Below are positions 1 through 58,884 of a DNA stretch of 58,884 nt, piece by piece. The DNA is from Schleiferiaceae bacterium (lineage in GTDB: Bacteria; Bacteroidota; Bacteroidia; Flavobacteriales; Schleiferiaceae): contig JAGYIN010000011.1 in NCBI GenBank assembly GCA_018402665.1, forward strand, positions 1 to 58,884, given 5' to 3'. Both the position numbers and the translations under genes were made by a program. Numbering within the stretch: the stretch's first letter is position 1; the number at the start of each line of letters is the position of its first letter. Under the pieces are notes generated by a model that was not told where the DNA came from, made no database searches, and was given only the letters and a program-made list of their open reading frames with translations.

Positions 1-1056
1 GTGTCCCAACATTTTGGACACAGTATAAATGTCTACACCCTCAGTTAACAGGAGAGTAGCATAAGTGTGTCTAAAACAGTGAAATGTAATATGCTTATCA
101 ATATCAGCTCTTGTTACCCAATCTTGAATTCGTTTATTATTTCGGTCTGAGTATTTAAGATTTGGGAAAACTGGTTTATCAGATAGTCCTCTTTCCAAAA
201 GAAGTTTTCTCGCTTCTTGACTTATTGGGTGCCTTTCTAAGCTATTTGTCTTCTTATGTCTGAAGTGTAAAAAGGTTCCCGATTTATGGTCATTAATGTC
301 TTTCCAACATAATCCTTTAATATCTGAGAACCGAAGTCCCGATAAGGCTGAGAATAGGCAAGCCCTTCTTAGTATATCATCAGAAAATGGAGTAGAGGCT
401 AATCGCGATAATTCGTCTGAGGTTAGAAATGACCTTTCTGAATCCTCCTCTCTAATGCCCTTAATCATGCTACGATAATCTTTTACCAAATATCCATTTG
501 AGTAAGCATATCTTAAAACTGCCCTGAATTTATTGAAGTAAGATAAGGCCGAATTCGCACTTAAATTCATTTTTTCTCGCCTTAGACTATTTGTCGTGAG
601 TAAATGAGATTTGAAACCGTTGATTAAATCTATGTTTATATCACTACACCTTATATCGCGACCATTTAGAAATTCAACATAATAATTCAAGGAGGATGTC
701 CAAGAGCCATGTAAGGTCTTCTGTCTTTCTCTTGATAAGCGTTGAAACAATTCAATAAACGGTGTCTCACGCTTTTCTCTTTGAGCCAACTGTTCCCGTT
801 CACTTTCGCTGTATACTTCGGGTTTTTGAAGTTCATTTTCCTTTCTTGACCTTATTTGCTCAGCTATAAGTAGAGTGGCTTTCTTATTCTCCTTCTCAAG
901 TGGCGTATTGGGGTTCTCTTGAACATACATTTTTAGGAACTCTCGCCTTGTAATCCTGCCATCTTTCCCTTTTATAGGAGGGTAGAAGTCGAGGTATAGA
1001 CTTAATCTATGTTTAGAAATCTTCTTTGTACGGAGTTTCACCTTAGTTGTTTTCAT
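1..1056 (-). CDS. Tyrosine-type site-specific integrase, C-terminus off window
   Basis: This reverse-strand frame is open for 352 codons and runs off the left edge, so the last residues are missing. It starts at an ATG at 1056 that overlaps the stop of the preceding gene (ATGA), which suggests translational coupling. The N-terminal part (about 1-110) is a basic arm-binding and SAM-like region typical of Bacteroidota integrases. The catalytic domain shows the active-site Arg in 'SGLRFSD', the HxxR box in 'HCFRH' and the following His in 'KMLGH', where the window ends. The catalytic Tyr, expected roughly ten residues later, lies outside. Tyrosine recombinases integrate and excise mobile elements through short att sites. 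Its position directly behind the mnmE 3' end suggests that it integrates there. Seen: motifs and overlap. Inferred: target site and element type (genomic island, ICE or prophage). Confidence 0.93.
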   Translation of the reverse strand, partial: MKTTKVKLRTKKISKHRLSLYLDFYPPIKGKDGRITRREFLKMYVQENPNTPLEKENKKATLLIAEQIRSRKENELQKPEVYSESEREQLAQREKRETPFIELFQRLSRERQKTLHGSWTSSLNYYVEFLNGRDIRCSDINIDLINGFKSHLLTTNSLRREKMNLSANSALSYFNKFRAVLRYAYSNGYLVKDYRSMIKGIREEDSERSFLTSDELSRLASTPFSDDILRRACLFSALSGLRFSDIKGLCWKDINDHKSGTFLHFRHKKTNSLERHPISQEARKLLLERGLSDKPVFPNLKYSDRNNKRIQDWVTRADIDKHITFHCFRHTYATLLLTEGVDIYTVSKMLGH

Positions 1057-1781
1057 ATCACAGGGTTCATTATTTCGTCAAAGTGTTTTTTAGAGATGAA
1101 TATCTGTCGACCTTTTTTCTTTTTGGGTATTTCATATTTACTCGTCTTACCGTATACTTGGTCTCTTGACAATTTATATTCTTCCATCAAATCTGCCACA
1201 GAGCTCCATTGCCTGATGTTTTTTCTTTCTTTTGACCTCCTTTGCATAAGGTTATCGAGATGAGGTTTTGAAATAATCAGAAGACTTCCGTGATAAGTGA
1301 ATGGGATACTATGCCTTCGTATCAATTGATATAACCAATTGTAACTAATGCTAAATTGGAATTGAGCCTCACTGGATGTATAGTAGGATGTTATAATTGG
1401 TTTCGGTTGCTCTGTTTTAATTGATTGATGGGGCTTAAAGATATGGTCTACATCTTTCCTACTTATCAAAGTGCGATTACCTACTTTAATGATAGGTATG
1501 GTTCCGTTGTTGATGAGGTTGTAAATGGTACTTCTGCTAACATTCAATATTTTACTAAGCTCCGTGACCTTTAGGAATGGTTTTGTTTCTAAAAGATTGT
1601 AATCAGTCCGAACCGAATCCATGAAAGTCTTATCGGCCTTTAATACTTTCTCATTCCTCTTCCTTTTTTTGTAGTTCCTGCTGTTGCATTTCGAAGAACA
1701 GAACTTGGTCACGGTGGTTTTTGCCGTGAAGTGATTACCGCATTCTAAACACTTTCTTGTAACCGTAATATTTGAACTCAT
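1053..1781 (-). CDS. Zinc-ribbon and multiple helix-turn-helix DNA-binding protein
   Basis: A protein of 242 residues. Residues 13-32 carry a CxxC...CxxxC zinc-finger-like pattern ('CLECGNHF', 'FCSSKC'), followed by a lysine/arginine-rich stretch. Three excisionase-like winged HTH segments follow: about 70-115 ('LNVSRSTIYNLINNG'), about 135-180 ('SISYNWLYQLIRRHSIPF') and about 195-240 ('YKLSRDQVYGKTSKYEIP'). MerR/Xis-like HTH proteins commonly precede integrases and act as directionality factor or element regulator. The gene overlaps the integrase start by four bases, so the two are probably translated together. Two copies of a 16-bp repeat end four bases before its start codon and may be its own operator or recombinase accessory sites. 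The exact role is inferred. Confidence 0.8.
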   Translation of the reverse strand: MSSNITVTRKCLECGNHFTAKTTVTKFCSSKCNSRNYKKRKRNEKVLKADKTFMDSVRTDYNLLETKPFLKVTELSKILNVSRSTIYNLINNGTIPIIKVGNRTLISRKDVDHIFKPHQSIKTEQPKPIITSYYTSSEAQFQFSISYNWLYQLIRRHSIPFTYHGSLLIISKPHLDNLMQRRSKERKNIRQWSSVADLMEEYKLSRDQVYGKTSKYEIPKKKKGRQIFISKKHFDEIMNPVI

Positions 1782-1784
1782 AAT

Positions 1785-1820
1785 TGTCCTATAGTGTCCA
1801 CCAATGTCCTATAGTGTCCA
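1785..1820. repeat. Tandem 16-bp direct repeat upstream of the HTH gene
   Basis: The sequence tgtcctatagtgtcca occurs exactly twice, at 1785-1800 and 1805-1820, with a 20-bp period (about two helical turns). It lies between the predicted promoter (1873-1880, reverse strand) and the start codon at 1781. Such phased repeats fit an operator for the HTH protein or accessory binding sites for recombination. There is no experimental support. Confidence 0.8.
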
Positions 1821-1872
1821 ATTTGGGAAGAATTACTACCAATATGCTCCGAAAATGACACGAGGGATTATA

Positions 1873-1880
1873 CAAAGGTA
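1873..1880 (-). promoter_or_regulatory. Predicted -7 promoter element for the HTH-integrase pair
   Basis: On the reverse strand the sequence is TACCTTTG, an exact match to the Bacteroidota TAnnTTTG element. Transcription would start near 1868, giving a leader of about 87 bases that contains the 16-bp tandem repeats. No clear -33 TTTG is visible at the right distance. Confidence 0.5.
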
Positions 1881-2005
1881 CAAATAAGGTACAAGAATGG
1901 CCAAAAAACACAATTATCAACGCAAAGAAAGAAAACTATTAAACTTGTAAAATACTGTATAACAGGTTGGTGTAGTTTGTTTTAGAGCAAGAATACTTTG
2001 ATTGT

Positions 2006-2023
2006 TTACTTCCCGATACAGAA
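2006..2023 (-). other. Putative attachment site at the mnmE 3' end
   Basis: These 18 bases encode the invariant MnmE C-terminus FCIGK plus the stop. The same 18-bp end of trmE/mnmE is the known attB of Salmonella genomic island 1. Here an integrase gene lies immediately beyond it. The other att copy would lie left of the window, so the site cannot be confirmed from this sequence. Confidence 0.45.
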
Positions 2024-3385
2024 TTTACTGAAGATGTTCGCCAAAAGATCATCCGTAGAAATGGTACCTGTAATTTCACCAAGCCCGTCGAGCGCAAGTC
2101 TCAAATCTTGAGCGAGTAAATCACCAGGAATGCTCAATTCTACGGCTTCAATACTTTTTTGCAGTGCCTCCGCAGTTCGACGCAGTGCATCGGCGTGGCG
2201 GGCATTGGTTACGATGGTTTGTGAGGATGAATTGGCAGACCATGCAGTAGCGGTCTTCAATGCAGCGAGCAGCTCCGTGAGTCCCTTTTTATTTTTCGCA
2301 GCGATATCAAAGATTTCACAGTCGATTTCATGTAATCTTGCCCGTATAGGCGCTGTGGCGGCTTGATCCGATTTATTAATGCAAACAAACAAATGGGCTT
2401 GTGGTGCACTTGTTTTTAGATGGGCGAGTCGCAACTCTAGATCATCCTCAGCCGCGGTGGCATCAATGAGGTAAAAAATGACGTCCGCCTTTTCCGCTTG
2501 TTCGAATGCTTTCTGAATACCTATTTGCTCTACGTAATCTTCAGTATCACGAATTCCGGCGGTATCAATGAGTCGGTACGTCAGTCCACCGAAGTTAAAG
2601 GTGTCTTCAACCGTATCGCGCGTTGTCCCCGCAATAGCACTGACGATTGCTCTATCCTCACCCAAGAGCGCATTCAACAAGGTTGATTTACCTGCATTTG
2701 GTGCCCCTAGAATGGCTGTCGCAATGCCTTTTTTAATGGCGTTTCCATATTTAAAACTATCGATGAGTGTGCTTACTTTTTGAAGAAGATTGTGGAGCAT
2801 TTTAAGCAATTGGTCCCGAGAGGCGAATTCTACATCTTCTTCACTAAAGTCCAATTCCAATTCAATCATCGAAGCAAAATGCACTAAATCCTCACGAAAA
2901 AGGGTGATTTCGTTGGAGAGCCCACCTTTTAATTGGCGCAAAGCCACGTCATGCATCGTTTTATTCTCCGCGTGGATGAGATCCGCTACTGCCTCCGCTT
3001 GAGCTAAATCCATCTTGCCGTTCATAAAGGCACGCATGGTATATTCACCTGGATCGGCAAGACGGGCTCCTTCTTGTAATAAACTTTCCATGATACGACC
3101 GATAATGTAGGGAGAGCCGTGGCTGCTTATTTCAAAACTCTCCTCACCAGTAAAGCTTTTTCCGTCCTCGAAATAGGTAATGAGTACTTCATCAATGTGC
3201 TCCCCGGCTATGCTGTAGTCTCCAAAGTAGGCAACGTGTGAGGTAAAGCCCGATTTATTCACGCGCTTTGAATGGAAATAAGGAGAGAGGAGGTCCTTTG
3301 AATTGGCCCCGCTGACTCGAATGATGGCTAGGGCTCCCACACCTTGCGGTGTTGACAGCGCACAAATGATATCGTCTCTAAGCAT
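2006..3385 (-). CDS. mnmE: tRNA modification GTPase MnmE
   Basis: A full-length protein of 459 residues. With MnmG it forms the 5-carboxymethylaminomethyl group on wobble U34 of certain tRNAs. Residues 1-120 form the formyl-THF-binding TrmE N domain. A helical domain carries the inserted G domain with P-loop GAPNAGKS (227-234), G2 'IAGTTRD' (251-257) and DTAG (274-277). The NKSD motif appears as 'INKSD'. The protein ends in FCIGK, whose Cys is catalytically required in the family. The start ATG at 3385 lies four bases after a TATCTTTG promoter element, so the mRNA may be leaderless. Its 3' end borders the integrase-bearing element, which appears to have left the coding sequence intact. Confidence 0.98.
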   Translation of the reverse strand: MLRDDIICALSTPQGVGALAIIRVSGANSKDLLSPYFHSKRVNKSGFTSHVAYFGDYSIAGEHIDEVLITYFEDGKSFTGEESFEISSHGSPYIIGRIMESLLQEGARLADPGEYTMRAFMNGKMDLAQAEAVADLIHAENKTMHDVALRQLKGGLSNEITLFREDLVHFASMIELELDFSEEDVEFASRDQLLKMLHNLLQKVSTLIDSFKYGNAIKKGIATAILGAPNAGKSTLLNALLGEDRAIVSAIAGTTRDTVEDTFNFGGLTYRLIDTAGIRDTEDYVEQIGIQKAFEQAEKADVIFYLIDATAAEDDLELRLAHLKTSAPQAHLFVCINKSDQAATAPIRARLHEIDCEIFDIAAKNKKGLTELLAALKTATAWSANSSSQTIVTNARHADALRRTAEALQKSIEAVELSIPGDLLAQDLRLALDGLGEITGTISTDDLLANIFSKFCIGK

Positions 3386-3389
3386 TGGA

Positions 3390-3397
3390 CAAAGATA
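3390..3397 (-). promoter_or_regulatory. Predicted -7 element for mnmE, leaderless geometry
   Basis: Reverse-strand TATCTTTG matches TAnnTTTG exactly and is separated from the mnmE ATG by only four bases (TCCA). Transcription would start at or within a base or two of the start codon. Confidence 0.6.
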
Positions 3398-3458
3398 CGT
3401 CGATTAGTAATGAGCAAAGAAATTTGAAAAGAAGGGAAATCCATTCAAGCTTGGGTAG

Positions 3459-3466
3459 TACCTTTG
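3459..3466 (+). promoter_or_regulatory. Predicted -7 element for sucD
   Basis: TACCTTTG is an exact TAnnTTTG match 27 bases before the sucD ATG, so this mRNA would have a leader of about 22 bases, unlike the leaderless cases nearby. It supports starting sucD at 3494, because an upstream in-frame ATG at 3464 would overlap the element itself. Confidence 0.55.
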
Positions 3467-3493
3467 TGGCAAACTCACAGAAAAACCATCTAC

Positions 3494-4366
3494 ATGAGCG
3501 TATTAGTCAACAAAGACTCAAATATTATTGTCCAAGGATTTACGGGTAAAGAAGGAACGTTTCATGCCACTCAAATGATTGAATACGGCACAAACGTGGT
3601 CGGTGGAGTTACTCCTGGTAAGGGAGGAATGACGCACCTTGACCGTCCAGTGTTTAATACCGTTGCTGAAGCTGTTGAAAAAGCGGCTGCAGATACATCT
3701 ATCATTTTTATACCACCGGCCTTTGCCGCTGATGGTATTATGGAAGCTGCTGAAGCAGGTATCAAAGTAATCATCTGTATCACTGAAGGTATTCCAGTTG
3801 CGGATATGGTAAAAGTGAAATCGTATTTGAGCGATAAGGATTGTACACTTATTGGTCCGAACTGTCCTGGCGTTATGACTGCAGGAGAAGCAAAAGTGGG
3901 TATTATGCCTGGTTTTATCTTCAATAAGGGCACTGTGGGTATTGTAAGTAAGTCGGGTACACTGACGTATGAAGCAGTTGATCAGTGCACTAAGGCAGGT
4001 CTGGGTCAGACTACAGCTATCGGTATTGGTGGTGATCCCATCATCGGTACAACGACGAAAGAAGCTGTTGAGCTTTTAATGCACGACGATGAAACCGAAG
4101 GAATCATTATGATCGGTGAAATTGGCGGACAACTTGAAGCAGAGGCAGGTCTTTGGATTAAAGAGCACGGCACCAAGCCAGTAGTTGCCTTTATCGCAGG
4201 TGAAACTGCTCCAGCGGGACGTACCATGGGGCACGCAGGTGCCATCGTAGGTGGTGCTGAAGATACTGCTGCAGCGAAGAAAGCGATTCTGCGCGATTGC
4301 GGTATCACAGTAGTTGACTCACCGGCAGATCTTGGAACTGCAATGGCGAAACTATTAGGTAAATAG
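3494..4366 (+). CDS. sucD: Succinyl-CoA synthetase, alpha subunit
   Basis: A protein of 290 residues starting MSVLVNKDSN. The alpha subunit binds CoA and carries the phosphorylated His of the ADP- or GDP-forming enzyme that interconverts succinyl-CoA and succinate in the TCA cycle. The N-terminal CoA-binding Rossmann fold shows 'GFTGKEGTFH'. The middle shows 'IGPNCPGV', and the active-site His lies in 'GRTMGHAGAIVGG' near residue 240. The length equals the family norm. An in-frame ATG 30 bases upstream is rejected because it overlaps the promoter element and adds non-conserved residues. sucC is not adjacent, so the two subunits are encoded apart. A strong terminator follows. Confidence 0.97.
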   Translation: MSVLVNKDSNIIVQGFTGKEGTFHATQMIEYGTNVVGGVTPGKGGMTHLDRPVFNTVAEAVEKAAADTSIIFIPPAFAADGIMEAAEAGIKVIICITEGIPVADMVKVKSYLSDKDCTLIGPNCPGVMTAGEAKVGIMPGFIFNKGTVGIVSKSGTLTYEAVDQCTKAGLGQTTAIGIGGDPIIGTTTKEAVELLMHDDETEGIIMIGEIGGQLEAEAGLWIKEHGTKPVVAFIAGETAPAGRTMGHAGAIVGGAEDTAAAKKAILRDCGITVVDSPADLGTAMAKLLGK

Positions 4367-4386
4367 ATGCATGTATAAAGGAATAG

Positions 4387-4414
4387 AGCCGCTTCCAATG
4401 GGAGCGGCTTTTTT
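4387..4414 (+). terminator. Rho-independent terminator after sucD
   Basis: A 10-bp stem (AGCCGCTTCC / GGGAGCGGCT, with one wobble pair) and 3-base loop AAT are followed by six T residues, 20 bases after the sucD stop. Confidence 0.9.
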
Positions 4415-4429
4415 ATTCCTGCGAACCGC

Positions 4430-4437
4430 TACCTTTG
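4430..4437 (+). promoter_or_regulatory. Predicted -7 element with leaderless geometry
   Basis: TACCTTTG lies five bases before the ATG at 4443, just behind the sucD terminator. It probably drives the operon that runs from 4443 to 7685. Confidence 0.6.
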
Positions 4438-4442
4438 TTTGA

Positions 4443-4733
4443 ATGAAACAGGTGAAATGTCCTTCTTGTACTGCTTGGTACGCTGTAGAGTTGACGGGTG
4501 ATAAATACAGTCATACGTGTCTGCACTGTAATGCACCTTATGCGGTAAAAAGCCAGGCGCAAAAAGCACACGAAGAGGGGATGAAGGAACCCGTGAGCAA
4601 ACCACCCCTAACGTGGAAGCGCTTTGGGGAAATGCACTGGGCCTTGGTCATTTTAAACAACATAGGATTCGTGATTCAGACCATTCTTTTTATGATTGGT
4701 ACGTTAATAGGAATCTTGGTTGCACCGCTCTAA
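4443..4733 (+). CDS. Small zinc-ribbon membrane protein
   Basis: A protein of 96 residues that I do not recognise by name. The N-terminus has two CxxC pairs ('CPSC' at 6-9, 'CLHC' at 27-30) forming a zinc ribbon. After a charged linker (about 40-60), residues 65-96 form one long or two short hydrophobic segments. Topology would put the zinc ribbon in the cytoplasm. The start ATG is preceded at five bases by a promoter element, so it may be read from a leaderless mRNA. It is first in a run with a SPOR-like protein, fabG and a large membrane protein, 32 bases before the next start. Function unknown. Confidence 0.8.
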   Translation: MKQVKCPSCTAWYAVELTGDKYSHTCLHCNAPYAVKSQAQKAHEEGMKEPVSKPPLTWKRFGEMHWALVILNNIGFVIQTILFMIGTLIGILVAPL

Positions 4734-4765
4734 CGCAATTTAATTTTTACGACCTTCGTCTTACT

Positions 4766-5281
4766 ATGGAATTTCTATCACCAAAAACTAAGGAACGCAT
4801 TTCGAAGCTCGAAGCAGAAAACAAAAGTTTACGCTTACAGCTTGAGCAGCAGGATAGTACTGTAAAAAGTTCACGTTGGCCCTTTTTAGTAATCGGCGTA
4901 TTGCTCGTAGCCTTGGTTTGGGTTTGGAAATTTAGCGCGCCATCCGCAGAAGAATTAAGTGCCATAAAAGTGGAAATGTGGAAGGACGGTTCCTTAAAGG
5001 ATACCACCTTACAACCTACATTCGGTATTGAATATTCTATTCAAGTAGGGGCTTTTAATGAGTTAGATTACAGTGTATTAAGTTCTGGTTTGGGTGAGTT
5101 AAAAGTGCAAGATGATGATGGCGTTCAACGCATTCTCCTTGGTAGCTTTACGAGTCTTCCTGAAGCGCAATTGTATTTAGAAAAGGTGGTAAACATTGGT
5201 TTTGAAAAAGCCTTCATTGTTGCATACAAAGAAGGAATTGCCGTAGGTTTGCTGCCGAATAAAACCGCTATTAAAGAATAA
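4766..5281 (+). CDS. Membrane-anchored SPOR-like domain protein
   Basis: A protein of 171 residues. Residues 1-30 form a short coiled coil ('KERISKLEAENKSLRLQLEQQ'-like heptads), about 36-55 is one transmembrane helix, and about 90-165 resembles a SPOR domain ('YSIQVGAF', 'QRILLGSFTSLPEAQLYLEKV'). SPOR domains bind denuded glycan strands of peptidoglycan, often at the division site, so a periplasmic envelope role is inferred. The chosen ATG follows the stop of the preceding gene; a longer frame back to 4613 would overlap that gene out of frame and is rejected. fabG starts three bases after its stop, so the two are co-transcribed. Confidence 0.8.
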   Translation: MEFLSPKTKERISKLEAENKSLRLQLEQQDSTVKSSRWPFLVIGVLLVALVWVWKFSAPSAEELSAIKVEMWKDGSLKDTTLQPTFGIEYSIQVGAFNELDYSVLSSGLGELKVQDDDGVQRILLGSFTSLPEAQLYLEKVVNIGFEKAFIVAYKEGIAVGLLPNKTAIKE

Positions 5282-5283
5282 TT

Positions 5284-6030
5284 ATGGGTTTACTTTCTGG
5301 AAAGACCGCCATTATTACGGGTGCGTCAAAGGGAATTGGTAAAGGAATCGCAGAGACCTTTGCAAAGCAGGGCGCAAATGTCGCCTTCACGTTTTTAAGT
5401 TCAGTCGAAAAAGGACAAGCGTTAGAACAAGAACTCCAGCAGTACGGTACACAAGTCAAAGGCTACCGTTCTGATGCTTCAAAAATGGAAGATGCTGAAG
5501 CTTTAGTGGCTCAGGTTGTGGAAGACTTCGGTGGCGTTCATATCGTAGTAAATAACGCCGGAATTACGAAGGATACGCTGTTGATGCGCATGACTGAAGA
5601 AGATTTCAATCGAGTAATCGAAGTAAATCTAAACTCAGTATTTAACATGACTAAGGCCGTACAGCGTACGTTCTTGAAGCAGCGCTCCGGTTCTATTGTA
5701 AACATTAGCTCTGTAGTAGGTGTCAAAGGTAATGCTGGTCAAGCCAATTATGCTGCCTCAAAAGCAGGGATTATTGGTTTTACCAAGTCTGTTGCCCTTG
5801 AGTTAGGGTCACGCAACATTCGTTGTAATGCCATAGCTCCAGGCTTTATCGAAACAGAAATGACTGCTGTTTTAGATGAAAAAACCGTACAGCAATGGAG
5901 AGACGGGATTCCTTTGAAGCGCGGTGGATCCGCAGAGGATGTAGCCAATGCATGTCTTTTCTTAGCTTCTGATATGAGCGGTTACATTACTGGTCAAGTG
6001 ATGAACGTCTGTGGTGGAATGCTTACCTGA
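5284..6030 (+). CDS. fabG: 3-oxoacyl-[acyl-carrier-protein] reductase
   Basis: A protein of 248 residues, a typical short-chain dehydrogenase. It reduces 3-oxoacyl-ACP with NADPH in the fatty-acid elongation cycle. The cofactor motif 'TGASKGIGKG' lies at about 13-22, 'NNAG' at about 88-91, the catalytic Ser in 'NISSVVGVKGN', and the YxxxK pair in 'YAASKAG'. The C-terminal 'YITGQVMNVCGGM' matches FabG proper rather than a generic dehydrogenase. The stop overlaps the start of the next gene (TGATG), which indicates translational coupling to the large membrane protein. Confidence 0.95.
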   Translation: MGLLSGKTAIITGASKGIGKGIAETFAKQGANVAFTFLSSVEKGQALEQELQQYGTQVKGYRSDASKMEDAEALVAQVVEDFGGVHIVVNNAGITKDTLLMRMTEEDFNRVIEVNLNSVFNMTKAVQRTFLKQRSGSIVNISSVVGVKGNAGQANYAASKAGIIGFTKSVALELGSRNIRCNAIAPGFIETEMTAVLDEKTVQQWRDGIPLKRGGSAEDVANACLFLASDMSGYITGQVMNVCGGMLT

Positions 6031-7685
6031 TGACACTTTTTACCGCTGCAATTCTGGCCCTTATTTCGGGTGTTGCTGTTGCGTGGTATACGTATTTTTA
6101 TAAATGGAGGTCAACGCCCTACTGGGCGTTGGCCTTTCTTCGTTTTGGATGGATTGGAATGCTCTTCTTTGCATTGCTCGCACCAGAGCGAGAAGAGCAG
6201 GTGCTCATAGAACAACCGCAACTAATTTCATTACGAATAGATTCCTCGAGCTCATTAAAATCCCCGGTTAAGGGGATTTTGGAAGTGCTGCTCGATTTTG
6301 AAAAAAAAGCACCGATCAAATGGGTGATTTCCGATTTCAACTCCCAGCAAGAAGGAAACGACGAGCTCCCATGGGTCTATGTAGGCGATGGGCATATAGA
6401 TAATCAGGAAGGAACGGGGCCAGTGGCTTCGGTTTTACTAATGGCGAATGCTCTTTTAATACCGCCACTCATCAAGAATACTATCGTTCCAGAAAGGGTA
6501 GAAGTAGGGACCCAATTTAAGTATAGCGTAAGATGCTCATCTCAGCCCAATTCTGTTAAAGCTACATTCAATGGAGAAACAAGACGCGCAGAAGCTGCCA
6601 CGTTTACCGCGCCGGATCGCCCAGGAACTTTTACACTGCAAATAGCGGCAGAAAAAGATGGCGTCGTAGATGCCATTGAAGAAACTGTCGAGGTGGTACC
6701 TTATTTTAATTCAATTCAAATCATCTACCCGTATCCGCATCCGCACGTTGGAATGGTCACCCGATTAGCGAAAGAGTTGGGTTTTACCTACCATTTACTT
6801 TCATGGGAAGAGGCAAAAAAACAGTTAAAACAACTTCCAACCGTTGCTATTGGCGGTGGAGAGGCGGTCTTTGAACAATTGGATGCGCAACTCGACAAAC
6901 CCATACTCTGGTTGGATTCAAGCAACGATCCGCCTCAAGGTGTTGCTGTCCAACTTCAAACGCCGGAAGCATTAGTTGCCTTAGGTGCACCCGAATCCTA
7001 TGCCATTACTAAGCGCGATAAGAAAATGGTGAACGTTATGCGCATAGGAGGGAATTGGAATGGACGCGGTATAAATTGGTTCCAAAATAGCTTAGCATAT
7101 CCAGAAACGGGAGTCGTTTTTCGTTCATTAATCAAAGGTCTATTGCGTGATGCAAGACCCGATGAACTGCGCGTTGCTGGTCCAACACGGCTGTACCAAA
7201 GTCAGAACGGGGAATGGGTAGTCAGCGTTGTGAATAATCGCGCACAAGCGCAGCCCGCTGCGGTTGAAATGAAGGTTACTCGTGATGGTGAGGTTATTGA
7301 CATTCCTCAAGTGGAGCCCATTGAAGGCAATGGTTATGTTTTTTCCACAGCCTTTTCTACTGAAGGGACGTTTGTGGTAGAACTAGATGCAAAAGCGCTA
7401 GATGAGCATTATTCTTGGCGCAGAACGCTTACCGTATTGCCTGCATCTATCGAGCAGCACAGACCCTTTAACACGGCACTGTGGGAACGCTATTCGAAAG
7501 ATGAATGGTGGCGAGCAACGGATATAGGTACTTTACGAACGGCCCTGGATCAATGGGAGTTAAAGGGAAAATCTATAATGCGGACAAAAAAAACTCCCCA
7601 ACACACCGCGTGGTGGTATTGGGGAGCGTTCTTATGTTTTGCATTCGCCGAATGGGTACTTCGAAGACGTCAGGGATTGTCTTAG
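6030..7685 (+). CDS. Large membrane protein, BatA/vWA-like architecture
   Basis: A protein of 551 residues. Two N-terminal transmembrane helices (about 3-20 and 30-48) are followed by a large extracytoplasmic region, and one helix at about 525-542 precedes a short basic tail. Right after the second helix, 'LRIDSSSSL' resembles the DxSxS metal site of von Willebrand A domains, as in BatA-like Bacteroidota proteins. The middle has immunoglobulin-like strands and 'AIGGGEAVFEQL', reminiscent of a degenerate glutamine-amidotransferase-like fold. The layout parallels the protein at 52462-53919. It is coupled to fabG by a one-base overlap. Function unknown; a role in envelope integrity is only a guess. 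Its last 100 bases contain the terminator of the convergent gene. Confidence 0.8.
   Translation: MTLFTAAILALISGVAVAWYTYFYKWRSTPYWALAFLRFGWIGMLFFALLAPEREEQVLIEQPQLISLRIDSSSSLKSPVKGILEVLLDFEKKAPIKWVISDFNSQQEGNDELPWVYVGDGHIDNQEGTGPVASVLLMANALLIPPLIKNTIVPERVEVGTQFKYSVRCSSQPNSVKATFNGETRRAEAATFTAPDRPGTFTLQIAAEKDGVVDAIEETVEVVPYFNSIQIIYPYPHPHVGMVTRLAKELGFTYHLLSWEEAKKQLKQLPTVAIGGGEAVFEQLDAQLDKPILWLDSSNDPPQGVAVQLQTPEALVALGAPESYAITKRDKKMVNVMRIGGNWNGRGINWFQNSLAYPETGVVFRSLIKGLLRDARPDELRVAGPTRLYQSQNGEWVVSVVNNRAQAQPAAVEMKVTRDGEVIDIPQVEPIEGNGYVFSTAFSTEGTFVVELDAKALDEHYSWRRTLTVLPASIEQHRPFNTALWERYSKDEWWRATDIGTLRTALDQWELKGKSIMRTKKTPQHTAWWYWGAFLCFAFAEWVLRRRQGLS
7586..7626 (-). terminator. Terminator of the TlpA-like gene, inside the opposing gene
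   Basis: Read on the reverse strand, CTCCCCAA pairs with TTGGGGAG around a 17-base apical region that itself can pair (ACCACC / GGTGTG-like), followed by eight T residues (complement of 7586-7593). It lies 56-96 bases past the stop at 7682, wholly within the coding 3' end of the convergent gene. Confidence 0.75.
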
Positions 7686-8752
7686 AGATTTTCCTCCAAA
7701 TACTGTGCGAGCGCCTCAGGCTCCATGTTCTTGCCGACAATCACGCCATTTTCATCTATGAGTAAGTTCTGCGGTATGAATTGGATACCGTAAAATGTAG
7801 AAATTTCATTTTGCCAGTAGTTTAAGTCGCTGACTTGTGGCCATTGCAACCCGTCTTCAGCGATGCCTTTGATCCATGCTTCTTTATCGCGATCTAGACT
7901 CACACCGATGATGTTGAATCCACGTTCTTTATAGGCATCATATAGGCCAACCAAAGCAGGATTCGCTGCACGACAAGGCTTACACCAAGATGCCCAAAAG
8001 TCCACAAGCACGAGTTTACCCTCAACACTAAGTAAACTGAGCATTTCACCTTCAGGGGTAGCCTGACTGAAATCGGTAAAGGTTGCGCCCACAGCAGATT
8101 TTTCAAGAGCAGCAATTTTTTCAGCCAATTTTATGTAATCTGGTGACTCGTGGTATTCAGCACTAATTTGATCGCGAACCGCGCGGAAATCCTCAATATC
8201 GTAACTGCTCGTATTTCCACTTAAAATGATAGCCGCACCAAGAATGTCGTTCTTTTTAGCAAAGTCCAGAGTCATTTTAGTTTGGTTATCAATCAAGGTC
8301 ATTGCTTCCTCACGAATTTGTTCCGTAGCGAGCGTATCATTGAGTTGCATTGCATTGCGGAATTTATCTTCTAAGGTCATCATGGTCGCATCGAAGAATG
8401 CCCCTTTATTGCGAAGGGCTTCTGCTGAATCATTGAACACTCCTGCTTCAACTACAATACCTGCCACAGAATCCATAGTGATGGTCACATCTGCACCGTC
8501 GTGGTAGTATACTGCGGGCATTCCGAGCTCGGCAATTTCTACCATGGCGTATTGATGGGGGAAATCGTCGATATGAACGGTTAATTTACCTGCACTTAAG
8601 GTCCCTTCGTAGAGCACCTCTTGATTTTCAAGACTTAATTTGACAGGGCTATCTCCAGCAGATTGCGCATCTATAGTGAGATCAAAGCCAGTTTCAGGTG
8701 CACAGGAGGCTAAAATTGCCGCAGCTGCAACACTAAGCATTACTTTCTTCAT
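7682..8752 (-). CDS. TlpA-like thiol-disulfide lipoprotein with DUF4369-like N-terminus
   Basis: A protein of 356 residues. The signal peptide ends in lipobox 'ILASCAPE' (lipidated Cys16), so it is a periplasmic lipoprotein. Residues about 20-115 resemble DUF4369, a beta-rich domain that often precedes thioredoxin folds in Bacteroidota. A helical linker follows, then an AhpC/TSA thioredoxin-like domain (about 220-356) with the redox motif 'WCKPC' and the cis-Pro region 'FIPQNLLID'. Such proteins reduce or oxidise periplasmic disulfides, for example in cytochrome maturation. It converges on the preceding gene with a four-base overlap, and its terminator lies inside that gene. Substrate unknown. 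Confidence 0.9.
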   Translation of the reverse strand: MKKVMLSVAAAAILASCAPETGFDLTIDAQSAGDSPVKLSLENQEVLYEGTLSAGKLTVHIDDFPHQYAMVEIAELGMPAVYYHDGADVTITMDSVAGIVVEAGVFNDSAEALRNKGAFFDATMMTLEDKFRNAMQLNDTLATEQIREEAMTLIDNQTKMTLDFAKKNDILGAAIILSGNTSSYDIEDFRAVRDQISAEYHESPDYIKLAEKIAALEKSAVGATFTDFSQATPEGEMLSLLSVEGKLVLVDFWASWCKPCRAANPALVGLYDAYKERGFNIIGVSLDRDKEAWIKGIAEDGLQWPQVSDLNYWQNEISTFYGIQFIPQNLLIDENGVIVGKNMEPEALAQYLEENL

Positions 8753-8794
8753 TGCTATTGTTTAAGTTTACACTCCGCAAATTACATAGAAGAG

Positions 8795-10795
8795 ATGAAG
8801 AAAATCGTTACCCTAATCACAATCTTAGTTTTTAGTGTCCAATTGGTTGCTAAAGAAGGCATGTGGATCCCCATGCTTCTGAACAACAACATCGCAGAGA
8901 TGCAGGCCATGGGCTGCGAATTAAGTGCTGAAGACATCTACAGCGTAAATCACAGCTCGTTGAAAGACGCGATCGTAAGTTTTGGAGGTTTTTGCACAGG
9001 CGAATTCATTTCTTCGAAAGGGTTGGTGCTTACCAATCACCATTGCGGATACAGTGAAATTCAAAAACAAAGCTCGATGGAGCACAACTACCTTAAGGAC
9101 GGCTTCTGGGCGCGTTCAATGGATGAGGAGTTAAAGAATCCGGGGCTTTTCGTTGAACAATTGGTTTATATGGAGGATGTGACCAATTCCTTGGTGAACT
9201 CCGGAGATAAATTCAAAGACATCGAGGCGGCTTTGCTCGAAGCAAAAGAATTGGAAAATCCCGATTTGAACTATAAAGTAGTCCCCTTTTTCAATAATAA
9301 CCAGTTTTTCCTCCTTGCTACCGTCAAATACAATGACGTCCGCCTAGTCGGTGCACCACCCAGCTCCATTGGTAAGTTTGGTGCAGATACAGATAATTGG
9401 GTTTTCCCGCGCCACACTGGGGATTTCAGCTTGTTCCGAGTATACGACGATAATGGAAATGCTTTTACACCGGCCCAGCATCTCAAAGTAAATATTGCAC
9501 CGCGCACAACGGGCGAATTCACGATGGTTTTTGGATATCCGGGCAGGACACAAGAGTATCTCACGGCAGTTCAAATGGATCAACTGGTAAATGTTGAAAA
9601 CGCCCGTCGCGTCGAGATTCGCAACGTTTTATTATCCATTATGGATGCGGAAATGCGCGCCGATGCTGAAGTGCAGCTAAAGTATGCGTCAAAATACGCG
9701 CGTATTGCCAATGGTTGGAAAAAATGGATTGGCCAGATTGAAGGGGTCCAATTCTCGAAAGGTCTTGACCGCAAACGCAAGCTCGAAGCAGAATTCACTG
9801 CTCGTATTGCTGCAGACGACGTTTTATGGGATACATACAGTGGACTTTTAAGCGAAATTGCGGTGAACACTACCCAGATTGCTGAAGGCCAATTAAAACG
9901 CAACGAGTTTATCGAAACCATCTATTACGGTATGGAATGGTTTGCACTGATGAGTAAACTTCAACGCGCGAAGTCCGACCTTGACATGGACGCAGCCGTG
10001 GTAGAGTTCCATCAAAACTATAGCCGTACCGTCAGTGAAAAAACCACTGCAGCAATGTTATCCATGGCTTTGGAAACCTTTCCAGACCTGTTAGGGGACA
10101 TGGACGAGGCCACTTTTGTCAGTACGGTTCATAATGAGATTGACTCGCTTGTAGTATTGGCCACGAAAGATGAGCCTCTAGAATTAGCCGTAGATGCTCC
10201 AACGGCAAACAACTTTAGTACAGCGGCTTTCCAAGCGTTCTACGCAGTATCACCGGATAATGAACTGTTGCAGCGGGCTACCCAACTTTCGGCGCAATAC
10301 ATGCGTGCGCTTATGGAAGTTTTCCCTGAACGCAATTTTTATCCGGACGCGAATAGTACACTTCGGGTAACCTATGGAAAATTAGAGGGAGTAAGCCCTC
10401 GTGATGCAGTGTCTTACGGAACTACTACTTATCTCGATGGCGCAATGGCAAAATACAAGCCCGGCGATTACGAGTTTGATGTACCCTCCAAACTTATTGA
10501 ATTGTACGACAACAAGGATTATGGTCAATATGCCGAAAACGGAAAACTACCGGTATGTAATATCGCTTCGAACCATACCACGGGAGGAAATAGTGGTTCT
10601 CCAGTGCTTAACGCTAGAGGCGAGCTCATCGGTTTAAATTTCGATCGCATTTGGGAAGGGACCATGAGCGATGTCAACTTCGATGCGAACATCTGCCGTA
10701 ACATTATGGTTGATAGTAGATATGTGCTTTTTATCATTGATAAATTTGCTGAACAGCACTGGCTGATTGATGAAATGGAGTTGGTCACCAATTAA
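8795..10795 (+). CDS. S46 family dipeptidyl-peptidase, predicted DPP11-like specificity
   Basis: A protein of 666 residues with a signal peptide (about 1-19, 'QLVAKEGMW'). S46 enzymes are periplasmic serine exopeptidases that remove dipeptides from the N-terminus. The catalytic His lies in 'TNHHCGY' (81-86) and the catalytic Ser is Ser600 in 'GGNSGSPV'. Eighteen residues after that Ser, at the position that sets P1 specificity in the family (Gly in DPP7, Arg in DPP11), this protein has Arg618 in 'FDRIWEG'. That predicts cleavage after Asp/Glu. It is somewhat shorter than the usual ~720 residues. It stands alone, divergent from the TlpA-like gene. Such enzymes are typical of protein-degrading Bacteroidota. 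Confidence 0.93.
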   Translation: MKKIVTLITILVFSVQLVAKEGMWIPMLLNNNIAEMQAMGCELSAEDIYSVNHSSLKDAIVSFGGFCTGEFISSKGLVLTNHHCGYSEIQKQSSMEHNYLKDGFWARSMDEELKNPGLFVEQLVYMEDVTNSLVNSGDKFKDIEAALLEAKELENPDLNYKVVPFFNNNQFFLLATVKYNDVRLVGAPPSSIGKFGADTDNWVFPRHTGDFSLFRVYDDNGNAFTPAQHLKVNIAPRTTGEFTMVFGYPGRTQEYLTAVQMDQLVNVENARRVEIRNVLLSIMDAEMRADAEVQLKYASKYARIANGWKKWIGQIEGVQFSKGLDRKRKLEAEFTARIAADDVLWDTYSGLLSEIAVNTTQIAEGQLKRNEFIETIYYGMEWFALMSKLQRAKSDLDMDAAVVEFHQNYSRTVSEKTTAAMLSMALETFPDLLGDMDEATFVSTVHNEIDSLVVLATKDEPLELAVDAPTANNFSTAAFQAFYAVSPDNELLQRATQLSAQYMRALMEVFPERNFYPDANSTLRVTYGKLEGVSPRDAVSYGTTTYLDGAMAKYKPGDYEFDVPSKLIELYDNKDYGQYAENGKLPVCNIASNHTTGGNSGSPVLNARGELIGLNFDRIWEGTMSDVNFDANICRNIMVDSRYVLFIIDKFAEQHWLIDEMELVTN

Positions 10796-10837
10796 ACCAA
10801 TTGCATTCCAACAGCTCCAAGGTTAAAGTCCATTAAG

Positions 10838-12019
10838 TTGTCCTACAAAACAGTCGTCATATTCGTGGTTGCCTTGATTGTTTCCTCTTGTGAGGACGGT
10901 CCAGGTGCGGTTTATGGTGAGCCCTTTGAAGCGGTAATTGCACAATTTGGTGAAGCTTTACCCGTTGAGCCGCCATTATCATATGAAAGCAAGGCCCCGC
11001 GGTATATCCAGAAAGATGTACGCAACGGACAAGCTATCGATGATAAACGTGCCACGCTCGGACGCGTCCTTTTCTATGATAAATCCTTAAGTGATAATGG
11101 CACTATCGCTTGTGCTTCCTGTCACCAACAAGCCCATGGGTTTTCTGACACTGCACAACGAAGTATAGGTTTAAACGGAGAAGTGACGAGCAGACACAGC
11201 ATGCGTTTGGTAAATAATAGATTTGCCATAGAACAGCGCATGTTTTGGGACGAGCGGGCGCTAGATCTTGAAGACCAAGTTTTGCAGCCTATTAAAGACC
11301 ACATAGAAATGGGTTTCAGCGGTTCAAACGGACAGCCTGGAATAAATGTTCTACTACAAAAACTACAGGCTTTACCCTATTACAAGGAACTCTTTGCATG
11401 GACTTTTGACGGAGATAGCACCGTAACAGCGGGTAAAATCGCACTTGCACTCACAGATTTCGTTCATTCTATAGAGAGCTTTGATGCAAAATTTGATGAT
11501 GGATTTACAAATTTGGCGGCATTAAATCAGCCGTTTCAAAACTTCACCGCTCAAGAGAACCAAGGCAAAGCGCTATTTCTAACACCGCCAAGCCTCAATA
11601 TCAACGGTGTCCGTACCGGTGGTGGTGCGGGTTGTGCAGGTTGTCACCAACCGCCTGAATTTGATATCGATCCCAATTCATTAAATAATGGGGTAGACCA
11701 TGTGGCTGGTGATCCATCGAGCGCAGATTTCACAAATACGCGTTCACCGTCGCTACGCGAGGTAATTGGGCCAAATGGAGATCCGAATGGTCCTATGATG
11801 CATACAGGCGATTTTATAGAACTCACTACTGTTATTGAACATTATAATGAGGTGATTCCAGATGTGAATAACCTTAATCTGGACCAGCGTTTGAAGCGTG
11901 GACCGAACACGCTCAAACTGGAACTAACTACACAAGAACGTGAGGCATTGGAGGCCTTTGTAAAAACACTGACAGGAAGCACTGTATACACAGATCAACG
12001 TTGGTCTTCGCCGTTCTAA
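10838..12019 (+). CDS. Di-haem cytochrome c peroxidase family lipoprotein
   Basis: A protein of 393 residues starting at a TTG; no ATG or GTG lies upstream in frame before a stop. The first residues form a lipoprotein signal ending 'LIVSSCED'. Two CxxCH haem sites are visible: 'CASCHQ' near residue 89 and 'CAGCHQ' near 269. Between them 'RHSMRLVNNRF' and 'MFWDERA' match the CcpA/MauG family. These periplasmic enzymes reduce H2O2 with electrons from cytochromes, or oxidise other substrates. The C-terminal 'PMMHTGDFIELTTVIEHYN' is the family end. It is separated from its neighbours by 42 and 78 bases, so it is probably its own unit. Confidence 0.9.
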   Translation: MSYKTVVIFVVALIVSSCEDGPGAVYGEPFEAVIAQFGEALPVEPPLSYESKAPRYIQKDVRNGQAIDDKRATLGRVLFYDKSLSDNGTIACASCHQQAHGFSDTAQRSIGLNGEVTSRHSMRLVNNRFAIEQRMFWDERALDLEDQVLQPIKDHIEMGFSGSNGQPGINVLLQKLQALPYYKELFAWTFDGDSTVTAGKIALALTDFVHSIESFDAKFDDGFTNLAALNQPFQNFTAQENQGKALFLTPPSLNINGVRTGGGAGCAGCHQPPEFDIDPNSLNNGVDHVAGDPSSADFTNTRSPSLREVIGPNGDPNGPMMHTGDFIELTTVIEHYNEVIPDVNNLNLDQRLKRGPNTLKLELTTQEREALEAFVKTLTGSTVYTDQRWSSPF

Positions 12020-12070
12020 TTGTGTAAAACTTCAAGCGCTTATCTATTGGGTAGACCGAAGAGTTCTCCC

Positions 12071-12078
12071 TACTTTTA
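12071..12078 (+). promoter_or_regulatory. Possible -7 element for glyA
   Basis: TACTTTTA differs from TAnnTTTG only at the last base and lies 19 bases before the glyA ATG. No good -33 element is seen. Confidence 0.35.
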
Positions 12079-12097
12079 CCGCTTCAATTAAAGCATC

Positions 12098-13372
12098 ATG
12101 AGAGACACTACGATTTTCGACCTAATCGCCCAGGAACGCCAACGACAAGTTAATGGAATTGAGCTGATTGCTTCAGAAAACTTTGCTTCTGAGCAAGTTA
12201 TGGAGGCCCAGGGTTCGGTCCTCACCAACAAATACGCGGAAGGATATCCCGGTAAGCGTTATTATGGAGGGTGTGAGATAGTAGATGTCGTAGAGGATTT
12301 AGCGCGTGATCGCGCAAAAGAGCTCTATGGTGCAGCCTATGTTAACGTACAACCGCACTCTGGATCACAGGCTAACGCAGCAGTGTACCTCGCAGTGATG
12401 AAGCCAGGAGATACTGTTTTAGGTTTTGACCTTAGCCACGGCGGACACCTCACACACGGTTCACCTGTGAATTTTTCAGGGAAAACTTACCACGCGGAAT
12501 TTTATGGTGTTGAAAGAGAGACGGGTGTATTAAACTACGATGCTATTGAAGCGAAAGCGAAAGAATGCAAGCCACGTATGATCATCGCTGGTGCTTCAGC
12601 ATACAGCCGTGATATAGATTTCGCACGCTTTCGTGAGATCGCAGATGAGGTAGGTGCCATCCTTTTGGCAGATATATCACACCCATCGGGTATGATTGCA
12701 AAGGGCATTCTAAATGACCCGATGCCGCATTGTCATATCGTCACAACCACTACGCACAAAACCCTTCGTGGACCGCGTGGAGGTATGATTATGATGGGTG
12801 AGGATTTCCCAAATCCATGGGGTGAGACCAACATGAAAGGTGAAGTAAAAATGATGTCGAATGTCCTGGACATGGCGATCTTCCCAGGAATTCAAGGTGG
12901 ACCTCTAGAGCACGTTATAGCTGCAAAAGCAATTGCCTATGGTGAAGCTTTAACGGATGAGTTCTTCCATTATCAATTGCAGGTGAAAAAGAATGCAGCA
13001 GCAATGGCTAAGGCCTTTGTAGATCGCGGCTATGATATTATTTCAGGTGGTACAGATAATCACTTAATGCTGATTGATTTACGCAATAAAGGCGTTACTG
13101 GAAAGGCTACTGAGCAGGCTTTAGTTCGTGCGCACATCACTGCAAATAAGAATATGGTGCCCTTCGATGACAAGAGCCCATTCACCACCTCAGGTATTCG
13201 TTTAGGCGCGCCAGCCATTACTACGCGCGGATTAAAAGAAGCGGATATGGAGACCATTACGGACTTTATTGACCGTGTGGTGACAAATATTGATTCAGAT
13301 TCGCACATTAAGGAGGTCGGAGATGCAGTTGTAAAAATGATGCAGGACCGCCCGTTGTTTACTTGGGAGTAA
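12098..13372 (+). CDS. glyA: Serine hydroxymethyltransferase
   Basis: A protein of 424 residues, the expected length. It is a PLP enzyme that converts serine and tetrahydrofolate to glycine and 5,10-methylene-THF and is the main source of one-carbon units. It shows '[10 protein letters not shown]' (substrate and folate contacts), '[15 protein letters not shown]', '[11 protein letters not shown]' and the PLP-lysine motif '[14 protein letters not shown]' near residue 220. The C-terminal '[15 protein letters not shown]' is conserved. It appears monocistronic; the phosphatase gene that follows begins 32 bases later and may be read through. Confidence 0.98.
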
Positions 13373-13404
13373 GTATCTTCGAAGGAACCAATAGCCTTAG
13401 TAAT

Positions 13405-14361
13405 ATGTACAAGAGTATTATGAAGCGCTGCGCCGTATTGGTTGCAGCGCTTTTCTTTTCGCTACCCATGGTGGCCCAGCTTGATTTTGAAATAGATCGG
13501 AGCGTCAAAGAATCGCGTGTCGGTATTATTCGAAATACTTTATTGACCATAGATGATGATGCGAAGGCGATTATTAATCGGCCGCTGAAGAACCCCAATC
13601 TCACTGCAAATGGTGTGAAACTGTTTGCGATGATCGTGACGGACTATCAGACCACGAAGTTTTTCCAGGAGCAAATAGAGCCGTTGGATGTGTATGTACG
13701 TGATGCGATTTCTTTTCCTAGTCTTTTTACTGGTGTACCTGTTTTGGGAAGATGGGGTGGTGGCGTTGATGGCTACATGTATACAGGTGTGAGCGCCATG
13801 TACGCAGCTGGCGTTTTGTTAGGTAACGAGAAAATGCAAGAGGCAGGTATACTTACGACTAAGGCCGTTGTTGAATCGTATGTTGTAAGTCATATTGTTC
13901 TAAAGACCTTAGTAGCACGGCATCGTCCTGCACGTCCTTTGGGCGGTATGGGGTCTGACAGAGATAGTCAATATCCTTTCGTTCAGAGTCCGTTGGATTT
14001 TTTTAATTTTCATGTTCCTTACCTGCACTCAGAAGCCTATGGTACAGGCTTTCCTAGTTACCATGCAACCATGTTCTTTGCATTTGCATCAGTAAATAGT
14101 AAGGTCTTTGATAATTCTTGGGTGCCTTACGCATTGGCTGGAACAGCACTACTTTACGACATTCGAGGACACAATCATTGGGTTAGTGAATTAGTTGCGG
14201 GTGCAGTAATAGGGGAGTTCATCGGAAAGGTGGTTTATGAAAATTACCATGAGCGCCGAAGTACATCGAATTCATTGAAGAAAAGACGAAGGTTTGCCTC
14301 GCAAATGGGGATAGGTCAAAATTTTGGTGTTGTCGGTCCTTCAGTTGTGATTAGTTGGTAA
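13405..14361 (+). CDS. PAP2-superfamily phosphatase with signal peptide
   Basis: A protein of 318 residues from the ATG at 13405 (a second ATG at 13420 starts right at the signal peptide and is an alternative). The signal peptide ends near 'LPMVAQ'. Phosphatidic-acid phosphatase motifs are 'KTLVARHRP' (motif 1), 'GFPSYHAT' (motif 2, PSYH instead of PSGH) and 'IRGHNHWVSELVAG' (motif 3). In motif 3 the usual HxxxD is HxxxE, a conservative change of the acidic residue. Members dephosphorylate lipid phosphates or act as haloperoxidase-like enzymes on the periplasmic side. Substrate unknown. A longer frame starting at 13363 would overlap glyA and lacks support. Confidence 0.85.
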   Translation: MYKSIMKRCAVLVAALFFSLPMVAQLDFEIDRSVKESRVGIIRNTLLTIDDDAKAIINRPLKNPNLTANGVKLFAMIVTDYQTTKFFQEQIEPLDVYVRDAISFPSLFTGVPVLGRWGGGVDGYMYTGVSAMYAAGVLLGNEKMQEAGILTTKAVVESYVVSHIVLKTLVARHRPARPLGGMGSDRDSQYPFVQSPLDFFNFHVPYLHSEAYGTGFPSYHATMFFAFASVNSKVFDNSWVPYALAGTALLYDIRGHNHWVSELVAGAVIGEFIGKVVYENYHERRSTSNSLKKRRRFASQMGIGQNFGVVGPSVVISW

Positions 14362-14408
14362 AATCGGCCCGATTATTGTAAAACAACTACCCGTAATTAA
14401 TCCGAACA

Positions 14409-14825
14409 ATGAGAAGAATTTTATTGCTGTTACCGTTTATTGTCTTTTTTGCTTCCTGCGAAACTGAAACAACCACAGATACGAATACGGAACGCTTTTA
14501 CAAGGCACCCTGGAACGTTGAGTTAAACCGTTCGCATGGAGCAGTAGGACAGCTTAGTGCTGCGAATGAAGATCATTCAGGTACCTTAAATTTAGCGAAG
14601 CACGGGAGTGCAACCTTCGATGTTTCCATGTTGAGCGACCACATGTATCAACAGTGGGGGTACAGCTGGACTACCGACGAATTTTATATGAATTGGGCGC
14701 CCTGTTTAGACTGGTACATTAATGAAGCCGAGGACAGCATGCATTTAAACTACGATTACCAGGATTATGACCCGAACTCTGGGAACAGTTTTTACTGGAA
14801 TTATGATCTTATACTGACGAGATAA
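14409..14825 (+). CDS. Small lipoprotein of unknown function
   Basis: A protein of 138 residues. The signal peptide 'LLLLPFIVFFASCETE' carries a clear lipobox with lipidated Cys17, followed by a Thr/Glu-rich linker. The mature part is beta-rich with many Trp and Tyr residues ('GYSWTTDEFYMNWAP', 'SFYWNYDLILTR') and resembles a small lipocalin-like barrel, though I cannot assign a family. It is followed directly by a bidirectional terminator. Nothing in the neighbourhood suggests a specific role. Confidence 0.75.
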   Translation: MRRILLLLPFIVFFASCETETTTDTNTERFYKAPWNVELNRSHGAVGQLSAANEDHSGTLNLAKHGSATFDVSMLSDHMYQQWGYSWTTDEFYMNWAPCLDWYINEAEDSMHLNYDYQDYDPNSGNSFYWNYDLILTR

Positions 14826-14851
14826 AAAAAGCGGGCAATGTCCGCTTTTTT
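14825..14851. terminator. Bidirectional terminator
   Basis: AAAAAAGCGGGC / GTCCGCTTTTTT forms a 12-bp stem with a 3-base loop (AAT). It has a T run on either strand, so it serves both the lipoprotein gene (plus strand) and the 39-residue membrane protein (minus strand), whose stop is at its right edge. Confidence 0.85.
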
Positions 14852-14970
14852 TATGCTTCTAACTTTTTCTTCAAGTCAGCGATCTCTTTAGCCAGGTGGT
14901 GCATGATGCGAAAGGAAATGACTATGGTTCCTAAAAGTCCGGCGGTCAGTAGATAAATGAGGGTATCCAT
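14851..14970 (-). CDS. 39-residue single-span membrane protein
   Basis: A short frame encoding MDTLIYLLTAGLLGTIVISF followed by 19 more residues that end 'DLKKKLEA'. Residues 3-22 form one transmembrane helix. The rest (23-39) is an amphipathic, charged segment with coiled-coil-like heptads. The stop coincides with the shared terminator, and no other gene occupies 14852-15095, which supports a real small gene. Such mini-membrane proteins are common in Bacteroidota but have no known function. Confidence 0.6.
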   Translation of the reverse strand: MDTLIYLLTAGLLGTIVISFRIMHHLAKEIADLKKKLEA

Positions 14971-15074
14971 AAGTATTGTGTTGTTTGCTGTTTAACAAGA
15001 GCGGTACCTAAAGGTTCATTATTCAATGTGTTGATATTATTCAAAAAATCACTTTCCTATTTCATTAGGCGCAT

Positions 15075-15082
15075 TATATTTG
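15075..15082 (+). promoter_or_regulatory. Promoter of tRNA-Met
   Basis: TATATTTG (exact TAnnTTTG) lies 13 bases before the first tRNA base. A TTTC at 15053-15056, 18 bases upstream, fits the -33 element. Confidence 0.65.
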
Positions 15083-15095
15083 CACCCCATTCAAT

Positions 15096-15169
15096 GGCGA
15101 GGTAGCTCAGCTGGTTAGAGCGTCGGATTCATAACCCGGAGGTCGGGGGATCGTGCCCCCCTCTCGCTA
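15096..15169 (+). tRNA. tRNA-Met (anticodon CAT, elongator type)
   Basis: The cloverleaf folds with acceptor GGCGAGG / TCTCGCT (G-U at both ends), D stem GCTC/GAGC, anticodon loop TTCATAA with CAT at 15130-15132, variable AGGTC and T stem GGGGG/CCCCC. The CCA is not encoded. The anticodon stem has one A-C mismatch at its loop end. The T loop reads ATCGTGC instead of the usual TTCRANY: positions 54 and 58 are A and T rather than T and A. It is not an initiator because position 1 is paired and the anticodon stem lacks the three G-C pairs. A Lys-modified Ile2 tRNA is less likely but shares the CAT anticodon. Confidence 0.9.
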
Positions 15170-15174
15170 CAGGA

Positions 15175-15209
15175 AGCCCTTTGAAGTGAAAACTTCAGAG
15201 GGCTTTTTT
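15175..15209 (+). terminator. Terminator of tRNA-Met
   Basis: AGCCCTTTGAAGT / ACTTCAGAGGGCT is a 13-bp stem with one wobble and a GAAA loop, followed by six T residues. It overlaps the last codon of the convergent MFS gene. Confidence 0.9.
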
Positions 15210-16419
15210 ATTCCTCGTAAAAGTCCAAATCCCTTCCAAAGGTTTCATGAAGACCAGAAATGGCCCAGTAGGTAACGAACATCACAATAACAGCTGTGAA
15301 GATGCCTGCGCCTACATATGTAAATTTCGTATTAAGGGCTAAAAAGAGCGCCGTAATCCCGTTGAGTGAACCTCTTACCATGTTCGGGATAGATGTGGCG
15401 GCTGTGGCTCTTAAATTGGTTCCAAAGTTTTCTGCACCGATGGTGACAAACACAGCCCAGAAACCCGTTCCAAAGCCCATGATGCCCGTAGAGATATATA
15501 ATTGCAATGCTGAGGAGGCCGTGAAAAAAACCACCATACCTACCATAGTGATGGCATAAAATACATGCATGGCCTGCTTCCGTGATTTCAATCTTTGTGA
15601 CAATAGTCCGATCGCAACATCTCCCACCGCTATGGCGCTGTAGCTGACCATTATTCCAATACCAGGGTCAATGGTATCAGTAATACCTAACTGGCGTGCG
15701 AATTCGGGAGAAAAGGAAATGAGAATACCTACAACGAACCATGTAGGCAACCCGATTAATATGCTCCTCAGGTAACGCATAAAACGTTCCTTCGTCGCAA
15801 ATAACATAAGGAAATTCCCTTTTGATACGGTTGAATCAGAGGCTAATGATTTGTAAAGCCCGCTCTCAAAAACGCTCAATCGAATAAAAAGCAGTAGTAA
15901 TCCCAATCCTCCGCCGATGAAGTAGCACGTTCTCCAATCGAACCATTGGGCAATAAAAAAAGCAAGAACAGCACCCGTGAGCCCGACACCGGCAACAAGA
16001 GATGTTCCAATACCACGCTTCTCTTTCGGTAAGAGTTCAGAAACTAAAGTAATTCCGGCACCTAATTCTCCTGCAAGTCCAATTCCCGCAAAGAAGCGAA
16101 TCCACGCATACTGTGCACCGTTTGTTACGAAACCATTGGCAATATTTCCTAGCGAATAGAGGGCAATCGAATAAAATAACACTTTAGTACGGCCCAATTT
16201 ATCACCAAGTACCCCCCATAGAATACCACCTAGAAGTAGACCAAACATTTGCGTATTTAAAATGAGCATCCCAATTTCTCCTACATCCTCAACACCCAAA
16301 TCTGTTAAAGAAGGGATTCGAATGATGCTGAAAAGTAGTAAGTCGTAGATATCAACAAAGTATCCGAGGGCAGCTACCCAAATGATGGGTTGACGAAAGA
16401 TTGAAGTTGAAGCCTGCAT
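15208..16419 (-). CDS. MFS transporter
   Basis: A protein of 403 residues with 12 predicted membrane helices. The helix 2-3 loop 'GVLGDKLGRTKVLF' is the MFS signature G-x-L-x-D-x-x-G-R-[KR], and 'RFFAGIGLAGELGAGITLVSELLP' matches helix 4-5 of sugar/acid:H+ symporters of the SHS/ACS type. The second half contains 'GLLSQRLKSRKQAM', the repeat of the motif. It probably moves an organic acid or sugar with protons across the inner membrane; the substrate cannot be read from sequence. It is monocistronic and converges on the tRNA. Confidence 0.9.
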   Translation of the reverse strand: MQASTSIFRQPIIWVAALGYFVDIYDLLLFSIIRIPSLTDLGVEDVGEIGMLILNTQMFGLLLGGILWGVLGDKLGRTKVLFYSIALYSLGNIANGFVTNGAQYAWIRFFAGIGLAGELGAGITLVSELLPKEKRGIGTSLVAGVGLTGAVLAFFIAQWFDWRTCYFIGGGLGLLLLFIRLSVFESGLYKSLASDSTVSKGNFLMLFATKERFMRYLRSILIGLPTWFVVGILISFSPEFARQLGITDTIDPGIGIMVSYSAIAVGDVAIGLLSQRLKSRKQAMHVFYAITMVGMVVFFTASSALQLYISTGIMGFGTGFWAVFVTIGAENFGTNLRATAATSIPNMVRGSLNGITALFLALNTKFTYVGAGIFTAVIVMFVTYWAISGLHETFGRDLDFYEE

Positions 16420-16547
16420 GGTGTTTTATGATTAGCGTAATGAAGATAGAGAATATGTCAGAACTGCAGTTTTTTCAAGGGTTTTTGCACAAAGTGTTGC
16501 TTATTTCGTTTGACTTATTATATTGCATGAATTAGATAAGTACCACC

Positions 16548-16934
16548 ATGGACAAAATAAAATTTGAGTTAGAGTTTCCACTTCGCGCGTCCCCAAAGAT
16601 GTTGTTTCCATTTTTGAGCACCCCTTCAGGATTGAGCGAATGGTTTTGTGACGATGTTAACTCAAGAACTGAACTCTTTACCTTTTTCTGGGACGGATCA
16701 GAGGAGCAAGCTCGACTGTTAAAAAAGCAATCGGACAAAATGGTTCGTTTTCGTTGGTTGAACGATGAAGAGGATGGTTTAGATACGTATTTCGAATTTA
16801 GAATTGAAGTAGATGCGTTGACTAACGATACATCTATTATTGTTACGGATTTTGCGGAAGACGATGAAGTGGAGGAAGCAAAGCAGCTTTGGGAAAGTCA
16901 GATACATGAGCTCCAGCACATTATAGGCGCGTAA
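16548..16934 (+). CDS. START-like domain protein
   Basis: A protein of 128 residues belonging to the Bacteroidota START-like family (SRPBCC superfamily, related to AHSA1). 'LRASPKMLFPFLSTPSGLSEWFCDDV' is the typical first helix and strand of the family. The helix-grip fold would form a hydrophobic pocket, but no ligand is known. The C-terminal helix 'LWESQIHELQHIIGA' is conserved. The stop overlaps the ATG of the next phosphatase gene (TAATG), so the two are translated together. Confidence 0.85.
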   Translation: MDKIKFELEFPLRASPKMLFPFLSTPSGLSEWFCDDVNSRTELFTFFWDGSEEQARLLKKQSDKMVRFRWLNDEEDGLDTYFEFRIEVDALTNDTSIIVTDFAEDDEVEEAKQLWESQIHELQHIIGA

Positions 16935-17554
16935 TGAAGCACATCCCATTTTACAGCATACCCGCAGTTCTGTTCATCATGTGCTGCGGGCTTTTTTTAT
17001 CCTTTTATCCTGATAAGGTAGCGGCACAGCTGGCACTGCACCACGCATGGTACAGCCCCGGTGGATATTGGTGGATGGAGGTAATTACGAGTTGGGGTGA
17101 AGCGCATCTCTTTGTGATCGTTATTATCGCCGTCGTCTTGCAAAAGCGATATTTAATGGCTTTTGAGTTTCTTAGTGCTGGCATTGTATCGAGTATCGTT
17201 GTTCAATCTCTTAAACGATTGGTCTTCGCGCCGTCACCTCGTCCTATGGCTGTGATTAAATGGTCTGAGACTTTATTACCAGAAGGGCTGGAAGTACCCT
17301 TACAATTTGCTTTCCCCAGCGGCCATACCACAACTGCGTTCGTTTTTTTTACATTGCTGGCTCTTCATTTCAAAAAGATTTCAGTTCAAATTTTAGCCGC
17401 CATAGCGGTAATAGGAGTGGGACTTTCTCGCGTTTATTTAATGGCACATTGGATACCGGATGTCATGGCTGGTGGGGCATTAGGTTTGGTTTTAGCTCTG
17501 CTCGTGAATCGTGCATTTTTAGCCATAAAAAAAAGCCGCCCATCCTTGCGGTGA
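16934..17554 (+). CDS. PAP2-family membrane phosphatase
   Basis: A protein of 206 residues with about five or six membrane helices. All three phosphatase motifs are present: 'KRLVFAPSPRP', 'FPSGHTTTAF' and 'LSRVYLMAHWIPDVMAG' (SRxxxxxHxxxD complete). Members of this size dephosphorylate undecaprenyl diphosphate or lipid A precursors at the outer face of the inner membrane. It is coupled to the START-like gene by a one-base overlap. The 3' end of the coding sequence holds a terminator that acts on the opposite strand. Confidence 0.9.
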   Translation: MKHIPFYSIPAVLFIMCCGLFLSFYPDKVAAQLALHHAWYSPGGYWWMEVITSWGEAHLFVIVIIAVVLQKRYLMAFEFLSAGIVSSIVVQSLKRLVFAPSPRPMAVIKWSETLLPEGLEVPLQFAFPSGHTTTAFVFFTLLALHFKKISVQILAAIAVIGVGLSRVYLMAHWIPDVMAGGALGLVLALLVNRAFLAIKKSRPSLR

Positions 17555-17560
17555 GCGGCT
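17527..17560 (-). terminator. Terminator of the C1-peptidase operon, inside the opposing gene
   Basis: On the reverse strand AGCCGC(T) pairs with GCGGCT around a loop containing TCACCGCAAGGATGG, followed by eight T residues (complement of 17527-17534). It lies 26 bases past the peptidase stop and mostly within the convergent gene's last codons. Confidence 0.75.
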
Positions 17561-17585
17561 CCTGAAAAAATCTAGTTGATTTAGA

Positions 17586-18767
17586 TTATAGGTTTAGTTT
17601 CTTCTTTGTCGATTTTTCCAAAGAATCGCTGTGCATCATCACACTAATGGTCTTTAAGCGAACATAACTTTCAGATGCATAGAGGTAACCAGGACGGAAA
17701 TCGTTAGGGATATCGCCCCAAGAGTTTTTCACGATGTAGAAGATATTTCCTTCCTGATCTTTAACCATTCCTTGAAGGACCATACCGTGGTCGTCTTGTG
17801 TCAGGTAGTTGTCGTACTGCTCTTGACGGGCCTCTTGGTCTACAACGGCTTCTCCGTGCGGTCCCGCGTAGATTGCTTGAGCCTCTTCAGTGCTCATGTC
17901 GCTCCAGCTCTGGTCTGGCATTACAGCAATACCGTTTTTAATAGAGAACCCTTTATCACTAACGTCACAAGCCCAAGCTACAGGGAATCCGGCGTTCAGC
18001 GATGCGTTAATGGCATCCATCATTTCGTCGATAGGAAGATTGTACGAAGTGCCCCAAGTCCAGTTGTCAGGCACCTGTATTTGACAAGCTTCGTAAAATG
18101 GATGGTGTGTCCAGGAGGTAAGTTGTACGTAGTCGTCAGGGTTGATGCCTATGACCTCATCAGCGAAACTCCTTGGAGTGTAGGTTTTTCCATTGTATCC
18201 AAACTGCGCTGGTTCCTCACCCAAATAAGCATCTAATGTAGCATCAAATGCCTTTTTCCAAGAAGTGGATAACTTCCCATTCTTATTGTCTTTTACTGCG
18301 TCTAAAATACCTTTTAAGGCACCTTCCATTTCTCCGTGACGATTGATTTCAGAACCATAGTTCAAGCCATTGTAGACTTCTTGTGGGACAGCTCCATATT
18401 TTTTAATGACATAAAGCACATCAGGCAAAGCACCGCCTTGAGCAAAATTTAAGTACCCGTGAAGGCGAATGTATTTTTCGCCTTTGTCTTGATAAACTTT
18501 ACGGACTGTATACATTTCTGAAAGATCAACAGGTGTTTTACCCATGCGGATCATTTCACTTTCAACAAAAGAAGTAGTGGCGTAGGACCAACACGTGCCC
18601 GAAGCTCCTTGATTTTTCACGGGTGTAGCTTCGATATCAACAATGGTTTCCCATTCGTATCCCAATGGAGCATCAGCGCCATTGTCTTTTACTTTATTAA
18701 TGAGGTCAACTTGTGCAAAAACCTGAGAACTGAGTAGCGCTCCTGCCAGGAGTAAACGTAATTTCAT
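17586..18767 (-). CDS. C1 family cysteine peptidase (bleomycin hydrolase type)
   Basis: A protein of 393 residues with a signal peptide ending near 'SSQVFAQ', so it is exported, unlike cytosolic PepC. The oxyanion Gln and catalytic Cys59 lie in 'VKNQGASGTCWSYATT'. The catalytic His is in 'DDHGMVLQGM' and the Asn in 'VKNSWGD'. The layout matches peptidase C1B-like enzymes of Bacteroidota, which act as aminopeptidases or endopeptidases on oligopeptides. It is last in a minus-strand operon, seven bases after the dehydrogenase gene, and is followed by a terminator. Confidence 0.92.
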   Translation of the reverse strand: MKLRLLLAGALLSSQVFAQVDLINKVKDNGADAPLGYEWETIVDIEATPVKNQGASGTCWSYATTSFVESEMIRMGKTPVDLSEMYTVRKVYQDKGEKYIRLHGYLNFAQGGALPDVLYVIKKYGAVPQEVYNGLNYGSEINRHGEMEGALKGILDAVKDNKNGKLSTSWKKAFDATLDAYLGEEPAQFGYNGKTYTPRSFADEVIGINPDDYVQLTSWTHHPFYEACQIQVPDNWTWGTSYNLPIDEMMDAINASLNAGFPVAWACDVSDKGFSIKNGIAVMPDQSWSDMSTEEAQAIYAGPHGEAVVDQEARQEQYDNYLTQDDHGMVLQGMVKDQEGNIFYIVKNSWGDIPNDFRPGYLYASESYVRLKTISVMMHSDSLEKSTKKKLNL

Positions 18768-18774
18768 AGTGCGA

Positions 18775-19662
18775 TTATTTGAATTGTAAACTAACTGTTG
18801 CTTCTTTAATTCCAGCGGAATAATCGTAGAAGCCTTCTTTTGATTTTACCCCTAATTTTCCAGCTGTAACCATGTTTACTAGGAGTGGACACGGTGCGTA
18901 TTTCGGATTTCCGAGTCCGTCGTAAAGTACATTAAGTATGGAAAGACATACGTCAAGACCAATAAAATCGGCCAATTGAAGTGGACCCATTGGGTGCGCC
19001 ATCCCTAATTTCATTATTGAATCTATTGCGGCTACGTCTGCCACGCCTTCATGCAAGGAAATGATTGCTTCGTTAATCATTGGCATAAGAATACGGTTGG
19101 CTACGAAGCCGGGATAGTCATTACAGGCCACAGGAACTTTCCCGAGTGCTTTACTCATTTCAACAACTGCATCACATACTGCATTAGAGGTGCTGTAACC
19201 GCGAATAATTTCAACCAGACGCATGACAGGAACAGGATTCATGAAATGCATACCAATGACTTTATCCGGACGCGCAGTCTGCGCAGCAATTTTTGTAATG
19301 CTTATGGAAGAGGTATTCGAAGCGAGGATGCAATGTGCGGGTGCATGTGCATCAATGTCTTTGAAGAGCTGAAATTTAATTGCCGTGTTTTCCGTTGCAG
19401 CTTCAACTACCAAGTCTGCTTTCATTACGGCGTTTTTTAGATCTGTCCCGGTCGCTAGTAGTGCTATGGCCGAATCTTTTTGTGATTCCGTCAGTTTCTC
19501 TTTTGAGATTTGACGGTCCATATTTTTTGTGATGGTACTCATGGCGCGTTCGAGAGCGGCTTCGCTGATATCAAAGAGGTGGACGTTGAATCCACTCTGC
19601 GCGAAGACGTGGGCAATACCGTTGCCCATAGTTCCAGCACCGATTACGGTAATGTTTTTCAT
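18775..19662 (-). CDS. 3-hydroxybutyryl-CoA dehydrogenase
   Basis: A protein of 295 residues. It oxidises or reduces 3-hydroxyacyl-CoA and acetoacetyl-CoA with NAD(P). The Rossmann motif 'GAGTMGNGIAH' begins at residue 6. The catalytic His-Glu region is 'GMHFMNPVPVMRLVEII', with 'ASNTSSISIT' before it and 'GFVANRILMPMINEA' at the dimer domain. The length fits the single-domain enzyme used in butyrate metabolism or beta-oxidation. It lies 20 bases after the sugar-transferase gene in an operon whose members are not obviously linked in function. Confidence 0.94.
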   Translation of the reverse strand: MKNITVIGAGTMGNGIAHVFAQSGFNVHLFDISEAALERAMSTITKNMDRQISKEKLTESQKDSAIALLATGTDLKNAVMKADLVVEAATENTAIKFQLFKDIDAHAPAHCILASNTSSISITKIAAQTARPDKVIGMHFMNPVPVMRLVEIIRGYSTSNAVCDAVVEMSKALGKVPVACNDYPGFVANRILMPMINEAIISLHEGVADVAAIDSIMKLGMAHPMGPLQLADFIGLDVCLSILNVLYDGLGNPKYAPCPLLVNMVTAGKLGVKSKEGFYDYSAGIKEATVSLQFK

Positions 19663-19682
19663 GAATGGTGATTTGTGGTTCT

Positions 19683-21107
19683 TTATTTGCCTCGCCCTTG
19701 CAAGACTGTGACTAAGGTATAGAACAGGATTTTGATATCGTTTACTAGAGTAATGTTTTCTGTATAGATTAAATCGAAGCGTGCACGTTCAATCATTTCC
19801 TCGACATTTTCAGCATAACCAAACTTCACCATGCCCCAGGAAGTAATGCCTGGTTTTACCTTCAGTAAGTACCGGTATTGTGGCGCTGCAGCGATGATTT
19901 GGTCAAAGAAAAATCTACGCTCAGGACGGGGACCAACAATGGCCATGTCGCCTCTTAGAACATTCAGAAATTGCGGCAATTCATCCAACCGAAACTTTCG
20001 CATCGTTCTGCCCCAAGGTGTGATGCGCGGATCTTCCTCGCTACTGAGTTGTGGACCCTGTACTTCCGCATCTCGGTACATACTCCGCAGTTTGATGATT
20101 TTGAAAGCTCTTCCGTTTTTACCTAAGCGTTCTTGGGTATAAAATATTGGGCCTGGCGACCCGATAGCAATCATTGCTATAGAGAATACAATGAAAGGTG
20201 ATGCTAGCAAGAGAAGTAACGAGGCGACAACGATATCAAAGAGTCGTTTGATAAAAGCGACATGCGGCTTAACCAATTCTCGTTTCACTTCAATCAACGA
20301 ACGTCCTAAACTCTCCATTTTTACCTGGCCGGACAGAATACTGAACAAATTCGGGAGTACGTGAATACGCACATCGTTATGTTCGATGGAGCTGACCATT
20401 GCTGCGATTTGATCCGAATTCCCAGACGGCAGCGCTATGATCACATCTTCTACAGTATTGTCATTGATGATATCTGCCAATTGGTCAATGTGTCCCAAAA
20501 AAGGAATGGCCTTCATGCGCTCATCTACAACTGCCTCAGTTGTACTTAAATAGCCCATAAAGGAATAGCCCTTACTTCGGTCTTTTTGAAAGGCCACCAA
20601 AAGCTCTGCGGCATCTTTTCCACTGCCAATAAGTATCGTAGGAAAATTCAGGGTCCCTTTGTCAATCTTATGCCTAACGCTTGTGCTTTGAGTAAATCTA
20701 AAAAAGCCGCTGAGCAACAAGAGACTACCGGAATAGACACCTAAAGTCAAATAGTAGTCGCTGTACTCTTTTATATAATCATCGAGTAAGACCAGGAAAA
20801 AGAGTAGAACTGCTGTAATTAATGTACCTCCAAACGTATTAAAGGCTTGTGCCAAACGACTTTTTCGTGTGAGGTCACTGTAAATACCGCTAAGGGCACT
20901 AATGCCTATAAAAAGAGCTGAAGTAGCCGTAGCCGCTAAGACAAACGTCTGGTCAAATTTGATTGGAATGGCCGCACCGAATCTTTCCGGTTCGACGAAC
21001 AGTTTGCGAACGAGGTGAAGGGCTGTATACGCACCAGTGCCAGCGATTATATCCAACAGGAGATAACGAAAGAGGAGTTTACGTTCTAGCTGTTTAGAGG
21101 TACTCAA
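19683..21107 (-). CDS. Polyprenyl-phosphate sugar-1-phosphate transferase (WcaJ-like)
   Basis: A protein of 474 residues that starts exopolysaccharide or O-antigen repeat units by moving hexose-1-phosphate onto undecaprenyl phosphate. The N-terminal half has four membrane helices (about 12-30, 50-70, 85-105, 115-135) and a CoA-binding-like Rossmann segment ('ILIGSGKDAAELL'). The C-terminal bacterial transferase domain starts 'KRLFDIVVASLLLLLASPF', with 'FKIIKLRSMYRDAE', 'KFRLDELPQFLNVLRGDMAIVGPRPE' and 'KPGITSWG'. The start is TTG, overlapping the TGA of the preceding lipoprotein gene (TTGA). No ATG lies near the conserved N-terminus. It is probably expressed by coupling to the lipoprotein gene. 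Confidence 0.93.
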   Translation of the reverse strand: MSTSKQLERKLLFRYLLLDIIAGTGAYTALHLVRKLFVEPERFGAAIPIKFDQTFVLAATATSALFIGISALSGIYSDLTRKSRLAQAFNTFGGTLITAVLLFFLVLLDDYIKEYSDYYLTLGVYSGSLLLLSGFFRFTQSTSVRHKIDKGTLNFPTILIGSGKDAAELLVAFQKDRSKGYSFMGYLSTTEAVVDERMKAIPFLGHIDQLADIINDNTVEDVIIALPSGNSDQIAAMVSSIEHNDVRIHVLPNLFSILSGQVKMESLGRSLIEVKRELVKPHVAFIKRLFDIVVASLLLLLASPFIVFSIAMIAIGSPGPIFYTQERLGKNGRAFKIIKLRSMYRDAEVQGPQLSSEEDPRITPWGRTMRKFRLDELPQFLNVLRGDMAIVGPRPERRFFFDQIIAAAPQYRYLLKVKPGITSWGMVKFGYAENVEEMIERARFDLIYTENITLVNDIKILFYTLVTVLQGRGK

Positions 21108-21973
21108 TACAATAGTTTTATGTTGTCAATCAGTACCATGGCGGTATCGTCGGTGGTGTTGATACTTCCAAAAAACAAATTATAATCTATGGCATTGGGG
21201 TAGCCACTTACCTCAGTAACGAGATTGATGTACACTTTATTCCACTGATCATTTGGGAAAAGCGTTACCACCGGAGTCTTAGCGCTTTGTAGTACTTCGT
21301 TAGCGGTAATGCCAAAGGTAAGGGCGACGTCCGTTTTGTAATTCACTTCGAGCCATACGTTAGCACCGTATTTTGGTAATTCGAAAGCTTGGAGCGTCTT
21401 GAATTCTCCCAATGTGACGGGAGGTAAGACGAATTTCCCGCTTTTATTAGGCATTTCACCGGGGTGATAAAACACCTCGCTCGTATCTGAAGTTATGAGC
21501 AAATTCGTATCGCTTTGCACGGTCTTGTTATAATTTAAACCAATGCCGTCAAAATCTTCGATCACCATGACAGTGTACGTTGGATTGTATTCGAACGTTA
21601 AAACTTCTGGGGAAAGCACTCTTGTTGATCCCTCGTTTAAAGTCCAATTTTTTTCGATCGGAGCCAGCATCTCATACTGGTTTCGTTGAGAATACACTCC
21701 GTTGAGTGCAATTCCAGGAATAAAGCGCAGTGACTGGTTCTCACCAGCGTAGACAGGAATGCGGCATGGAGGTGAAAACGCTCCAATTTGTTGACCGTTT
21801 TGCTCAACCCAAATGGTATTCAACTTTGCGGAAGAAGTCCCTTCATTGGATTTAGCGGCAACGAGTAGCTCAGTGACTTCTAAATAAGCCACTGCAGGAG
21901 CAGTTTCATCCTCACAGGAGGAGAGAAGCACAATACTCCCAAAAAGTGCAATGAAAAAGGACAAATTGTACAT
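21104..21973 (-). CDS. Lipoprotein of unknown function
   Basis: A protein of 289 residues with signal 'SIVLLSSCED', lipidated Cys20. The mature part is beta-rich and likely extracytoplasmic. The C-terminal half ('NVWLEVNYKTDVALTFGI', 'NDQWNKVYINLVTEVSG', 'MVLIDNIKLLY') resembles a jelly-roll or carbohydrate-binding fold. It leads the minus-strand operon with the sugar transferase, so a link to exopolysaccharide is possible but unproven. The ATG is preceded at four bases by TACATTTG, predicting a leaderless mRNA. Confidence 0.75.
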   Translation of the reverse strand: MYNLSFFIALFGSIVLLSSCEDETAPAVAYLEVTELLVAAKSNEGTSSAKLNTIWVEQNGQQIGAFSPPCRIPVYAGENQSLRFIPGIALNGVYSQRNQYEMLAPIEKNWTLNEGSTRVLSPEVLTFEYNPTYTVMVIEDFDGIGLNYNKTVQSDTNLLITSDTSEVFYHPGEMPNKSGKFVLPPVTLGEFKTLQAFELPKYGANVWLEVNYKTDVALTFGITANEVLQSAKTPVVTLFPNDQWNKVYINLVTEVSGYPNAIDYNLFFGSINTTDDTAMVLIDNIKLLY

Positions 21974-21977
21974 AAGA

Positions 21978-21985
21978 CAAATGTA
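21978..21985 (-). promoter_or_regulatory. Predicted -7 element, leaderless geometry
   Basis: Reverse-strand TACATTTG is followed by TCTT and then the ATG at 21973. It drives the operon 21973 to 17586. Confidence 0.6.
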
Positions 21986-22050
21986 GTCATCCTAGTCTTT
22001 CAAATTGTTAAAAAGAAGCGTACTTCAATAGACCGCACCGTCTGTTCTCG

Positions 22051-22710
22051 ATGTACTTTCAATTCATGCAATACGAGGACAGTTCATATTACCAAGGCCA
22101 AAGGGCAATAATGTGTAGTGCATTAAAAGCTAAGGGATTGGCTGGAGATGCCGTACTCAATGCTATGAATCGAATTCCGCGACATCTTTTTCTCGAAAGT
22201 AGTTTTCACCAGCATGCTTATCAGGATAAGGCGTTTCCTATTGCAGCAGATCAAACCATCTCCCATCCATCTACCGTGGCATGGCAATCGGAATTACTGG
22301 AATTGAAACCTGGAATGAAAGTTCTTGAGATCGGCACAGGGAGTGGGTACCAAGCAGCGGTATTATGTGAACTGGGCATGAAATTATTCAGTATTGAACG
22401 TCAAAAAGCATTATTCGATTTCTCGAAAAAGATGCTATCTACTCTCGGGTATCGTGCTGAATTAAAGTTTGGCGATGGATTTAAGGGAATGCCCGTATTT
22501 GCCCCTTTTGATCGTGTGATTGTTACCTGTGGCGCGCCGTTTGTTCCGAAAGCCCTTTTGGCGCAGCTCATCGAAGGCGGTATCATGATCATTCCTGTTG
22601 GGGAAGGGACCCAAAAAATGGTAAAGATCACCAAGCAATCGGATGGTAGCTTTGTTCAAAAGGTGTTAGGAGATGCGGCGTTCGTTCCTATGCTTAAAGA
22701 TCGCGAGTAA
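22051..22710 (+). CDS. pcm: Protein-L-isoaspartate O-methyltransferase
   Basis: A protein of 219 residues. It repairs isoaspartyl residues in damaged proteins using S-adenosylmethionine. The family motifs are 'IPRHLFL', 'ADQTISHPSTVAWQSELL' (the usual 'TISQP' loop) and SAM-binding 'VLEIGTGSGYQAAVL' near residue 95, followed by 'FDRVIVTCGAP'. An internal ATG five codons in (22066) is an alternative start because conservation begins around 'SYYQGQR'. smpB follows after 14 bases with its own promoter. Confidence 0.95.
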   Translation: MYFQFMQYEDSSYYQGQRAIMCSALKAKGLAGDAVLNAMNRIPRHLFLESSFHQHAYQDKAFPIAADQTISHPSTVAWQSELLELKPGMKVLEIGTGSGYQAAVLCELGMKLFSIERQKALFDFSKKMLSTLGYRAELKFGDGFKGMPVFAPFDRVIVTCGAPFVPKALLAQLIEGGIMIIPVGEGTQKMVKITKQSDGSFVQKVLGDAAFVPMLKDRE

Positions 22711-22712
22711 CG

Positions 22713-22720
22713 TACCTTTG
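22713..22720 (+). promoter_or_regulatory. Predicted -7 element for smpB, leaderless geometry
   Basis: TACCTTTG ends four bases before the GTG start of smpB. It begins immediately after the pcm stop, in a 14-base intergenic space. Confidence 0.6.
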
Positions 22721-22724
22721 TAGG

Positions 22725-23171
22725 GTGAAAACAATCGAAATAAAAAATCGCAAAGCGAAATTTGACTACGAATGGCTTGAGACCTTTACCGCTGGTATGC
22801 AGTTGCAAGGGACGGAAGTGAAATCCGTTCGCATGGGCAAAGCGTCGATAGCAGAGGCCTATTGTTATTTCGCGGGCGAAGAATTGTTTGTCAAAAATAT
22901 GACGATATCCGAATGGTCGCACGGAAACATTTTCAACCACGAACCGCTTCGTGAGCGTAAGCTTCTATTAGCAAAAAGAGAATTGGAAAAAATTCTAAAA
23001 GCCACTAAGGATGCTGGTATCACGGTAATTCCAACCAAAGTCTTTATCAGCGAAAAAGGTTGGGTCAAAATGAATATTGCCGTAGCACGTGGGAAAAAGA
23101 ACTACGATAAACGCCAGTCGCTAAAAGAAAAAGATGCCAAGCGCGATTTGGCGCGACTAAAGAATCTATAG
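22725..23171 (+). CDS. smpB: SsrA-binding protein SmpB
   Basis: A protein of 148 residues starting with GTG. It brings tmRNA to stalled ribosomes for trans-translation. Conserved segments are 'NRKAKFDYEWLETFTAGMQLQGTEVKS', 'ISEWSHGNIFNHEPLRERKLLL' and the C-terminal 'KKNYDKRQSLKEKDAKRDLAR', which inserts into the mRNA channel. The GTG sits four bases after a strong -7 element, and no earlier in-frame start exists in the short gap. pyrD begins on the base after its stop, so they form an operon. Confidence 0.97.
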   Translation: MKTIEIKNRKAKFDYEWLETFTAGMQLQGTEVKSVRMGKASIAEAYCYFAGEELFVKNMTISEWSHGNIFNHEPLRERKLLLAKRELEKILKATKDAGITVIPTKVFISEKGWVKMNIAVARGKKNYDKRQSLKEKDAKRDLARLKNL

Positions 23172-24188
23172 ATGTACAAATCCATTATTCGTCCATTACT
23201 TTTTACACTGAATGCCGAGCAGGCGCATCATTTTACGTTTAAAACGTTGAAAGCGGCTTTTAAGATTCCAGGAGTGAGCAATCTTGTAAATGCGTTTTTC
23301 GGTCCATTGGATGGGCATGAAAAAGAAGTGATGGGGTTGCGCTTCAAGAATCCTATAGGTTTAGCTGCTGGGTTTGATAAGGATGCAAAGCTTTACAATG
23401 AACTAAGTGCTTTTGGATTTGGCTTTATAGAGATCGGTACACTCACTCCAAAGCCGCAAGTGGGGAATCCTAAACCGCGTTTATTTCGTCTAGTGGAGGA
23501 TGAATCTGTGATTAACAGGATGGGGTTCAATAACGGCGGTCTCGATGAAGCTGTGCTGCGTTTAGCGAAGAAGAAAACAGATATTATCATTGGGGGAAAT
23601 ATTGGTAAAAACAAAGTGACTCCCAACGAGGACGCGATATCAGATTATTTAAAGGGGGTAGAAGCATTGCACAGCGTGGTCGATTATTTCGTGGTCAATG
23701 TTAGTTCACCCAACACCCCTAATTTGCGTGAACTCCAAGAGAAAGCACCATTGATGGCCCTACTTACCGAGGTTAAAGCACTGAATGATCGTTTAGGCCA
23801 TAAGCCGTTGATGCTTAAGATAGCACCGGATTTGACTAAGGGTCAATTGGACGATATTATTTCCATTATAAACACATTGAAGCTCGACGGCATCGTAGCG
23901 ACAAATACAACCATATCTAGATCGGGACTGAAGACTTCAGCGCAAAAGGTTGCGGCCATGGGAGCGGGCGGATTAAGCGGTAAAGTACTTAAATCGCGCA
24001 GTACTGAAGTGGTGAGGTATCTACGTGAAAAATTGGATGAAAACATAGCTATTATAGCCGTGGGTGGTGTCTTTACGGGTGAAGATGCGCGTGAAAAGCT
24101 GAACGCTGGTGCAGATTTAGTTCAAGTTTGGTCGGGTTTCTTATATGAAGGGCCTGCAATGGTGCGTCGTATGCTCCGCAATTTGTAA
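23172..24188 (+). CDS. pyrD: Dihydroorotate dehydrogenase (quinone), class 2
   Basis: A protein of 338 residues. It is a membrane-associated flavoprotein that oxidises dihydroorotate to orotate with quinone in pyrimidine synthesis. The N-terminal helices (about 1-40) give membrane contact and mark class 2. FMN and substrate motifs are '[15 protein letters not shown]', '[13 protein letters not shown]', '[10 protein letters not shown]', the catalytic Ser in '[14 protein letters not shown]', and 'NTTISRSGL'. The C-terminal '[27 protein letters not shown]' binds the FMN phosphate. It directly abuts smpB and is co-transcribed with it. Confidence 0.97.
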
Positions 24189-24218
24189 ATTAGGACGGAA
24201 TCTATCTAACCCATCCTA

Positions 24219-25085
24219 ATGACCACCATTTCTATCGTTGAATGTCCCCGAGACGCTTGGCAAGGATTTCATGACTTTATTCCCACTGCGGAGAAGATCA
24301 AACACATTAAAAACCTTATGCATTGTGGTTTTCACACCATAGATGCGGGAAGTTTCGTCAGTCCAAGAGCAATGCCGCAAATGGCCGATGCGCAGGAGTT
24401 GTTTGCGGCTTTGGAAGAAGCCAGAGCGCAATCGGAAACCCAGCTTTTGAGTATAGTCGCTAGTGAAGGAGGCGCAAGGCGTGCAGCGGAATTCAATCAT
24501 ATTGATGCTTGGGGCTATCCGTTCAGTGTAAGCGAAGTTTTTCAAGAGCGCAACAGCAGGAAAAACATTAAAAGCGCTATTGAAGATCTCAAACGTGTAA
24601 AGGATTTAGCGTTGCAATCGAACGTTGAGTTAGTTGTTTACCTCAGTATGGCATTTGGGAATCCTTATGGCGAAACGTATCATACGGATCTAGTTTTAGA
24701 GCGTCTAGAACAAGCGCTTCATTGCGGGGCGGACATTATTTCGCTGAGTGATACTACTGGACAGGGAAGCATTGAAAGGGTAGTTGAGCTGTGCTCATTG
24801 ATGAAACTCCACAGTGCTGTTCCGTGGGGCGCCCACATGCACAGTACTTATGAAGAGGCCGCGGAGAAGGCGCTAGCCGCTGTAGGCGCTGGTTGTGAAC
24901 GAATAGATACAGCATTAAAAGGGTATGGAGGTTGTCCTTTCGCTTCGGACCAATTAATGGGTAATATGCCGACAGAAAAAGTCTTAAGTGCATTGACGCA
25001 CGCCAACCTTCCTCATGCCTTGCATCCACTGCAGATAGAACGTGCATATAATAGTGCACTAGAGGTTTTAGGGAGTTATTCTTAA
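24219..25085 (+). CDS. Hydroxymethylglutaryl-CoA lyase
   Basis: A protein of 288 residues of the HMGL-like TIM-barrel family. HMG-CoA lyase cleaves HMG-CoA to acetyl-CoA and acetoacetate, the last step of leucine breakdown. Visible motifs are 'VECPRDAWQGF' (metal and substrate Asp-Arg; usually 'EVGPRDG'), 'SLSDTTGQGS', metal-binding His residues in 'GAHMHSTYEEA' and the signature 'GYGGCPFA' with the catalytic Cys. Those features favour HMG-CoA lyase over isopropylmalate or homocitrate synthases. The change from VGPRD to VECPRD is slightly unusual. It is followed by a separate cobalamin-riboswitch transcript whose promoter begins in its last codons. Confidence 0.88.
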   Translation: MTTISIVECPRDAWQGFHDFIPTAEKIKHIKNLMHCGFHTIDAGSFVSPRAMPQMADAQELFAALEEARAQSETQLLSIVASEGGARRAAEFNHIDAWGYPFSVSEVFQERNSRKNIKSAIEDLKRVKDLALQSNVELVVYLSMAFGNPYGETYHTDLVLERLEQALHCGADIISLSDTTGQGSIERVVELCSLMKLHSAVPWGAHMHSTYEEAAEKALAAVGAGCERIDTALKGYGGCPFASDQLMGNMPTEKVLSALTHANLPHALHPLQIERAYNSALEVLGSYS

Positions 25086-25087
25086 TG

Positions 25088-25095
25088 TATCTTTG
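25088..25095 (+). promoter_or_regulatory. Promoter of the cobalamin riboswitch transcript
   Basis: TATCTTTG lies immediately after the upstream stop codon. Transcription would start around 25101, exactly at the 5' side of the riboswitch P1 stem. Confidence 0.6.
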
Positions 25096-25100
25096 AACAG

Positions 25101-25258
25101 TAGGTTGTTTGCGGGAACGCATACTTAAGAAGGAACCCGGTTGAAGTCCGGGGCTTTGCCAGAAGCTGTAATTTGTGTTGAAGCTATTCATAGCCACTGC
25201 TGTCGCGGGAAGGGGAATAGTGGAGCGAAGAGCCAGAAGACTTGGCCTACACTAACCT
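25101..25258 (+). promoter_or_regulatory. Cobalamin riboswitch
   Basis: The leader shows the cobalamin aptamer consensus: 'AAGAAGGAACCCGGTTGAAG', then 'TCCGGGGCTTTGCCAGAAGC', 'TGTAA', and the 3' B12 box 'GAGCCAGAAGACTTGGCC'. P1 can close by AGGTT (about 25102-25106) with AACCT (25254-25258). Behind it CTACAC (25247-25252) can pair with GTGTAG (25285-25290), which abuts the receptor ATG at 25292, with an inner GTGCT/AGCAC helix. That suggests control of translation start when cobalamin is bound. No terminator with a T run is visible, so a transcriptional switch is less likely. Confidence 0.9.
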
Positions 25259-25291
25259 TAAATGGTGCTCTGGGTCAAGCACTGGTGTAGA

Positions 25292-27067
25292 ATGAAGAAC
25301 CTGATCGTTTCAGTTTTAGTACTGCTAACGCCTGTGCTGCTCTATAGCCAGGTGGATACACTTTGGACAGCGAATGTCTTAAGTGGTAACTTCCGTTCAA
25401 AAGAGATCAAAACAAAAGCAGATTCACTAGTTGCAAGTCTTAGTAGCGCATCCGCCTACCTAATCAAGGACAGTCGTTTTATAGTAAAGCAATATTCACC
25501 CGGGAGTGTAGTAACTTCTTCTTTTGGAGGTGCTTCGTCAGAGCAAAGTCGTGTTTTATGGGATGGGATAGATATCAGTAGTATGGCTTCGGGTGTGCTC
25601 GACCTAAGTCTAGTTCCTGCCTCAATGCTTAGTACCGCCGTCTTGTACGATGGGATCAACGGTGGTGCGCTTGCCCCTATGGGCTCTGTAGGTGCATTAA
25701 ATCTCTCATCAACACTACCTCAAGGGCGTGGGACGAGCACCCTATTTTCAGCATCGAGCATTGGTGACCGGGGCTTGTTTGCTCATTCTTGGGGTTCCAT
25801 TGGCACAGTGCGGTATCAAAGTTCACTCAGAAGTACAACAGGAACAAACAGTTATCCGTACTCCATAGGGAATTTAAACGGTGTACTTCGCGGGAATGGC
25901 TATTCGGACTTGACCTATCTGCAGTCGTTTCAGGGTAAAGTATCGGGATGGAATTGGCAATCGACCTTATGGTATACGCAGAGTGAAAAAGACAATAGTG
26001 GTTCTGTTCTAACCCCGGGATACGTGAATCATCTCGAAGATGATATGCTGCGCTTTAAGTACGCGATAAGAAACCGTTCGAATCAATGGCAGGTCTATGC
26101 CGGAAGAGAATGGCAGGCTTATACGGATACAAATTCTCCATGGACCATTAAAGATACAAACAGGTATTCACAGGCTACGGTACAGTACTCCCACAGAACA
26201 GCGCAACAGGAGCTTTATTTTACGGCGAATTACTTTAAAGCAGACGGATCGAATCGAAACGCTACAGCCTTTTTGCCGCATGTTTTATATAACCTCAGTC
26301 TTTCGAAAAAGGATAGGGTAGTGCTGAAAGCTGCGGGTTATCAAAACAATGTCCATATGGGAATACATTATGGTCGTACTGATACGCGAGGTGCTATTCA
26401 AAGCCAATTTGCCTTGGGAACCTATTACCGGTTACCCACACTCAATGAACTGTATTGGAGTCCAGGAGGGAATCCAAATTTAGCTGCGGAACGTTCCTAT
26501 GGAATGAAGTATGCGCTACACCGTAAAGGAAAGTGGAATTGGAACGTAACAACGGATCAATTGTACTACGATAAGATGATTCAATGGGCACCCGCCGCGT
26601 CGGGGAATTGGTCGCCGCAGAATTATTACGCTGTCTATACGAGCACAACGACTGCTGCTGTTGCGCAGTCATGGAAAAAATACACTACCAACATGAACCT
26701 GACGCATCAGTATTCCAGAGTTCTTGCTACACTCAATAATGACCCCGCAATTGTAGGGAAATCGCTCATATACAGGCCAACTCTACAAGCGGTCCATACT
26801 TCAGAATTTCACTTGCCCAAGGGCACACTTCAGGTTCGAGCATTTTATACGGGGCTGCGTCATACGCTTCGAGATAATAGCGCAATTGGCGAAATTCCGG
26901 CACAGTATTGGTGTGCATTAGCCTATACCGTTTCAGGGGCAAACAATCGATGGAATCTGTTGCTGCAGATCGATAATGTATTTAACAACGAAAGACAATA
27001 TTATCAGTACTTCCCGATGCCCGGGCGGACATTTCAAGTTCATTTAAAACTCAATTCGAAACAATGA
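25292..27067 (+). CDS. BtuB-like TonB-dependent cobalamin receptor
   Basis: A protein of 591 residues from the ATG at 25292, where a signal peptide begins ('LIVSVLVLLTPVLLYSQ'). An upstream in-frame ATG at 25262 would add ten residues inside the riboswitch platform and is rejected. Residues about 20-145 form the plug ('RVLWDGIDISSMASGVLDLSLVP', 'VGALNLSS'). The rest is an outer-membrane beta barrel that ends in 'MPGRTFQVHLKLNSK', with aromatic residues near the C-terminus. The cobalamin riboswitch upstream assigns the substrate as B12 or a related corrinoid. There is no carboxypeptidase-like N-terminal domain, which makes it a short, BtuB-type receptor. It overlaps the next gene by four bases. 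Confidence 0.9.
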   Translation: MKNLIVSVLVLLTPVLLYSQVDTLWTANVLSGNFRSKEIKTKADSLVASLSSASAYLIKDSRFIVKQYSPGSVVTSSFGGASSEQSRVLWDGIDISSMASGVLDLSLVPASMLSTAVLYDGINGGALAPMGSVGALNLSSTLPQGRGTSTLFSASSIGDRGLFAHSWGSIGTVRYQSSLRSTTGTNSYPYSIGNLNGVLRGNGYSDLTYLQSFQGKVSGWNWQSTLWYTQSEKDNSGSVLTPGYVNHLEDDMLRFKYAIRNRSNQWQVYAGREWQAYTDTNSPWTIKDTNRYSQATVQYSHRTAQQELYFTANYFKADGSNRNATAFLPHVLYNLSLSKKDRVVLKAAGYQNNVHMGIHYGRTDTRGAIQSQFALGTYYRLPTLNELYWSPGGNPNLAAERSYGMKYALHRKGKWNWNVTTDQLYYDKMIQWAPAASGNWSPQNYYAVYTSTTTAAVAQSWKKYTTNMNLTHQYSRVLATLNNDPAIVGKSLIYRPTLQAVHTSEFHLPKGTLQVRAFYTGLRHTLRDNSAIGEIPAQYWCALAYTVSGANNRWNLLLQIDNVFNNERQYYQYFPMPGRTFQVHLKLNSKQ

Positions 27068-28080
27068 AAAAAACATCTTTATTCGCAGTTTTAGGCACAA
27101 TAGTGGGGCTAGGCGCAGGTTGTACTACCGATACTCCCGCAGGAACTTCTGGGGTCTACACGGATTTACATTTAATTTTAAATGAAGGTCCCTTTGGTTC
27201 CGGAACAGGAACCATTACAGCCTACAACGCAGATACGCTGATCCAATCGGCCTTTGCTTTGGAAAATGGCTTCCCTTTAGGAAATGTGGCGCAACACATG
27301 ATTGAATCCGATTCCATGCTGTACATCGCAATGAACAACAGCAATACCATTCACGGTGTAAATCGTAACACGTTAAAGCACAGCTGGTCTGCCACTGTGG
27401 AGCAGCCGCGTTATTTAGCAGCGGATGGAAATCGACTGTTTGTTTCAAATTGGAAGGATTCCTCCATTTACGTACTCGATAAAACGAACGGTAGTTTAGT
27501 AGATAGCATCGACATGGGGCATTTTACGGAGCAGTTGACCATTTATAACAATAAACTCTTCGTTGGAGTAGGAACCTACGAGGGACCGTGGTCATTGGCT
27601 GAGATTGATCTAGGAACATTTGATGTGAAGCATCATACGGTAGGTGATGTACCTAATTCCTTTGCCGTTATTGCGAACGACTTGTACCTGCTTTGTTCGG
27701 GCGACGAAAACTGGGGTATCGGCGATGATACACCAGCAAGTATATGGAAGTATGAAGGAAGTTCAAGCGGCGCAACAGAAGTAGCTTCCCCAAGCAATAT
27801 AGGAACGCACGCTATAGGTTTATCAACGGATGGAACAGATGCTTATTTTTTGAACGCATCTTACGACGGTGCCATTGTGAAATGGACGCCAGGGCAAAAT
27901 TGGCCCAATTCAACTCTAACCTTGCCCGGGGGCTACAATCTAAATGCACACAACGGTAATTTGTATTTCTTTGATGCAAAAGATTACGCGAGCAGTGGCG
28001 AAGTACGTGTATACAATACGACCGGTGCGGTTGTAGAAACCGTACCCGCAGGAGTCATTCCGAGACAGATTATTTATTAA
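27064..28080 (+). CDS. BtuG-like beta-propeller lipoprotein (DUF5074/YncE type)
   Basis: A protein of 338 residues with lipobox 'GLGAGCTTD' (lipidated Cys20). The mature part contains repeated four-strand blades ('LYIAMNNSNTIHGVNRNTLK', 'LFVSNWKDSSIYVLDKTNGSLVDS', 'LYFFDAKDYASSGEVRVYN') as in YncE/DUF5074 seven-blade propellers. In Bacteroides the propeller lipoprotein BtuG caps BtuB and binds cobalamin with very high affinity. Translational coupling to the receptor (ATGA) under a cobalamin riboswitch makes the same role likely here. Binding residues cannot be confirmed by eye. It converges with the DUF6580 gene, overlapping it by four bases. Confidence 0.85.
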   Translation: MKKTSLFAVLGTIVGLGAGCTTDTPAGTSGVYTDLHLILNEGPFGSGTGTITAYNADTLIQSAFALENGFPLGNVAQHMIESDSMLYIAMNNSNTIHGVNRNTLKHSWSATVEQPRYLAADGNRLFVSNWKDSSIYVLDKTNGSLVDSIDMGHFTEQLTIYNNKLFVGVGTYEGPWSLAEIDLGTFDVKHHTVGDVPNSFAVIANDLYLLCSGDENWGIGDDTPASIWKYEGSSSGATEVASPSNIGTHAIGLSTDGTDAYFLNASYDGAIVKWTPGQNWPNSTLTLPGGYNLNAHNGNLYFFDAKDYASSGEVRVYNTTGAVVETVPAGVIPRQIIY

Positions 28081-28601
28081 GCCTTTGCCGTAGCGACTAG
28101 TTTGATCTCTGCAGCATAAGCGATAGCGCTAAACAATGCTGTGGAGATCAATTCTGGCGCATAGAAGGGAATAGCTGCTGCATACGTGGCTGCCAAACCG
28201 GAGGCTGTCCTAGGAAAGAGGCTGAATTCGCTCAAAAATACACCGAGGTTGCTCAACAAGAAAAAACCTATCGATCCAGCGACAAGTGCAACAATACTTT
28301 TTGCACCGGTTTTTGCGTACCGGCCTGCTACTGCATAGAGAATAAATCCAGCATATGTGAATAGCGAGCCTTTGTACATCAATGTGAACGATCCAGAGGG
28401 ATGGATAAAATTATTGATGAATAGGTCGCTAACCATAAGTACCCCAAAGGTCAAAGCAATGATCTTAAAAAGACTCTTGTTTTGATTAGCGCCCATGAAC
28501 GCGAGAGCGCCCATAGCAGTAAAATTAGGGTAATGTGGTGCAATGCGTGAAATGAGCGCTGCGATTACGAGTCCAATTAAAACCTTATTCTTTGCTGTCA
28601 T
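28077..28601 (-). CDS. DUF6580 family membrane protein
   Basis: A protein of 174 residues with five or six membrane helices ('VLIGLVIAALISRIAPHYPNF', 'IALTFGVLMVSDLFINNF', 'TYAGFILYAVAGRYA', 'IVALVAGSIGFFLLSNLGVF', 'LISTALFSAIAYAAEI'). The start 'RIAPHYPNFTAMGALAFMGA' is typical of DUF6580, a family with the look of an ECF-type substrate-binding S component. The family is often encoded near cobalamin genes. Here it converges on the riboswitch-controlled receptor pair from its own promoter (28620-28627), so inner-membrane corrinoid transport is a reasonable guess, not a demonstrated role. Confidence 0.85.
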   Translation of the reverse strand: MTAKNKVLIGLVIAALISRIAPHYPNFTAMGALAFMGANQNKSLFKIIALTFGVLMVSDLFINNFIHPSGSFTLMYKGSLFTYAGFILYAVAGRYAKTGAKSIVALVAGSIGFFLLSNLGVFLSEFSLFPRTASGLAATYAAAIPFYAPELISTALFSAIAYAAEIKLVATAKA

Positions 28602-28619
28602 ATCTCTGTGAATTCTTCA

Positions 28620-28627
28620 CAAATATA
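28620..28627 (-). promoter_or_regulatory. Predicted -7 element for the DUF6580 gene
   Basis: Reverse-strand TATATTTG matches exactly and lies 18 bases before the ATG at 28601, leaving a short leader. Confidence 0.55.
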
Positions 28628-28634
28628 CGTTGAC

Positions 28635-28991
28635 TTACGCTTCTTTGGTATAGGTTTCCCATGTTCCGTTTGGATTTAATACCAACAATTTTTGTTTTAC
28701 AGCTTGCGAAGGAGTAGGGGTTGGCTCCGGTGCTTTGATGGGTTGCACGGGAATTACTTCTTTAAGCGCCATGCTGCGGCTCTTAGACCGCTCACCGGTG
28801 AGAATAAAACGAATATCTAAATCATCGTCAAAAGCGCACAATTTCTGAATGAGTTGCAGGTTGGGTTTGTTCCGCCCGTTTAAAATATGAACTAGAGTAG
28901 GGCGGTTCATGCCAAGCGCATGTGCCATGCTAGACGGTGAGTGTCCCTCCCGTTCCATGTAGGCTTTTAAACGCTGTACAATCTCTTCCAT
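28635..28991 (-). CDS. XRE-family transcriptional regulator
   Basis: A protein of 118 residues from the ATG at 28991 ('MEEIVQRLKAYMEREGHS'). An upstream in-frame start at 29015 would overlap the promoter and is rejected. Residues 5-60 form a Cro/C1 HTH ('SPSSMAHALGMNRPTLVHILNGRNKPNLQLIQKL'), the type common in Bacteroidota. The C-terminal 60 residues are a Pro-rich linker ('PEPTPTPSQ') and a short tail. A -7 element lies five bases before the ATG and an inverted repeat sits just upstream of it, which suggests autorepression. Targets unknown; no toxin gene is adjacent. Confidence 0.85.
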   Translation of the reverse strand: MEEIVQRLKAYMEREGHSPSSMAHALGMNRPTLVHILNGRNKPNLQLIQKLCAFDDDLDIRFILTGERSKSRSMALKEVIPVQPIKAPEPTPTPSQAVKQKLLVLNPNGTWETYTKEA

Positions 28992-28996
28992 AGTTA

Positions 28997-29004
28997 CAAA
29001 TGTA
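28997..29004 (-). promoter_or_regulatory. Predicted -7 element for the XRE regulator, leaderless geometry
   Basis: Reverse-strand TACATTTG is separated from the ATG at 28991 by TAACT. It decides the start codon, because a longer frame would place this element inside the coding region. Confidence 0.6.
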
Positions 29005-29010
29005 ATCAAA

Positions 29011-29024
29011 TTCACACATGTGAA
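29011..29024. repeat. Inverted repeat, possible operator of the XRE regulator
   Basis: TTCAC-ACAT-GTGAA is a dyad placed 6 bases upstream of the -7 element, in the spacer toward -33. A bound repressor there would block the promoter. It is a short dyad and could be chance. Confidence 0.4.
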
Positions 29025-29147
29025 ACAAGGTGTTACAGTTGTGTTTTTATGAAATCTAGATCATCGTATTGTAAAAACCTAGAACGGAAGTAAAGATTCA
29101 CATAATAGTTGTTAAAATACTGAAGTACAGATATTTAAAACTATAAT

Positions 29148-30122
29148 CTATAATGTTTCACGGTGTAAAAACAGCGCTGTTCCGTTTGCATTGTAGAGGC
29201 CTACACGGAGCGTACCACCCATTTCCTCTAAAAGTTTCAATTGTAACACTCCGAAATGTTGTGTATCGGTGGTCTTTTCGTGTATTCGCGTCCTGTTCAT
29301 TTCATCGTGGTGGGGATGGGCATTTGCCGTAAGCGGCGAGGCGCAGACTTCTAGAATGGATGTGCCGCTAATCACTATTTCATTGATTTCACCACTGTGG
29401 CGATCTCCCGTCAGTACAACAGGTCTTCCAGGCGAACTGGAGAGCCATTGCAGCAACAAATCACGTTCATCAGGGTAATTACTCATATTCTCAAATACCT
29501 TCGCCGTGTTTAAAAGCTGTCCTCCCATACAAATGATGTGGACTTGCGCTGTGGAATGGTTCAATGCGTTTTGGAACCAATTCAATTGTTCAGCGCCAAA
29601 AACTGTGGCATTCGCTGAATCTTTATGTGTTCTAAAACTTCGATTGTCCAAGAGAAAGAGATCAACTTGACCCTCTGCAAGCACCTTACGCCCGTAATAG
29701 CTTTTGGTGTTGGGTTGGGGATAATCAGGTTTCCAGAAGTCTTTGAATGCACGCATGGTGGTTGGAAAGCCAGAAAAATTCGATAGATCGCAGTCGTTTG
29801 GGCCTGCATCGTGATCGTCCCAAATCGCCAAATGATGGCTTTTACTCAATAGGTCTTCGAAAACCGGCGTAGCGAAAACCGAAGTATAGCGCGCCATTGT
29901 GCTATCGTAGCTGTTCCATTGCCCATTTTTGAGATAGATGTTGTCTCCAAGCCAAATGAAGTAATCAAGGCTATCCAATGCCGTATTAAGCGTAGGCAGA
30001 AGATGTTGGGTTTGATCGGGTTCATTGCAGCTTCCAAAACCAATGTTCAAGACCTTTTCTTCTTTAGTGCAGGCTGAGTTCAGTACTAGCGCCGTGAGGC
30101 AGACGAGCGTAATTTTTTTCAT
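29148..30122 (-). CDS. PhoD-like metallophosphatase lipoprotein
   Basis: A protein of 324 residues with signal 'LVLNSACTKEE' (lipidated Cys19). It belongs to the alkaline phosphatase D/metallophosphatase fold: 'GFGSCNEPDQ' (the family 'GSC' start), metal site 'YFIWLGDNIYL', 'AIWDDHDAGPNDCD' and 'VVLTGDRHSGEI'. Such enzymes hydrolyse phosphomonoesters or diesters at the cell surface or in the periplasm. It is near the family minimum length because no N-terminal PhoD domain is present. Its neighbours do not specify the substrate. Confidence 0.9.
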   Translation of the reverse strand: MKKITLVCLTALVLNSACTKEEKVLNIGFGSCNEPDQTQHLLPTLNTALDSLDYFIWLGDNIYLKNGQWNSYDSTMARYTSVFATPVFEDLLSKSHHLAIWDDHDAGPNDCDLSNFSGFPTTMRAFKDFWKPDYPQPNTKSYYGRKVLAEGQVDLFLLDNRSFRTHKDSANATVFGAEQLNWFQNALNHSTAQVHIICMGGQLLNTAKVFENMSNYPDERDLLLQWLSSSPGRPVVLTGDRHSGEINEIVISGTSILEVCASPLTANAHPHHDEMNRTRIHEKTTDTQHFGVLQLKLLEEMGGTLRVGLYNANGTALFLHRETL

Positions 30123-30185
30123 AGCGTGTAGTATTCGATGGGCAATTCGCCTTTGTGCGTTAACTTCACCTTTAAAATTACGGCA

Positions 30186-31240
30186 ATGTTCACAGCCTCC
30201 GATTCTAAATATTTATCTGATAACCAGTGGTATATGGCATACAACGAATTGTTGGCAGCCTTTAATTGGGAAATAATTGGTTATTCATCTGAGGAACGGC
30301 CCATTTTAAATACTACGTTGGGCTCAGGTTCGCGTAGCATCTGTATGTGGGCGGGTATGCACGGTAATGAGACTACAGGTGTGTTCATGTTGCTTTCGCT
30401 CATTGATCTCTACACACGCAAGAAAATTGATTTAAGCGCCTTTTCTATACATATCATACCGGTCATTAATCCAGATGCATATGTTCGATTCACTCGTCGA
30501 AACGGACTTTCCATCGATTTGAATCGAGATTTCAGAGCCTTTCAAACTATTGAGAGCGCTAAGCTCATTGGATGGATAAATGAAATCACGAATTGTGTCT
30601 TAATCTGCACGATCAGCGTTCTATTTTTCACGTGAATAAGGAGCCTGCGTATACGTCATTTTTAGTTCCTTCTGCTGACGAATCCCGGGCGATGACTCCA
30701 CTGCGCAGGGCAGTAATGAATCGAGTGGGTAATGCGCTTCGAACAATGGGGGTGCCGTTAGAGGGAATTGGACGTTACAGCGACGAATTTTACCCCACGG
30801 CAGTAGGGGATTACCTTATGGCGCAGGGAATCCCTAATGTGCTTTTTGAAAGTGGGGTAAGTGTGGACGATTTTGAGCGCATGAAAGCGCGTCTATTTGG
30901 ATTAAATGCTATGGTTGCATTGTTGCATGCGGACGATGAGCCCTCAGCGGTTTATGATGCATTGCCGCAGAATAAAGAAGGCCAGTTAGAGTGGGTGTTT
31001 ATGGGTGTTTTATATGCTAGAATGCGCGTAGATATTGCTGTTAAAAGAGTCTATTATGTGAACGGCCATGCGCAAGGGATGTATTATATGGTGGATGAAT
31101 TAGGTGATTTAGCATCGCGTCCACGCATGAAAGAGACTGACGGAGCGGCAATGGCCTTATCCGCTCCTTTGATTATCGGGCAGCCTATAACAGCGGTCTT
31201 GGGAGAAGTGGTTTTTGAAAATGGATTGATTGTAGGTTAA
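30186..31240 (+). pseudogene. M14 zinc carboxypeptidase, split by a frameshift
   Basis: Two overlapping frames together make one M14-type carboxypeptidase. The first (30186-30635) has zinc ligands in 'MHGNETTG' and the substrate-binding 'SIDLNRDF', then loses homology after 'WINEIT' and stops at 30635. The second continues in the -1 frame from about 30593 with 'CLNLHDQRSIF', which carries the third zinc His, through 'GVPLEGIGRYSDEFYPTAVGDYLMAQGIPNVLFESG' to a stop at 31240. The junction is almost seamless around 30590-30597, consistent with a single missing base. All catalytic features survive across the two parts. Causes could be a recent inactivating mutation, a sequencing error, or recoding; no slippery heptamer is visible. 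The first frame could start at 30138, but the ATG at 30186 fits the family better. Confidence 0.8.
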
Positions 31241-31267
31241 ACTCCCCAACAGCTGCGCTGGGGAGTT
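31240..31267. terminator. Hairpin between convergent genes
   Basis: AACTCCCCA and TGGGGAGTT form a 9-bp perfect stem with a 10-base loop, between the carboxypeptidase stop and the ssb stop. The T tract is weak on both strands (TTCTT / TTTAACC), so termination may be inefficient. Confidence 0.6.
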
Positions 31268-31275
31268 CTTACTAG

Positions 31276-31611
31276 TTAAGCGTCTGTGGGCTTTTTACTG
31301 AGTAATAGCAGATCCTTAGCCACAACTTCAGTAAAGTACTTTTTCTGTCCTTCTGTGTCTTCATAGCTTCGAGTAACCAGTCTACCAGCTATTCCCACTT
31401 TATCACCTTTTTTAAGGTACTCATTCATGGTTTGCGCTAGTTTACCCCAGGCAACCACATTGTGCCAGTCGGTCATGGTCTTTTTAGTGCCTTCGGCATC
31501 TTTGTAGACCGTGTTCGTTGCTAGGCTAAAAGAAGTACGGAGCGTGTTGTTGATCTGTTTGGATTCTGGAGCCATTCCTAGATTCCCAATTAATTGAACA
31601 TGATTTTCCAT
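31276..31611 (-). CDS. Single-stranded DNA-binding protein, short form
   Basis: A protein of 111 residues from the ATG at 31611 ('MENHVQLIGNLGMAPE'). A longer frame to 31668 adds an unconserved hydrophobic tail and is rejected. The OB fold covers the whole protein ('FSLATNTVYKD', 'TDWHNVVAWGKLAQTMNEYLKKGDKVGIAGRLVTRSYED', 'YFTEVVAKDLLLL'). It lacks the flexible linker and acidic DDDIPF-type tip that bind partner proteins, so it is probably a secondary SSB rather than the essential one. It stands alone behind the ACT-like gene on the same strand. Confidence 0.92.
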   Translation of the reverse strand: MENHVQLIGNLGMAPESKQINNTLRTSFSLATNTVYKDAEGTKKTMTDWHNVVAWGKLAQTMNEYLKKGDKVGIAGRLVTRSYEDTEGQKKYFTEVVAKDLLLLSKKPTDA

Positions 31612-31692
31612 AATAATGGTTTTAAAGATTAGTCCAATTAATCTGGTAAGAGTGCCTGGTATTTGCAAATAATGTGAAAAACTAAAGGTTTT

Positions 31693-32352
31693 CTACAGCG
31701 GCTTTTTGATGGTGTTTATAGTTGCAAATGCGGCATTCACGTCTTTATTGTGTACAATGAAGGTCGCTTCATTAGTGGTAGATATAATTTCTTTGATGGG
31801 AACACCTGCAGAGGCGATGTGCTTGAAGAAAAAGTAATACAGACCAATAACCTCCGAACTGCTATCGGGTAAACGCAGTGTGATGGAGCTTAAATCCATG
31901 GCTCGATCCAGTAATTTTTCACCGATCATGGCTTTTTCAAGAGCAAGCGTATAATCTTCACTTACCACCACAGTAGTTTCTTCCATACCTCCGGTGAAGC
32001 TGTGAAAACCGCTGGGTAGATCCGCGATATGGGTGATGAATTTCGCCTGTTTTGAGGGCAATGCTGGTGTTTTCTTATAGGTATAGGCTACTAGATTTGA
32101 ACGAACGATAATGTCGCCTAAGGTCCCAATGAACTGTTGCAGTTTATGCTGCATTTTTAGTTGAAGACGCGGCTCTCGTCTACGAATTGCCATGACCACT
32201 GCACTTTCTTTGATTTCCTTTCCGGTAAGGTGTTCTATGTCGTGCTTAATTAATCGGGCAAGAGAGCTGAGATTGATCAGGTCTTCTCCTAAAGCCTCTT
32301 CGATAAAGGGGCGTTTGCGAAGGCATTCTTCCAGTGCTTCTCTTAAGTTCAT
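31693..32352 (-). CDS. ACT-like domain regulatory protein
   Basis: A protein of 219 residues in a family common in Bacteroidota but without an assigned role. The N-terminal 60 residues are helical ('LREALEECLRKRPFIEEALGEDLINLSSLARLI') with an HTH-like feel. The C-terminal half resembles an ACT repeat pair as in aspartate kinases ('TTVVVSEDYTLALEKAM', 'GLYYFFFKHIASAGVPIKEIISTTNEATFIVHNKDVNAAFATI'). ACT domains bind small ligands such as amino acids. It has its own promoter (32372-32379) and lies divergent from the flavoprotein gene. Confidence 0.75.
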   Translation of the reverse strand: MNLREALEECLRKRPFIEEALGEDLINLSSLARLIKHDIEHLTGKEIKESAVVMAIRRREPRLQLKMQHKLQQFIGTLGDIIVRSNLVAYTYKKTPALPSKQAKFITHIADLPSGFHSFTGGMEETTVVVSEDYTLALEKAMIGEKLLDRAMDLSSITLRLPDSSSEVIGLYYFFFKHIASAGVPIKEIISTTNEATFIVHNKDVNAAFATINTIKKPL

Positions 32353-32371
32353 CTTTCAGTAGATTTGTTTG

Positions 32372-32379
32372 CAAATATA
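32372..32379 (-). promoter_or_regulatory. Predicted -7 element for the ACT-like gene
   Basis: Reverse-strand TATATTTG is an exact match, 19 bases before the ATG at 32352. Confidence 0.55.
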
Positions 32380-32425
32380 CATTAATGTTATTTTTTAAAC
32401 ATCTCTTTTGTGCATCACTTTGTCG

Positions 32426-32433
32426 TAATTTTG
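32426..32433 (+). promoter_or_regulatory. Predicted -7 element for the flavoprotein gene, leaderless geometry
   Basis: TAATTTTG ends four bases (GACC) before the GTG start at 32438. Confidence 0.55.
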
Positions 32434-32437
32434 GACC

Positions 32438-33664
32438 GTGTCAGAACAGGTAATAATTATTGGAGGCGGTGCTGCGGGATATTTCGCGGCTATAGCATGT
32501 GCAGAGGCACAACCGGAAGCAAATATTGTCATTCTTGAAAAAGGAAAAGACGTTTTGGGGAAGGTATTAATCTCTGGTGGCGGCCGTTGCAATGTGACGA
32601 ATGCTTGTTTTGATCCTCGTGAATTGGTCACGCATTACCCGAGAGGTGAGAAAGAATTATTGGGGCCGTTTCACAAATTCCAACCGGGCGATACCATGGA
32701 GTGGTTTGCTGATCGCGGGGTAGAGTTAAAAATTGAACCCGATAACCGCGTTTTTCCCGTTACAGATTCTTCTGCGACCATTGCAGACTGTCTTAAAGAA
32801 ATTGCAGATGCCACTGGAATTAAGGTGTATACGAGCTCTGGGGTAAAGTCTTTTACTCAGCGTGAAGATGAACGTTGGGAAGTGCTTACTACACACGGAC
32901 AAATCTATATCGCGGACCAATTAATGATCGGAGCCGGATCTTCAAAAGCCGTTTGGGATAACCTCAAAAAATTGGGTCATAAAATAGTTACACCCGTTCC
33001 ATCGTTGTTCACTTTCAATAGCAAAGATGAACGCATTAAAGGCTTAAGTGGCATAAGTCTTCCGAATGCTACTGTTCAAGTTGCCGCTTCAGATCTTGAG
33101 GCTTCTGGGCCATTACTCATTACACATTGGGGTTTTTCTGGGCCAGCAATCTTGCGTCTTAGCGCTTGGGGAGCCAGAGAGCTTAATGATCGTTTCTACC
33201 GGTTCCCAATTATGATTAATTGGATCGGTCGTGATGAAGAGGAGGTGCTGGCAGATTTCAATGAAGAAAAGAAGCACAACGGTAAAAAAAGAATCGGAAA
33301 CCATGCACATTATGGGATTCCGTTACGCCTTTGGAAGTCAATGGTAGCAGCGGCTGGAATAAAAAGTACAGCAACGTGGGGCGATCTAGCAGGAAAAGAC
33401 CTGAAGCAGTTAGCTTCGGAACTCTGTTGTGCCGTTTTCCAAATTTCTGGGAAGAGCACCTTTAAAGATGAATTTGTAACGGCAGGTGGTGTAGACCTTC
33501 GCGATGTCGACTTTAAGTCCTTCAGTTCACGGGTTTGCACGAACCTCTATTTTGCCGGCGAAATCCTAGATATTGATGGGATCACAGGAGGATTCAATTT
33601 TCAAGCGGCTTGGACGGGCGGTTTTTTGGCAGGAAATGCCATGGCAGGCTATCCTTTAGAGTAA
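32438..33664 (+). CDS. HI0933-family FAD/NAD(P)-dependent flavoprotein
   Basis: A protein of 408 residues starting with GTG. The N-terminal dinucleotide fold 'IIGGGAAGYFAAIACAEAQPEANIVILEKG' binds FAD. 'VLISGGGRCNVTNAC' is the HI0933/YhiN signature, and the C-terminal 'TAGGVDLRDVDFKSFSSR' and 'GEILDIDGITGGFNFQAAW' complete the family. Members are soluble oxidoreductases of uncertain function. The start is set by a -7 element only four bases upstream, so the GTG would be at or next to the transcript's 5' end. The gene overlaps the convergent gene at its 3' end by nine bases. Confidence 0.92.
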   Translation: MSEQVIIIGGGAAGYFAAIACAEAQPEANIVILEKGKDVLGKVLISGGGRCNVTNACFDPRELVTHYPRGEKELLGPFHKFQPGDTMEWFADRGVELKIEPDNRVFPVTDSSATIADCLKEIADATGIKVYTSSGVKSFTQREDERWEVLTTHGQIYIADQLMIGAGSSKAVWDNLKKLGHKIVTPVPSLFTFNSKDERIKGLSGISLPNATVQVAASDLEASGPLLITHWGFSGPAILRLSAWGARELNDRFYRFPIMINWIGRDEEEVLADFNEEKKHNGKKRIGNHAHYGIPLRLWKSMVAAAGIKSTATWGDLAGKDLKQLASELCCAVFQISGKSTFKDEFVTAGGVDLRDVDFKSFSSRVCTNLYFAGEILDIDGITGGFNFQAAWTGGFLAGNAMAGYPLE

Positions 33665-34192
33665 GCCTTTTTTCATAAGGTCTTTTAATATTTTACCGCC
33701 CCTGTTCTTCATGCCGGGTGTACCGTATTCGCAAGCTATTTCTATGCTTTGCGCCAACTCTGATGCGAGTTCCGGGTATTTTTTCACCATTCTATGCACA
33801 ATGCTCATTGCATATACCCTAGGGGCGGCGGCTTGACTGGGTGCAACAATGGTATTGAAACTAAAATCGAGTAATAGTCCTTCGCGCTCATCGTGTCTAG
33901 GCAGTTGGTATTTTGAATAGTAGCGTAGAATGAAGCGTGCCTCGGCATCGGTTTTCATTTGGTCCAATTGGGCAATCATTTCCCGCTCCTTCTTGTAAAA
34001 GAGTTCAGGCCTGCTGTCGCTGATGTGGTGCAGGATCCAGCATCCGCGCATCCGCTCTTTCTTAGTGCCGTTAAAAGCCCTTTCTAAAATAGCATCTAGC
34101 GCTTTAGGACGTTCAATTCCTGCCGCTACAAGCGGAGCGTAATGCCATTCTTTAGCGCTATCGAGTTCATTTAAGGCGTATTCTAAATCCAT
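33656..34192 (-). CDS. Helical repeat protein of unknown function
   Basis: A protein of 178 residues from the ATG at 34192 ('MDLEYALNELDSAKEWHY'). A longer frame back to 34276 would add a hydrophobic stretch that does not look like a proper signal and is rejected. The sequence is all alpha-helical, with HEAT- or ARM-like pairs ('RPKALDAILERAFNGTKKERMRGCWILHHISD', 'MSIVHRMVKKYPELASELAQSIEIAC') as in DNA-alkylation-repair-like or scaffold proteins. No catalytic motif is seen. It lies opposite the SOS-like regulator, which starts 114 bases away in the divergent direction. Confidence 0.7.
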   Translation of the reverse strand: MDLEYALNELDSAKEWHYAPLVAAGIERPKALDAILERAFNGTKKERMRGCWILHHISDSRPELFYKKEREMIAQLDQMKTDAEARFILRYYSKYQLPRHDEREGLLLDFSFNTIVAPSQAAAPRVYAMSIVHRMVKKYPELASELAQSIEIACEYGTPGMKNRGGKILKDLMKKGLL

Positions 34193-34227
34193 GTGCAAAA
34201 AAATTAACAGCAGTGATGATGAAAATA

Positions 34228-34239
34228 TTAGAATTCTAA
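34228..34239. repeat. Perfect 12-bp palindrome upstream of the S24 repressor gene
   Basis: TTAGAATTCTAA lies between the divergent genes at 34192 and 34306, about 67 bases before the repressor start. It could be an autoregulatory operator. It does not match the dyad before dinB, so a shared operator is not supported. Confidence 0.35.
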
Positions 34240-34305
34240 CTAAATTAGCATAATCAAATAAGAAACGTGCGCCCACTTTTCTTGACCTACTAAAGATACG
34301 GCCTT

Positions 34306-35088
34306 ATGAATTACGTAAAAAACAACCTTAAGTTCCTTCGCAAGAAGGAGGCGCTCACACAAGAGCAACTGGCTACTAAAATTGGTGTAAAACGCGCCAT
34401 GATAGGTGCGTATGAAGAAGGTAGGGCGGAGCCTCGTCTACATACACTGCAGCATTTAGCCGCTTATTTCCAGGTACGCTTGGATGATTTTGTAAACAAG
34501 GATCTTTCCGGTTCTAGCAGTATTCCTAAAGCAGATATTAGTGGTGCTCAGTTGCGCATTTTGCCTGTTGTAGTTGACGGTACAGACGAGAGGGAGCTGG
34601 GAACGTTGGTTCCTGTAAAGGCTTCAGCGGGATACCTCAGTGGCTATGGCGATGCTGATTATATTGGTGCATTACCGCGTTTTTCCATGCCCTTTCCTGA
34701 GCTGCCTCAGGACCGTACCTACAGAGTATTTCAAATTAGAGGGGAGAGCATGCTTCCTATCAAACCGGGATCGTACGTGATTACAGAATATGTTCAAGAT
34801 TGGAAATCTATTCGCAATGACGAGTGTCATGTTTTGATTACGAAAGACGAAGGTGTTGTTTACAAGCGTGTCATTAATAACCTCCACATCGGTGAACTAA
34901 TGCTGAAATCAGATAACCCACAGTTTGCGCCTTACACGGTTCCTGTAGACCGCTTGGTAGAGGTTTGGAAAGCGGTTGGTTATACCAGCTTTGAATTACC
35001 TGCCGCAGGTACAGGTCAAGAAATGTCTCAGCTCATGCACATGATGGCAGATCTAAAAAAAGAGATGAATCATCTGAAAGACAACTAA
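34306..35088 (+). CDS. LexA-like XRE-S24 self-cleaving repressor
   Basis: A protein of 260 residues. Residues 5-62 form a Cro/C1 HTH ('LTQEQLATKIGVKRAMIGAYEEGRAEP'). Residues about 100-220 form an S24 LexA-type peptidase. The scissile Ala-Gly lies at 108-109 in 'VKASAGYLSG', the nucleophile is Ser148 in 'RGESMLP' and the general base Lys187 is in 'VVYKRV', so the full self-cleavage apparatus is present. The C-terminal 30 residues form a short coiled coil ('QLMHMMADLKKEMNHL'). It leads a run with a Y-family polymerase, SRAP and DnaE2, so it is the likely damage-responsive repressor of that set, in place of classical LexA. Confidence 0.93.
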   Translation: MNYVKNNLKFLRKKEALTQEQLATKIGVKRAMIGAYEEGRAEPRLHTLQHLAAYFQVRLDDFVNKDLSGSSSIPKADISGAQLRILPVVVDGTDERELGTLVPVKASAGYLSGYGDADYIGALPRFSMPFPELPQDRTYRVFQIRGESMLPIKPGSYVITEYVQDWKSIRNDECHVLITKDEGVVYKRVINNLHIGELMLKSDNPQFAPYTVPVDRLVEVWKAVGYTSFELPAAGTGQEMSQLMHMMADLKKEMNHLKDN

Positions 35089-35132
35089 TTAACACGTAAA
35101 GACAACTTCATCCATTGTGTTTTTGAGCGGCC

Positions 35133-35147
35133 TTCGAGCCGCTCGAA
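35133..35147. promoter_or_regulatory. Dyad-symmetric candidate operator before the Y-family polymerase gene
   Basis: TTCGAG-CCG-CTCGAA is a perfect 15-bp inverted repeat, 30 bases upstream of the -7 element of the polymerase gene, about where the -33 region begins. It is embedded in a second hairpin (GAGCGGC...GCCGCTC) that has no T run, so it is not a terminator. It is a plausible binding site for the LexA-like repressor encoded just upstream. Confidence 0.45.
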
Positions 35148-35177
35148 CTGCCTGTGGTGGGTCCTTACTTAACTAAA

Positions 35178-35185
35178 TACCTCTG
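35178..35185 (+). promoter_or_regulatory. Predicted -7 element for the Y-family polymerase gene, leaderless geometry
   Basis: TACCTCTG differs from TAnnTTTG by one base and ends five bases (AATTC) before the ATG at 35191. Confidence 0.5.
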
Positions 35186-35190
35186 AATTC

Positions 35191-36402
35191 ATGGATCGCT
35201 CCATCTTACATATGGACCTTGATACGTTCTTCGTTTCCGTTGAACGCTTGATGGATAGCCGCCTAAATGGTAAGCCTATACTCATTGGCGGTACTGGTGA
35301 TCGTGGGGTAGTTGCAGCGTGCAGTTATGAGACGAGAAAGTTTGGAGTTCATTCTGCCATGCCCATGCGTATGGCTCGTTCTCTTTGTCCTGAAGCCATT
35401 ATCATTCGAGGGAATTCCGCAAACTACAGCAAATTCTCCAACTTAGTCACAGATGTTATTAAAGAGGATGTACCGGTTTACGAGAAAACATCGGTAGACG
35501 AGTTTTATGTTGATCTCACAGGTATGGATCGCTTCTTTGGGAACTTCAAATTTGCCAGTGAACTAAGGGACCGTGTCATTAAGGAAACAGGATTACCCAT
35601 TAGTTTTGGTTTGTCTTTAAATAAAACAGTTAGTAAGGTAGCCACAGGTGAAGCGAAGCCTAACAATAAGATTTTCGTTCAAAAAGGGCTGGAGCGTCCG
35701 TTTCTAGCACCTTTATCGGTTCGTAAGATTCCCATGGTGGGAGAGAAGACCTACCAGACTCTTCGAAATCTAGGGGTACGCCGTATTCAAACGTTGCAAG
35801 AAATGCCATTGGAGATGATGCAAAGTGTCATGGGTAAGCACGGTGCTGTGATTTGGCATAAGGCTCAGGGCGTTGATCAGAGCCCTGTTGTCCCTTACCA
35901 AGAGCGCAAGAGTATTTCAACAGAGCGCACTTTTGCTAAGGATACTATCGATGTGGTTAAGCTTGAAGGAATTATCGTTGCTATGACAGAGAATCTTGCC
36001 TATCAGTTGCGTCGTGGTGATAAGTTAACTTCTTGCATTACCGTTAGGATTAGATATTCAGATTTCAACACCCATACGCTTCAAGCACGCATACCATATA
36101 CTGCGGCAGATCACCTTCTTATTCCTAAAGTCAAGGAACTGTTCCAAAAACTCTTTGAGCGTAGATTGCTCGTGCGTTTGGTAGGTGTTCGCTTCTCTCA
36201 TTTAGTAGGGGGAGGGTATCAGATGAATCTGTTTGAAGAGAGTGAGGAGCTCAGTAAACTTTACAGCGCTATGGATCACATACGACAACGGTTCGGTGAT
36301 CGTTCAGTGTTGCGCGCCGTTTCTCTAGGTGCTAAAACCATAGGAAGGACAAATCCATTTAACGGTGAACCACCACCGCTTTTAGCGAACAGACATCAGT
36401 AA
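35191..36402 (+). CDS. Y-family translesion DNA polymerase (DinB/UmuC type)
   Basis: A protein of 403 residues. It copies damaged DNA with low fidelity. Catalytic acids are Asp9 in 'HMDLDTFFVSVE' and Asp103-Glu104 in 'SVDEFYVDLTG'. A steric-gate aromatic follows Asp11. The little finger spans about 240-340. At 344-348 'QMNLF' matches the beta-clamp motif QxxLF, but 55 further residues follow it, a tail more like UmuC than DinB. The gene follows the LexA-like repressor by 102 bases and has its own promoter and dyad. SRAP and DnaE2 genes follow in tight order, so it probably serves as the polymerase partner in an induced mutagenesis set. Confidence 0.93.
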   Translation: MDRSILHMDLDTFFVSVERLMDSRLNGKPILIGGTGDRGVVAACSYETRKFGVHSAMPMRMARSLCPEAIIIRGNSANYSKFSNLVTDVIKEDVPVYEKTSVDEFYVDLTGMDRFFGNFKFASELRDRVIKETGLPISFGLSLNKTVSKVATGEAKPNNKIFVQKGLERPFLAPLSVRKIPMVGEKTYQTLRNLGVRRIQTLQEMPLEMMQSVMGKHGAVIWHKAQGVDQSPVVPYQERKSISTERTFAKDTIDVVKLEGIIVAMTENLAYQLRRGDKLTSCITVRIRYSDFNTHTLQARIPYTAADHLLIPKVKELFQKLFERRLLVRLVGVRFSHLVGGGYQMNLFEESEELSKLYSAMDHIRQRFGDRSVLRAVSLGAKTIGRTNPFNGEPPPLLANRHQ

Positions 36403-36426
36403 ACGTAGACAAACAGAGAGGAAAAT

Positions 36427-37236
36427 ATGTGTGGTAGATATGTAGCTATTAGTAAAGTAAAGGCCGTAGAGAAGCGGTTCAGCGCACTTGTAGAGCGTCC
36501 AGAACTCTTTACGCCGAATACTAATATTGGTATAGGAACATTAGCACCTGTGATTACACAGGAACATTCCGACCGTATAAAGCATTACCAGTTTGGATTT
36601 ACTCCGTATTGGGCGAAGAAACCATTTTACCTTTTTAATGCTCGTTCAGAAGGGGATCACAATAAGGAAAATAACCCTACCTACCGTGGTGCAAAGGGCA
36701 TTACAGTGAAGCCAGCCTTTCGACAAAGCATTCGGTCTAAACGTTGTCTTGTACTGGCGGATGGATTTATAGAGGGACCACAAAAAGAGCGTTTGTCAAA
36801 ACCGTACGTCATTTATAAAAGGGATGGAGCTCCTTTCGCTTTCGCTGGATTGTACGATACCTGGGTAAATCCAGATACCGGCGAGATGGTCGATAGTTTT
36901 GCGATTATTACAACGGTGAGCAATAAAATCACAGCTGCTATCGATCACCACCGATCACCTGTAATTCTCAATGAAGAAGATGAATCTATTTGGTTAGACC
37001 CTACGACACCATTAGCAGAGGTAACGGATTTACTTTTTCCATATCCTGCTGAAGAACTTAATGCTTATCCAATAGCAGCGGCAATAAAAAATCCTAGGAG
37101 CAATGGACCGGAATTACTCAAGCCCATTGGAGAGCGTTTGGTTACGGAATACGATTATGAAATTCATACCCACCTGGGTTTACAAGGAATGGGGATGACT
37201 CAAGCACGTCAACGCAAGCTGGATCTAGGCTTCTAG
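36427..37236 (+). CDS. SRAP/HMCES-type SOS-associated protein (YedK family)
   Basis: A protein of 269 residues. YedK/HMCES proteins form a covalent thiazolidine link to abasic sites in single-stranded DNA through Cys2 and so shield them. Cys2 is present ('MCGRY'), as are the DNA-binding 'NARSE' (71-75), the catalytic Glu116 in 'ADGFIEGP' (usually 'ADGFYEW') and His175 in 'DHHRSPVIL'. A purine-rich AGAGAGGAAAAT sits just before the ATG, one of few Shine-Dalgarno-like sites here. It lies 24 bases after the Y-family polymerase gene and 21 bases before dnaE2, inside the damage-tolerance run. Confidence 0.95.
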   Translation: MCGRYVAISKVKAVEKRFSALVERPELFTPNTNIGIGTLAPVITQEHSDRIKHYQFGFTPYWAKKPFYLFNARSEGDHNKENNPTYRGAKGITVKPAFRQSIRSKRCLVLADGFIEGPQKERLSKPYVIYKRDGAPFAFAGLYDTWVNPDTGEMVDSFAIITTVSNKITAAIDHHRSPVILNEEDESIWLDPTTPLAEVTDLLFPYPAEELNAYPIAAAIKNPRSNGPELLKPIGERLVTEYDYEIHTHLGLQGMGMTQARQRKLDLGF

Positions 37237-37257
37237 AGACTGTAAAAAACAGAAGAG

Positions 37258-40200
37258 ATGTTAGTGAACTCGCACAGTTATTACAGCTTGCGTTACGGGG
37301 TACTTTCGCCTAAAGAGTGGCTGGCTTTCTTCGAAAGCCAGCCATGGTCCGCGATGGCTATCACTGATATTAATAACACTTCGGCATGCATGACCGTGCT
37401 CTATCTTTTACGCAATCACCCTAAAAAGCGTGCAGTCATCGGAGTAGATTTTAGAAATGGAATAACGCCCTGTTATGTGGCATTGGCTAAAAATTGGGAA
37501 GGCTTTCGCCAAATCAATGATCACTTATCAGAACATCTTCATCGAAAGCAGCGCTTTTCATCGCGCGCTCCGGTCGCAGCACTTAAAGACGCCTGGATTA
37601 TTTATCCTTTAGAAAGTCTTCCGCCCGATGCGCCACTAGCACCAAACGAACTTATAGGAGTAGGGGCAGACCAGTTGCGCTTCCTACACCTTTCACCACA
37701 TGTACGTCGTCAGCACAAACTTATTGCAATGCCTACGGCAACTTTTAGAGGAAAGCGAGACCACAATGCACACCGCTTACTGCGTGCTATTGATGAGAAT
37801 GCCTTGCTGAGTAAACTCTCAAAGGACAAACAAGCAAATGAAGACGATCTGTACCTGTCTAACGATGAATTACGGAGAGCCTATGTTGAAGTACCTTACT
37901 TACTACGCCAGGCCCAACAGGTATTGGAGGACTGTGCGGTTTTGTTGCCAGATGAAGCCTCACTGAACTTACAGACCTACACCGGTTCAAAACAGAAGGA
38001 TTTACGCCTGCTAAAAAAATTGGCTTATGACGGTATACCTTATCGTTATCCAACGGTAGACTTCAAAGTAAAGGAGCGTATTGAGAAGGAACTGGAACTA
38101 ATTGCAAAGAAGAACTTTGTGTCCTATTTCTTAATCAACTGGGACATTGTAAACTATGCCCAAAAACGCGGTTATTTCTACGTTGGGCGTGGGAGTGGAG
38201 CAAATAGTATTGTCGCTTATTTGTTGAAAATCACAGATGTAGACCCCATTGAATTGGACTTGTATTTTGAGCGCTTCATTAATCTGTACCGGACATCTCC
38301 TCCAGATTTTGATCTTGATTTTTCCTGGCGTGATCGAGACGATATTACTCAATACATCTTTAAACGCTTCCCGCACACCGCGCTACTAGCTACCTACAAT
38401 ACGTTTCAATACCGTGCGGTAGTTCGTGAATTGGGGAAGGTGTTTGGTCTACCTAAACATGAGATAGATAAATTGAGTAGGGGGAAGTTTACTAGCAATG
38501 AATTGGACCAATTGGGCCACCTCGTACTACGCTATAGTACGTATATCCAGGGATTTCCAAGCCATTTAAGCATTCATGCTGGAGGGATTTTGATTGCTGA
38601 AAAGAGCATACATTACCATACAGGGACTTTTTTACCACCGAAAGGCTTCGCAACAACGCAATTTGATATGGTGGTGGCAGAAGATATTGGACTACATAAA
38701 TTTGATATCCTTAGTCAACGTGGGCTCTCTAAAATTCAAGATGCGCTGCACATTATTCGTAAAAATAAACCAGAGGACAGACTCCTAGACATCCGAAACT
38801 TACAGCCATTCAAGCAAGATGAGAAAATCAAATCTATTTTGCGCGACGGCAGCGCCATGGGCTGCTTTTATGTCGAATCGCCTGCGATGCGCATGCTGCT
38901 TAAGAAACTAAAGGTGGATACCTACCTCGGTTTAGTTGCAGCGAGTTCCATTATCCGCCCGGGGGTTAGTAACAGTGGCATGATGCGCGAATACATATTG
39001 CGTTTCACTGATCCAGAGCGGCGTCAAGATGCACACCCCGTATTACTTGATATCATGCCAGATACGTTTGGGGTGATGGTATACCAGGAGGATGTGATTA
39101 AAGTGGCCCATTATTTTGCCGGTTTGTCTTTGGGTGAAGCAGATGTTTTGCGCCGCGGTATGTCGGGGAAATTTCGTTCAAGAGAGGAGTTTAAACGTGT
39201 TGAAAATCAGTACTTTGAAAACTGTAAGGCACGTGGGTATAGTTTGGAATTGGCACAGGATATTTGGCGTCAAATAGAAAGTTTTGCGGGCTACGCTTTT
39301 GCTAAAGGACACAGTGCTTCTTATGCTGTCGAAAGTTATCAAAGCCTCTATTTAAAGGCACATTATCCTCTGGAGTACATGGTGGCTGTCATCAATAACT
39401 TCGGCGGCTTTTACAGTACGGAGTTTTATGTACACGAGGCCAGGAAACTTGGGGGAATAGTGGAAGCTCCATGTGTACAGCAGGGCGATTACCCCACAGT
39501 CATTCGCGGAACAACAATCTATTTAGGTTTTGTTTTGCTGCACGGTTTAGATGAGTCCGTAGGAGTGACCATAGGTCGGGAAAGACAGGAGGGAGGCCCC
39601 TTTAGTAATCTTACAGATTTTATAGACCGCGTACCAATTGGCATTGAACAATTATCACTGCTAATCAGAATAGGTGCTTTTAGGTTTACAGGCGTAGCCA
39701 AACAAACATTATTGTGGGAAGCGCACCACATGCTCAAGGGACACAAACAGTCGGCTGTACCCGCTGCATCACTCAGTTTATTTAAGGGAACGGTCAGTTC
39801 ACGCGATTATAAAGTGCCGCTGTTAGAGCAATCTGCATTAGAGCAGGCTTTCGATGAAATAGAATTACTGGGATTTCTATTAGCTGATCCGTTTTTATTA
39901 GCAGATGAGCCTATGAATCAAGGAACTACAGCCATAGAATTTCCAGAAAAACTAGGACATTTTGTGATTGCTTATGGATATTTGGTTACCGTTAAGGATA
40001 CGAAGACGCAAAAAGGAGACCGTATGAATTTTGCCACATTCGTAGATCAGAACGGGGATTTTCTAGATAGTGTACATTTTCCAAACATTGCTGCTCAATT
40101 TCCATTCCGCGGTAAAGGACTCTATAAGGTTCAAGGCCGTGTAGTTGAAGAATTTGGCTTTTACAGTATCGAGGCTTCGGCTTTGTATAAGCTGGCTGTT

Positions 40201-40302
40201 ATTCCTGATCCGCGTTACGAAGATCAGATGGCCCGTTCAAAAGATAATTACAGTAAGACTAAGGGCACAATGAAACGCGGCTCGAAACCTACAACGGGGT
40301 AG
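37258..40302 (+). CDS. Error-prone DNA polymerase III alpha subunit (DnaE2 type)
   Basis: A protein of 1014 residues, close to DnaE2 (~1050) and shorter than replicative DnaE (~1160). The palm shows 'PPDFDLDFSWRDRDDI' with catalytic Asp350 and Asp352, and later 'MVYQEDVIKVAHYFAGLSLGEADVLRRGMSGK'. The N-terminal PHP domain has lost metal ligands: the usual HxHSxYS is 'NSHSYYS' and TDH is 'TDIN', so it should lack proofreading or pyrophosphatase activity. 'SLSLF' near residue 839 resembles a clamp-binding site. A C-terminal OB fold ('GHFVIAYGYLVTVKDTKTQKGDRMNFATF') is present. It is last in the operon with repressor, Y-family polymerase and SRAP. Confidence 0.93.
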   Translation: MLVNSHSYYSLRYGVLSPKEWLAFFESQPWSAMAITDINNTSACMTVLYLLRNHPKKRAVIGVDFRNGITPCYVALAKNWEGFRQINDHLSEHLHRKQRFSSRAPVAALKDAWIIYPLESLPPDAPLAPNELIGVGADQLRFLHLSPHVRRQHKLIAMPTATFRGKRDHNAHRLLRAIDENALLSKLSKDKQANEDDLYLSNDELRRAYVEVPYLLRQAQQVLEDCAVLLPDEASLNLQTYTGSKQKDLRLLKKLAYDGIPYRYPTVDFKVKERIEKELELIAKKNFVSYFLINWDIVNYAQKRGYFYVGRGSGANSIVAYLLKITDVDPIELDLYFERFINLYRTSPPDFDLDFSWRDRDDITQYIFKRFPHTALLATYNTFQYRAVVRELGKVFGLPKHEIDKLSRGKFTSNELDQLGHLVLRYSTYIQGFPSHLSIHAGGILIAEKSIHYHTGTFLPPKGFATTQFDMVVAEDIGLHKFDILSQRGLSKIQDALHIIRKNKPEDRLLDIRNLQPFKQDEKIKSILRDGSAMGCFYVESPAMRMLLKKLKVDTYLGLVAASSIIRPGVSNSGMMREYILRFTDPERRQDAHPVLLDIMPDTFGVMVYQEDVIKVAHYFAGLSLGEADVLRRGMSGKFRSREEFKRVENQYFENCKARGYSLELAQDIWRQIESFAGYAFAKGHSASYAVESYQSLYLKAHYPLEYMVAVINNFGGFYSTEFYVHEARKLGGIVEAPCVQQGDYPTVIRGTTIYLGFVLLHGLDESVGVTIGRERQEGGPFSNLTDFIDRVPIGIEQLSLLIRIGAFRFTGVAKQTLLWEAHHMLKGHKQSAVPAASLSLFKGTVSSRDYKVPLLEQSALEQAFDEIELLGFLLADPFLLADEPMNQGTTAIEFPEKLGHFVIAYGYLVTVKDTKTQKGDRMNFATFVDQNGDFLDSVHFPNIAAQFPFRGKGLYKVQGRVVEEFGFYSIEASALYKLAVIPDPRYEDQMARSKDNYSKTKGTMKRGSKPTTG

Positions 40303-40372
40303 ACATTCTTACTCTGTGAAAATACTATTTAACATAATATATATTATAACCAAAATATAAAAAAGGCAAAAG

Positions 40373-40397
40373 AAAACCCCAGTAGTCTATACTGAGG
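40373..40397 (-). terminator. Terminator of the TPR-protein gene
   Basis: On the reverse strand CCTCAGTA and TACTGGGG form an 8-bp stem with loop TAGAC, followed by TTTTCTTTT. It sits 27-51 bases past the stop at 40424. The region 40303-40372 is very AT-rich and holds no gene. Confidence 0.7.
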
Positions 40398-40423
40398 TAT
40401 TCAAATGTTTTCTTAAGTCTAGA

Positions 40424-41743
40424 TTATTCGCCAGCGGCTTCTAAAACCGCCTTCATGTCCATAGACTTCTGGTAATCACCAACCTTACGGTAAACCTCCA
40501 TGAGTGCACGAACAATGTCCATATCTTCAGGATTCATTTCGTATGACTTTTCGAAATACTGTAAGCTTTCTTCGAATACGCCTTTTTGTTTGTCCTTTAA
40601 CGCGTTGTATTTACGCGTTTCGTTCAAACCTAGGTTATTCATCTGTTCAGTGATTTCATTCGCACGATCAATGTAAACTAGACCACACATGTACATTGCA
40701 TCACTTAACGTAGAATCCAATTCAACTGCACGCTTATATTCAGTAAGTGCCGCATCTAAATCTTTTAACTCGGTTTGTAGGATATTACCTTTCACAAAGT
40801 GATAGATTCCTTTAGTAGGATTCTTTTCAATGGCTTCGTCAAGGTTGGCCAAAGCGCCATCATAATCCTTATTATCAAGGAAAGACTGTAACTGGATATC
40901 AAGTAAATCCTTATTCTCAGGGTATTTTGCTCTTGCTTCGCTCAAGGTTTGGTTATACTTGGTTTCATCCTCTAGCTTTTTGTAAGCATTAATTAAGCTG
41001 ATGTAAACACTCGGACGAACATCTTCACCTACCACAGGATCTGTAGCTAAACCCGCAGTGATATCTTTCTCCATAGCCGCCTTGTTCGGGTATTGCTTAG
41101 GATTTCCCAGGATATCAGTAGCTGTAAACGTAACACCGGTATAACCCAAGTCTAAACAACTGCGGAATGCGCCTACACTTGCTTCTAAATTACCGGCCTG
41201 ACCAGCAATGATTCCTGCATTAAATAACAATCCTGTATCGAGGCTTGCAGACTTACCAAGAAGCTCATTTTTCTTAAGCTCGTAAGCACTCATGTAACCG
41301 TTATAAGCACCTTCATAATCTCCTGTTTCGTATGCCGCACTTGCCTCAATGAGGTAGTTGTAGGCAATATTTGGGATATTTTGAATGGCATCGGCTGTGT
41401 ACGGTTGCTTCTTAGCTACAGATTCAAACTTGATCAAATCCAAAATACTCTGCGCAGCCACATCATTAGCATTCTCGTCGAGCGCCTTAATAGCAGCATC
41501 CGGAGAAGCAGCAATCTTAGAATAGATTAACGATTTGTTGTAGTAAAACTTTGATAAGATTTTTTCTTTAATCTCGGCTTGGTTTTTACCATCGATAATG
41601 TCGGTTGCTTCATCGATAAAGCCCTTAGCCTCTACCAATTCATTGCCTCTTAATGCGATAATTGCACTAGTTACTTTAGGAGCCTCCTGTGCAGAAAGAC
41701 CTAAAGACATTGCCATTGACAAGGCGACGAGTACTTTTTTCAT
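40424..41743 (-). CDS. Exported TPR-repeat protein
   Basis: A protein of 439 residues from the ATG at 41743, which opens the signal peptide ('KKVLVALSMAMSLGLSAQ'). A TTG five codons upstream is less likely. After the signal, about ten TPR-like helix pairs run to the end, clearest at 'YETGDYEGAYNGYMSAYELKK', 'GNLEASVGAFRSCLDLGY', 'LDAALTEYKRAVELDSTLSDAMYMCGLVY' and 'SLQYFEKSYEMNPEDMDIVRALMEVYRK'. TPRs serve protein-protein contacts, here in the periplasm or outer membrane. It follows gyrA on the same strand after 87 bases but has its own promoter. Confidence 0.88.
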   Translation of the reverse strand: MKKVLVALSMAMSLGLSAQEAPKVTSAIIALRGNELVEAKGFIDEATDIIDGKNQAEIKEKILSKFYYNKSLIYSKIAASPDAAIKALDENANDVAAQSILDLIKFESVAKKQPYTADAIQNIPNIAYNYLIEASAAYETGDYEGAYNGYMSAYELKKNELLGKSASLDTGLLFNAGIIAGQAGNLEASVGAFRSCLDLGYTGVTFTATDILGNPKQYPNKAAMEKDITAGLATDPVVGEDVRPSVYISLINAYKKLEDETKYNQTLSEARAKYPENKDLLDIQLQSFLDNKDYDGALANLDEAIEKNPTKGIYHFVKGNILQTELKDLDAALTEYKRAVELDSTLSDAMYMCGLVYIDRANEITEQMNNLGLNETRKYNALKDKQKGVFEESLQYFEKSYEMNPEDMDIVRALMEVYRKVGDYQKSMDMKAVLEAAGE

Positions 41744-41774
41744 TGTTTTCAGTTTCAATTTTTAAATAAGGTCA

Positions 41775-41782
41775 CAAATGTA
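41775..41782 (-). promoter_or_regulatory. Predicted -7 element for the TPR-protein gene
   Basis: Reverse-strand TACATTTG, exact match, 31 bases before the ATG at 41743. Confidence 0.55.
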
Positions 41783-41830
41783 AGTGTCTCTAAAAGAACA
41801 AACACCGCGCCATTGTTCAAAATAATGTTA

Positions 41831-44377
41831 TTAATCTTCGCTTTCTGTAGGAGCTTCGGGTGCTGGTGCATTGTCCTCTCCTTCTACTGCGATGATTACA
41901 TTGCCGTCCGCGTCGAGTAGTTCTCCTTCTTCTTCCTCAGCTGCTGGAACTTTTGCAATGGATGCAATTTCATCTCCGTTACGAAGGTTGATTAATCGGA
42001 CACCTTGTGTGGCACGACCCATTACTCTTAAGGTATCCACTCCCATTCTAATCATAGTACCTTTTTTCGTAATGATCATCAAATCGTCTTCATCGGTCAC
42101 TGCTTTAAGTGAAACCAGTTCACCTGTTCTATCCGTTACTGTAATGGTTTTGACACCTTTACCGCCACGGTTGGTGATACGATAATCCTCTAAAGAGGAA
42201 CGCTTACCGTAGCCGGCTTCGCTCACAACCATCACATCAAATCCATCACCTTCCTTAACAACGATCATTCCTACCACTTCGTCATTTTCATGATCTACAG
42301 TAATGGCACGAACTCCAGAGGCACTTCGGCCCATGATACGAACCTTAGCTTCAGGGAAGCGAATCGCTTTTCCGCTGCGTATCGCAAGCATGATGTCCTG
42401 TTCGCCATTCGTTAATTTGGCTTCAAGCAGGGTATCCCCCTCTCGTATGGTAATAGCGTTGATTCCGTTAACACGGGGACGACTGTATGCCTCTAAAGAA
42501 GTTTTCTTAATGATACCCTTCTTCGTACACATCACAATATTGTGATTGTTGATGTAGTCCTCATCCTTGAGGTTGAGTACGTTAATGAAGGCCAATACTT
42601 TATCATCCTGAGGCAGGTTGATCAAATTTTGTATTGCTCTACCCTTACTTTGACGACTACCTTCAGGTATCTCGTAAACGCGCATCCAGAAACACCTTCC
42701 CTGCTCAGTGAAGAAGAGCATATACTGGTGGTTCGTGGCTACATATACATGTTCAATAAAGTCCTTATCACGAGTGCTCGCGGCTTTAGTTCCAACGCCT
42801 CCTCTATTCTGTTTCTTGTATTCCGAGAGCGGTGTACGCTTTATGTAACCCGCATGCGAAATAGTGATAACCACTTCAGAATCAGGGATCATATCTTCAA
42901 TACTTACATCGCCACCCGCGAATTCAATATCTGTTCTACGTTCATCACCGTATTTATCCTTAATCTCGATAAGCTCATCTTTAATGATCGCCATTCTTAA
43001 GGTCTTGTCGCCTAAAATACTTTTGAGGTATTCGATGGTTTTCATTAACTCTTCGTACTCTGCCTTGATTTTATCACGCTCGAGACCAGTAAGCTTCTGA
43101 AGACGCATTTCGAGGATGGCTTTCGCTTGGATATCTGAAAGCTTGAATTCAGACATCAATCCGGATTTCGCCACGTCAACTGTCGCTGAAGCACGTATGA
43201 GCTTAATAACCGCATCAAGGTTGTCGATGGCAATAAGTAATCCTTCGAGAACGTGAGCGCGTTTTTCAGCTTGACGAAGTTCATATTCCGTTCGACGAAC
43301 AACTACATCGTGACGGTGTGCTACGAAATGCTTCACCATGTCCTTAAGGTTCAACATTTCTGGACGTCCATTGACTAAAGCAATGTTATTGACAGAGAAG
43401 GAACTTTGAAGCTGTGTGTATTTGTAGAGTTTGTTGAGTACCACATTAGGTACCGCATCACGCTTGAGTACATAGACTACGCGCATACCCTTACGGTCAC
43501 TTTCGTCACGTATATCTGAAATTCCTTCGATCTTCTTGTCGTTGACCAATTCTGCGGTCTTCTTGATCATTTCGGCCTTGTTGACCTGGTATGGAATTTC
43601 CGTTACGATAATACATTCACGACCGCGTACTTCTTCAATAGTCGCTTTTCCGCGCAGGACGATACGTCCCCTACCCGTGTGAAATGCATCTCTAACACCT
43701 TCGTAACCATAAATTGTCCCTCCGGTGGGGAAATCTGGTGCACTGATGTACTTCATCAACTCATCAATCTCTATAGTATCGTCCTCAATATAAGCATTGA
43801 TCGCGTTGATACTTTCCGTGAGGTTGTGTGGCGGCATGTTTGTAGCCATTCCTACAGCAATACCGGATGCTCCATTTACTAGTAAGCCAGGTATGCGTGT
43901 AGGAAGTACCGTAGGTTCCTTTAACGAATCGTCAAAGTTTAACTGCCACTCTACGGTATCTTTGTCAATATCAGCAAGCATCTCTTCAGCGATCTTGCGC
44001 ATACGAACCTCCGTATAACGCATTGCTGCCGGGCTATCTCCATCCACAGAACCAAAGTTACCTTGACCATCAACGAGCGTATAACGTAAGGACCAGTCCT
44101 GCGCCATACGCACCATCGTGTCGTATACGGAGCTATCGCCGTGGGGGTGGTACTTACCCAGTACATCCCCTACAATTCTAGCTGATTTTTTATAAGCCTT
44201 CGAGCTGGTAACACCCATATCATGCATCCCGTATAAAACACGGCGGTGAACAGGTTTTAAACCGTCACGCACGTCTGGAAGTGCACGAGAAACGATGACC
44301 GACATCGAATAATCGATGTAGGAGCTTTTCATTTGCTCCTCAATATTTACGGGAATAATGCGTTCTCCCTGCGCCAT
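41831..44377 (-). CDS. gyrA: DNA gyrase subunit A
   Basis: A protein of 848 residues. With GyrB it introduces negative supercoils and is a fluoroquinolone target. The winged-helix and tower domains are complete; the catalytic Tyr121 lies in '[10 protein letters not shown]'. The quinolone-resistance region '[10 protein letters not shown]' has Ser82 and Asp86 at the E. coli 83 and 87 positions, the susceptible type. The C-terminal beta-pinwheel has six blade repeats, the first with the GyrA-box-like '[10 protein letters not shown]'. An acidic tail (about 810-848) rich in Glu and Asp ends the protein. The window lies away from gyrB, as is common in Bacteroidota. Confidence 0.98.
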
Positions 44378-44423
44378 ATTGTCAGTATTTAGTGCGGCCG
44401 AAGCCGGGGTTTTTCGTAATTTT

Positions 44424-44431
44424 CAAATATA
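44424..44431 (-). promoter_or_regulatory. Predicted -7 element for gyrA
   Basis: Reverse-strand TATATTTG, exact match, 46 bases before the gyrA ATG. The 234-base divergent space to clpC holds only this and the clpC element as far as I can see. Confidence 0.55.
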
Positions 44432-44545
44432 GCTTTTTGATGGGCTGTAAGTCCCATGAGCAATGGGTTTACTTAGAGCATTTATCCACATTCGAATGTT
44501 AACAAACCATTGAATTGGACCCCGGGAACTGCCGAAAAGAGCCTT

Positions 44546-44553
44546 TAGATTTG
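44546..44553 (+). promoter_or_regulatory. Possible -7 element for clpC
   Basis: TAGATTTG, exact match, 58 bases before the clpC ATG. No CtsR- or HrcA-type operator is visible. Confidence 0.45.
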
Positions 44554-44611
44554 AATAGAACCCTTTGGCACGTATTGTGTTCTAAGAGTAATATACCACA
44601 AAACGAGAATT

Positions 44612-47242
44612 ATGGAAGAGAACTTTAGCCCCAGAGTGAGAGATGTGATCACCTTTAGTAAGGAAGAAGCGCTCCGTCTTGGCCATGATTACATAGGAAC
44701 AGAGCATTTATTGCTTGGAATTTTAAGAGACGGTGATGGAACGGCCATTCAAATCTTGAAAGATTTGGGTTTGGACCTGAAACAGGTACGCAGTAAAATT
44801 GAGCAGGTCGCCGCTCCATATGCCACGAATACTCAGGTTAGTGGTAAAAATTTACCCTTGACGCGTCAGGCGGAAAAGGCGTTAAAAACGACCTTCTTAG
44901 AAGCCAAATTATTTCAGAGTCCAGTCATAAGAACGCCGCATTTGTTGTTGTGTATTTTGCGCAATGACAATGACCCCATTAGTGGTATCATGGGCCAATT
45001 AGGAGCCAGCTATGATGCCGTAAAAAGCGAATACCAAAGCAACTATATTGAATCCGACAGCACCAGCGTTTCGGATGATGCTGATTTACCCTCCCCTTCC
45101 ATGAGTTATGAAGAGGACGATATGGACGACGCAGGTGGCGCAGGTGGAGCGCGCAGATCGCCGCAACGTGAACGCGGAAAAGAAAAAAGCAAAACGCCAG
45201 TACTCGATAACTTTGGAAAGGATTTGACAAAATCTGCGGCTCAGGGAAAATTGGACCCGGTTGTCGGTCGCGAAAAAGAAATAGAACGCGTTTCTCAGAT
45301 TCTAAGTAGACGTAAGAAAAACAATCCATTGTTGATTGGTGAGCCAGGTGTAGGTAAAAGTGCTATTGCTGAAGGCTTGGCGTTACGCATTGTAAACAAG
45401 CAAGTAAGCCGCGTTCTCTTTGATAAGCGTGTGGTTAGTTTAGATTTAGCCAGTTTGGTTGCAGGCACGAAATACCGCGGTCAGTTCGAGGAGCGTATGA
45501 AGGCGCTGATGAATGAACTTGAAAAGAACAACGATATCATCCTATTTATTGACGAATTGCACACGATCGTTGGTGCGGGTGGTGCAACGGGAAGTTTAGA
45601 CGCTTCCAATATGTTCAAACCGGCGCTGGCTCGTGGCGAGATTCAATGTATTGGAGCGACTACCTTAGATGAATACCGCCAGTTTATTGAGAAAGATGGC
45701 GCCCTAGAGCGTAGATTCCAAAAGGTGACCGTAGATCCTACATCACCCGAAGAGACTGTTCAAATTTTGAATAACATCAAGGATAAATACGAAGAGCATC
45801 ACAACGTCATCTATACCCCTGCGGCAATTGAAGCGTGCGTGCGTTTGACGCAACGGTACATCAGCGATCGTCATCTCCCTGATAAAGCGATTGATGCGCT
45901 GGATGAAGCTGGTTCGCGTGTGCACATCACGAACATTGAAGTGCCGGATAATATCACACAGCTTGAAGCGCAATTGGAAGCCATTAAGGCGCAAAAAATT
46001 GCCGTGGTCAAAAGCCAGCGCTACGAGGAAGCTGCGCGTCTTCGTGACGATGAAAAGAAGATGGAAGCTCAGTTAGAAAGTGCCCGTGAAGCTTGGGAGG
46101 CCAGTATAAAACTGAACAGGAAGACCGTGGATGAACCAGAGGTTGCTGAAGTTGTGGCTATGATGACTGGCGTACCGGTTCAACGTGTGGCACAACAGGA
46201 GCTGGAGAAACTCTCTCAAATGGAGGATCAATTGCGTTCAAACGTGATCGGTCAAGACGAGGCAGTGAAGAAAATTGTTCGTGCCATTCAACGCAATAGA
46301 GCGGGTCTTAAAGATCCAAACAAACCTATAGGTTCATTCATTTTCCTCGGCCCTACAGGTGTTGGTAAGACGCAGTTAGCGAAGGAATTGACAAAGCTGC
46401 TTTTTGATAGTGAGGACAACATGATTCGCATCGATATGAGCGAATACATGGAGAAATTTGCAATCAGTAGATTGGTAGGTGCGCCTCCGGGATACGTGGG
46501 TTATGAAGAAGGCGGTCAATTGACGGAGCGCGTTCGTCGTAAACCGTATTCTGTCATTCTTTTGGATGAAATAGAAAAAGCGCATCCGGACGTATTCAAT
46601 CTTTTGTTACAAGCCTTAGATGATGGGCAGATCACGGACAGCCTCGGCCGCAGAGTAGATTTTAAGAATACCATCATTATCATGACCTCGAATTTAGGTA
46701 GCCGTCAGTTGAAAGACTTCGGCACAGGAGTTGGATTTGGGACCTCCGCACGTGAACAGCGTAAATCGGACCTCGAAAACAGTGTGATTCAAGGCGCTTT
46801 GAAAAAAGCCTTTGCACCGGAATTCTTGAATAGAATTGACGATGTGGTACTGTTTAATTCACTTTCTCGAGAAAACATCCACAATATCATTGATATTGAA
46901 TTGCGCAGTTTATTCGGACGTGTCCAGGACTTAGGATACCACATCCATCTGAGCGATAAAGCGAAGGATTTTGTCGCCAATGAAGGATTTGATGAAGCTT
47001 TTGGTGCGCGTCCTTTAGCTCGTGCGCTTCAAAAATTGATTGAAGATCCGTTGGCAGAGAAGATTATTTCGAAAGAAATCACGGAGGGAGATACGATCCA
47101 TATTGATCTTACCGGTGAGACCTTAGACTTCACGATAGCTAAGGCTCCTAAGCTAGAGAATACGGATGTGGATGCACTTCCTGAAGCCTCCGCAGATAAT
47201 GAGTCTACGGTTGAGGAAGAATCTAAAGATTTGAAAGAATAG
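44612..47242 (+). CDS. clpC: ATP-dependent Clp protease ATP-binding subunit ClpC
   Basis: A protein of 876 residues of the class I Hsp100 unfoldases. It feeds substrates to ClpP for degradation. Two N-domain repeats (about 5-75 and 80-145) are followed by an acidic/Gly linker. AAA+ domain 1 has 'GEPGVGKS' and '[13 protein letters not shown]'. A UVR-type coiled coil with '[25 protein letters not shown]' marks ClpC rather than ClpA or ClpB. AAA+ domain 2 has 'GPTGVGKT' and '[13 protein letters not shown]'. The C-terminal 50 residues are charged. The ClpP-docking loop is not obvious by eye. It is monocistronic; the convergent gene ends two bases after its stop. Confidence 0.97.
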
Positions 47243-47244
47243 TT

Positions 47245-48501
47245 TTAAAGTAGAACTACTTGATCGGGATGCTGTTCAAGCAGTTTCATCCCAATTGCAT
47301 TGATAGTGGGCGAAGGACTTACCGGAATAAAGTGAGTTCTCGCCCACTCTTCATTTGTGAGGTAATCATCACCGGTATAAATCCCAGTGATACTTCCGCG
47401 CTCAATAAATAATGCTCCTTGCTGTTCGTATGGTAAGGCTAAAATGAGCCGTTGGTTATTGCTTTGCATCAATTGATCAAGCGCTTCTCGCTGAGTCCAT
47501 TCCATTTTACGGGCCAATTGTAAATAATCGGCCAACCACTGCTGTCCGCTCACATACGAACCAAATTTCCGTAATGCACCGCTCCCTATTGCTTTTTGAA
47601 TTACCCATTTCACCTCTCCTCTCCCATTTTCGTAGCTGTACAGGCCAAACTTCAGCGCCTGCTTCTTCTGTGCTTTATTTAAAGGCGGCCAGTGTTGCCT
47701 GATCAAATGGTCTTCGTAGATGAGGCTTAAGGTCTCGTTTGGGAACAGCTCAAAGCGAATACTGTGGCATTCCTTCATTAAGCGCTGGTACTTTGTCGAT
47801 CCTTGATCCGTACTAAAATGTTGGGTGATGCGACTCTTAATATTATTCGCTTTACCAATGTATAGCGGCATATTAAAGGCATCTAAGAATTGGTAAACCC
47901 CAGGATCCTTAGGTAAATCGTCGTAGTAATGCGCAGGCATGAGGTCAGGGAGTTGAATGCGCTTCAATAAACCTAATTTCGCATTGTTCAACTTCTGGTC
48001 GTCGTAATCTGCAATGCAGCAGTGTATGAGGACTTCTGCAGCACAAAGTGCGTCGCTCAGGGCACGGTGCGGATTGTCATTTGCAACAGCTAAAGCCTGT
48101 GTTAAATGCGCTAAGGAATACCGGCCAAACTCGGGAAACATCGCCTTTGCATATTTTACTGTGCACAGTTTCGGCATTCGCCACTGAATTCCAGCTTCTT
48201 TGAATGCTCGTTCTATAAAACTGTAATCGAAATTCACGGAATGTGCAACGAACACATCACCATGCAACTCTTGGAGCAGTTCATCTGCCAGAGCGGCAAA
48301 CGTTGGGGCATTAGCCACCATATCGTCGGTAATACCCGTTAGCATCTGAATATTGTATGGAATGCTTCTGTCCGGTTTCACAAAGGAAGACCAACTCCTT
48401 ACAATTTTATTATGTTGCACATGGACAATACCTATTTCAGTAATGTCATTTCCGTTGGGTTTACCGCCGGTGGTTTCAATATCTACAACTACGTAATGCA
48501 C
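47245..48501 (-). CDS. DEDDh exonuclease fused to a GIY-YIG nuclease domain
   Basis: A protein of 418 residues starting with GTG. Residues 1-165 are a DnaQ-like 3'-5' exonuclease: 'VVDIETTGG' (Exo I Asp-Glu), 'HSVNFDYSFIERAF' (Exo II) and 'HRALSDALCAAEVL' (Exo III His-Asp). Residues about 200-280 hold a UvrC/Cho-like GIY-YIG domain ('DPGVYQFLDAFNMPLYIGKANNIKSRITQHF'). The remainder is not recognised. Such fusions occur in several phyla and suggest a role in nucleotide excision repair or end processing. The GTG lies four bases after a TAGATTTA element. A nearby ATG (48503) is out of frame. Confidence 0.9.
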   Translation of the reverse strand: MHYVVVDIETTGGKPNGNDITEIGIVHVQHNKIVRSWSSFVKPDRSIPYNIQMLTGITDDMVANAPTFAALADELLQELHGDVFVAHSVNFDYSFIERAFKEAGIQWRMPKLCTVKYAKAMFPEFGRYSLAHLTQALAVANDNPHRALSDALCAAEVLIHCCIADYDDQKLNNAKLGLLKRIQLPDLMPAHYYDDLPKDPGVYQFLDAFNMPLYIGKANNIKSRITQHFSTDQGSTKYQRLMKECHSIRFELFPNETLSLIYEDHLIRQHWPPLNKAQKKQALKFGLYSYENGRGEVKWVIQKAIGSGALRKFGSYVSGQQWLADYLQLARKMEWTQREALDQLMQSNNQRLILALPYEQQGALFIERGSITGIYTGDDYLTNEEWARTHFIPVSPSPTINAIGMKLLEQHPDQVVLL

Positions 48502-48505
48502 ATGG

Positions 48506-48513
48506 TAAATCTA
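48506..48513 (-). promoter_or_regulatory. Predicted -7 element for the exonuclease gene, leaderless geometry
   Basis: Reverse-strand TAGATTTA has one mismatch to TAnnTTTG and ends four bases before the GTG at 48501. Confidence 0.45.
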
Positions 48514-48547
48514 GGCATCCCGCCTCTATTCCTTGGCGCGCAGTTCG

Positions 48548-48555
48548 TATATTTA
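48548..48555 (+). promoter_or_regulatory. Predicted -7 element for the DUF456 gene, leaderless geometry
   Basis: TATATTTA has one mismatch and ends four bases (TACC) before the ATG at 48560. It forms a divergent pair with the element at 48506-48513. Confidence 0.45.
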
Positions 48556-48559
48556 TACC

Positions 48560-49024
48560 ATGGAATTCGTTGCTTGGATTTTATTGCTTTCCGGTGTGGT
48601 TGGTGCTGTATTGCCATTGTTGCCGGGTCCTCTGTTGTCGACTGCGGGTTTACTCCTACTCGCCCAGTCCAGTGCACTACCGCCTGATCGCATAGTGTGG
48701 ATTTACCTGTGGGCATTCGTGGGTCTCTTGTTTTTCCTGGCCGATTATTTTTTGCCAGGATTCATTGCTAAACGCGGTGGTGGATCAAAGGCCGCCTCTC
48801 GAGGTGCAACCATAGGGCTATTATTGGGGTTGATCACTGGCCCTGGAATGTTTGTAGGGGCATTTATAGGCGCCTTTATCGGTCAATACAGTTCCAATAG
48901 CAGCATATCAAAAAGTTTGCGCAGCGCTTTACTTGCGACCATAGGCATTACCCTTGGTATCATTGGGAAATTAATTTATGCCCTTAGCGCAGTTGCTTTG
49001 GTATTGTCACTAGCTTCGATTTGA
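48560..49024 (+). CDS. DUF456 family membrane protein
   Basis: A protein of 154 residues from the ATG at 48560. A longer frame to 48533 would swallow the promoter element and is rejected. Four or five membrane helices with glycine-rich turns ('LPLLPGPLLSTAGLLLLAQ', 'GATIGLLLGLITGPGMFVGAFIGAFIGQ') identify DUF456, whose function is unknown. The stop lies six bases before the ABC ATPase start, so it leads the transporter operon and may be part of it. Confidence 0.88.
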   Translation: MEFVAWILLLSGVVGAVLPLLPGPLLSTAGLLLLAQSSALPPDRIVWIYLWAFVGLLFFLADYFLPGFIAKRGGGSKAASRGATIGLLLGLITGPGMFVGAFIGAFIGQYSSNSSISKSLRSALLATIGITLGIIGKLIYALSAVALVLSLASI

Positions 49025-49029
49025 TTGCC

Positions 49030-49569
49030 ATGGAGATACAACTTACACCAACCTATACGCTTACCTACCCGGAATTGAAATTTCCAGATGGAATAACATT
49101 AGTCACGGGTCCTTCAGGCGTGGGTAAGACAACCTTATTACGTGCACTTCATGGTGATTTAACTACTGAACTAGCTGCATTGGTCAATGCGGAGAAAACG
49201 GCCTTAATGCCCCAACAACCGCAATGGATCAGTTACATGTCCTTGCGGGAGCAACTTTCGATGACTGTGGACAAAACGTGGGAATCCATTGCAATTACCC
49301 TCGGGCTTGAAGATCATTTCGATAAACTTCCTGACGAATTAAGTATCGGCCAGCAACAGCGCTTTTGGCTTGCTTGGGTTTTAGCAGAAGATGCGCAATG
49401 GATTTTATTAGACGAACCGACTAGTGCATTAGATGATGATTGGGCCTTGGCTGCTATTGCACTCTTTGTGCAGTTTCGCAGTGATTATCCGAACAAAAAA
49501 CTCATTATCGTGACCCACGATATCCGGCTACTCCAGGGCGCTATTCAAAACCACCACATTGCATTATGA
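49030..49569 (+). CDS. ABC transporter ATP-binding protein, compact
   Basis: A protein of 179 residues from the ATG at 49030 (a TTG at 49021 overlapping the previous stop is an alternative). It has Walker A 'GPSGVGKTT', the Q loop in 'MPQQPQWISYMS', the signature 'LSIGQQQRF' (LSGGQ variant), Walker B 'WILLDEPTSALDD' and the switch His in 'VTHD'. It is about 40-50 residues shorter than usual ATPases, mainly in the helical region and C-terminus, but no motif is lost. It is coupled to the permease gene by a four-base overlap. Confidence 0.92.
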   Translation: MEIQLTPTYTLTYPELKFPDGITLVTGPSGVGKTTLLRALHGDLTTELAALVNAEKTALMPQQPQWISYMSLREQLSMTVDKTWESIAITLGLEDHFDKLPDELSIGQQQRFWLAWVLAEDAQWILLDEPTSALDDDWALAAIALFVQFRSDYPNKKLIIVTHDIRLLQGAIQNHHIAL

Positions 49570-50645
49570 GTCTAATATTCAGAATATGGTGGTCGCAGTT
49601 TAAAAAACGTTGGGTCGTTTTGGGTATCGCATTAGTACTTTCCTTACTCACCTCTATTGTATTGCATTTGCCGGGTGCTGCACAGCAGTATATTTATCAA
49701 CGCTGGCAAGAAAGTGCCGCTCTAGTTGATGTGGTCATTGGATATAAGGGTGCACCTACCCAGATAGTAGCAAGTGCATTATACCGGATGGAAAACCCTA
49801 CGGGTAACCTTTCCAATGAGACAGCAGAATACTGGAAGAAACACCCGTTAGTTCAAGAGGTTTGCGCGATATCACTCGGGGATAACATAGGCGGCATCCC
49901 TGTCGTTGGAACCGATTCAAATTACTACGATTGGTTCGGTATTCACTTCGAAGAAGGTACTCGACCTCAGAATGCAAACGACATCGCTGTAAGTGCAGCT
50001 CTGGCTGCGCAACACAACTACATCCTTGGTACAACGGTGCATACTGCCCACGGCAGCGATTCAAGGGGTGAGACACACGCACACCACGAACTACGGATAT
50101 CGGGAATCTTTACCGCTGAACGAACTGCGGATGAACAGTCTTACTTCGTTACAAAGGATGCATACACGGGAATGCATAATTCTGATAATAAAGAGTTTAC
50201 ATCATTGTTAATGAAGTTAAAGTCTAAGTCTGGACTCCTGATGCTTCCCGGAGTAATTTCCAAGCGTACCAATGAGCAAGGTGCGTTTCCAGTTTTCATC
50301 TTTGGCCAATTACAAAAACAATGGCAACCCCTACTAGATCGCGCAACGCTTTATGGTCAGGTGATATCCGCTTTCGTAGGCCTTCTTTTTGTTGCGTTCC
50401 TCTATTTTATTGGGATGACCGAGCGCTCAACAGTGCAGCTTCTTCGTATTAAAGGCGTAAAACTGAGCCGTATTTTCTCAGCTACTTATGGCTTGTACCT
50501 ATTTGCAGGACTTGTTGGCGCATTATGTGGCCTTCTGCTCTTCAACATTTTCAGTTTGCCGCTAACGGCATTTAAAGCAGCCATTGGTTTAGTACCACTC
50601 GCACTAGCCGCTTCTTTGCTGTATTTAAACCTAGAAAAGAAATGA
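49566..50645 (+). CDS. ABC transporter permease with His-rich extracytoplasmic segment
   Basis: A protein of 359 residues with FtsX/MacB-like topology: one helix at about 15-37, a large extracytoplasmic domain to about 260, then three helices (about 265-285, 305-325, 330-352). In the extracytoplasmic part, residues 150-174 hold six His ('HTAHG', 'THAHHE'), suggestive of metal binding. FtsX-type permeases move lipoproteins, peptides or, in Zrg-type systems of Vibrio, take part in zinc uptake. It overlaps both the ATPase gene and the SSCFFCG gene by four bases, so the four genes form one translational unit. Substrate inferred, not shown. Confidence 0.88.
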   Translation: MSLIFRIWWSQFKKRWVVLGIALVLSLLTSIVLHLPGAAQQYIYQRWQESAALVDVVIGYKGAPTQIVASALYRMENPTGNLSNETAEYWKKHPLVQEVCAISLGDNIGGIPVVGTDSNYYDWFGIHFEEGTRPQNANDIAVSAALAAQHNYILGTTVHTAHGSDSRGETHAHHELRISGIFTAERTADEQSYFVTKDAYTGMHNSDNKEFTSLLMKLKSKSGLLMLPGVISKRTNEQGAFPVFIFGQLQKQWQPLLDRATLYGQVISAFVGLLFVAFLYFIGMTERSTVQLLRIKGVKLSRIFSATYGLYLFAGLVGALCGLLLFNIFSLPLTAFKAAIGLVPLALAASLLYLNLEKK

Positions 50646-51058
50646 AAAATTTCCTGCTTACTCTCGTATTAAGCGCATTTTCGTTGCCCGCATTGGCACA
50701 GAAAGTCGTTCCGTGGGAACTTTTGGCTGTCCCCTACAGTACCACGCCAGACGGTCTTTACGCTCCGCAATTTCCGTCGTATTTAGACCCATATGAACTG
50801 CACGAAGTGGTACTTCAAGGTTACCTCGTACCCGTTGATGTTGAAGGCAGTCAATATGCGCTGAGCCGCTACGCCTTTTCGAGCTGCTTTTTTTGTGGAA
50901 ATGCTGAACCCAACACGGTGGTTGAACTAGTATTTAAGGAGCGGCCGGATGCATTGATAACAGACCAATTCGTTGTCGTCAAAGGCCTTCTCGTATTCAA
51001 CAAGAAGGATCCGTACCGTTTATTCTTTATCCTTAAAAACGTTGAATTTGCAGGATGA
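50642..51058 (+). CDS. Exported DUF3299-like SSCFFCG protein, copy 1
   Basis: A protein of 138 residues with a signal peptide ('LLTLVLSAFSLPALAQ'). The mature part has an OB-like pattern as in DUF3299: 'VVLQGYLVPVDVEG', then 'SRYAFSSCFFCGNAEPNTVVEL', then 'QFVVVKGLLVFNKKD'. The CFFC pair could bind a metal or form a disulfide. A homologous gene follows directly (four-base overlap). DUF3299 proteins are, as I recall, encoded with ABC transporters in Vibrio zinc (zrg) loci. A metal-related role is therefore inferred from context and sequence, not demonstrated. Confidence 0.8.
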   Translation: MKNFLLTLVLSAFSLPALAQKVVPWELLAVPYSTTPDGLYAPQFPSYLDPYELHEVVLQGYLVPVDVEGSQYALSRYAFSSCFFCGNAEPNTVVELVFKERPDALITDQFVVVKGLLVFNKKDPYRLFFILKNVEFAG

Positions 51059-51474
51059 AAAGATTGACCCTACTCCTATCCATTTTCCTGTGCTTGCCAA
51101 GCTTCGCTCAAGAGCGTTTAACCTGGAATACCTTTGAACGGCTAACCTTTGAGGAAGTATTCGAACCCACTTCAGCGAGCTGGGTTCAAGTTCCTGTTTG
51201 GACGGATGAGTTGAAGAAATGGGACGGGAAATATGTAAAAATCACAGGATATGTCATAGCGCTAGATGCCGTCAATGCACAATACGCGTTAAGTGCTTTC
51301 CCGTTCTCCAGTTGTTTCTTCTGTGGAGCAGCAGGTCCGGAGAGTGTTTTAGAATTGGATTTATCAAAGGCAGGAAAGTACCTCACGGACGATGTGATTA
51401 CATTTAAAGGCGTTTTGCAGTTAAATGCGGACCCATTAAAATTCCCACTCACCCTTAAAGAGGCTTTGGAATGA
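51055..51474 (+). CDS. Exported DUF3299-like SSCFFCG protein, copy 2
   Basis: A protein of 139 residues with a signal peptide ending 'LPSFAQ'. It repeats the plan of the preceding protein: 'VKITGYVIALDAVNAQYALSAF', 'SSCFFCGAAGPESVLEL', 'VITFKGVLQLNADPLKF'. The SSCFFCG core is identical in both, while the flanks differ much more, so this is an old tandem duplication or two specialised subunits. It overlaps the genes on both sides by four bases. Confidence 0.8.
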   Translation: MKRLTLLLSIFLCLPSFAQERLTWNTFERLTFEEVFEPTSASWVQVPVWTDELKKWDGKYVKITGYVIALDAVNAQYALSAFPFSSCFFCGAAGPESVLELDLSKAGKYLTDDVITFKGVLQLNADPLKFPLTLKEALE

Positions 51475-52472
51475 AGGTTTTAAAACGAATCTTATGGAGC
51501 TGCGTCAGCGTTCTTTTGTTAGTAACGGCATTTTATTATTCTGGACCAACCTCTGCTCCACCACACTACGATGTCTCTTTTCCTGCTGTACACACTCCTC
51601 TGGAGGCAATCAACGATAGTTTATTGAACTACGATAGGCTTTTAAATGCAGAACCCTGCGCATTAAGTTCCGTTGTCTGGCAAGACGGCGAAAGAGAAAG
51701 TGAATACGTCGTATTGTATTTACATGGATTTAGTGCAACACAGCATGAAGGCGATTCGGTCCGTTTTTGGATTGCTGAACGACTTAAGGCGAATGCCTAT
51801 TATCCACGAATTGCTGGGCACGGCTTGCAAGAGGAAGATTCGATAAGATATGCAACCTATACTGCAACCGCCGCTTGGGAGAAAGCGAAAAGAGACTTCG
51901 CGTTAGCTACTACATTAGGGAAGAAGGTCATTATTATGTCTTGCAGCACGGGTACTCCTTTGGCCCTTAAACTAGCGGCGACTTTCCCAAATAAAGTGTA
52001 TGCCTTAGTAAATTACAGTCCCAACATTAGATTGCATGATCCTCTAGCGGCATTGGTAAATGGTCCTTGGGGTTTGGAGTTACTTAAATGGACCTCTGGT
52101 CAAAATTATCGTGATTTAGCCCCGCGCGAAGATGGCATCATCGAGGAATGTAAACACCGCACCTATTGTTGGGAAAGTGTCGTTCAAATGCAATGGTTAT
52201 TAGAAACTACTATGTTGGAGTCCACATTTAAGGCAGTTACAACGCCTTCTTTGACGATGGTGTGGAACGAATCGGATGAAATGAGGGATAAAGTGGTCAG
52301 CGTTGATAAGGCGCAATGGATGCATGAAAATTTGGGCTCATCCATTAAAGAGTGGTCCAATTGTGCTTGTAAGGATCATGTCATCCATAACCATCAAACA
52401 AGCGAGAAAGCGGAATTCGTCTTTGAAACTACTTTGGCTTTTCTAACAAAACGCTCTTCTGATGGTATTTGA
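51471..52472 (+). CDS. Alpha/beta hydrolase
   Basis: A protein of 333 residues. One N-terminal helix ('ILWSCVSVLLLVTAFYY') anchors or exports it. The hydrolase fold shows 'VVLYLHGFSATQHEGDSV' (oxyanion region), nucleophile Ser in 'IIMSCSTGTPLAL' (SxSxG instead of GxSxG), the acid in 'MVWNESDEMRD' and the His in 'KDHVIHNH'. It may hydrolyse an ester or lipid; the substrate cannot be read. It is coupled to the second SSCFFCG gene and overlaps the BatA gene by 11 bases, so it may be co-expressed with both groups. Confidence 0.88.
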   Translation: MKVLKRILWSCVSVLLLVTAFYYSGPTSAPPHYDVSFPAVHTPLEAINDSLLNYDRLLNAEPCALSSVVWQDGERESEYVVLYLHGFSATQHEGDSVRFWIAERLKANAYYPRIAGHGLQEEDSIRYATYTATAAWEKAKRDFALATTLGKKVIIMSCSTGTPLALKLAATFPNKVYALVNYSPNIRLHDPLAALVNGPWGLELLKWTSGQNYRDLAPREDGIIEECKHRTYCWESVVQMQWLLETTMLESTFKAVTTPSLTMVWNESDEMRDKVVSVDKAQWMHENLGSSIKEWSNCACKDHVIHNHQTSEKAEFVFETTLAFLTKRSSDGI

Positions 52473-53919
52473 GACGCCGCAATGGTTATGGGGTGCAGCT
52501 TTTGCGCTAATCGTCCCTATTATACACTTATTAGGGCGTCGAGCCATCAAACCCATTCTTATTCCATCCTTAATGTGGTTAGAGCAATTCAAAACACAAG
52601 ACCGGAGGCGTAATAAATTGAAAGAATGGTTGCTGGTTTTACTTCGTATGCTTGTTATAGCTTTGTTTTTCCTTTCACTATCGGGGCCTAGAATTGCACG
52701 CACTACCACTACCCTGCTCATCGATAATTCACCTGCGTTTTGGTCTCAAAAGTCAATCTGGTTGCCTGCGGCCATTGATGAACTGCCAAAAGGAACGTTT
52801 TCTGTGTATGTAAGAGGTGGGATTACATTAGGTTTACTACGTTCAGATGAATTGGAGGAAGCGTTGAAGGATTGGCCTGCCTCCACCGCGCCATTACAAG
52901 ACATCGATGAGGCCATACTAATCTCGACCGGTTTTGCCTCTTTGCCAGAAGGAGCTGGCACGTACTATCTGCCCAAAAGAGCACCGTTATTTAATGGGAC
53001 CATTTCATTAGTTACCGAGAATACTAGAGAACAATCCTTTGCCATCACTAATGGACCCTACACAGGAGTTTGGGAAGTTCGTGATTCAACGCAGCTCGTT
53101 TTGCAGGAATTAGACAGTATTGTCCATATTCCTTGGTGGTCTATTGCAACGGATGAATTATTCCTCTCGCATTCAGCAGATTCTATTCTTGAGGACAACA
53201 CGCAAATACTCCGCAGGCCGATGCGTTTGCCCATAATTGTAGTGAACGCTCCTGCGGTTCCGAAGCTCACGGCTTGGACTGTTGACCAGCAGTTGACTTA
53301 TACCAATGCGACAGCTCTGCAACAACTACCATCAGCGGCCATCATTCTATTGAATGGCTTTTCATTTATTCCAGAAGACCTTAAAAAACCCGATTATGTT
53401 CTGCTGCGCATAGCTTACGGAACATCGGAAGCATTAGAAGACGGCTCACTTCCAAATCTAGACGATCCATTCTTTAATGCGTTCTTCATTGGCGCTTCAG
53501 AGCGAAACCGTTGGCCCAATCCGAAGCGGTGGTCTGGAACTGACCTAAGGCATCTCCAACCTCTTTTGCAAACTGCTGACGGTAAAGTATTAGCGGGCTA
53601 TCAAGAATTGGCAAATGGTTCTACCATTTATGAGCAAGCCTTTCCCATTGCTGATGCTGATCATCCCTACTACAAGGCGCTCTTGCAATGGGCGTCTAGC
53701 CTGCAATTGAAAAAAGAGTTTACCGAACTTCTGAATTTTGGTGAGGATCACTATTTAAAAAATCGAACGCGGTTGGATACCACTGATCTTCACTATTTTG
53801 AATGGACGAGAACGCCATTGGCAGTGCGGAAATCGGTTCAATTTTGGACTGAAAGTAAAATAGCTTTGGCACTTGCATTGTTTTGCGCGCTAATTGCCCT
53901 TATTTTTGCTAAAATTTAA
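52462..53919 (+). CDS. BatA-domain membrane protein
   Basis: A protein of 485 residues. The first 75 residues ('FETPQWLWGAAFALIVPIIHLLGRRAIKP', 'LKEWLLVLLRMLVIALFFLSLSGPRI') are the two-helix aerotolerance-regulator N-terminal domain found in BatA-like proteins of Bacteroidota. 'LLIDNSPAFW' follows, a degenerate vWA metal-site start. A large extracytoplasmic region and one C-terminal helix (about 465-483) complete it. The layout parallels the protein at 6030-7685. The next gene, encoding a dihydroorotase-like protein, begins six bases later. Function unknown. Confidence 0.85.
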   Translation: MVFETPQWLWGAAFALIVPIIHLLGRRAIKPILIPSLMWLEQFKTQDRRRNKLKEWLLVLLRMLVIALFFLSLSGPRIARTTTTLLIDNSPAFWSQKSIWLPAAIDELPKGTFSVYVRGGITLGLLRSDELEEALKDWPASTAPLQDIDEAILISTGFASLPEGAGTYYLPKRAPLFNGTISLVTENTREQSFAITNGPYTGVWEVRDSTQLVLQELDSIVHIPWWSIATDELFLSHSADSILEDNTQILRRPMRLPIIVVNAPAVPKLTAWTVDQQLTYTNATALQQLPSAAIILLNGFSFIPEDLKKPDYVLLRIAYGTSEALEDGSLPNLDDPFFNAFFIGASERNRWPNPKRWSGTDLRHLQPLLQTADGKVLAGYQELANGSTIYEQAFPIADADHPYYKALLQWASSLQLKKEFTELLNFGEDHYLKNRTRLDTTDLHYFEWTRTPLAVRKSVQFWTESKIALALALFCALIALIFAKI

Positions 53920-53924
53920 TCGAG

Positions 53925-55169
53925 ATGCAACTCCTCTTCAAAAATGCCTACGTAGTTGACGTTCAAAGTCCTTACCATTTACAAACCGTAGATATTTTAG
54001 TTGAAGGAACTCAGATTACTTCCATAGGAGACCTCGCTGCACTCGACTGTCCCAGCATAGATTTAGCTGGTGCAACTTTAACCACAGGTTTTGCAGAACT
54101 GCACAGTGATCTAGGTGAGCCTGGTAATGAGGAATGTGAAACTTTAGAGACAGGCGCAGCCGCTGCTGCATCGGGTGGTTTTACGGCTGTGGGTGTGGTA
54201 AGCAATGGAACCCCTGGAATTGAAAACAAGACGGGCGTAGAGTTTATTCTAAGTAAGGGCGATAGTATCGCTGTTAACTTAGTCCCTGTAGGCTCAGCAA
54301 GCAAGTCAAGAGCTGGTAAAGAGATGAGCGACATGTTCGACATGTACCAGCACGGTACCCTGTTGTTTGGTGATTACAAACACGGCATGCACAACGCAAA
54401 CCTCTTGAAATTGGCCCTTTTGTACACGAAACCTTTTGGCCGCATCATGGTGCATCCGGAGGATGCTAATCTTGCAGTTAATGGTCAAGTCAATGAGGGA
54501 GTTACTTCAACGTATGTAGGTTTGAAAGGGATCCCAGATATTGCCGAATTCGTACAAATCGATCGAGATTTAAAGTTATTGGAATACACAGAAGGTAGTA
54601 TGCACATCGCTAGTGTGAGCACTGCTGAAGGTATAGATGCCATACGAAAGGCCAAATCTAAAGGCCTTAATCTAACTTGTAGTGTGAACATGCATCACTT
54701 ACTCTTCGATGAAACCGCGGTGGCTACCTATGATGCCAATTTTAAGGTAACCCCACCGCTACGAACAGCGCTGGACCAGCAAGCGCTTTGGTCGGCTCTA
54801 GAAGATGGCACTGTAGACTGTCTAGCTGTGGATCACTTGCCCAAGGATATTGAACAAAAGGCATGTGAGTTTGATAACGCCTCTTTTGGTATGGCTGGGT
54901 TTGAAGGTGCACTAGTGCATCTCTTAGATGCAAGGAAACTGGATTGGACCGCACTACAGCAAGTTTGCTCAACGAACCCGCGCGCACTTTTAGGCCTTCC
55001 TGAATTAAAGATTGTGGAAGGAGCTATAGCTGAATTTACGATCATCGATGAAAACGGCTCTGACCTTACTGGTTTTGCATCGAAAGCACACAATAATCCA
55101 TTCAAAGGGACAACGGCTGAACATCGTGTTGTTGGAGTGTACGTAAATGGTCAATACCTCGGCAACTAA
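53925..55169 (+). CDS. Dihydroorotase-like protein with degenerate active site
   Basis: A protein of 414 residues of the cyclic amidohydrolase family, closest to dihydroorotase ('VSNGTPGIENKTGVEFI', 'MHIASVSTAEGIDAI', 'VTPPLRTALDQQALWSAL'). The zinc motif is altered: the usual DLHVHLREPG appears as 'ELHSDLGEPG', so the second His is Asp62 and the substrate-binding Arg is Gly64. 'VHPEDANL' replaces the QHCED-type His loop and 'VDHLPKD' replaces 'TDHAPH'. Such proteins occur beside a genuine PyrC in many Bacteroidota and may be non-catalytic partners of aspartate transcarbamoylase. Whether this one has activity cannot be told from sequence. The 3' end overlaps the convergent hydrolase gene by four bases. 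Confidence 0.87.
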   Translation: MQLLFKNAYVVDVQSPYHLQTVDILVEGTQITSIGDLAALDCPSIDLAGATLTTGFAELHSDLGEPGNEECETLETGAAAAASGGFTAVGVVSNGTPGIENKTGVEFILSKGDSIAVNLVPVGSASKSRAGKEMSDMFDMYQHGTLLFGDYKHGMHNANLLKLALLYTKPFGRIMVHPEDANLAVNGQVNEGVTSTYVGLKGIPDIAEFVQIDRDLKLLEYTEGSMHIASVSTAEGIDAIRKAKSKGLNLTCSVNMHHLLFDETAVATYDANFKVTPPLRTALDQQALWSALEDGTVDCLAVDHLPKDIEQKACEFDNASFGMAGFEGALVHLLDARKLDWTALQQVCSTNPRALLGLPELKIVEGAIAEFTIIDENGSDLTGFASKAHNNPFKGTTAEHRVVGVYVNGQYLGN

Positions 55170-55948
55170 AGCGTCACAGGCAGCCTGAGACCATCGTAAC
55201 TTAGGTGCATTCCTTCTGGTAATTCACGCTCAACATTTTCGTGTTTCCCCATGTAATGACTCATATGAATGAAGTAGGTATGCTCAGCATTTATTTCTTT
55301 TGCGCAGGAAATGGCTTGTTCTAGATTAAAGTGACTGTGGTGTACTTTTCTATGCAAGGCGTCAAGAATTAAATAGTTGCATCCTTTTAATTGCTCCAAT
55401 GCAGCTTCTGGAATACCGTTGACATCCGTTAAATAGGCCGTATCCCCTATTCTATAGCCTAAGATGGGTAAGTTTCCATGGTTTACACCAATAGGAATGA
55501 CTTCAATCCCATTTATCGCAAAGGGTGTTTCAGGGGTTATAGTTGTTGTAGCGAAACGAGGCGCACCAGGATAAGGTTGTGGTTCAAAAGCATAATGAAA
55601 TGCTTTTTTGATTCTGTTTAAAACGCGTTCCTGACCGTAAAGTGCCATTTCCTTGTTCAAACGAAATATAATAGGACGAACATCATCCAGCCCTGCGATG
55701 TGGTCCTGATGCTCGTGGGTGAATAGAACGGCATCCACGTGGACCAATTGTTCTCGGAGCATTTGAGTTCGAAAATCAGGGCCCGTATCTATTTGCAACG
55801 AGGCCTCGGGAAAGTGAATGTGGACAGAGCTCCTTGTTCTTGTGTCGCGAGGGTCTGCACTTTGACAAACACTACATTCACAGCCTATGACAGGGACTCC
55901 CTGCGAAGTTCCGGACCCTAAAAATATCAATTCCCCTGTTTGGCTCAT
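55166..55948 (-). CDS. MBL-fold metallo-hydrolase, PhnP-like
   Basis: A protein of 260 residues. The start 'LIFLGSGTSQGVPVIGCECSVCQS' is typical of PhnP-like phosphodiesterases, with a Cys pair that binds structural zinc. The metal site 'FTHEHQDHIAGLDD' (HxHxDH), then 'GVNHGNLPILGYRI', 'AYLTDVNGIP', 'NYLILDALH' and 'HSHFNLEQAI' complete the metallo-beta-lactamase set. PhnP acts on cyclic ribose phosphates in phosphonate use, but no phn genes are present. The Bacteroidota members probably act on another phosphodiester. Confidence 0.92.
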   Translation of the reverse strand: MSQTGELIFLGSGTSQGVPVIGCECSVCQSADPRDTRTRSSVHIHFPEASLQIDTGPDFRTQMLREQLVHVDAVLFTHEHQDHIAGLDDVRPIIFRLNKEMALYGQERVLNRIKKAFHYAFEPQPYPGAPRFATTTITPETPFAINGIEVIPIGVNHGNLPILGYRIGDTAYLTDVNGIPEAALEQLKGCNYLILDALHRKVHHSHFNLEQAISCAKEINAEHTYFIHMSHYMGKHENVERELPEGMHLSYDGLRLPVTL

Positions 55949-55999
55949 TCTTTGTAGGTTTTTAGCACCTTTTCATTCCGAGGGATGAAGACTAAATGC

Positions 56000-56007
56000 T
56001 ACTTTTG
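56000..56007 (+). promoter_or_regulatory. Predicted -7 element, leaderless geometry
   Basis: TACTTTTG, an exact TAnnTTTG match, ends five bases (TTACA) before the GTG start at 56013. Confidence 0.6.
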
Positions 56008-56012
56008 TTACA

Positions 56013-57452
56013 GTGATTAACCTATCAGCTCTTCGCATGAATGACCGCGTCATCTTAACCACCGCCCAAAAGGCCCTTAAAATTAATCTAAACTCAGAGA
56101 TTTACGGCACTTTCGCTGAAATTGGAGCCGGTCAAGAAACGGTACGAGAGTTTTTTAGAGCAGGTGCCGCTTCCGGGACAATTGCTAAGGCAATGAGTGC
56201 CTACGACAAGGCTTTTTCAGATGATATTTACGGTATCGAAGAAGATAATAGATACGTTACAGAAAGTAGATTGCGTAAGATGCTGAAGCATGAATACAAT
56301 CTCATCGAGAAGCGTTTAGATCGAAATCTACATCCAAACAAGACGTACTTTGCCTATGCAAATACGGTTGCTACGATCAACTTTACCAAAACCTTCAAAG
56401 GCCACGGGTGGATGGGGATTCGTTTTCAAGCAGATGCTTCTAAAGGCACGAATGATATTATTATCCATTTCAGACTTGGAGAAAATGAAGCGAAGCATCA
56501 GCAAGAAACCGTAGGTCGTCTAGGTACAAATCTGATTTTTGGCGCTTACAACTACTACGAAGATCCAAAGTTCTTCTTATCGACTTTGTACGACAACATC
56601 GATAAGGATGCTATCGAGATTGATTTGATTAATTTCTCAGGTCCAGATTTTGAATCGGTGGATAACCGATTGATGTCACTGCAATTGATTAAGAATGGCT
56701 ACACTGAGGCGGTAATTTTTGGTCCTGAAGGAAATAATCTTTTGCCTGCAGAATTACTCTACAAGAAAAATATACTCGCGATGCGCGGTTCCTTCCGACC
56801 CGTTACTCGCGTGAATATGGACATGATCAAGCGCGGTTATGATTTGTTCGCAAACGACAAGAAAGTAAATTCAGATAAGACGGTGGTTCTGTGGGAAATC
56901 ACTTTGAACAACCTACTGGCCGAAGGCGAGTTGGACGAACAAGACTTTTTAGATCGTGCTGAAATACTCTGCAGTCTTGGCCAGACGGTATTAATCTCAA
57001 ACTATCAAGAATACTATAAGCTAGTAGATTACTTTGGTCGTTTCTCGAAAAAGCGTCAAGGATTGGTTATGGGCGTCAACAACCTTAGTGAGTTATTTGA
57101 TGAAAAATACTACCGTGACCTACAAGGTGGAATTCTAGAAGCATTTGGAAGAATATTCTCTAAGGATTTGAAGATTCTAGTTTACCCTTTCCAAGAAAAT
57201 GAAAATGCCAAAATCTTGAGAAAAGAGGATGCGGAAGTCCACCCTAGATTTAGACCGATCATTGACTATTTAAATTTCCACAATAGAATCATAGATATTG
57301 AGGAGTTCGATGAGGAAATAAAAAATATTTTCTCGCGCGAGGTGTTGCGCAAAATACGTTGTGGCGAAGAGGGTTGGGAAAATTGTTTACCGCAATACGT
57401 AGACCGCGTTATTAAGGAAAAAGAGCTCTTTGGTTATACGCCTGAAGTGTGA
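56013..57452 (+). CDS. Conserved hypothetical protein, ~480 residues
   Basis: A protein of 479 residues starting with GTG. It is a conserved cytosolic family in Bacteroidota that public annotations label inconsistently. No signal, membrane helix or familiar catalytic motif is visible. Distinct segments are 'IYGTFAEIGAGQETVREFFRAGAASGTIAKAMSAYDK', 'KTYFAYANTVATINF', 'GHGWMGIRFQ' and 'GVNNLSELFDEKYYRDLQGGILEAFGRIF'. I do not assign a function. The promoter element five bases upstream fixes the GTG; an internal ATG eight codons in is an alternative. It converges with the photolyase gene, one base apart. Confidence 0.85.
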   Translation: MINLSALRMNDRVILTTAQKALKINLNSEIYGTFAEIGAGQETVREFFRAGAASGTIAKAMSAYDKAFSDDIYGIEEDNRYVTESRLRKMLKHEYNLIEKRLDRNLHPNKTYFAYANTVATINFTKTFKGHGWMGIRFQADASKGTNDIIIHFRLGENEAKHQQETVGRLGTNLIFGAYNYYEDPKFFLSTLYDNIDKDAIEIDLINFSGPDFESVDNRLMSLQLIKNGYTEAVIFGPEGNNLLPAELLYKKNILAMRGSFRPVTRVNMDMIKRGYDLFANDKKVNSDKTVVLWEITLNNLLAEGELDEQDFLDRAEILCSLGQTVLISNYQEYYKLVDYFGRFSKKRQGLVMGVNNLSELFDEKYYRDLQGGILEAFGRIFSKDLKILVYPFQENENAKILRKEDAEVHPRFRPIIDYLNFHNRIIDIEEFDEEIKNIFSREVLRKIRCGEEGWENCLPQYVDRVIKEKELFGYTPEV

Positions 57453-57453
57453 T

Positions 57454-58767
57454 CTAGGTGTTTGATAATGCATCCTTGTAGGTTGAAAGACATCGCTCAC
57501 GGGCCCATTTGTGTTCCACTATGGGTTTAGGATAAAGGTGTGTGTTTAATTCTGGCAACCATTTATTCACATATGAAAGCTCCTTATCGAATTTTTCCAT
57601 TTGTGAGGTTGGATTAAATACACGGAAATAAGGTGCTGCATCTAAGCCACTCCCACTCGCCCATTGCCAACCGCCAATATTGCTGGCTAAATCAAAATCG
57701 AGAAGTTTCGCTGCGAAATAGGCCTCTCCCCATCTCCAATCTATCAAAAGATGCTTCGTCAAAAAGCTGGCGACAATCATCCGCACGCGATTGTGCATAA
57801 AACCGGTTGCATTTAATTCTCGCATACCTGCGTCAACAATGGGGTATCCTGTCTTTCCCTTGCACCAAAGATCGAAATGATGCTCATCGTTTGACCATGG
57901 AATAAAGTCATATTTAGGCTTTATTGCCTTAGTGCGACTTTCTGGAAAATAATAAAGTGCCATTTGAAAGAAGTCACGCCATATCAGCTCATTCAAGAAC
58001 GTTTCGTTTGTACGTTCACTGATTCTCGCAAGTTCTCGAATACTAACGGTCCCAAATCTTAGATGAATGCCCAATCTGGTAGTTCCTCTTTTAAGACCGG
58101 GGAAATTCCTTGTACTGTCGTAGTTTGAGATGATATCCTTCGAAATGCGAGCAGAGGGTATCTCTATTGCTGTTTGCTCGAATCCCATCGCCCCTAAGGG
58201 AATTAATGAGGTCACTTCCGCTGCACTAAAGAATGCGTCAAAATACGCTTCATTTGGATAGTCTTTAAAGTGATAAGGCGTGCAGCGTTTTCTCCAAGCT
58301 TTTGCGTAAGGACTGTAGACTAAGTATGGTGTGCCGTCCGCTTTTACTACTTCGTTCTTTTCAAAAATAACATGGTCTTTAGCTCCAATACACGAAATAT
58401 GCTTGGTTTCTAAATAGTTGTAAACCGCTTTGTCTCGTTGCCGAGCATAGGGTTCGTAATCCCGGTTAAAGAAAAGACCGGTTACTTCATAGTGGTCACA
58501 AAGTGATTGTATCACCGCTAACGGTTGGTCATAAAAAACCAACAAATCCGAACCCAGGTCCTGAAGTTGCGACTTTAAATGTTGAATACGTTCATGTAAA
58601 AAGGATATACGCGCATCTTGTCGGTCTTCAAGTTTTGAAAGAATTGCAGGATCAAAAATAAATATAGGCACAACGGGTGAACCGCTCTTGAGTGCTTTCC
58701 AAAGCCCTGCGTTATCCTCTAATCTTAAATCCCGTCTGAACCAAAAAAGACTAACCTTTTGAGTCAT
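57454..58767 (-). CDS. phr: Deoxyribodipyrimidine photolyase (cryptochrome/photolyase family)
   Basis: A protein of 437 residues. It repairs UV-induced pyrimidine dimers using blue light. The N-terminal antenna domain begins 'VSLFWFRRDLRLEDNAGL'. The FAD domain carries 'RLGIHLRFGTVSIREL', 'LIWRDFFQMALYYFP', 'GKTGYPIVDAGMRELNATGFMHNRVRMIVASFL' and 'GGWQWASGSGLDAAPYFRVFNP', with Trp residues that fit the electron-transfer chain. It follows the folE stop directly (TAAATG), so it is co-transcribed. That is notable because many photolyases use a folate antenna derived from the FolE pathway. Confidence 0.96.
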   Translation of the reverse strand: MTQKVSLFWFRRDLRLEDNAGLWKALKSGSPVVPIFIFDPAILSKLEDRQDARISFLHERIQHLKSQLQDLGSDLLVFYDQPLAVIQSLCDHYEVTGLFFNRDYEPYARQRDKAVYNYLETKHISCIGAKDHVIFEKNEVVKADGTPYLVYSPYAKAWRKRCTPYHFKDYPNEAYFDAFFSAAEVTSLIPLGAMGFEQTAIEIPSARISKDIISNYDSTRNFPGLKRGTTRLGIHLRFGTVSIRELARISERTNETFLNELIWRDFFQMALYYFPESRTKAIKPKYDFIPWSNDEHHFDLWCKGKTGYPIVDAGMRELNATGFMHNRVRMIVASFLTKHLLIDWRWGEAYFAAKLLDFDLASNIGGWQWASGSGLDAAPYFRVFNPTSQMEKFDKELSYVNKWLPELNTHLYPKPIVEHKWARERCLSTYKDALSNT

Positions 58768-58884
58768 TTATTGTACTGCGTTTAGGAAATATTGACGCTG
58801 TATTTCATCTTCAAATGCACCATGAAATGCCATGGTAATGGTCGAACTACCGGCATCTTCTATTCCTCTCGTCTTCACACACAT
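58768..58884 (-). CDS. folE: GTP cyclohydrolase I, C-terminal fragment
   Basis: A reverse-strand frame of 38 codons plus TAA enters from the right edge. Its sequence 'MCVKTRGIEDAGSSTITMAF' is the conserved C-terminal part of type I GTP cyclohydrolase, whose Cys here corresponds to one of the three zinc ligands. The enzyme makes dihydroneopterin triphosphate, the first step to folate. The 5' part lies beyond the window. The stop directly precedes the photolyase ATG. Confidence 0.88.
   Translation of the reverse strand: MCVKTRGIEDAGSSTITMAFHGAFEDEIQRQYFLNAVQ

Follow-up and report, generated by a model that had tools for sequence, protein, structure and literature searches.

Among the Bacteroidetes, LexA-free SOS responses governed by a 'non-canonical LexA' were described in 2021 (Sanchez-Osuna et al., PMC8565304). 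As presented there, this repressor has an additional C-terminal helix and recognizes CTAA-N5-TTAG, its validated operator, or GGA-N5-TCC before its own gene. The locus described here shares with that system an S24 peptidase joined to a PF01381 helix-turn-helix, the Ala-Gly and Ser-Lys residues, CTAA-N5-TTAG before both the repressor gene and recA, and error-prone polymerases as predicted targets. It differs in that the repressor heads the polymerase operon, and in having two clear promoter-type targets, compared with the 8.90 +/- 3.27 operons given by the same source for families with large regulons.

The polymerase pair also has a described counterpart, the PolY–DnaE2B–RecA mutasome of Bacteroidetes (PMC6511836, 2019; PMC12926913, 2026). 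In common with it, the locus has a predicted active PolY with a weakly supported RecA-NT-like motif beside DnaE2, and no ImuB; here, however, a SRAP gene lies between the two polymerases and a repressor gene ahead of them. The 2026 article ties SRAP-like proteins to UmuC-like polymerases under DnaE2-independent associations, and Aravind et al. (2013; PMC3765255) had linked SRAP to DinB operons, some of them with LexA or a DnaE paralogue. The association of SRAP with DinB is shared with our locus, but the 2013 statement is a general one: 'bacteroid' is absent from the main text of that article, and we did not find the four-gene order or the operator described in it. Like the ImuA–ImuB–DnaE2 cassette, the locus is an operon (predicted here to be damage-regulated) combining DnaE2 with a Y-family protein; unlike the cassette, it contains no imuA, and its Y-family protein is catalytically intact and has no extra Pfam domain. 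FddR of Francisella (PMC13148647) is likewise an S24 repressor controlling itself and its neighbours, but the repressor is a different one, the motif is GTG-N11-CAC and the genes are divergent; according to that account, small SOS-like units under co-opted phage repressors, FddR among them, may be building blocks of SOS networks. Our literature search found no paper on the SOS response in Schleiferiaceae. Set against these systems, the repressor type and the polymerase pair look like known components, and the fixed place of SRAP and the very small regulon we predict have the look of a local variant.

Layout and gene content of the operon

The window analysed is a 58,884-nucleotide stretch (contig JAGYIN010000011.1) from a member of the Schleiferiaceae (Flavobacteriales), a marine bacterium of the phylum Bacteroidota whose genome assembly is 89% complete. 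The features considered are as follows.

34236-34248, no strand assigned: operator CTAACTAAATTAG (CTAA-N5-TTAG), exact match in the divergent intergenic region
34306-35088, + strand: S24 repressor ORF (from the ORF list)
35125-35144, + strand: hairpin with a 7-bp stem, GAGCGGC-loop-GCCGCTC, between repressor and PolY
35191-36402, + strand: Y-family polymerase (PolY) ORF (from the ORF list)
36427-37236, + strand: SRAP ORF (from the ORF list)
37258-40302, + strand: DnaE2-type polymerase ORF (from the ORF list)

The initial annotation had recognized a four-gene run of repressor, Y-family polymerase, SRAP and DnaE2-type polymerase at 34306-40302, and this run is present, with the catalytic residues claimed for it. 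All four genes are co-directional, separated by 102, 24 and 21 nt. The stem of the hairpin in the first gap is readable, with G-U pairs allowed, in 13 of 14 aligned loci from the same genus; L021 and two unaligned loci, L013 and L019, have a degenerate stem. Since no U-tract follows it, we ruled out a standard terminator.

The Y-family polymerase matches the Pfam families IMS and IMS_C and no further domain. Its catalytic acids D9, D103 and E104 are kept in all 103 aligned homologues, as are Q and F of the motif QMNLF (344-348), in keeping with the clamp binding originally predicted for it from sequence. The resemblance to imuA-imuB-dnaE2 cassettes noted at the outset holds as far as the pairing of DnaE2 with a Y-family protein; the reading of the latter as ImuB was rejected because the catalytic acids are present. 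By its sequence, PolY is rather a catalytically intact DinB/PolY-type enzyme and, judged by its partners, of the Bacteroidetes PolY2 type. A RecA-NT-like C-terminus, which weakly supports the same conclusion about the cassette, could be aligned where expected (hhalign P 8.7e-4, probability 23%, 31 of 5000 shuffles equally good). The reported absence of ImuA was borne out for the operon, none of whose genes is imuA. Genome-wide, an ImuA model matched RecA only (46 versus 150 bits), with sensitivity unproven: none of the control genomes passed either, Caulobacter, which presumably carries imuA, included. A PF00154 search of the 89% complete assembly likewise returned RecA only.

The DnaE2-type polymerase matches DNA_pol3_alpha together with the finger and HHH_6 families. 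No PHP domain reached E 0.001 in the Pfam search, in agreement with the degenerate PHP domain first proposed; a reduced PHP region fits Bacteroidetes DnaE2. The catalytic D350 and D352 are kept (67/67 aligned homologues). The sequence SLSLF at 838-842, of which L and F alone are conserved, aligns with the QLDLF that we take to be the clamp-binding site of the E. coli alpha chain (5fku).

Gene order was followed across Schleiferiaceae. The synteny table omits Y-polymerase matches of 25-35% identity, repressor matches weaker than E 1.4e-32 and, among the matches listed, DnaE1-like matches of about 30-33% identity; every listed SRAP match was retained. The order repressor-PolY-SRAP-DnaE2 stands on a single contig in 32 of 88 family genomes, from four genera, genomes of one genus being non-independent in these counts. 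Five of the 88 genomes have repressor, PolY and DnaE2 adjacent without SRAP, indicating that SRAP is dispensable to the module.

The SRAP protein and its place in the operon

The SRAP protein (Pfam match E 9.1e-48) has all the catalytic residues attributed to it, namely C2, N71, E116 and H174. The first three are found in 24 of 24 aligned homologues; H174 is aligned in 16 of the 24, distant paralogues being among these homologues, and is invariant (16/16) in operon-type SRAPs and their near kin, where operon-type denotes a match at E 1e-30 or better. The structural model matches HMCES and 6nua, a structure of YedK crosslinked to abasic DNA. By active site and modelled fold the protein belongs to the YedK/HMCES family, and crosslinking to abasic sites is predicted.

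What SRAP does beside the polymerases is less certain. We give about even chances to its acting as a shield within the operon, protecting abasic sites from the polymerases induced with it. It has nearly as good a claim to being a co-regulated passenger, drawn under a damage-inducible promoter because damage leads to a build-up of abasic sites, and without any physical or functional tie to the polymerases. Consistent with a passenger are the five operons that lack SRAP, its shifted position in four of the 88 family genomes (repressor-SRAP-DnaE2-PolY) and the predicted regulation of COG2135 in other Bacteroidetes. In a sample of 296 genomes across the order, a SRAP match at E 1e-30 was found in 29, of which 28 were Schleiferiaceae; in the sole exception, G100, neither a repressor nor a polymerase gene lies within 1.5 kb of SRAP, which again favours a passenger. 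Limitation to the family is not strict, since an unclassified member of the Flavobacteriales (L058) has a SRAP of 54% identity 4.7 kb from PolY, on the opposite strand. Against a mere passenger, each of the 47 genomes carrying operon-type SRAP has it next to the repressor, PolY or DnaE2. More distant SRAPs, too, repeatedly occur near DnaE2: of the 16 genomes with distant SRAPs only, 7 have one within 5 kb of it.

The recurrence near DnaE2 would also suit a closer partnership, in which SRAP is a functional fourth part of the mutasome, tethered to the clamp by its C-terminal tail and cooperating with, or handing over to, PolY and DnaE2. The SRAP tail in the window, KLDLGF, resembles a clamp-binding peptide; such tails read KLDLGF or KLDFGF in the window's genus, QQSLF in genera g11 and g14 and PTLDLFS in g12. 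The window and loci L033-L112 together hold 648 distinct complete ORFs no shorter than 200 aa; nine SRAPs among them show the tail pattern, as do two radical SAM proteins, both encoded beside the same polymerases. The pattern was, however, defined after the tails had been seen. Moreover, the tail in the window starts with K instead of Q, and the SRAPs read from g5, g15, g17 and g19 have no clamp-like tail. We regard a fourth mutasome part as unlikely, and it is similarly doubtful that clamp-binding peptides are found on all three of PolY, DnaE2 and SRAP, with abasic-site capping and error-prone bypass competing, or one handing over to the other, on a single clamp. In eukaryotes, abasic-site shielding is linked to the clamp, and a clamp-tethered SRAP, if real, would parallel this arrangement. 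What is apparently new is the fixed place of SRAP in the 32 family genomes and the clamp-peptide-like tails in four genera.

The repressor, its operator and the predicted regulon

The repressor matches HTH_3 and Peptidase_S24 (24.9 bits; cut-off 23.3). The cleavage bond A108-G109 and the dyad S148/K187, on which the initial annotation based a complete self-cleaving repressor, are kept in 72 of 72 aligned homologues, and cleavage itself is predicted. The AlphaFold model is of modest confidence (mean pLDDT 66.6), and confidence is low around the cleavage loop as well as in the probable C-terminal helix; in the model this helix spans residues 237-259, with a mean pLDDT of 40-51 over residues 231-260. 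The top PDB match by fold was 8trg, LexA on a RecA filament (E 8.8e-7, whole-chain rmsd 18.5, TM 0.36), and chains of the LexA C-terminal domain superpose better, 8gms_A for example with a TM of 0.70 by target. The protein is predicted to be a non-canonical LexA of the Bacteroidetes type.

The operator lies 57 bp upstream of the repressor ATG. Read from its longest GTG start (34276), the divergent ORF would span it; in three close relatives (L004-L006) the divergent frame ends near 34200. An exact CTAA-N5-TTAG stands no more than 120 bp upstream of the repressor in 21 of 21 genomes of the genus, the window's included. Across the family it precedes the repressor exactly in 44 of 70 genomes, compared with 0.32 expected; the other 26 include 13 without a site even at one mismatch. 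The four-gene order is also present in g5 and g14, where the five genomes examined have one-mismatch operators only. The cultured species Phaeocystidibacter luteus (L045) has all four genes as well, with an operator that departs from the motif by one mismatch and without a site upstream of recA. The alternative GGA-N5-TCC occurred, among the upstream regions examined, only in L048, outside Schleiferiaceae.

The window's genome contains 33 exact CTAA-N5-TTAG sites. One lies 12 bp upstream of recA, beside a TANNTTTG element, and this recA operator is exact in 18 of 18 genomes of the genus (again including the window's) compared with 1 of 32 from other genera. Besides the operon's site there are 32, of which 30 fall within ORFs called from the longest start and at least 60 aa long; two such ORFs, of 72 and 91 aa, are perhaps spurious. 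Outside ORFs there are two sites, the one at recA and another located 264 bp upstream of a gene on C25. Among the 30, C1:6301 falls within the start of a presumably aroQ-like ORF, but 74 bp before a Phage_integrase-family gene. Judged by exact sites, a larger regulon was rejected, and the exact operators before the operon and recA lead us to predict a small Schleiferiaceae SOS regulon of operon plus recA. A validated-type operator at both units, together with a single PF00717 match in the 89% complete assembly, supports the earlier suggestion that the lineage lacks classical LexA and has an SOS-like module here. That the repressor is instead a prophage-type regulator of its own operon, with no SOS response, is very improbable: its CI-like helix-turn-helix and the 30 intragenic sites would suit such a regulator, but the recA operator is exact in all 18 genomes of the genus, the same repressor type drives mitomycin-induced regulons in other Bacteroidetes, and three Pfam scans found no phage families near the operon.

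A predicted damage-induced mutasome in Schleiferiaceae

We consider it likely that the regulatory and polymerase core of the locus is a damage-induced mutasome operon of Schleiferiaceae. By analogy with published homologues, the repressor would hold both units off by binding CTAA-N5-TTAG at 34236-34248 and upstream of recA. Once RecA forms filaments on damaged single-stranded DNA, these would promote self-cleavage at A108-G109, releasing the operon and recA; PolY and DnaE2, together with RecA, would then make up an error-prone bypass complex working at the sliding clamp. For SRAP we infer a role that has no direct precedent inside a four-gene set of this kind: after losing Met1 it would covalently cap abasic sites in single-stranded gaps, shielding them against breakage as well as against the error-prone polymerases induced alongside it. 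The coupling of abasic-site protection to translesion synthesis suggested at the outset is plausible. Since the human SRAP protein HMCES suppresses translesion synthesis at abasic sites (PMC9436759, PMC10250235), SRAP may by analogy oppose rather than help these polymerases, which could otherwise mutate across abasic sites.

The operator before recA, kept in one genus and nearly absent elsewhere, would mark a step at which the SOS regulon grew or shrank. Overall, the locus presents a predicted SOS network in a compact form that is open to testing: it has about two units, and error-prone polymerases would be induced along with an abasic-site shield. The operon would make it possible to ask directly whether SRAP in bacteria restrains or aids the mutagenesis that follows damage.

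Genes and catalytic residues of the operon

The four genes of the operon run in the same direction, separated by gaps of 102, 24 and 21 nt. Pfam and NCBIfam assign them to a repressor with HTH and S24 domains, a DNA polymerase IV-like IMS enzyme of the Y family (PolY), an SRAP protein and a DNA polymerase III alpha-type enzyme (DnaE2), in which neither database recognised a PHP domain.

34236-34248, exact CTAA-N5-TTAG operator, 57 bp upstream of the repressor gene
34306-40302, repressor, PolY, SRAP and DnaE2 genes
35125-35144, GC-rich hairpin between the repressor and PolY genes

The hairpin has no U-tract and can be made out in 13 of the 14 same-genus loci that were aligned; it may serve in RNA processing or in tuning expression.

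The repressor residues named in the initial annotation (Ala108-Gly109, Ser148 and Lys187) proved correct and are kept in 72/72 repressors, as are D9, D103 and E104 in 103/103 Y-polymerases and the DnaE2 catalytic residues in 67/67. The claim of a full catalytic set in SRAP stood: C2, N71 and E116 are kept in 24/24, and H174 in 16/16 of the operon-type SRAPs and near kin, though in just 16/24 of the broader set.

As originally described, PolY appears to be clamp-binding, with the motif QMNLF. Since this motif and D9, D103 and E104 are retained, an ImuB identity was ruled out. The C-terminal end of PolY can be aligned, with weak statistics, to the N-terminal end of the same organism's RecA at the expected RecA-NT place (the RecA profile included 18 of 30 RecA loci). 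In DnaE2, SLSLF stands opposite QLDLF in the alignment with the E. coli alpha chain, only L and F being conserved. The operon holds no imuA, in agreement with the earlier reading; genome-wide, RecA alone responded to an ImuA model, below a cut-off that 0/14 control genomes passed. No second Y-family match at 1e-20 was found in the window genome. These polymerase features match the Bacteroidetes system of active PolY and DnaE2, as set out in PMC6511836 and PMC12926913.

Distribution of the gene order and of SRAP

The assembly to which the window belongs, as contig C3, spans 1.95 Mb in 26 contigs and is 89% complete. The closest named relatives are metagenome assemblies of Schleiferiaceae or other Flavobacteriales/Bacteroidetes (Y-polymerase identity 92-99%); the enzyme of Phaeocystidibacter luteus, one of the 88 family genomes sampled (G030), is 76% identical. 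The order repressor-PolY-SRAP-DnaE2 is contiguous in 32/88 family genomes (15 in the window's genus, g1; 3 each in g5 and g14; 11 in g17), contig ends interrupting several other loci. Four g15 genomes have repressor-SRAP-DnaE2-PolY, 5 of the 88 have repressor-PolY-DnaE2 without SRAP, and in g4, g7 and similar genera PolY-DnaE2 lies away from the repressor. Among the best 80 of 562 named loci, picked by Y-polymerase similarity, the four-gene order is confined to L033-L045, a few of which are truncated where the contig stops; 26 of the 80 have the repressor gene pointing away from DnaE2-PolY.

Of the 88 family genomes, 47 carry an operon-type SRAP (E 1e-30 or better), which adjoins the repressor, PolY or DnaE2 gene in 47/47. 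A further 16 have more distant SRAPs only, and in 7 of these such a gene lies no more than 5 kb from DnaE2. In the order-level sample of 296 genomes, 28 of the 29 with operon-type SRAP belong to the window's family; a further near relative lies in an unclassified Flavobacteriales locus (L058). The SRAP structure model (mean pLDDT 86.4) matches HMCES and the YedK-abasic-DNA crosslink.

The SRAP tails of g1 (KLDLGF or KLDFGF), of g14 and g11 (QQSLF) and of g12 (PTLDLFS) resemble beta-clamp peptides; SRAPs read in g5, g15, g17 and g19 lack such a tail. The tail pattern, drawn up after the tails had been seen, is matched by 11 of 648 distinct ORFs (window plus loci L033-L112), namely 9 SRAPs and 2 radical SAM proteins, and is a lead, not proof, of clamp-type tails. 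The radical SAM proteins (L044:13155-14195 and L051:9211-10284) end in the clamp-motif-like QFDLFR and QLNLF, and polymerases adjoin them.

Operators and predicted regulon

According to PMC8565304, CTAA-N5-TTAG is the EMSA-shown motif of a Bacteroidetes non-canonical LexA. In the 120 bp before the repressor start codon it occurs exactly in 44 of 70 family genomes, which are kin rather than 44 independent events, against 0.32 expected from dinucleotide shuffles, and with up to one mismatch in 57/70. Exact sites were found in 21/21 genomes of the window's genus, 19/19 of g17, 3/4 of g15 and 1/1 of g11, and in none of the other 14 genera examined, including g5 and g14, which carry the four-gene order. 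In several g17 genomes the repressor promoter (e.g. L114, L131) has two operators with starts 17 bp apart, which suggests cooperative binding.

The window genome holds 33 exact sites, versus 67 for the reversed control pattern. Beyond the operon's own operator, 2 of 32 fall outside ORFs: one is 264 bp from a gene, and the other ends 12 bp before the ATG of recA, the sole RecA gene found. RecA was matched in 83 genomes, and the region upstream of recA was examined in 50 of them. The recA operator, exact in 18/18 same-genus genomes and in 1/32 others (G042, genus g17), follows a TANNTTTG element, presumably the Bacteroidota -7 box. In G042 the recA upstream region (L259) repeats the double operator that precedes the repressor gene (L131), followed by a stretch resembling the repressor's start-codon region; it looks like a repressor promoter captured by recA. 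A candidate third target is another site in the window genome (C1:6301-6313, L154), which falls in the start of an aroQ-like ORF and has a Phage_integrase-family gene 74 bp downstream. No second S24 protein was found in this 89% complete assembly. A very small regulon is predicted in this lineage.

Interpretation of the module

The repressor, motif and polymerase pair are already known (PMC8565304, PMC6511836 and PMC12926913), and PMC3765255 links SRAP to such operons in general terms. Searches of open-licence main texts turned up no account of the fixed order of the four genes, of how it is distributed in the family, of the small regulon or of the SRAP tails. The module fits best under the heading of a PolY-DnaE2 mutasome controlled by a non-canonical LexA, with SRAP added. 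SRAP may cooperate with the polymerases, or may simply be co-regulated with them. It may also cap abasic sites, keeping them from the co-induced polymerases, which fits the suppression of TLS at abasic sites by HMCES reported in PMC9436759 and PMC10250235.
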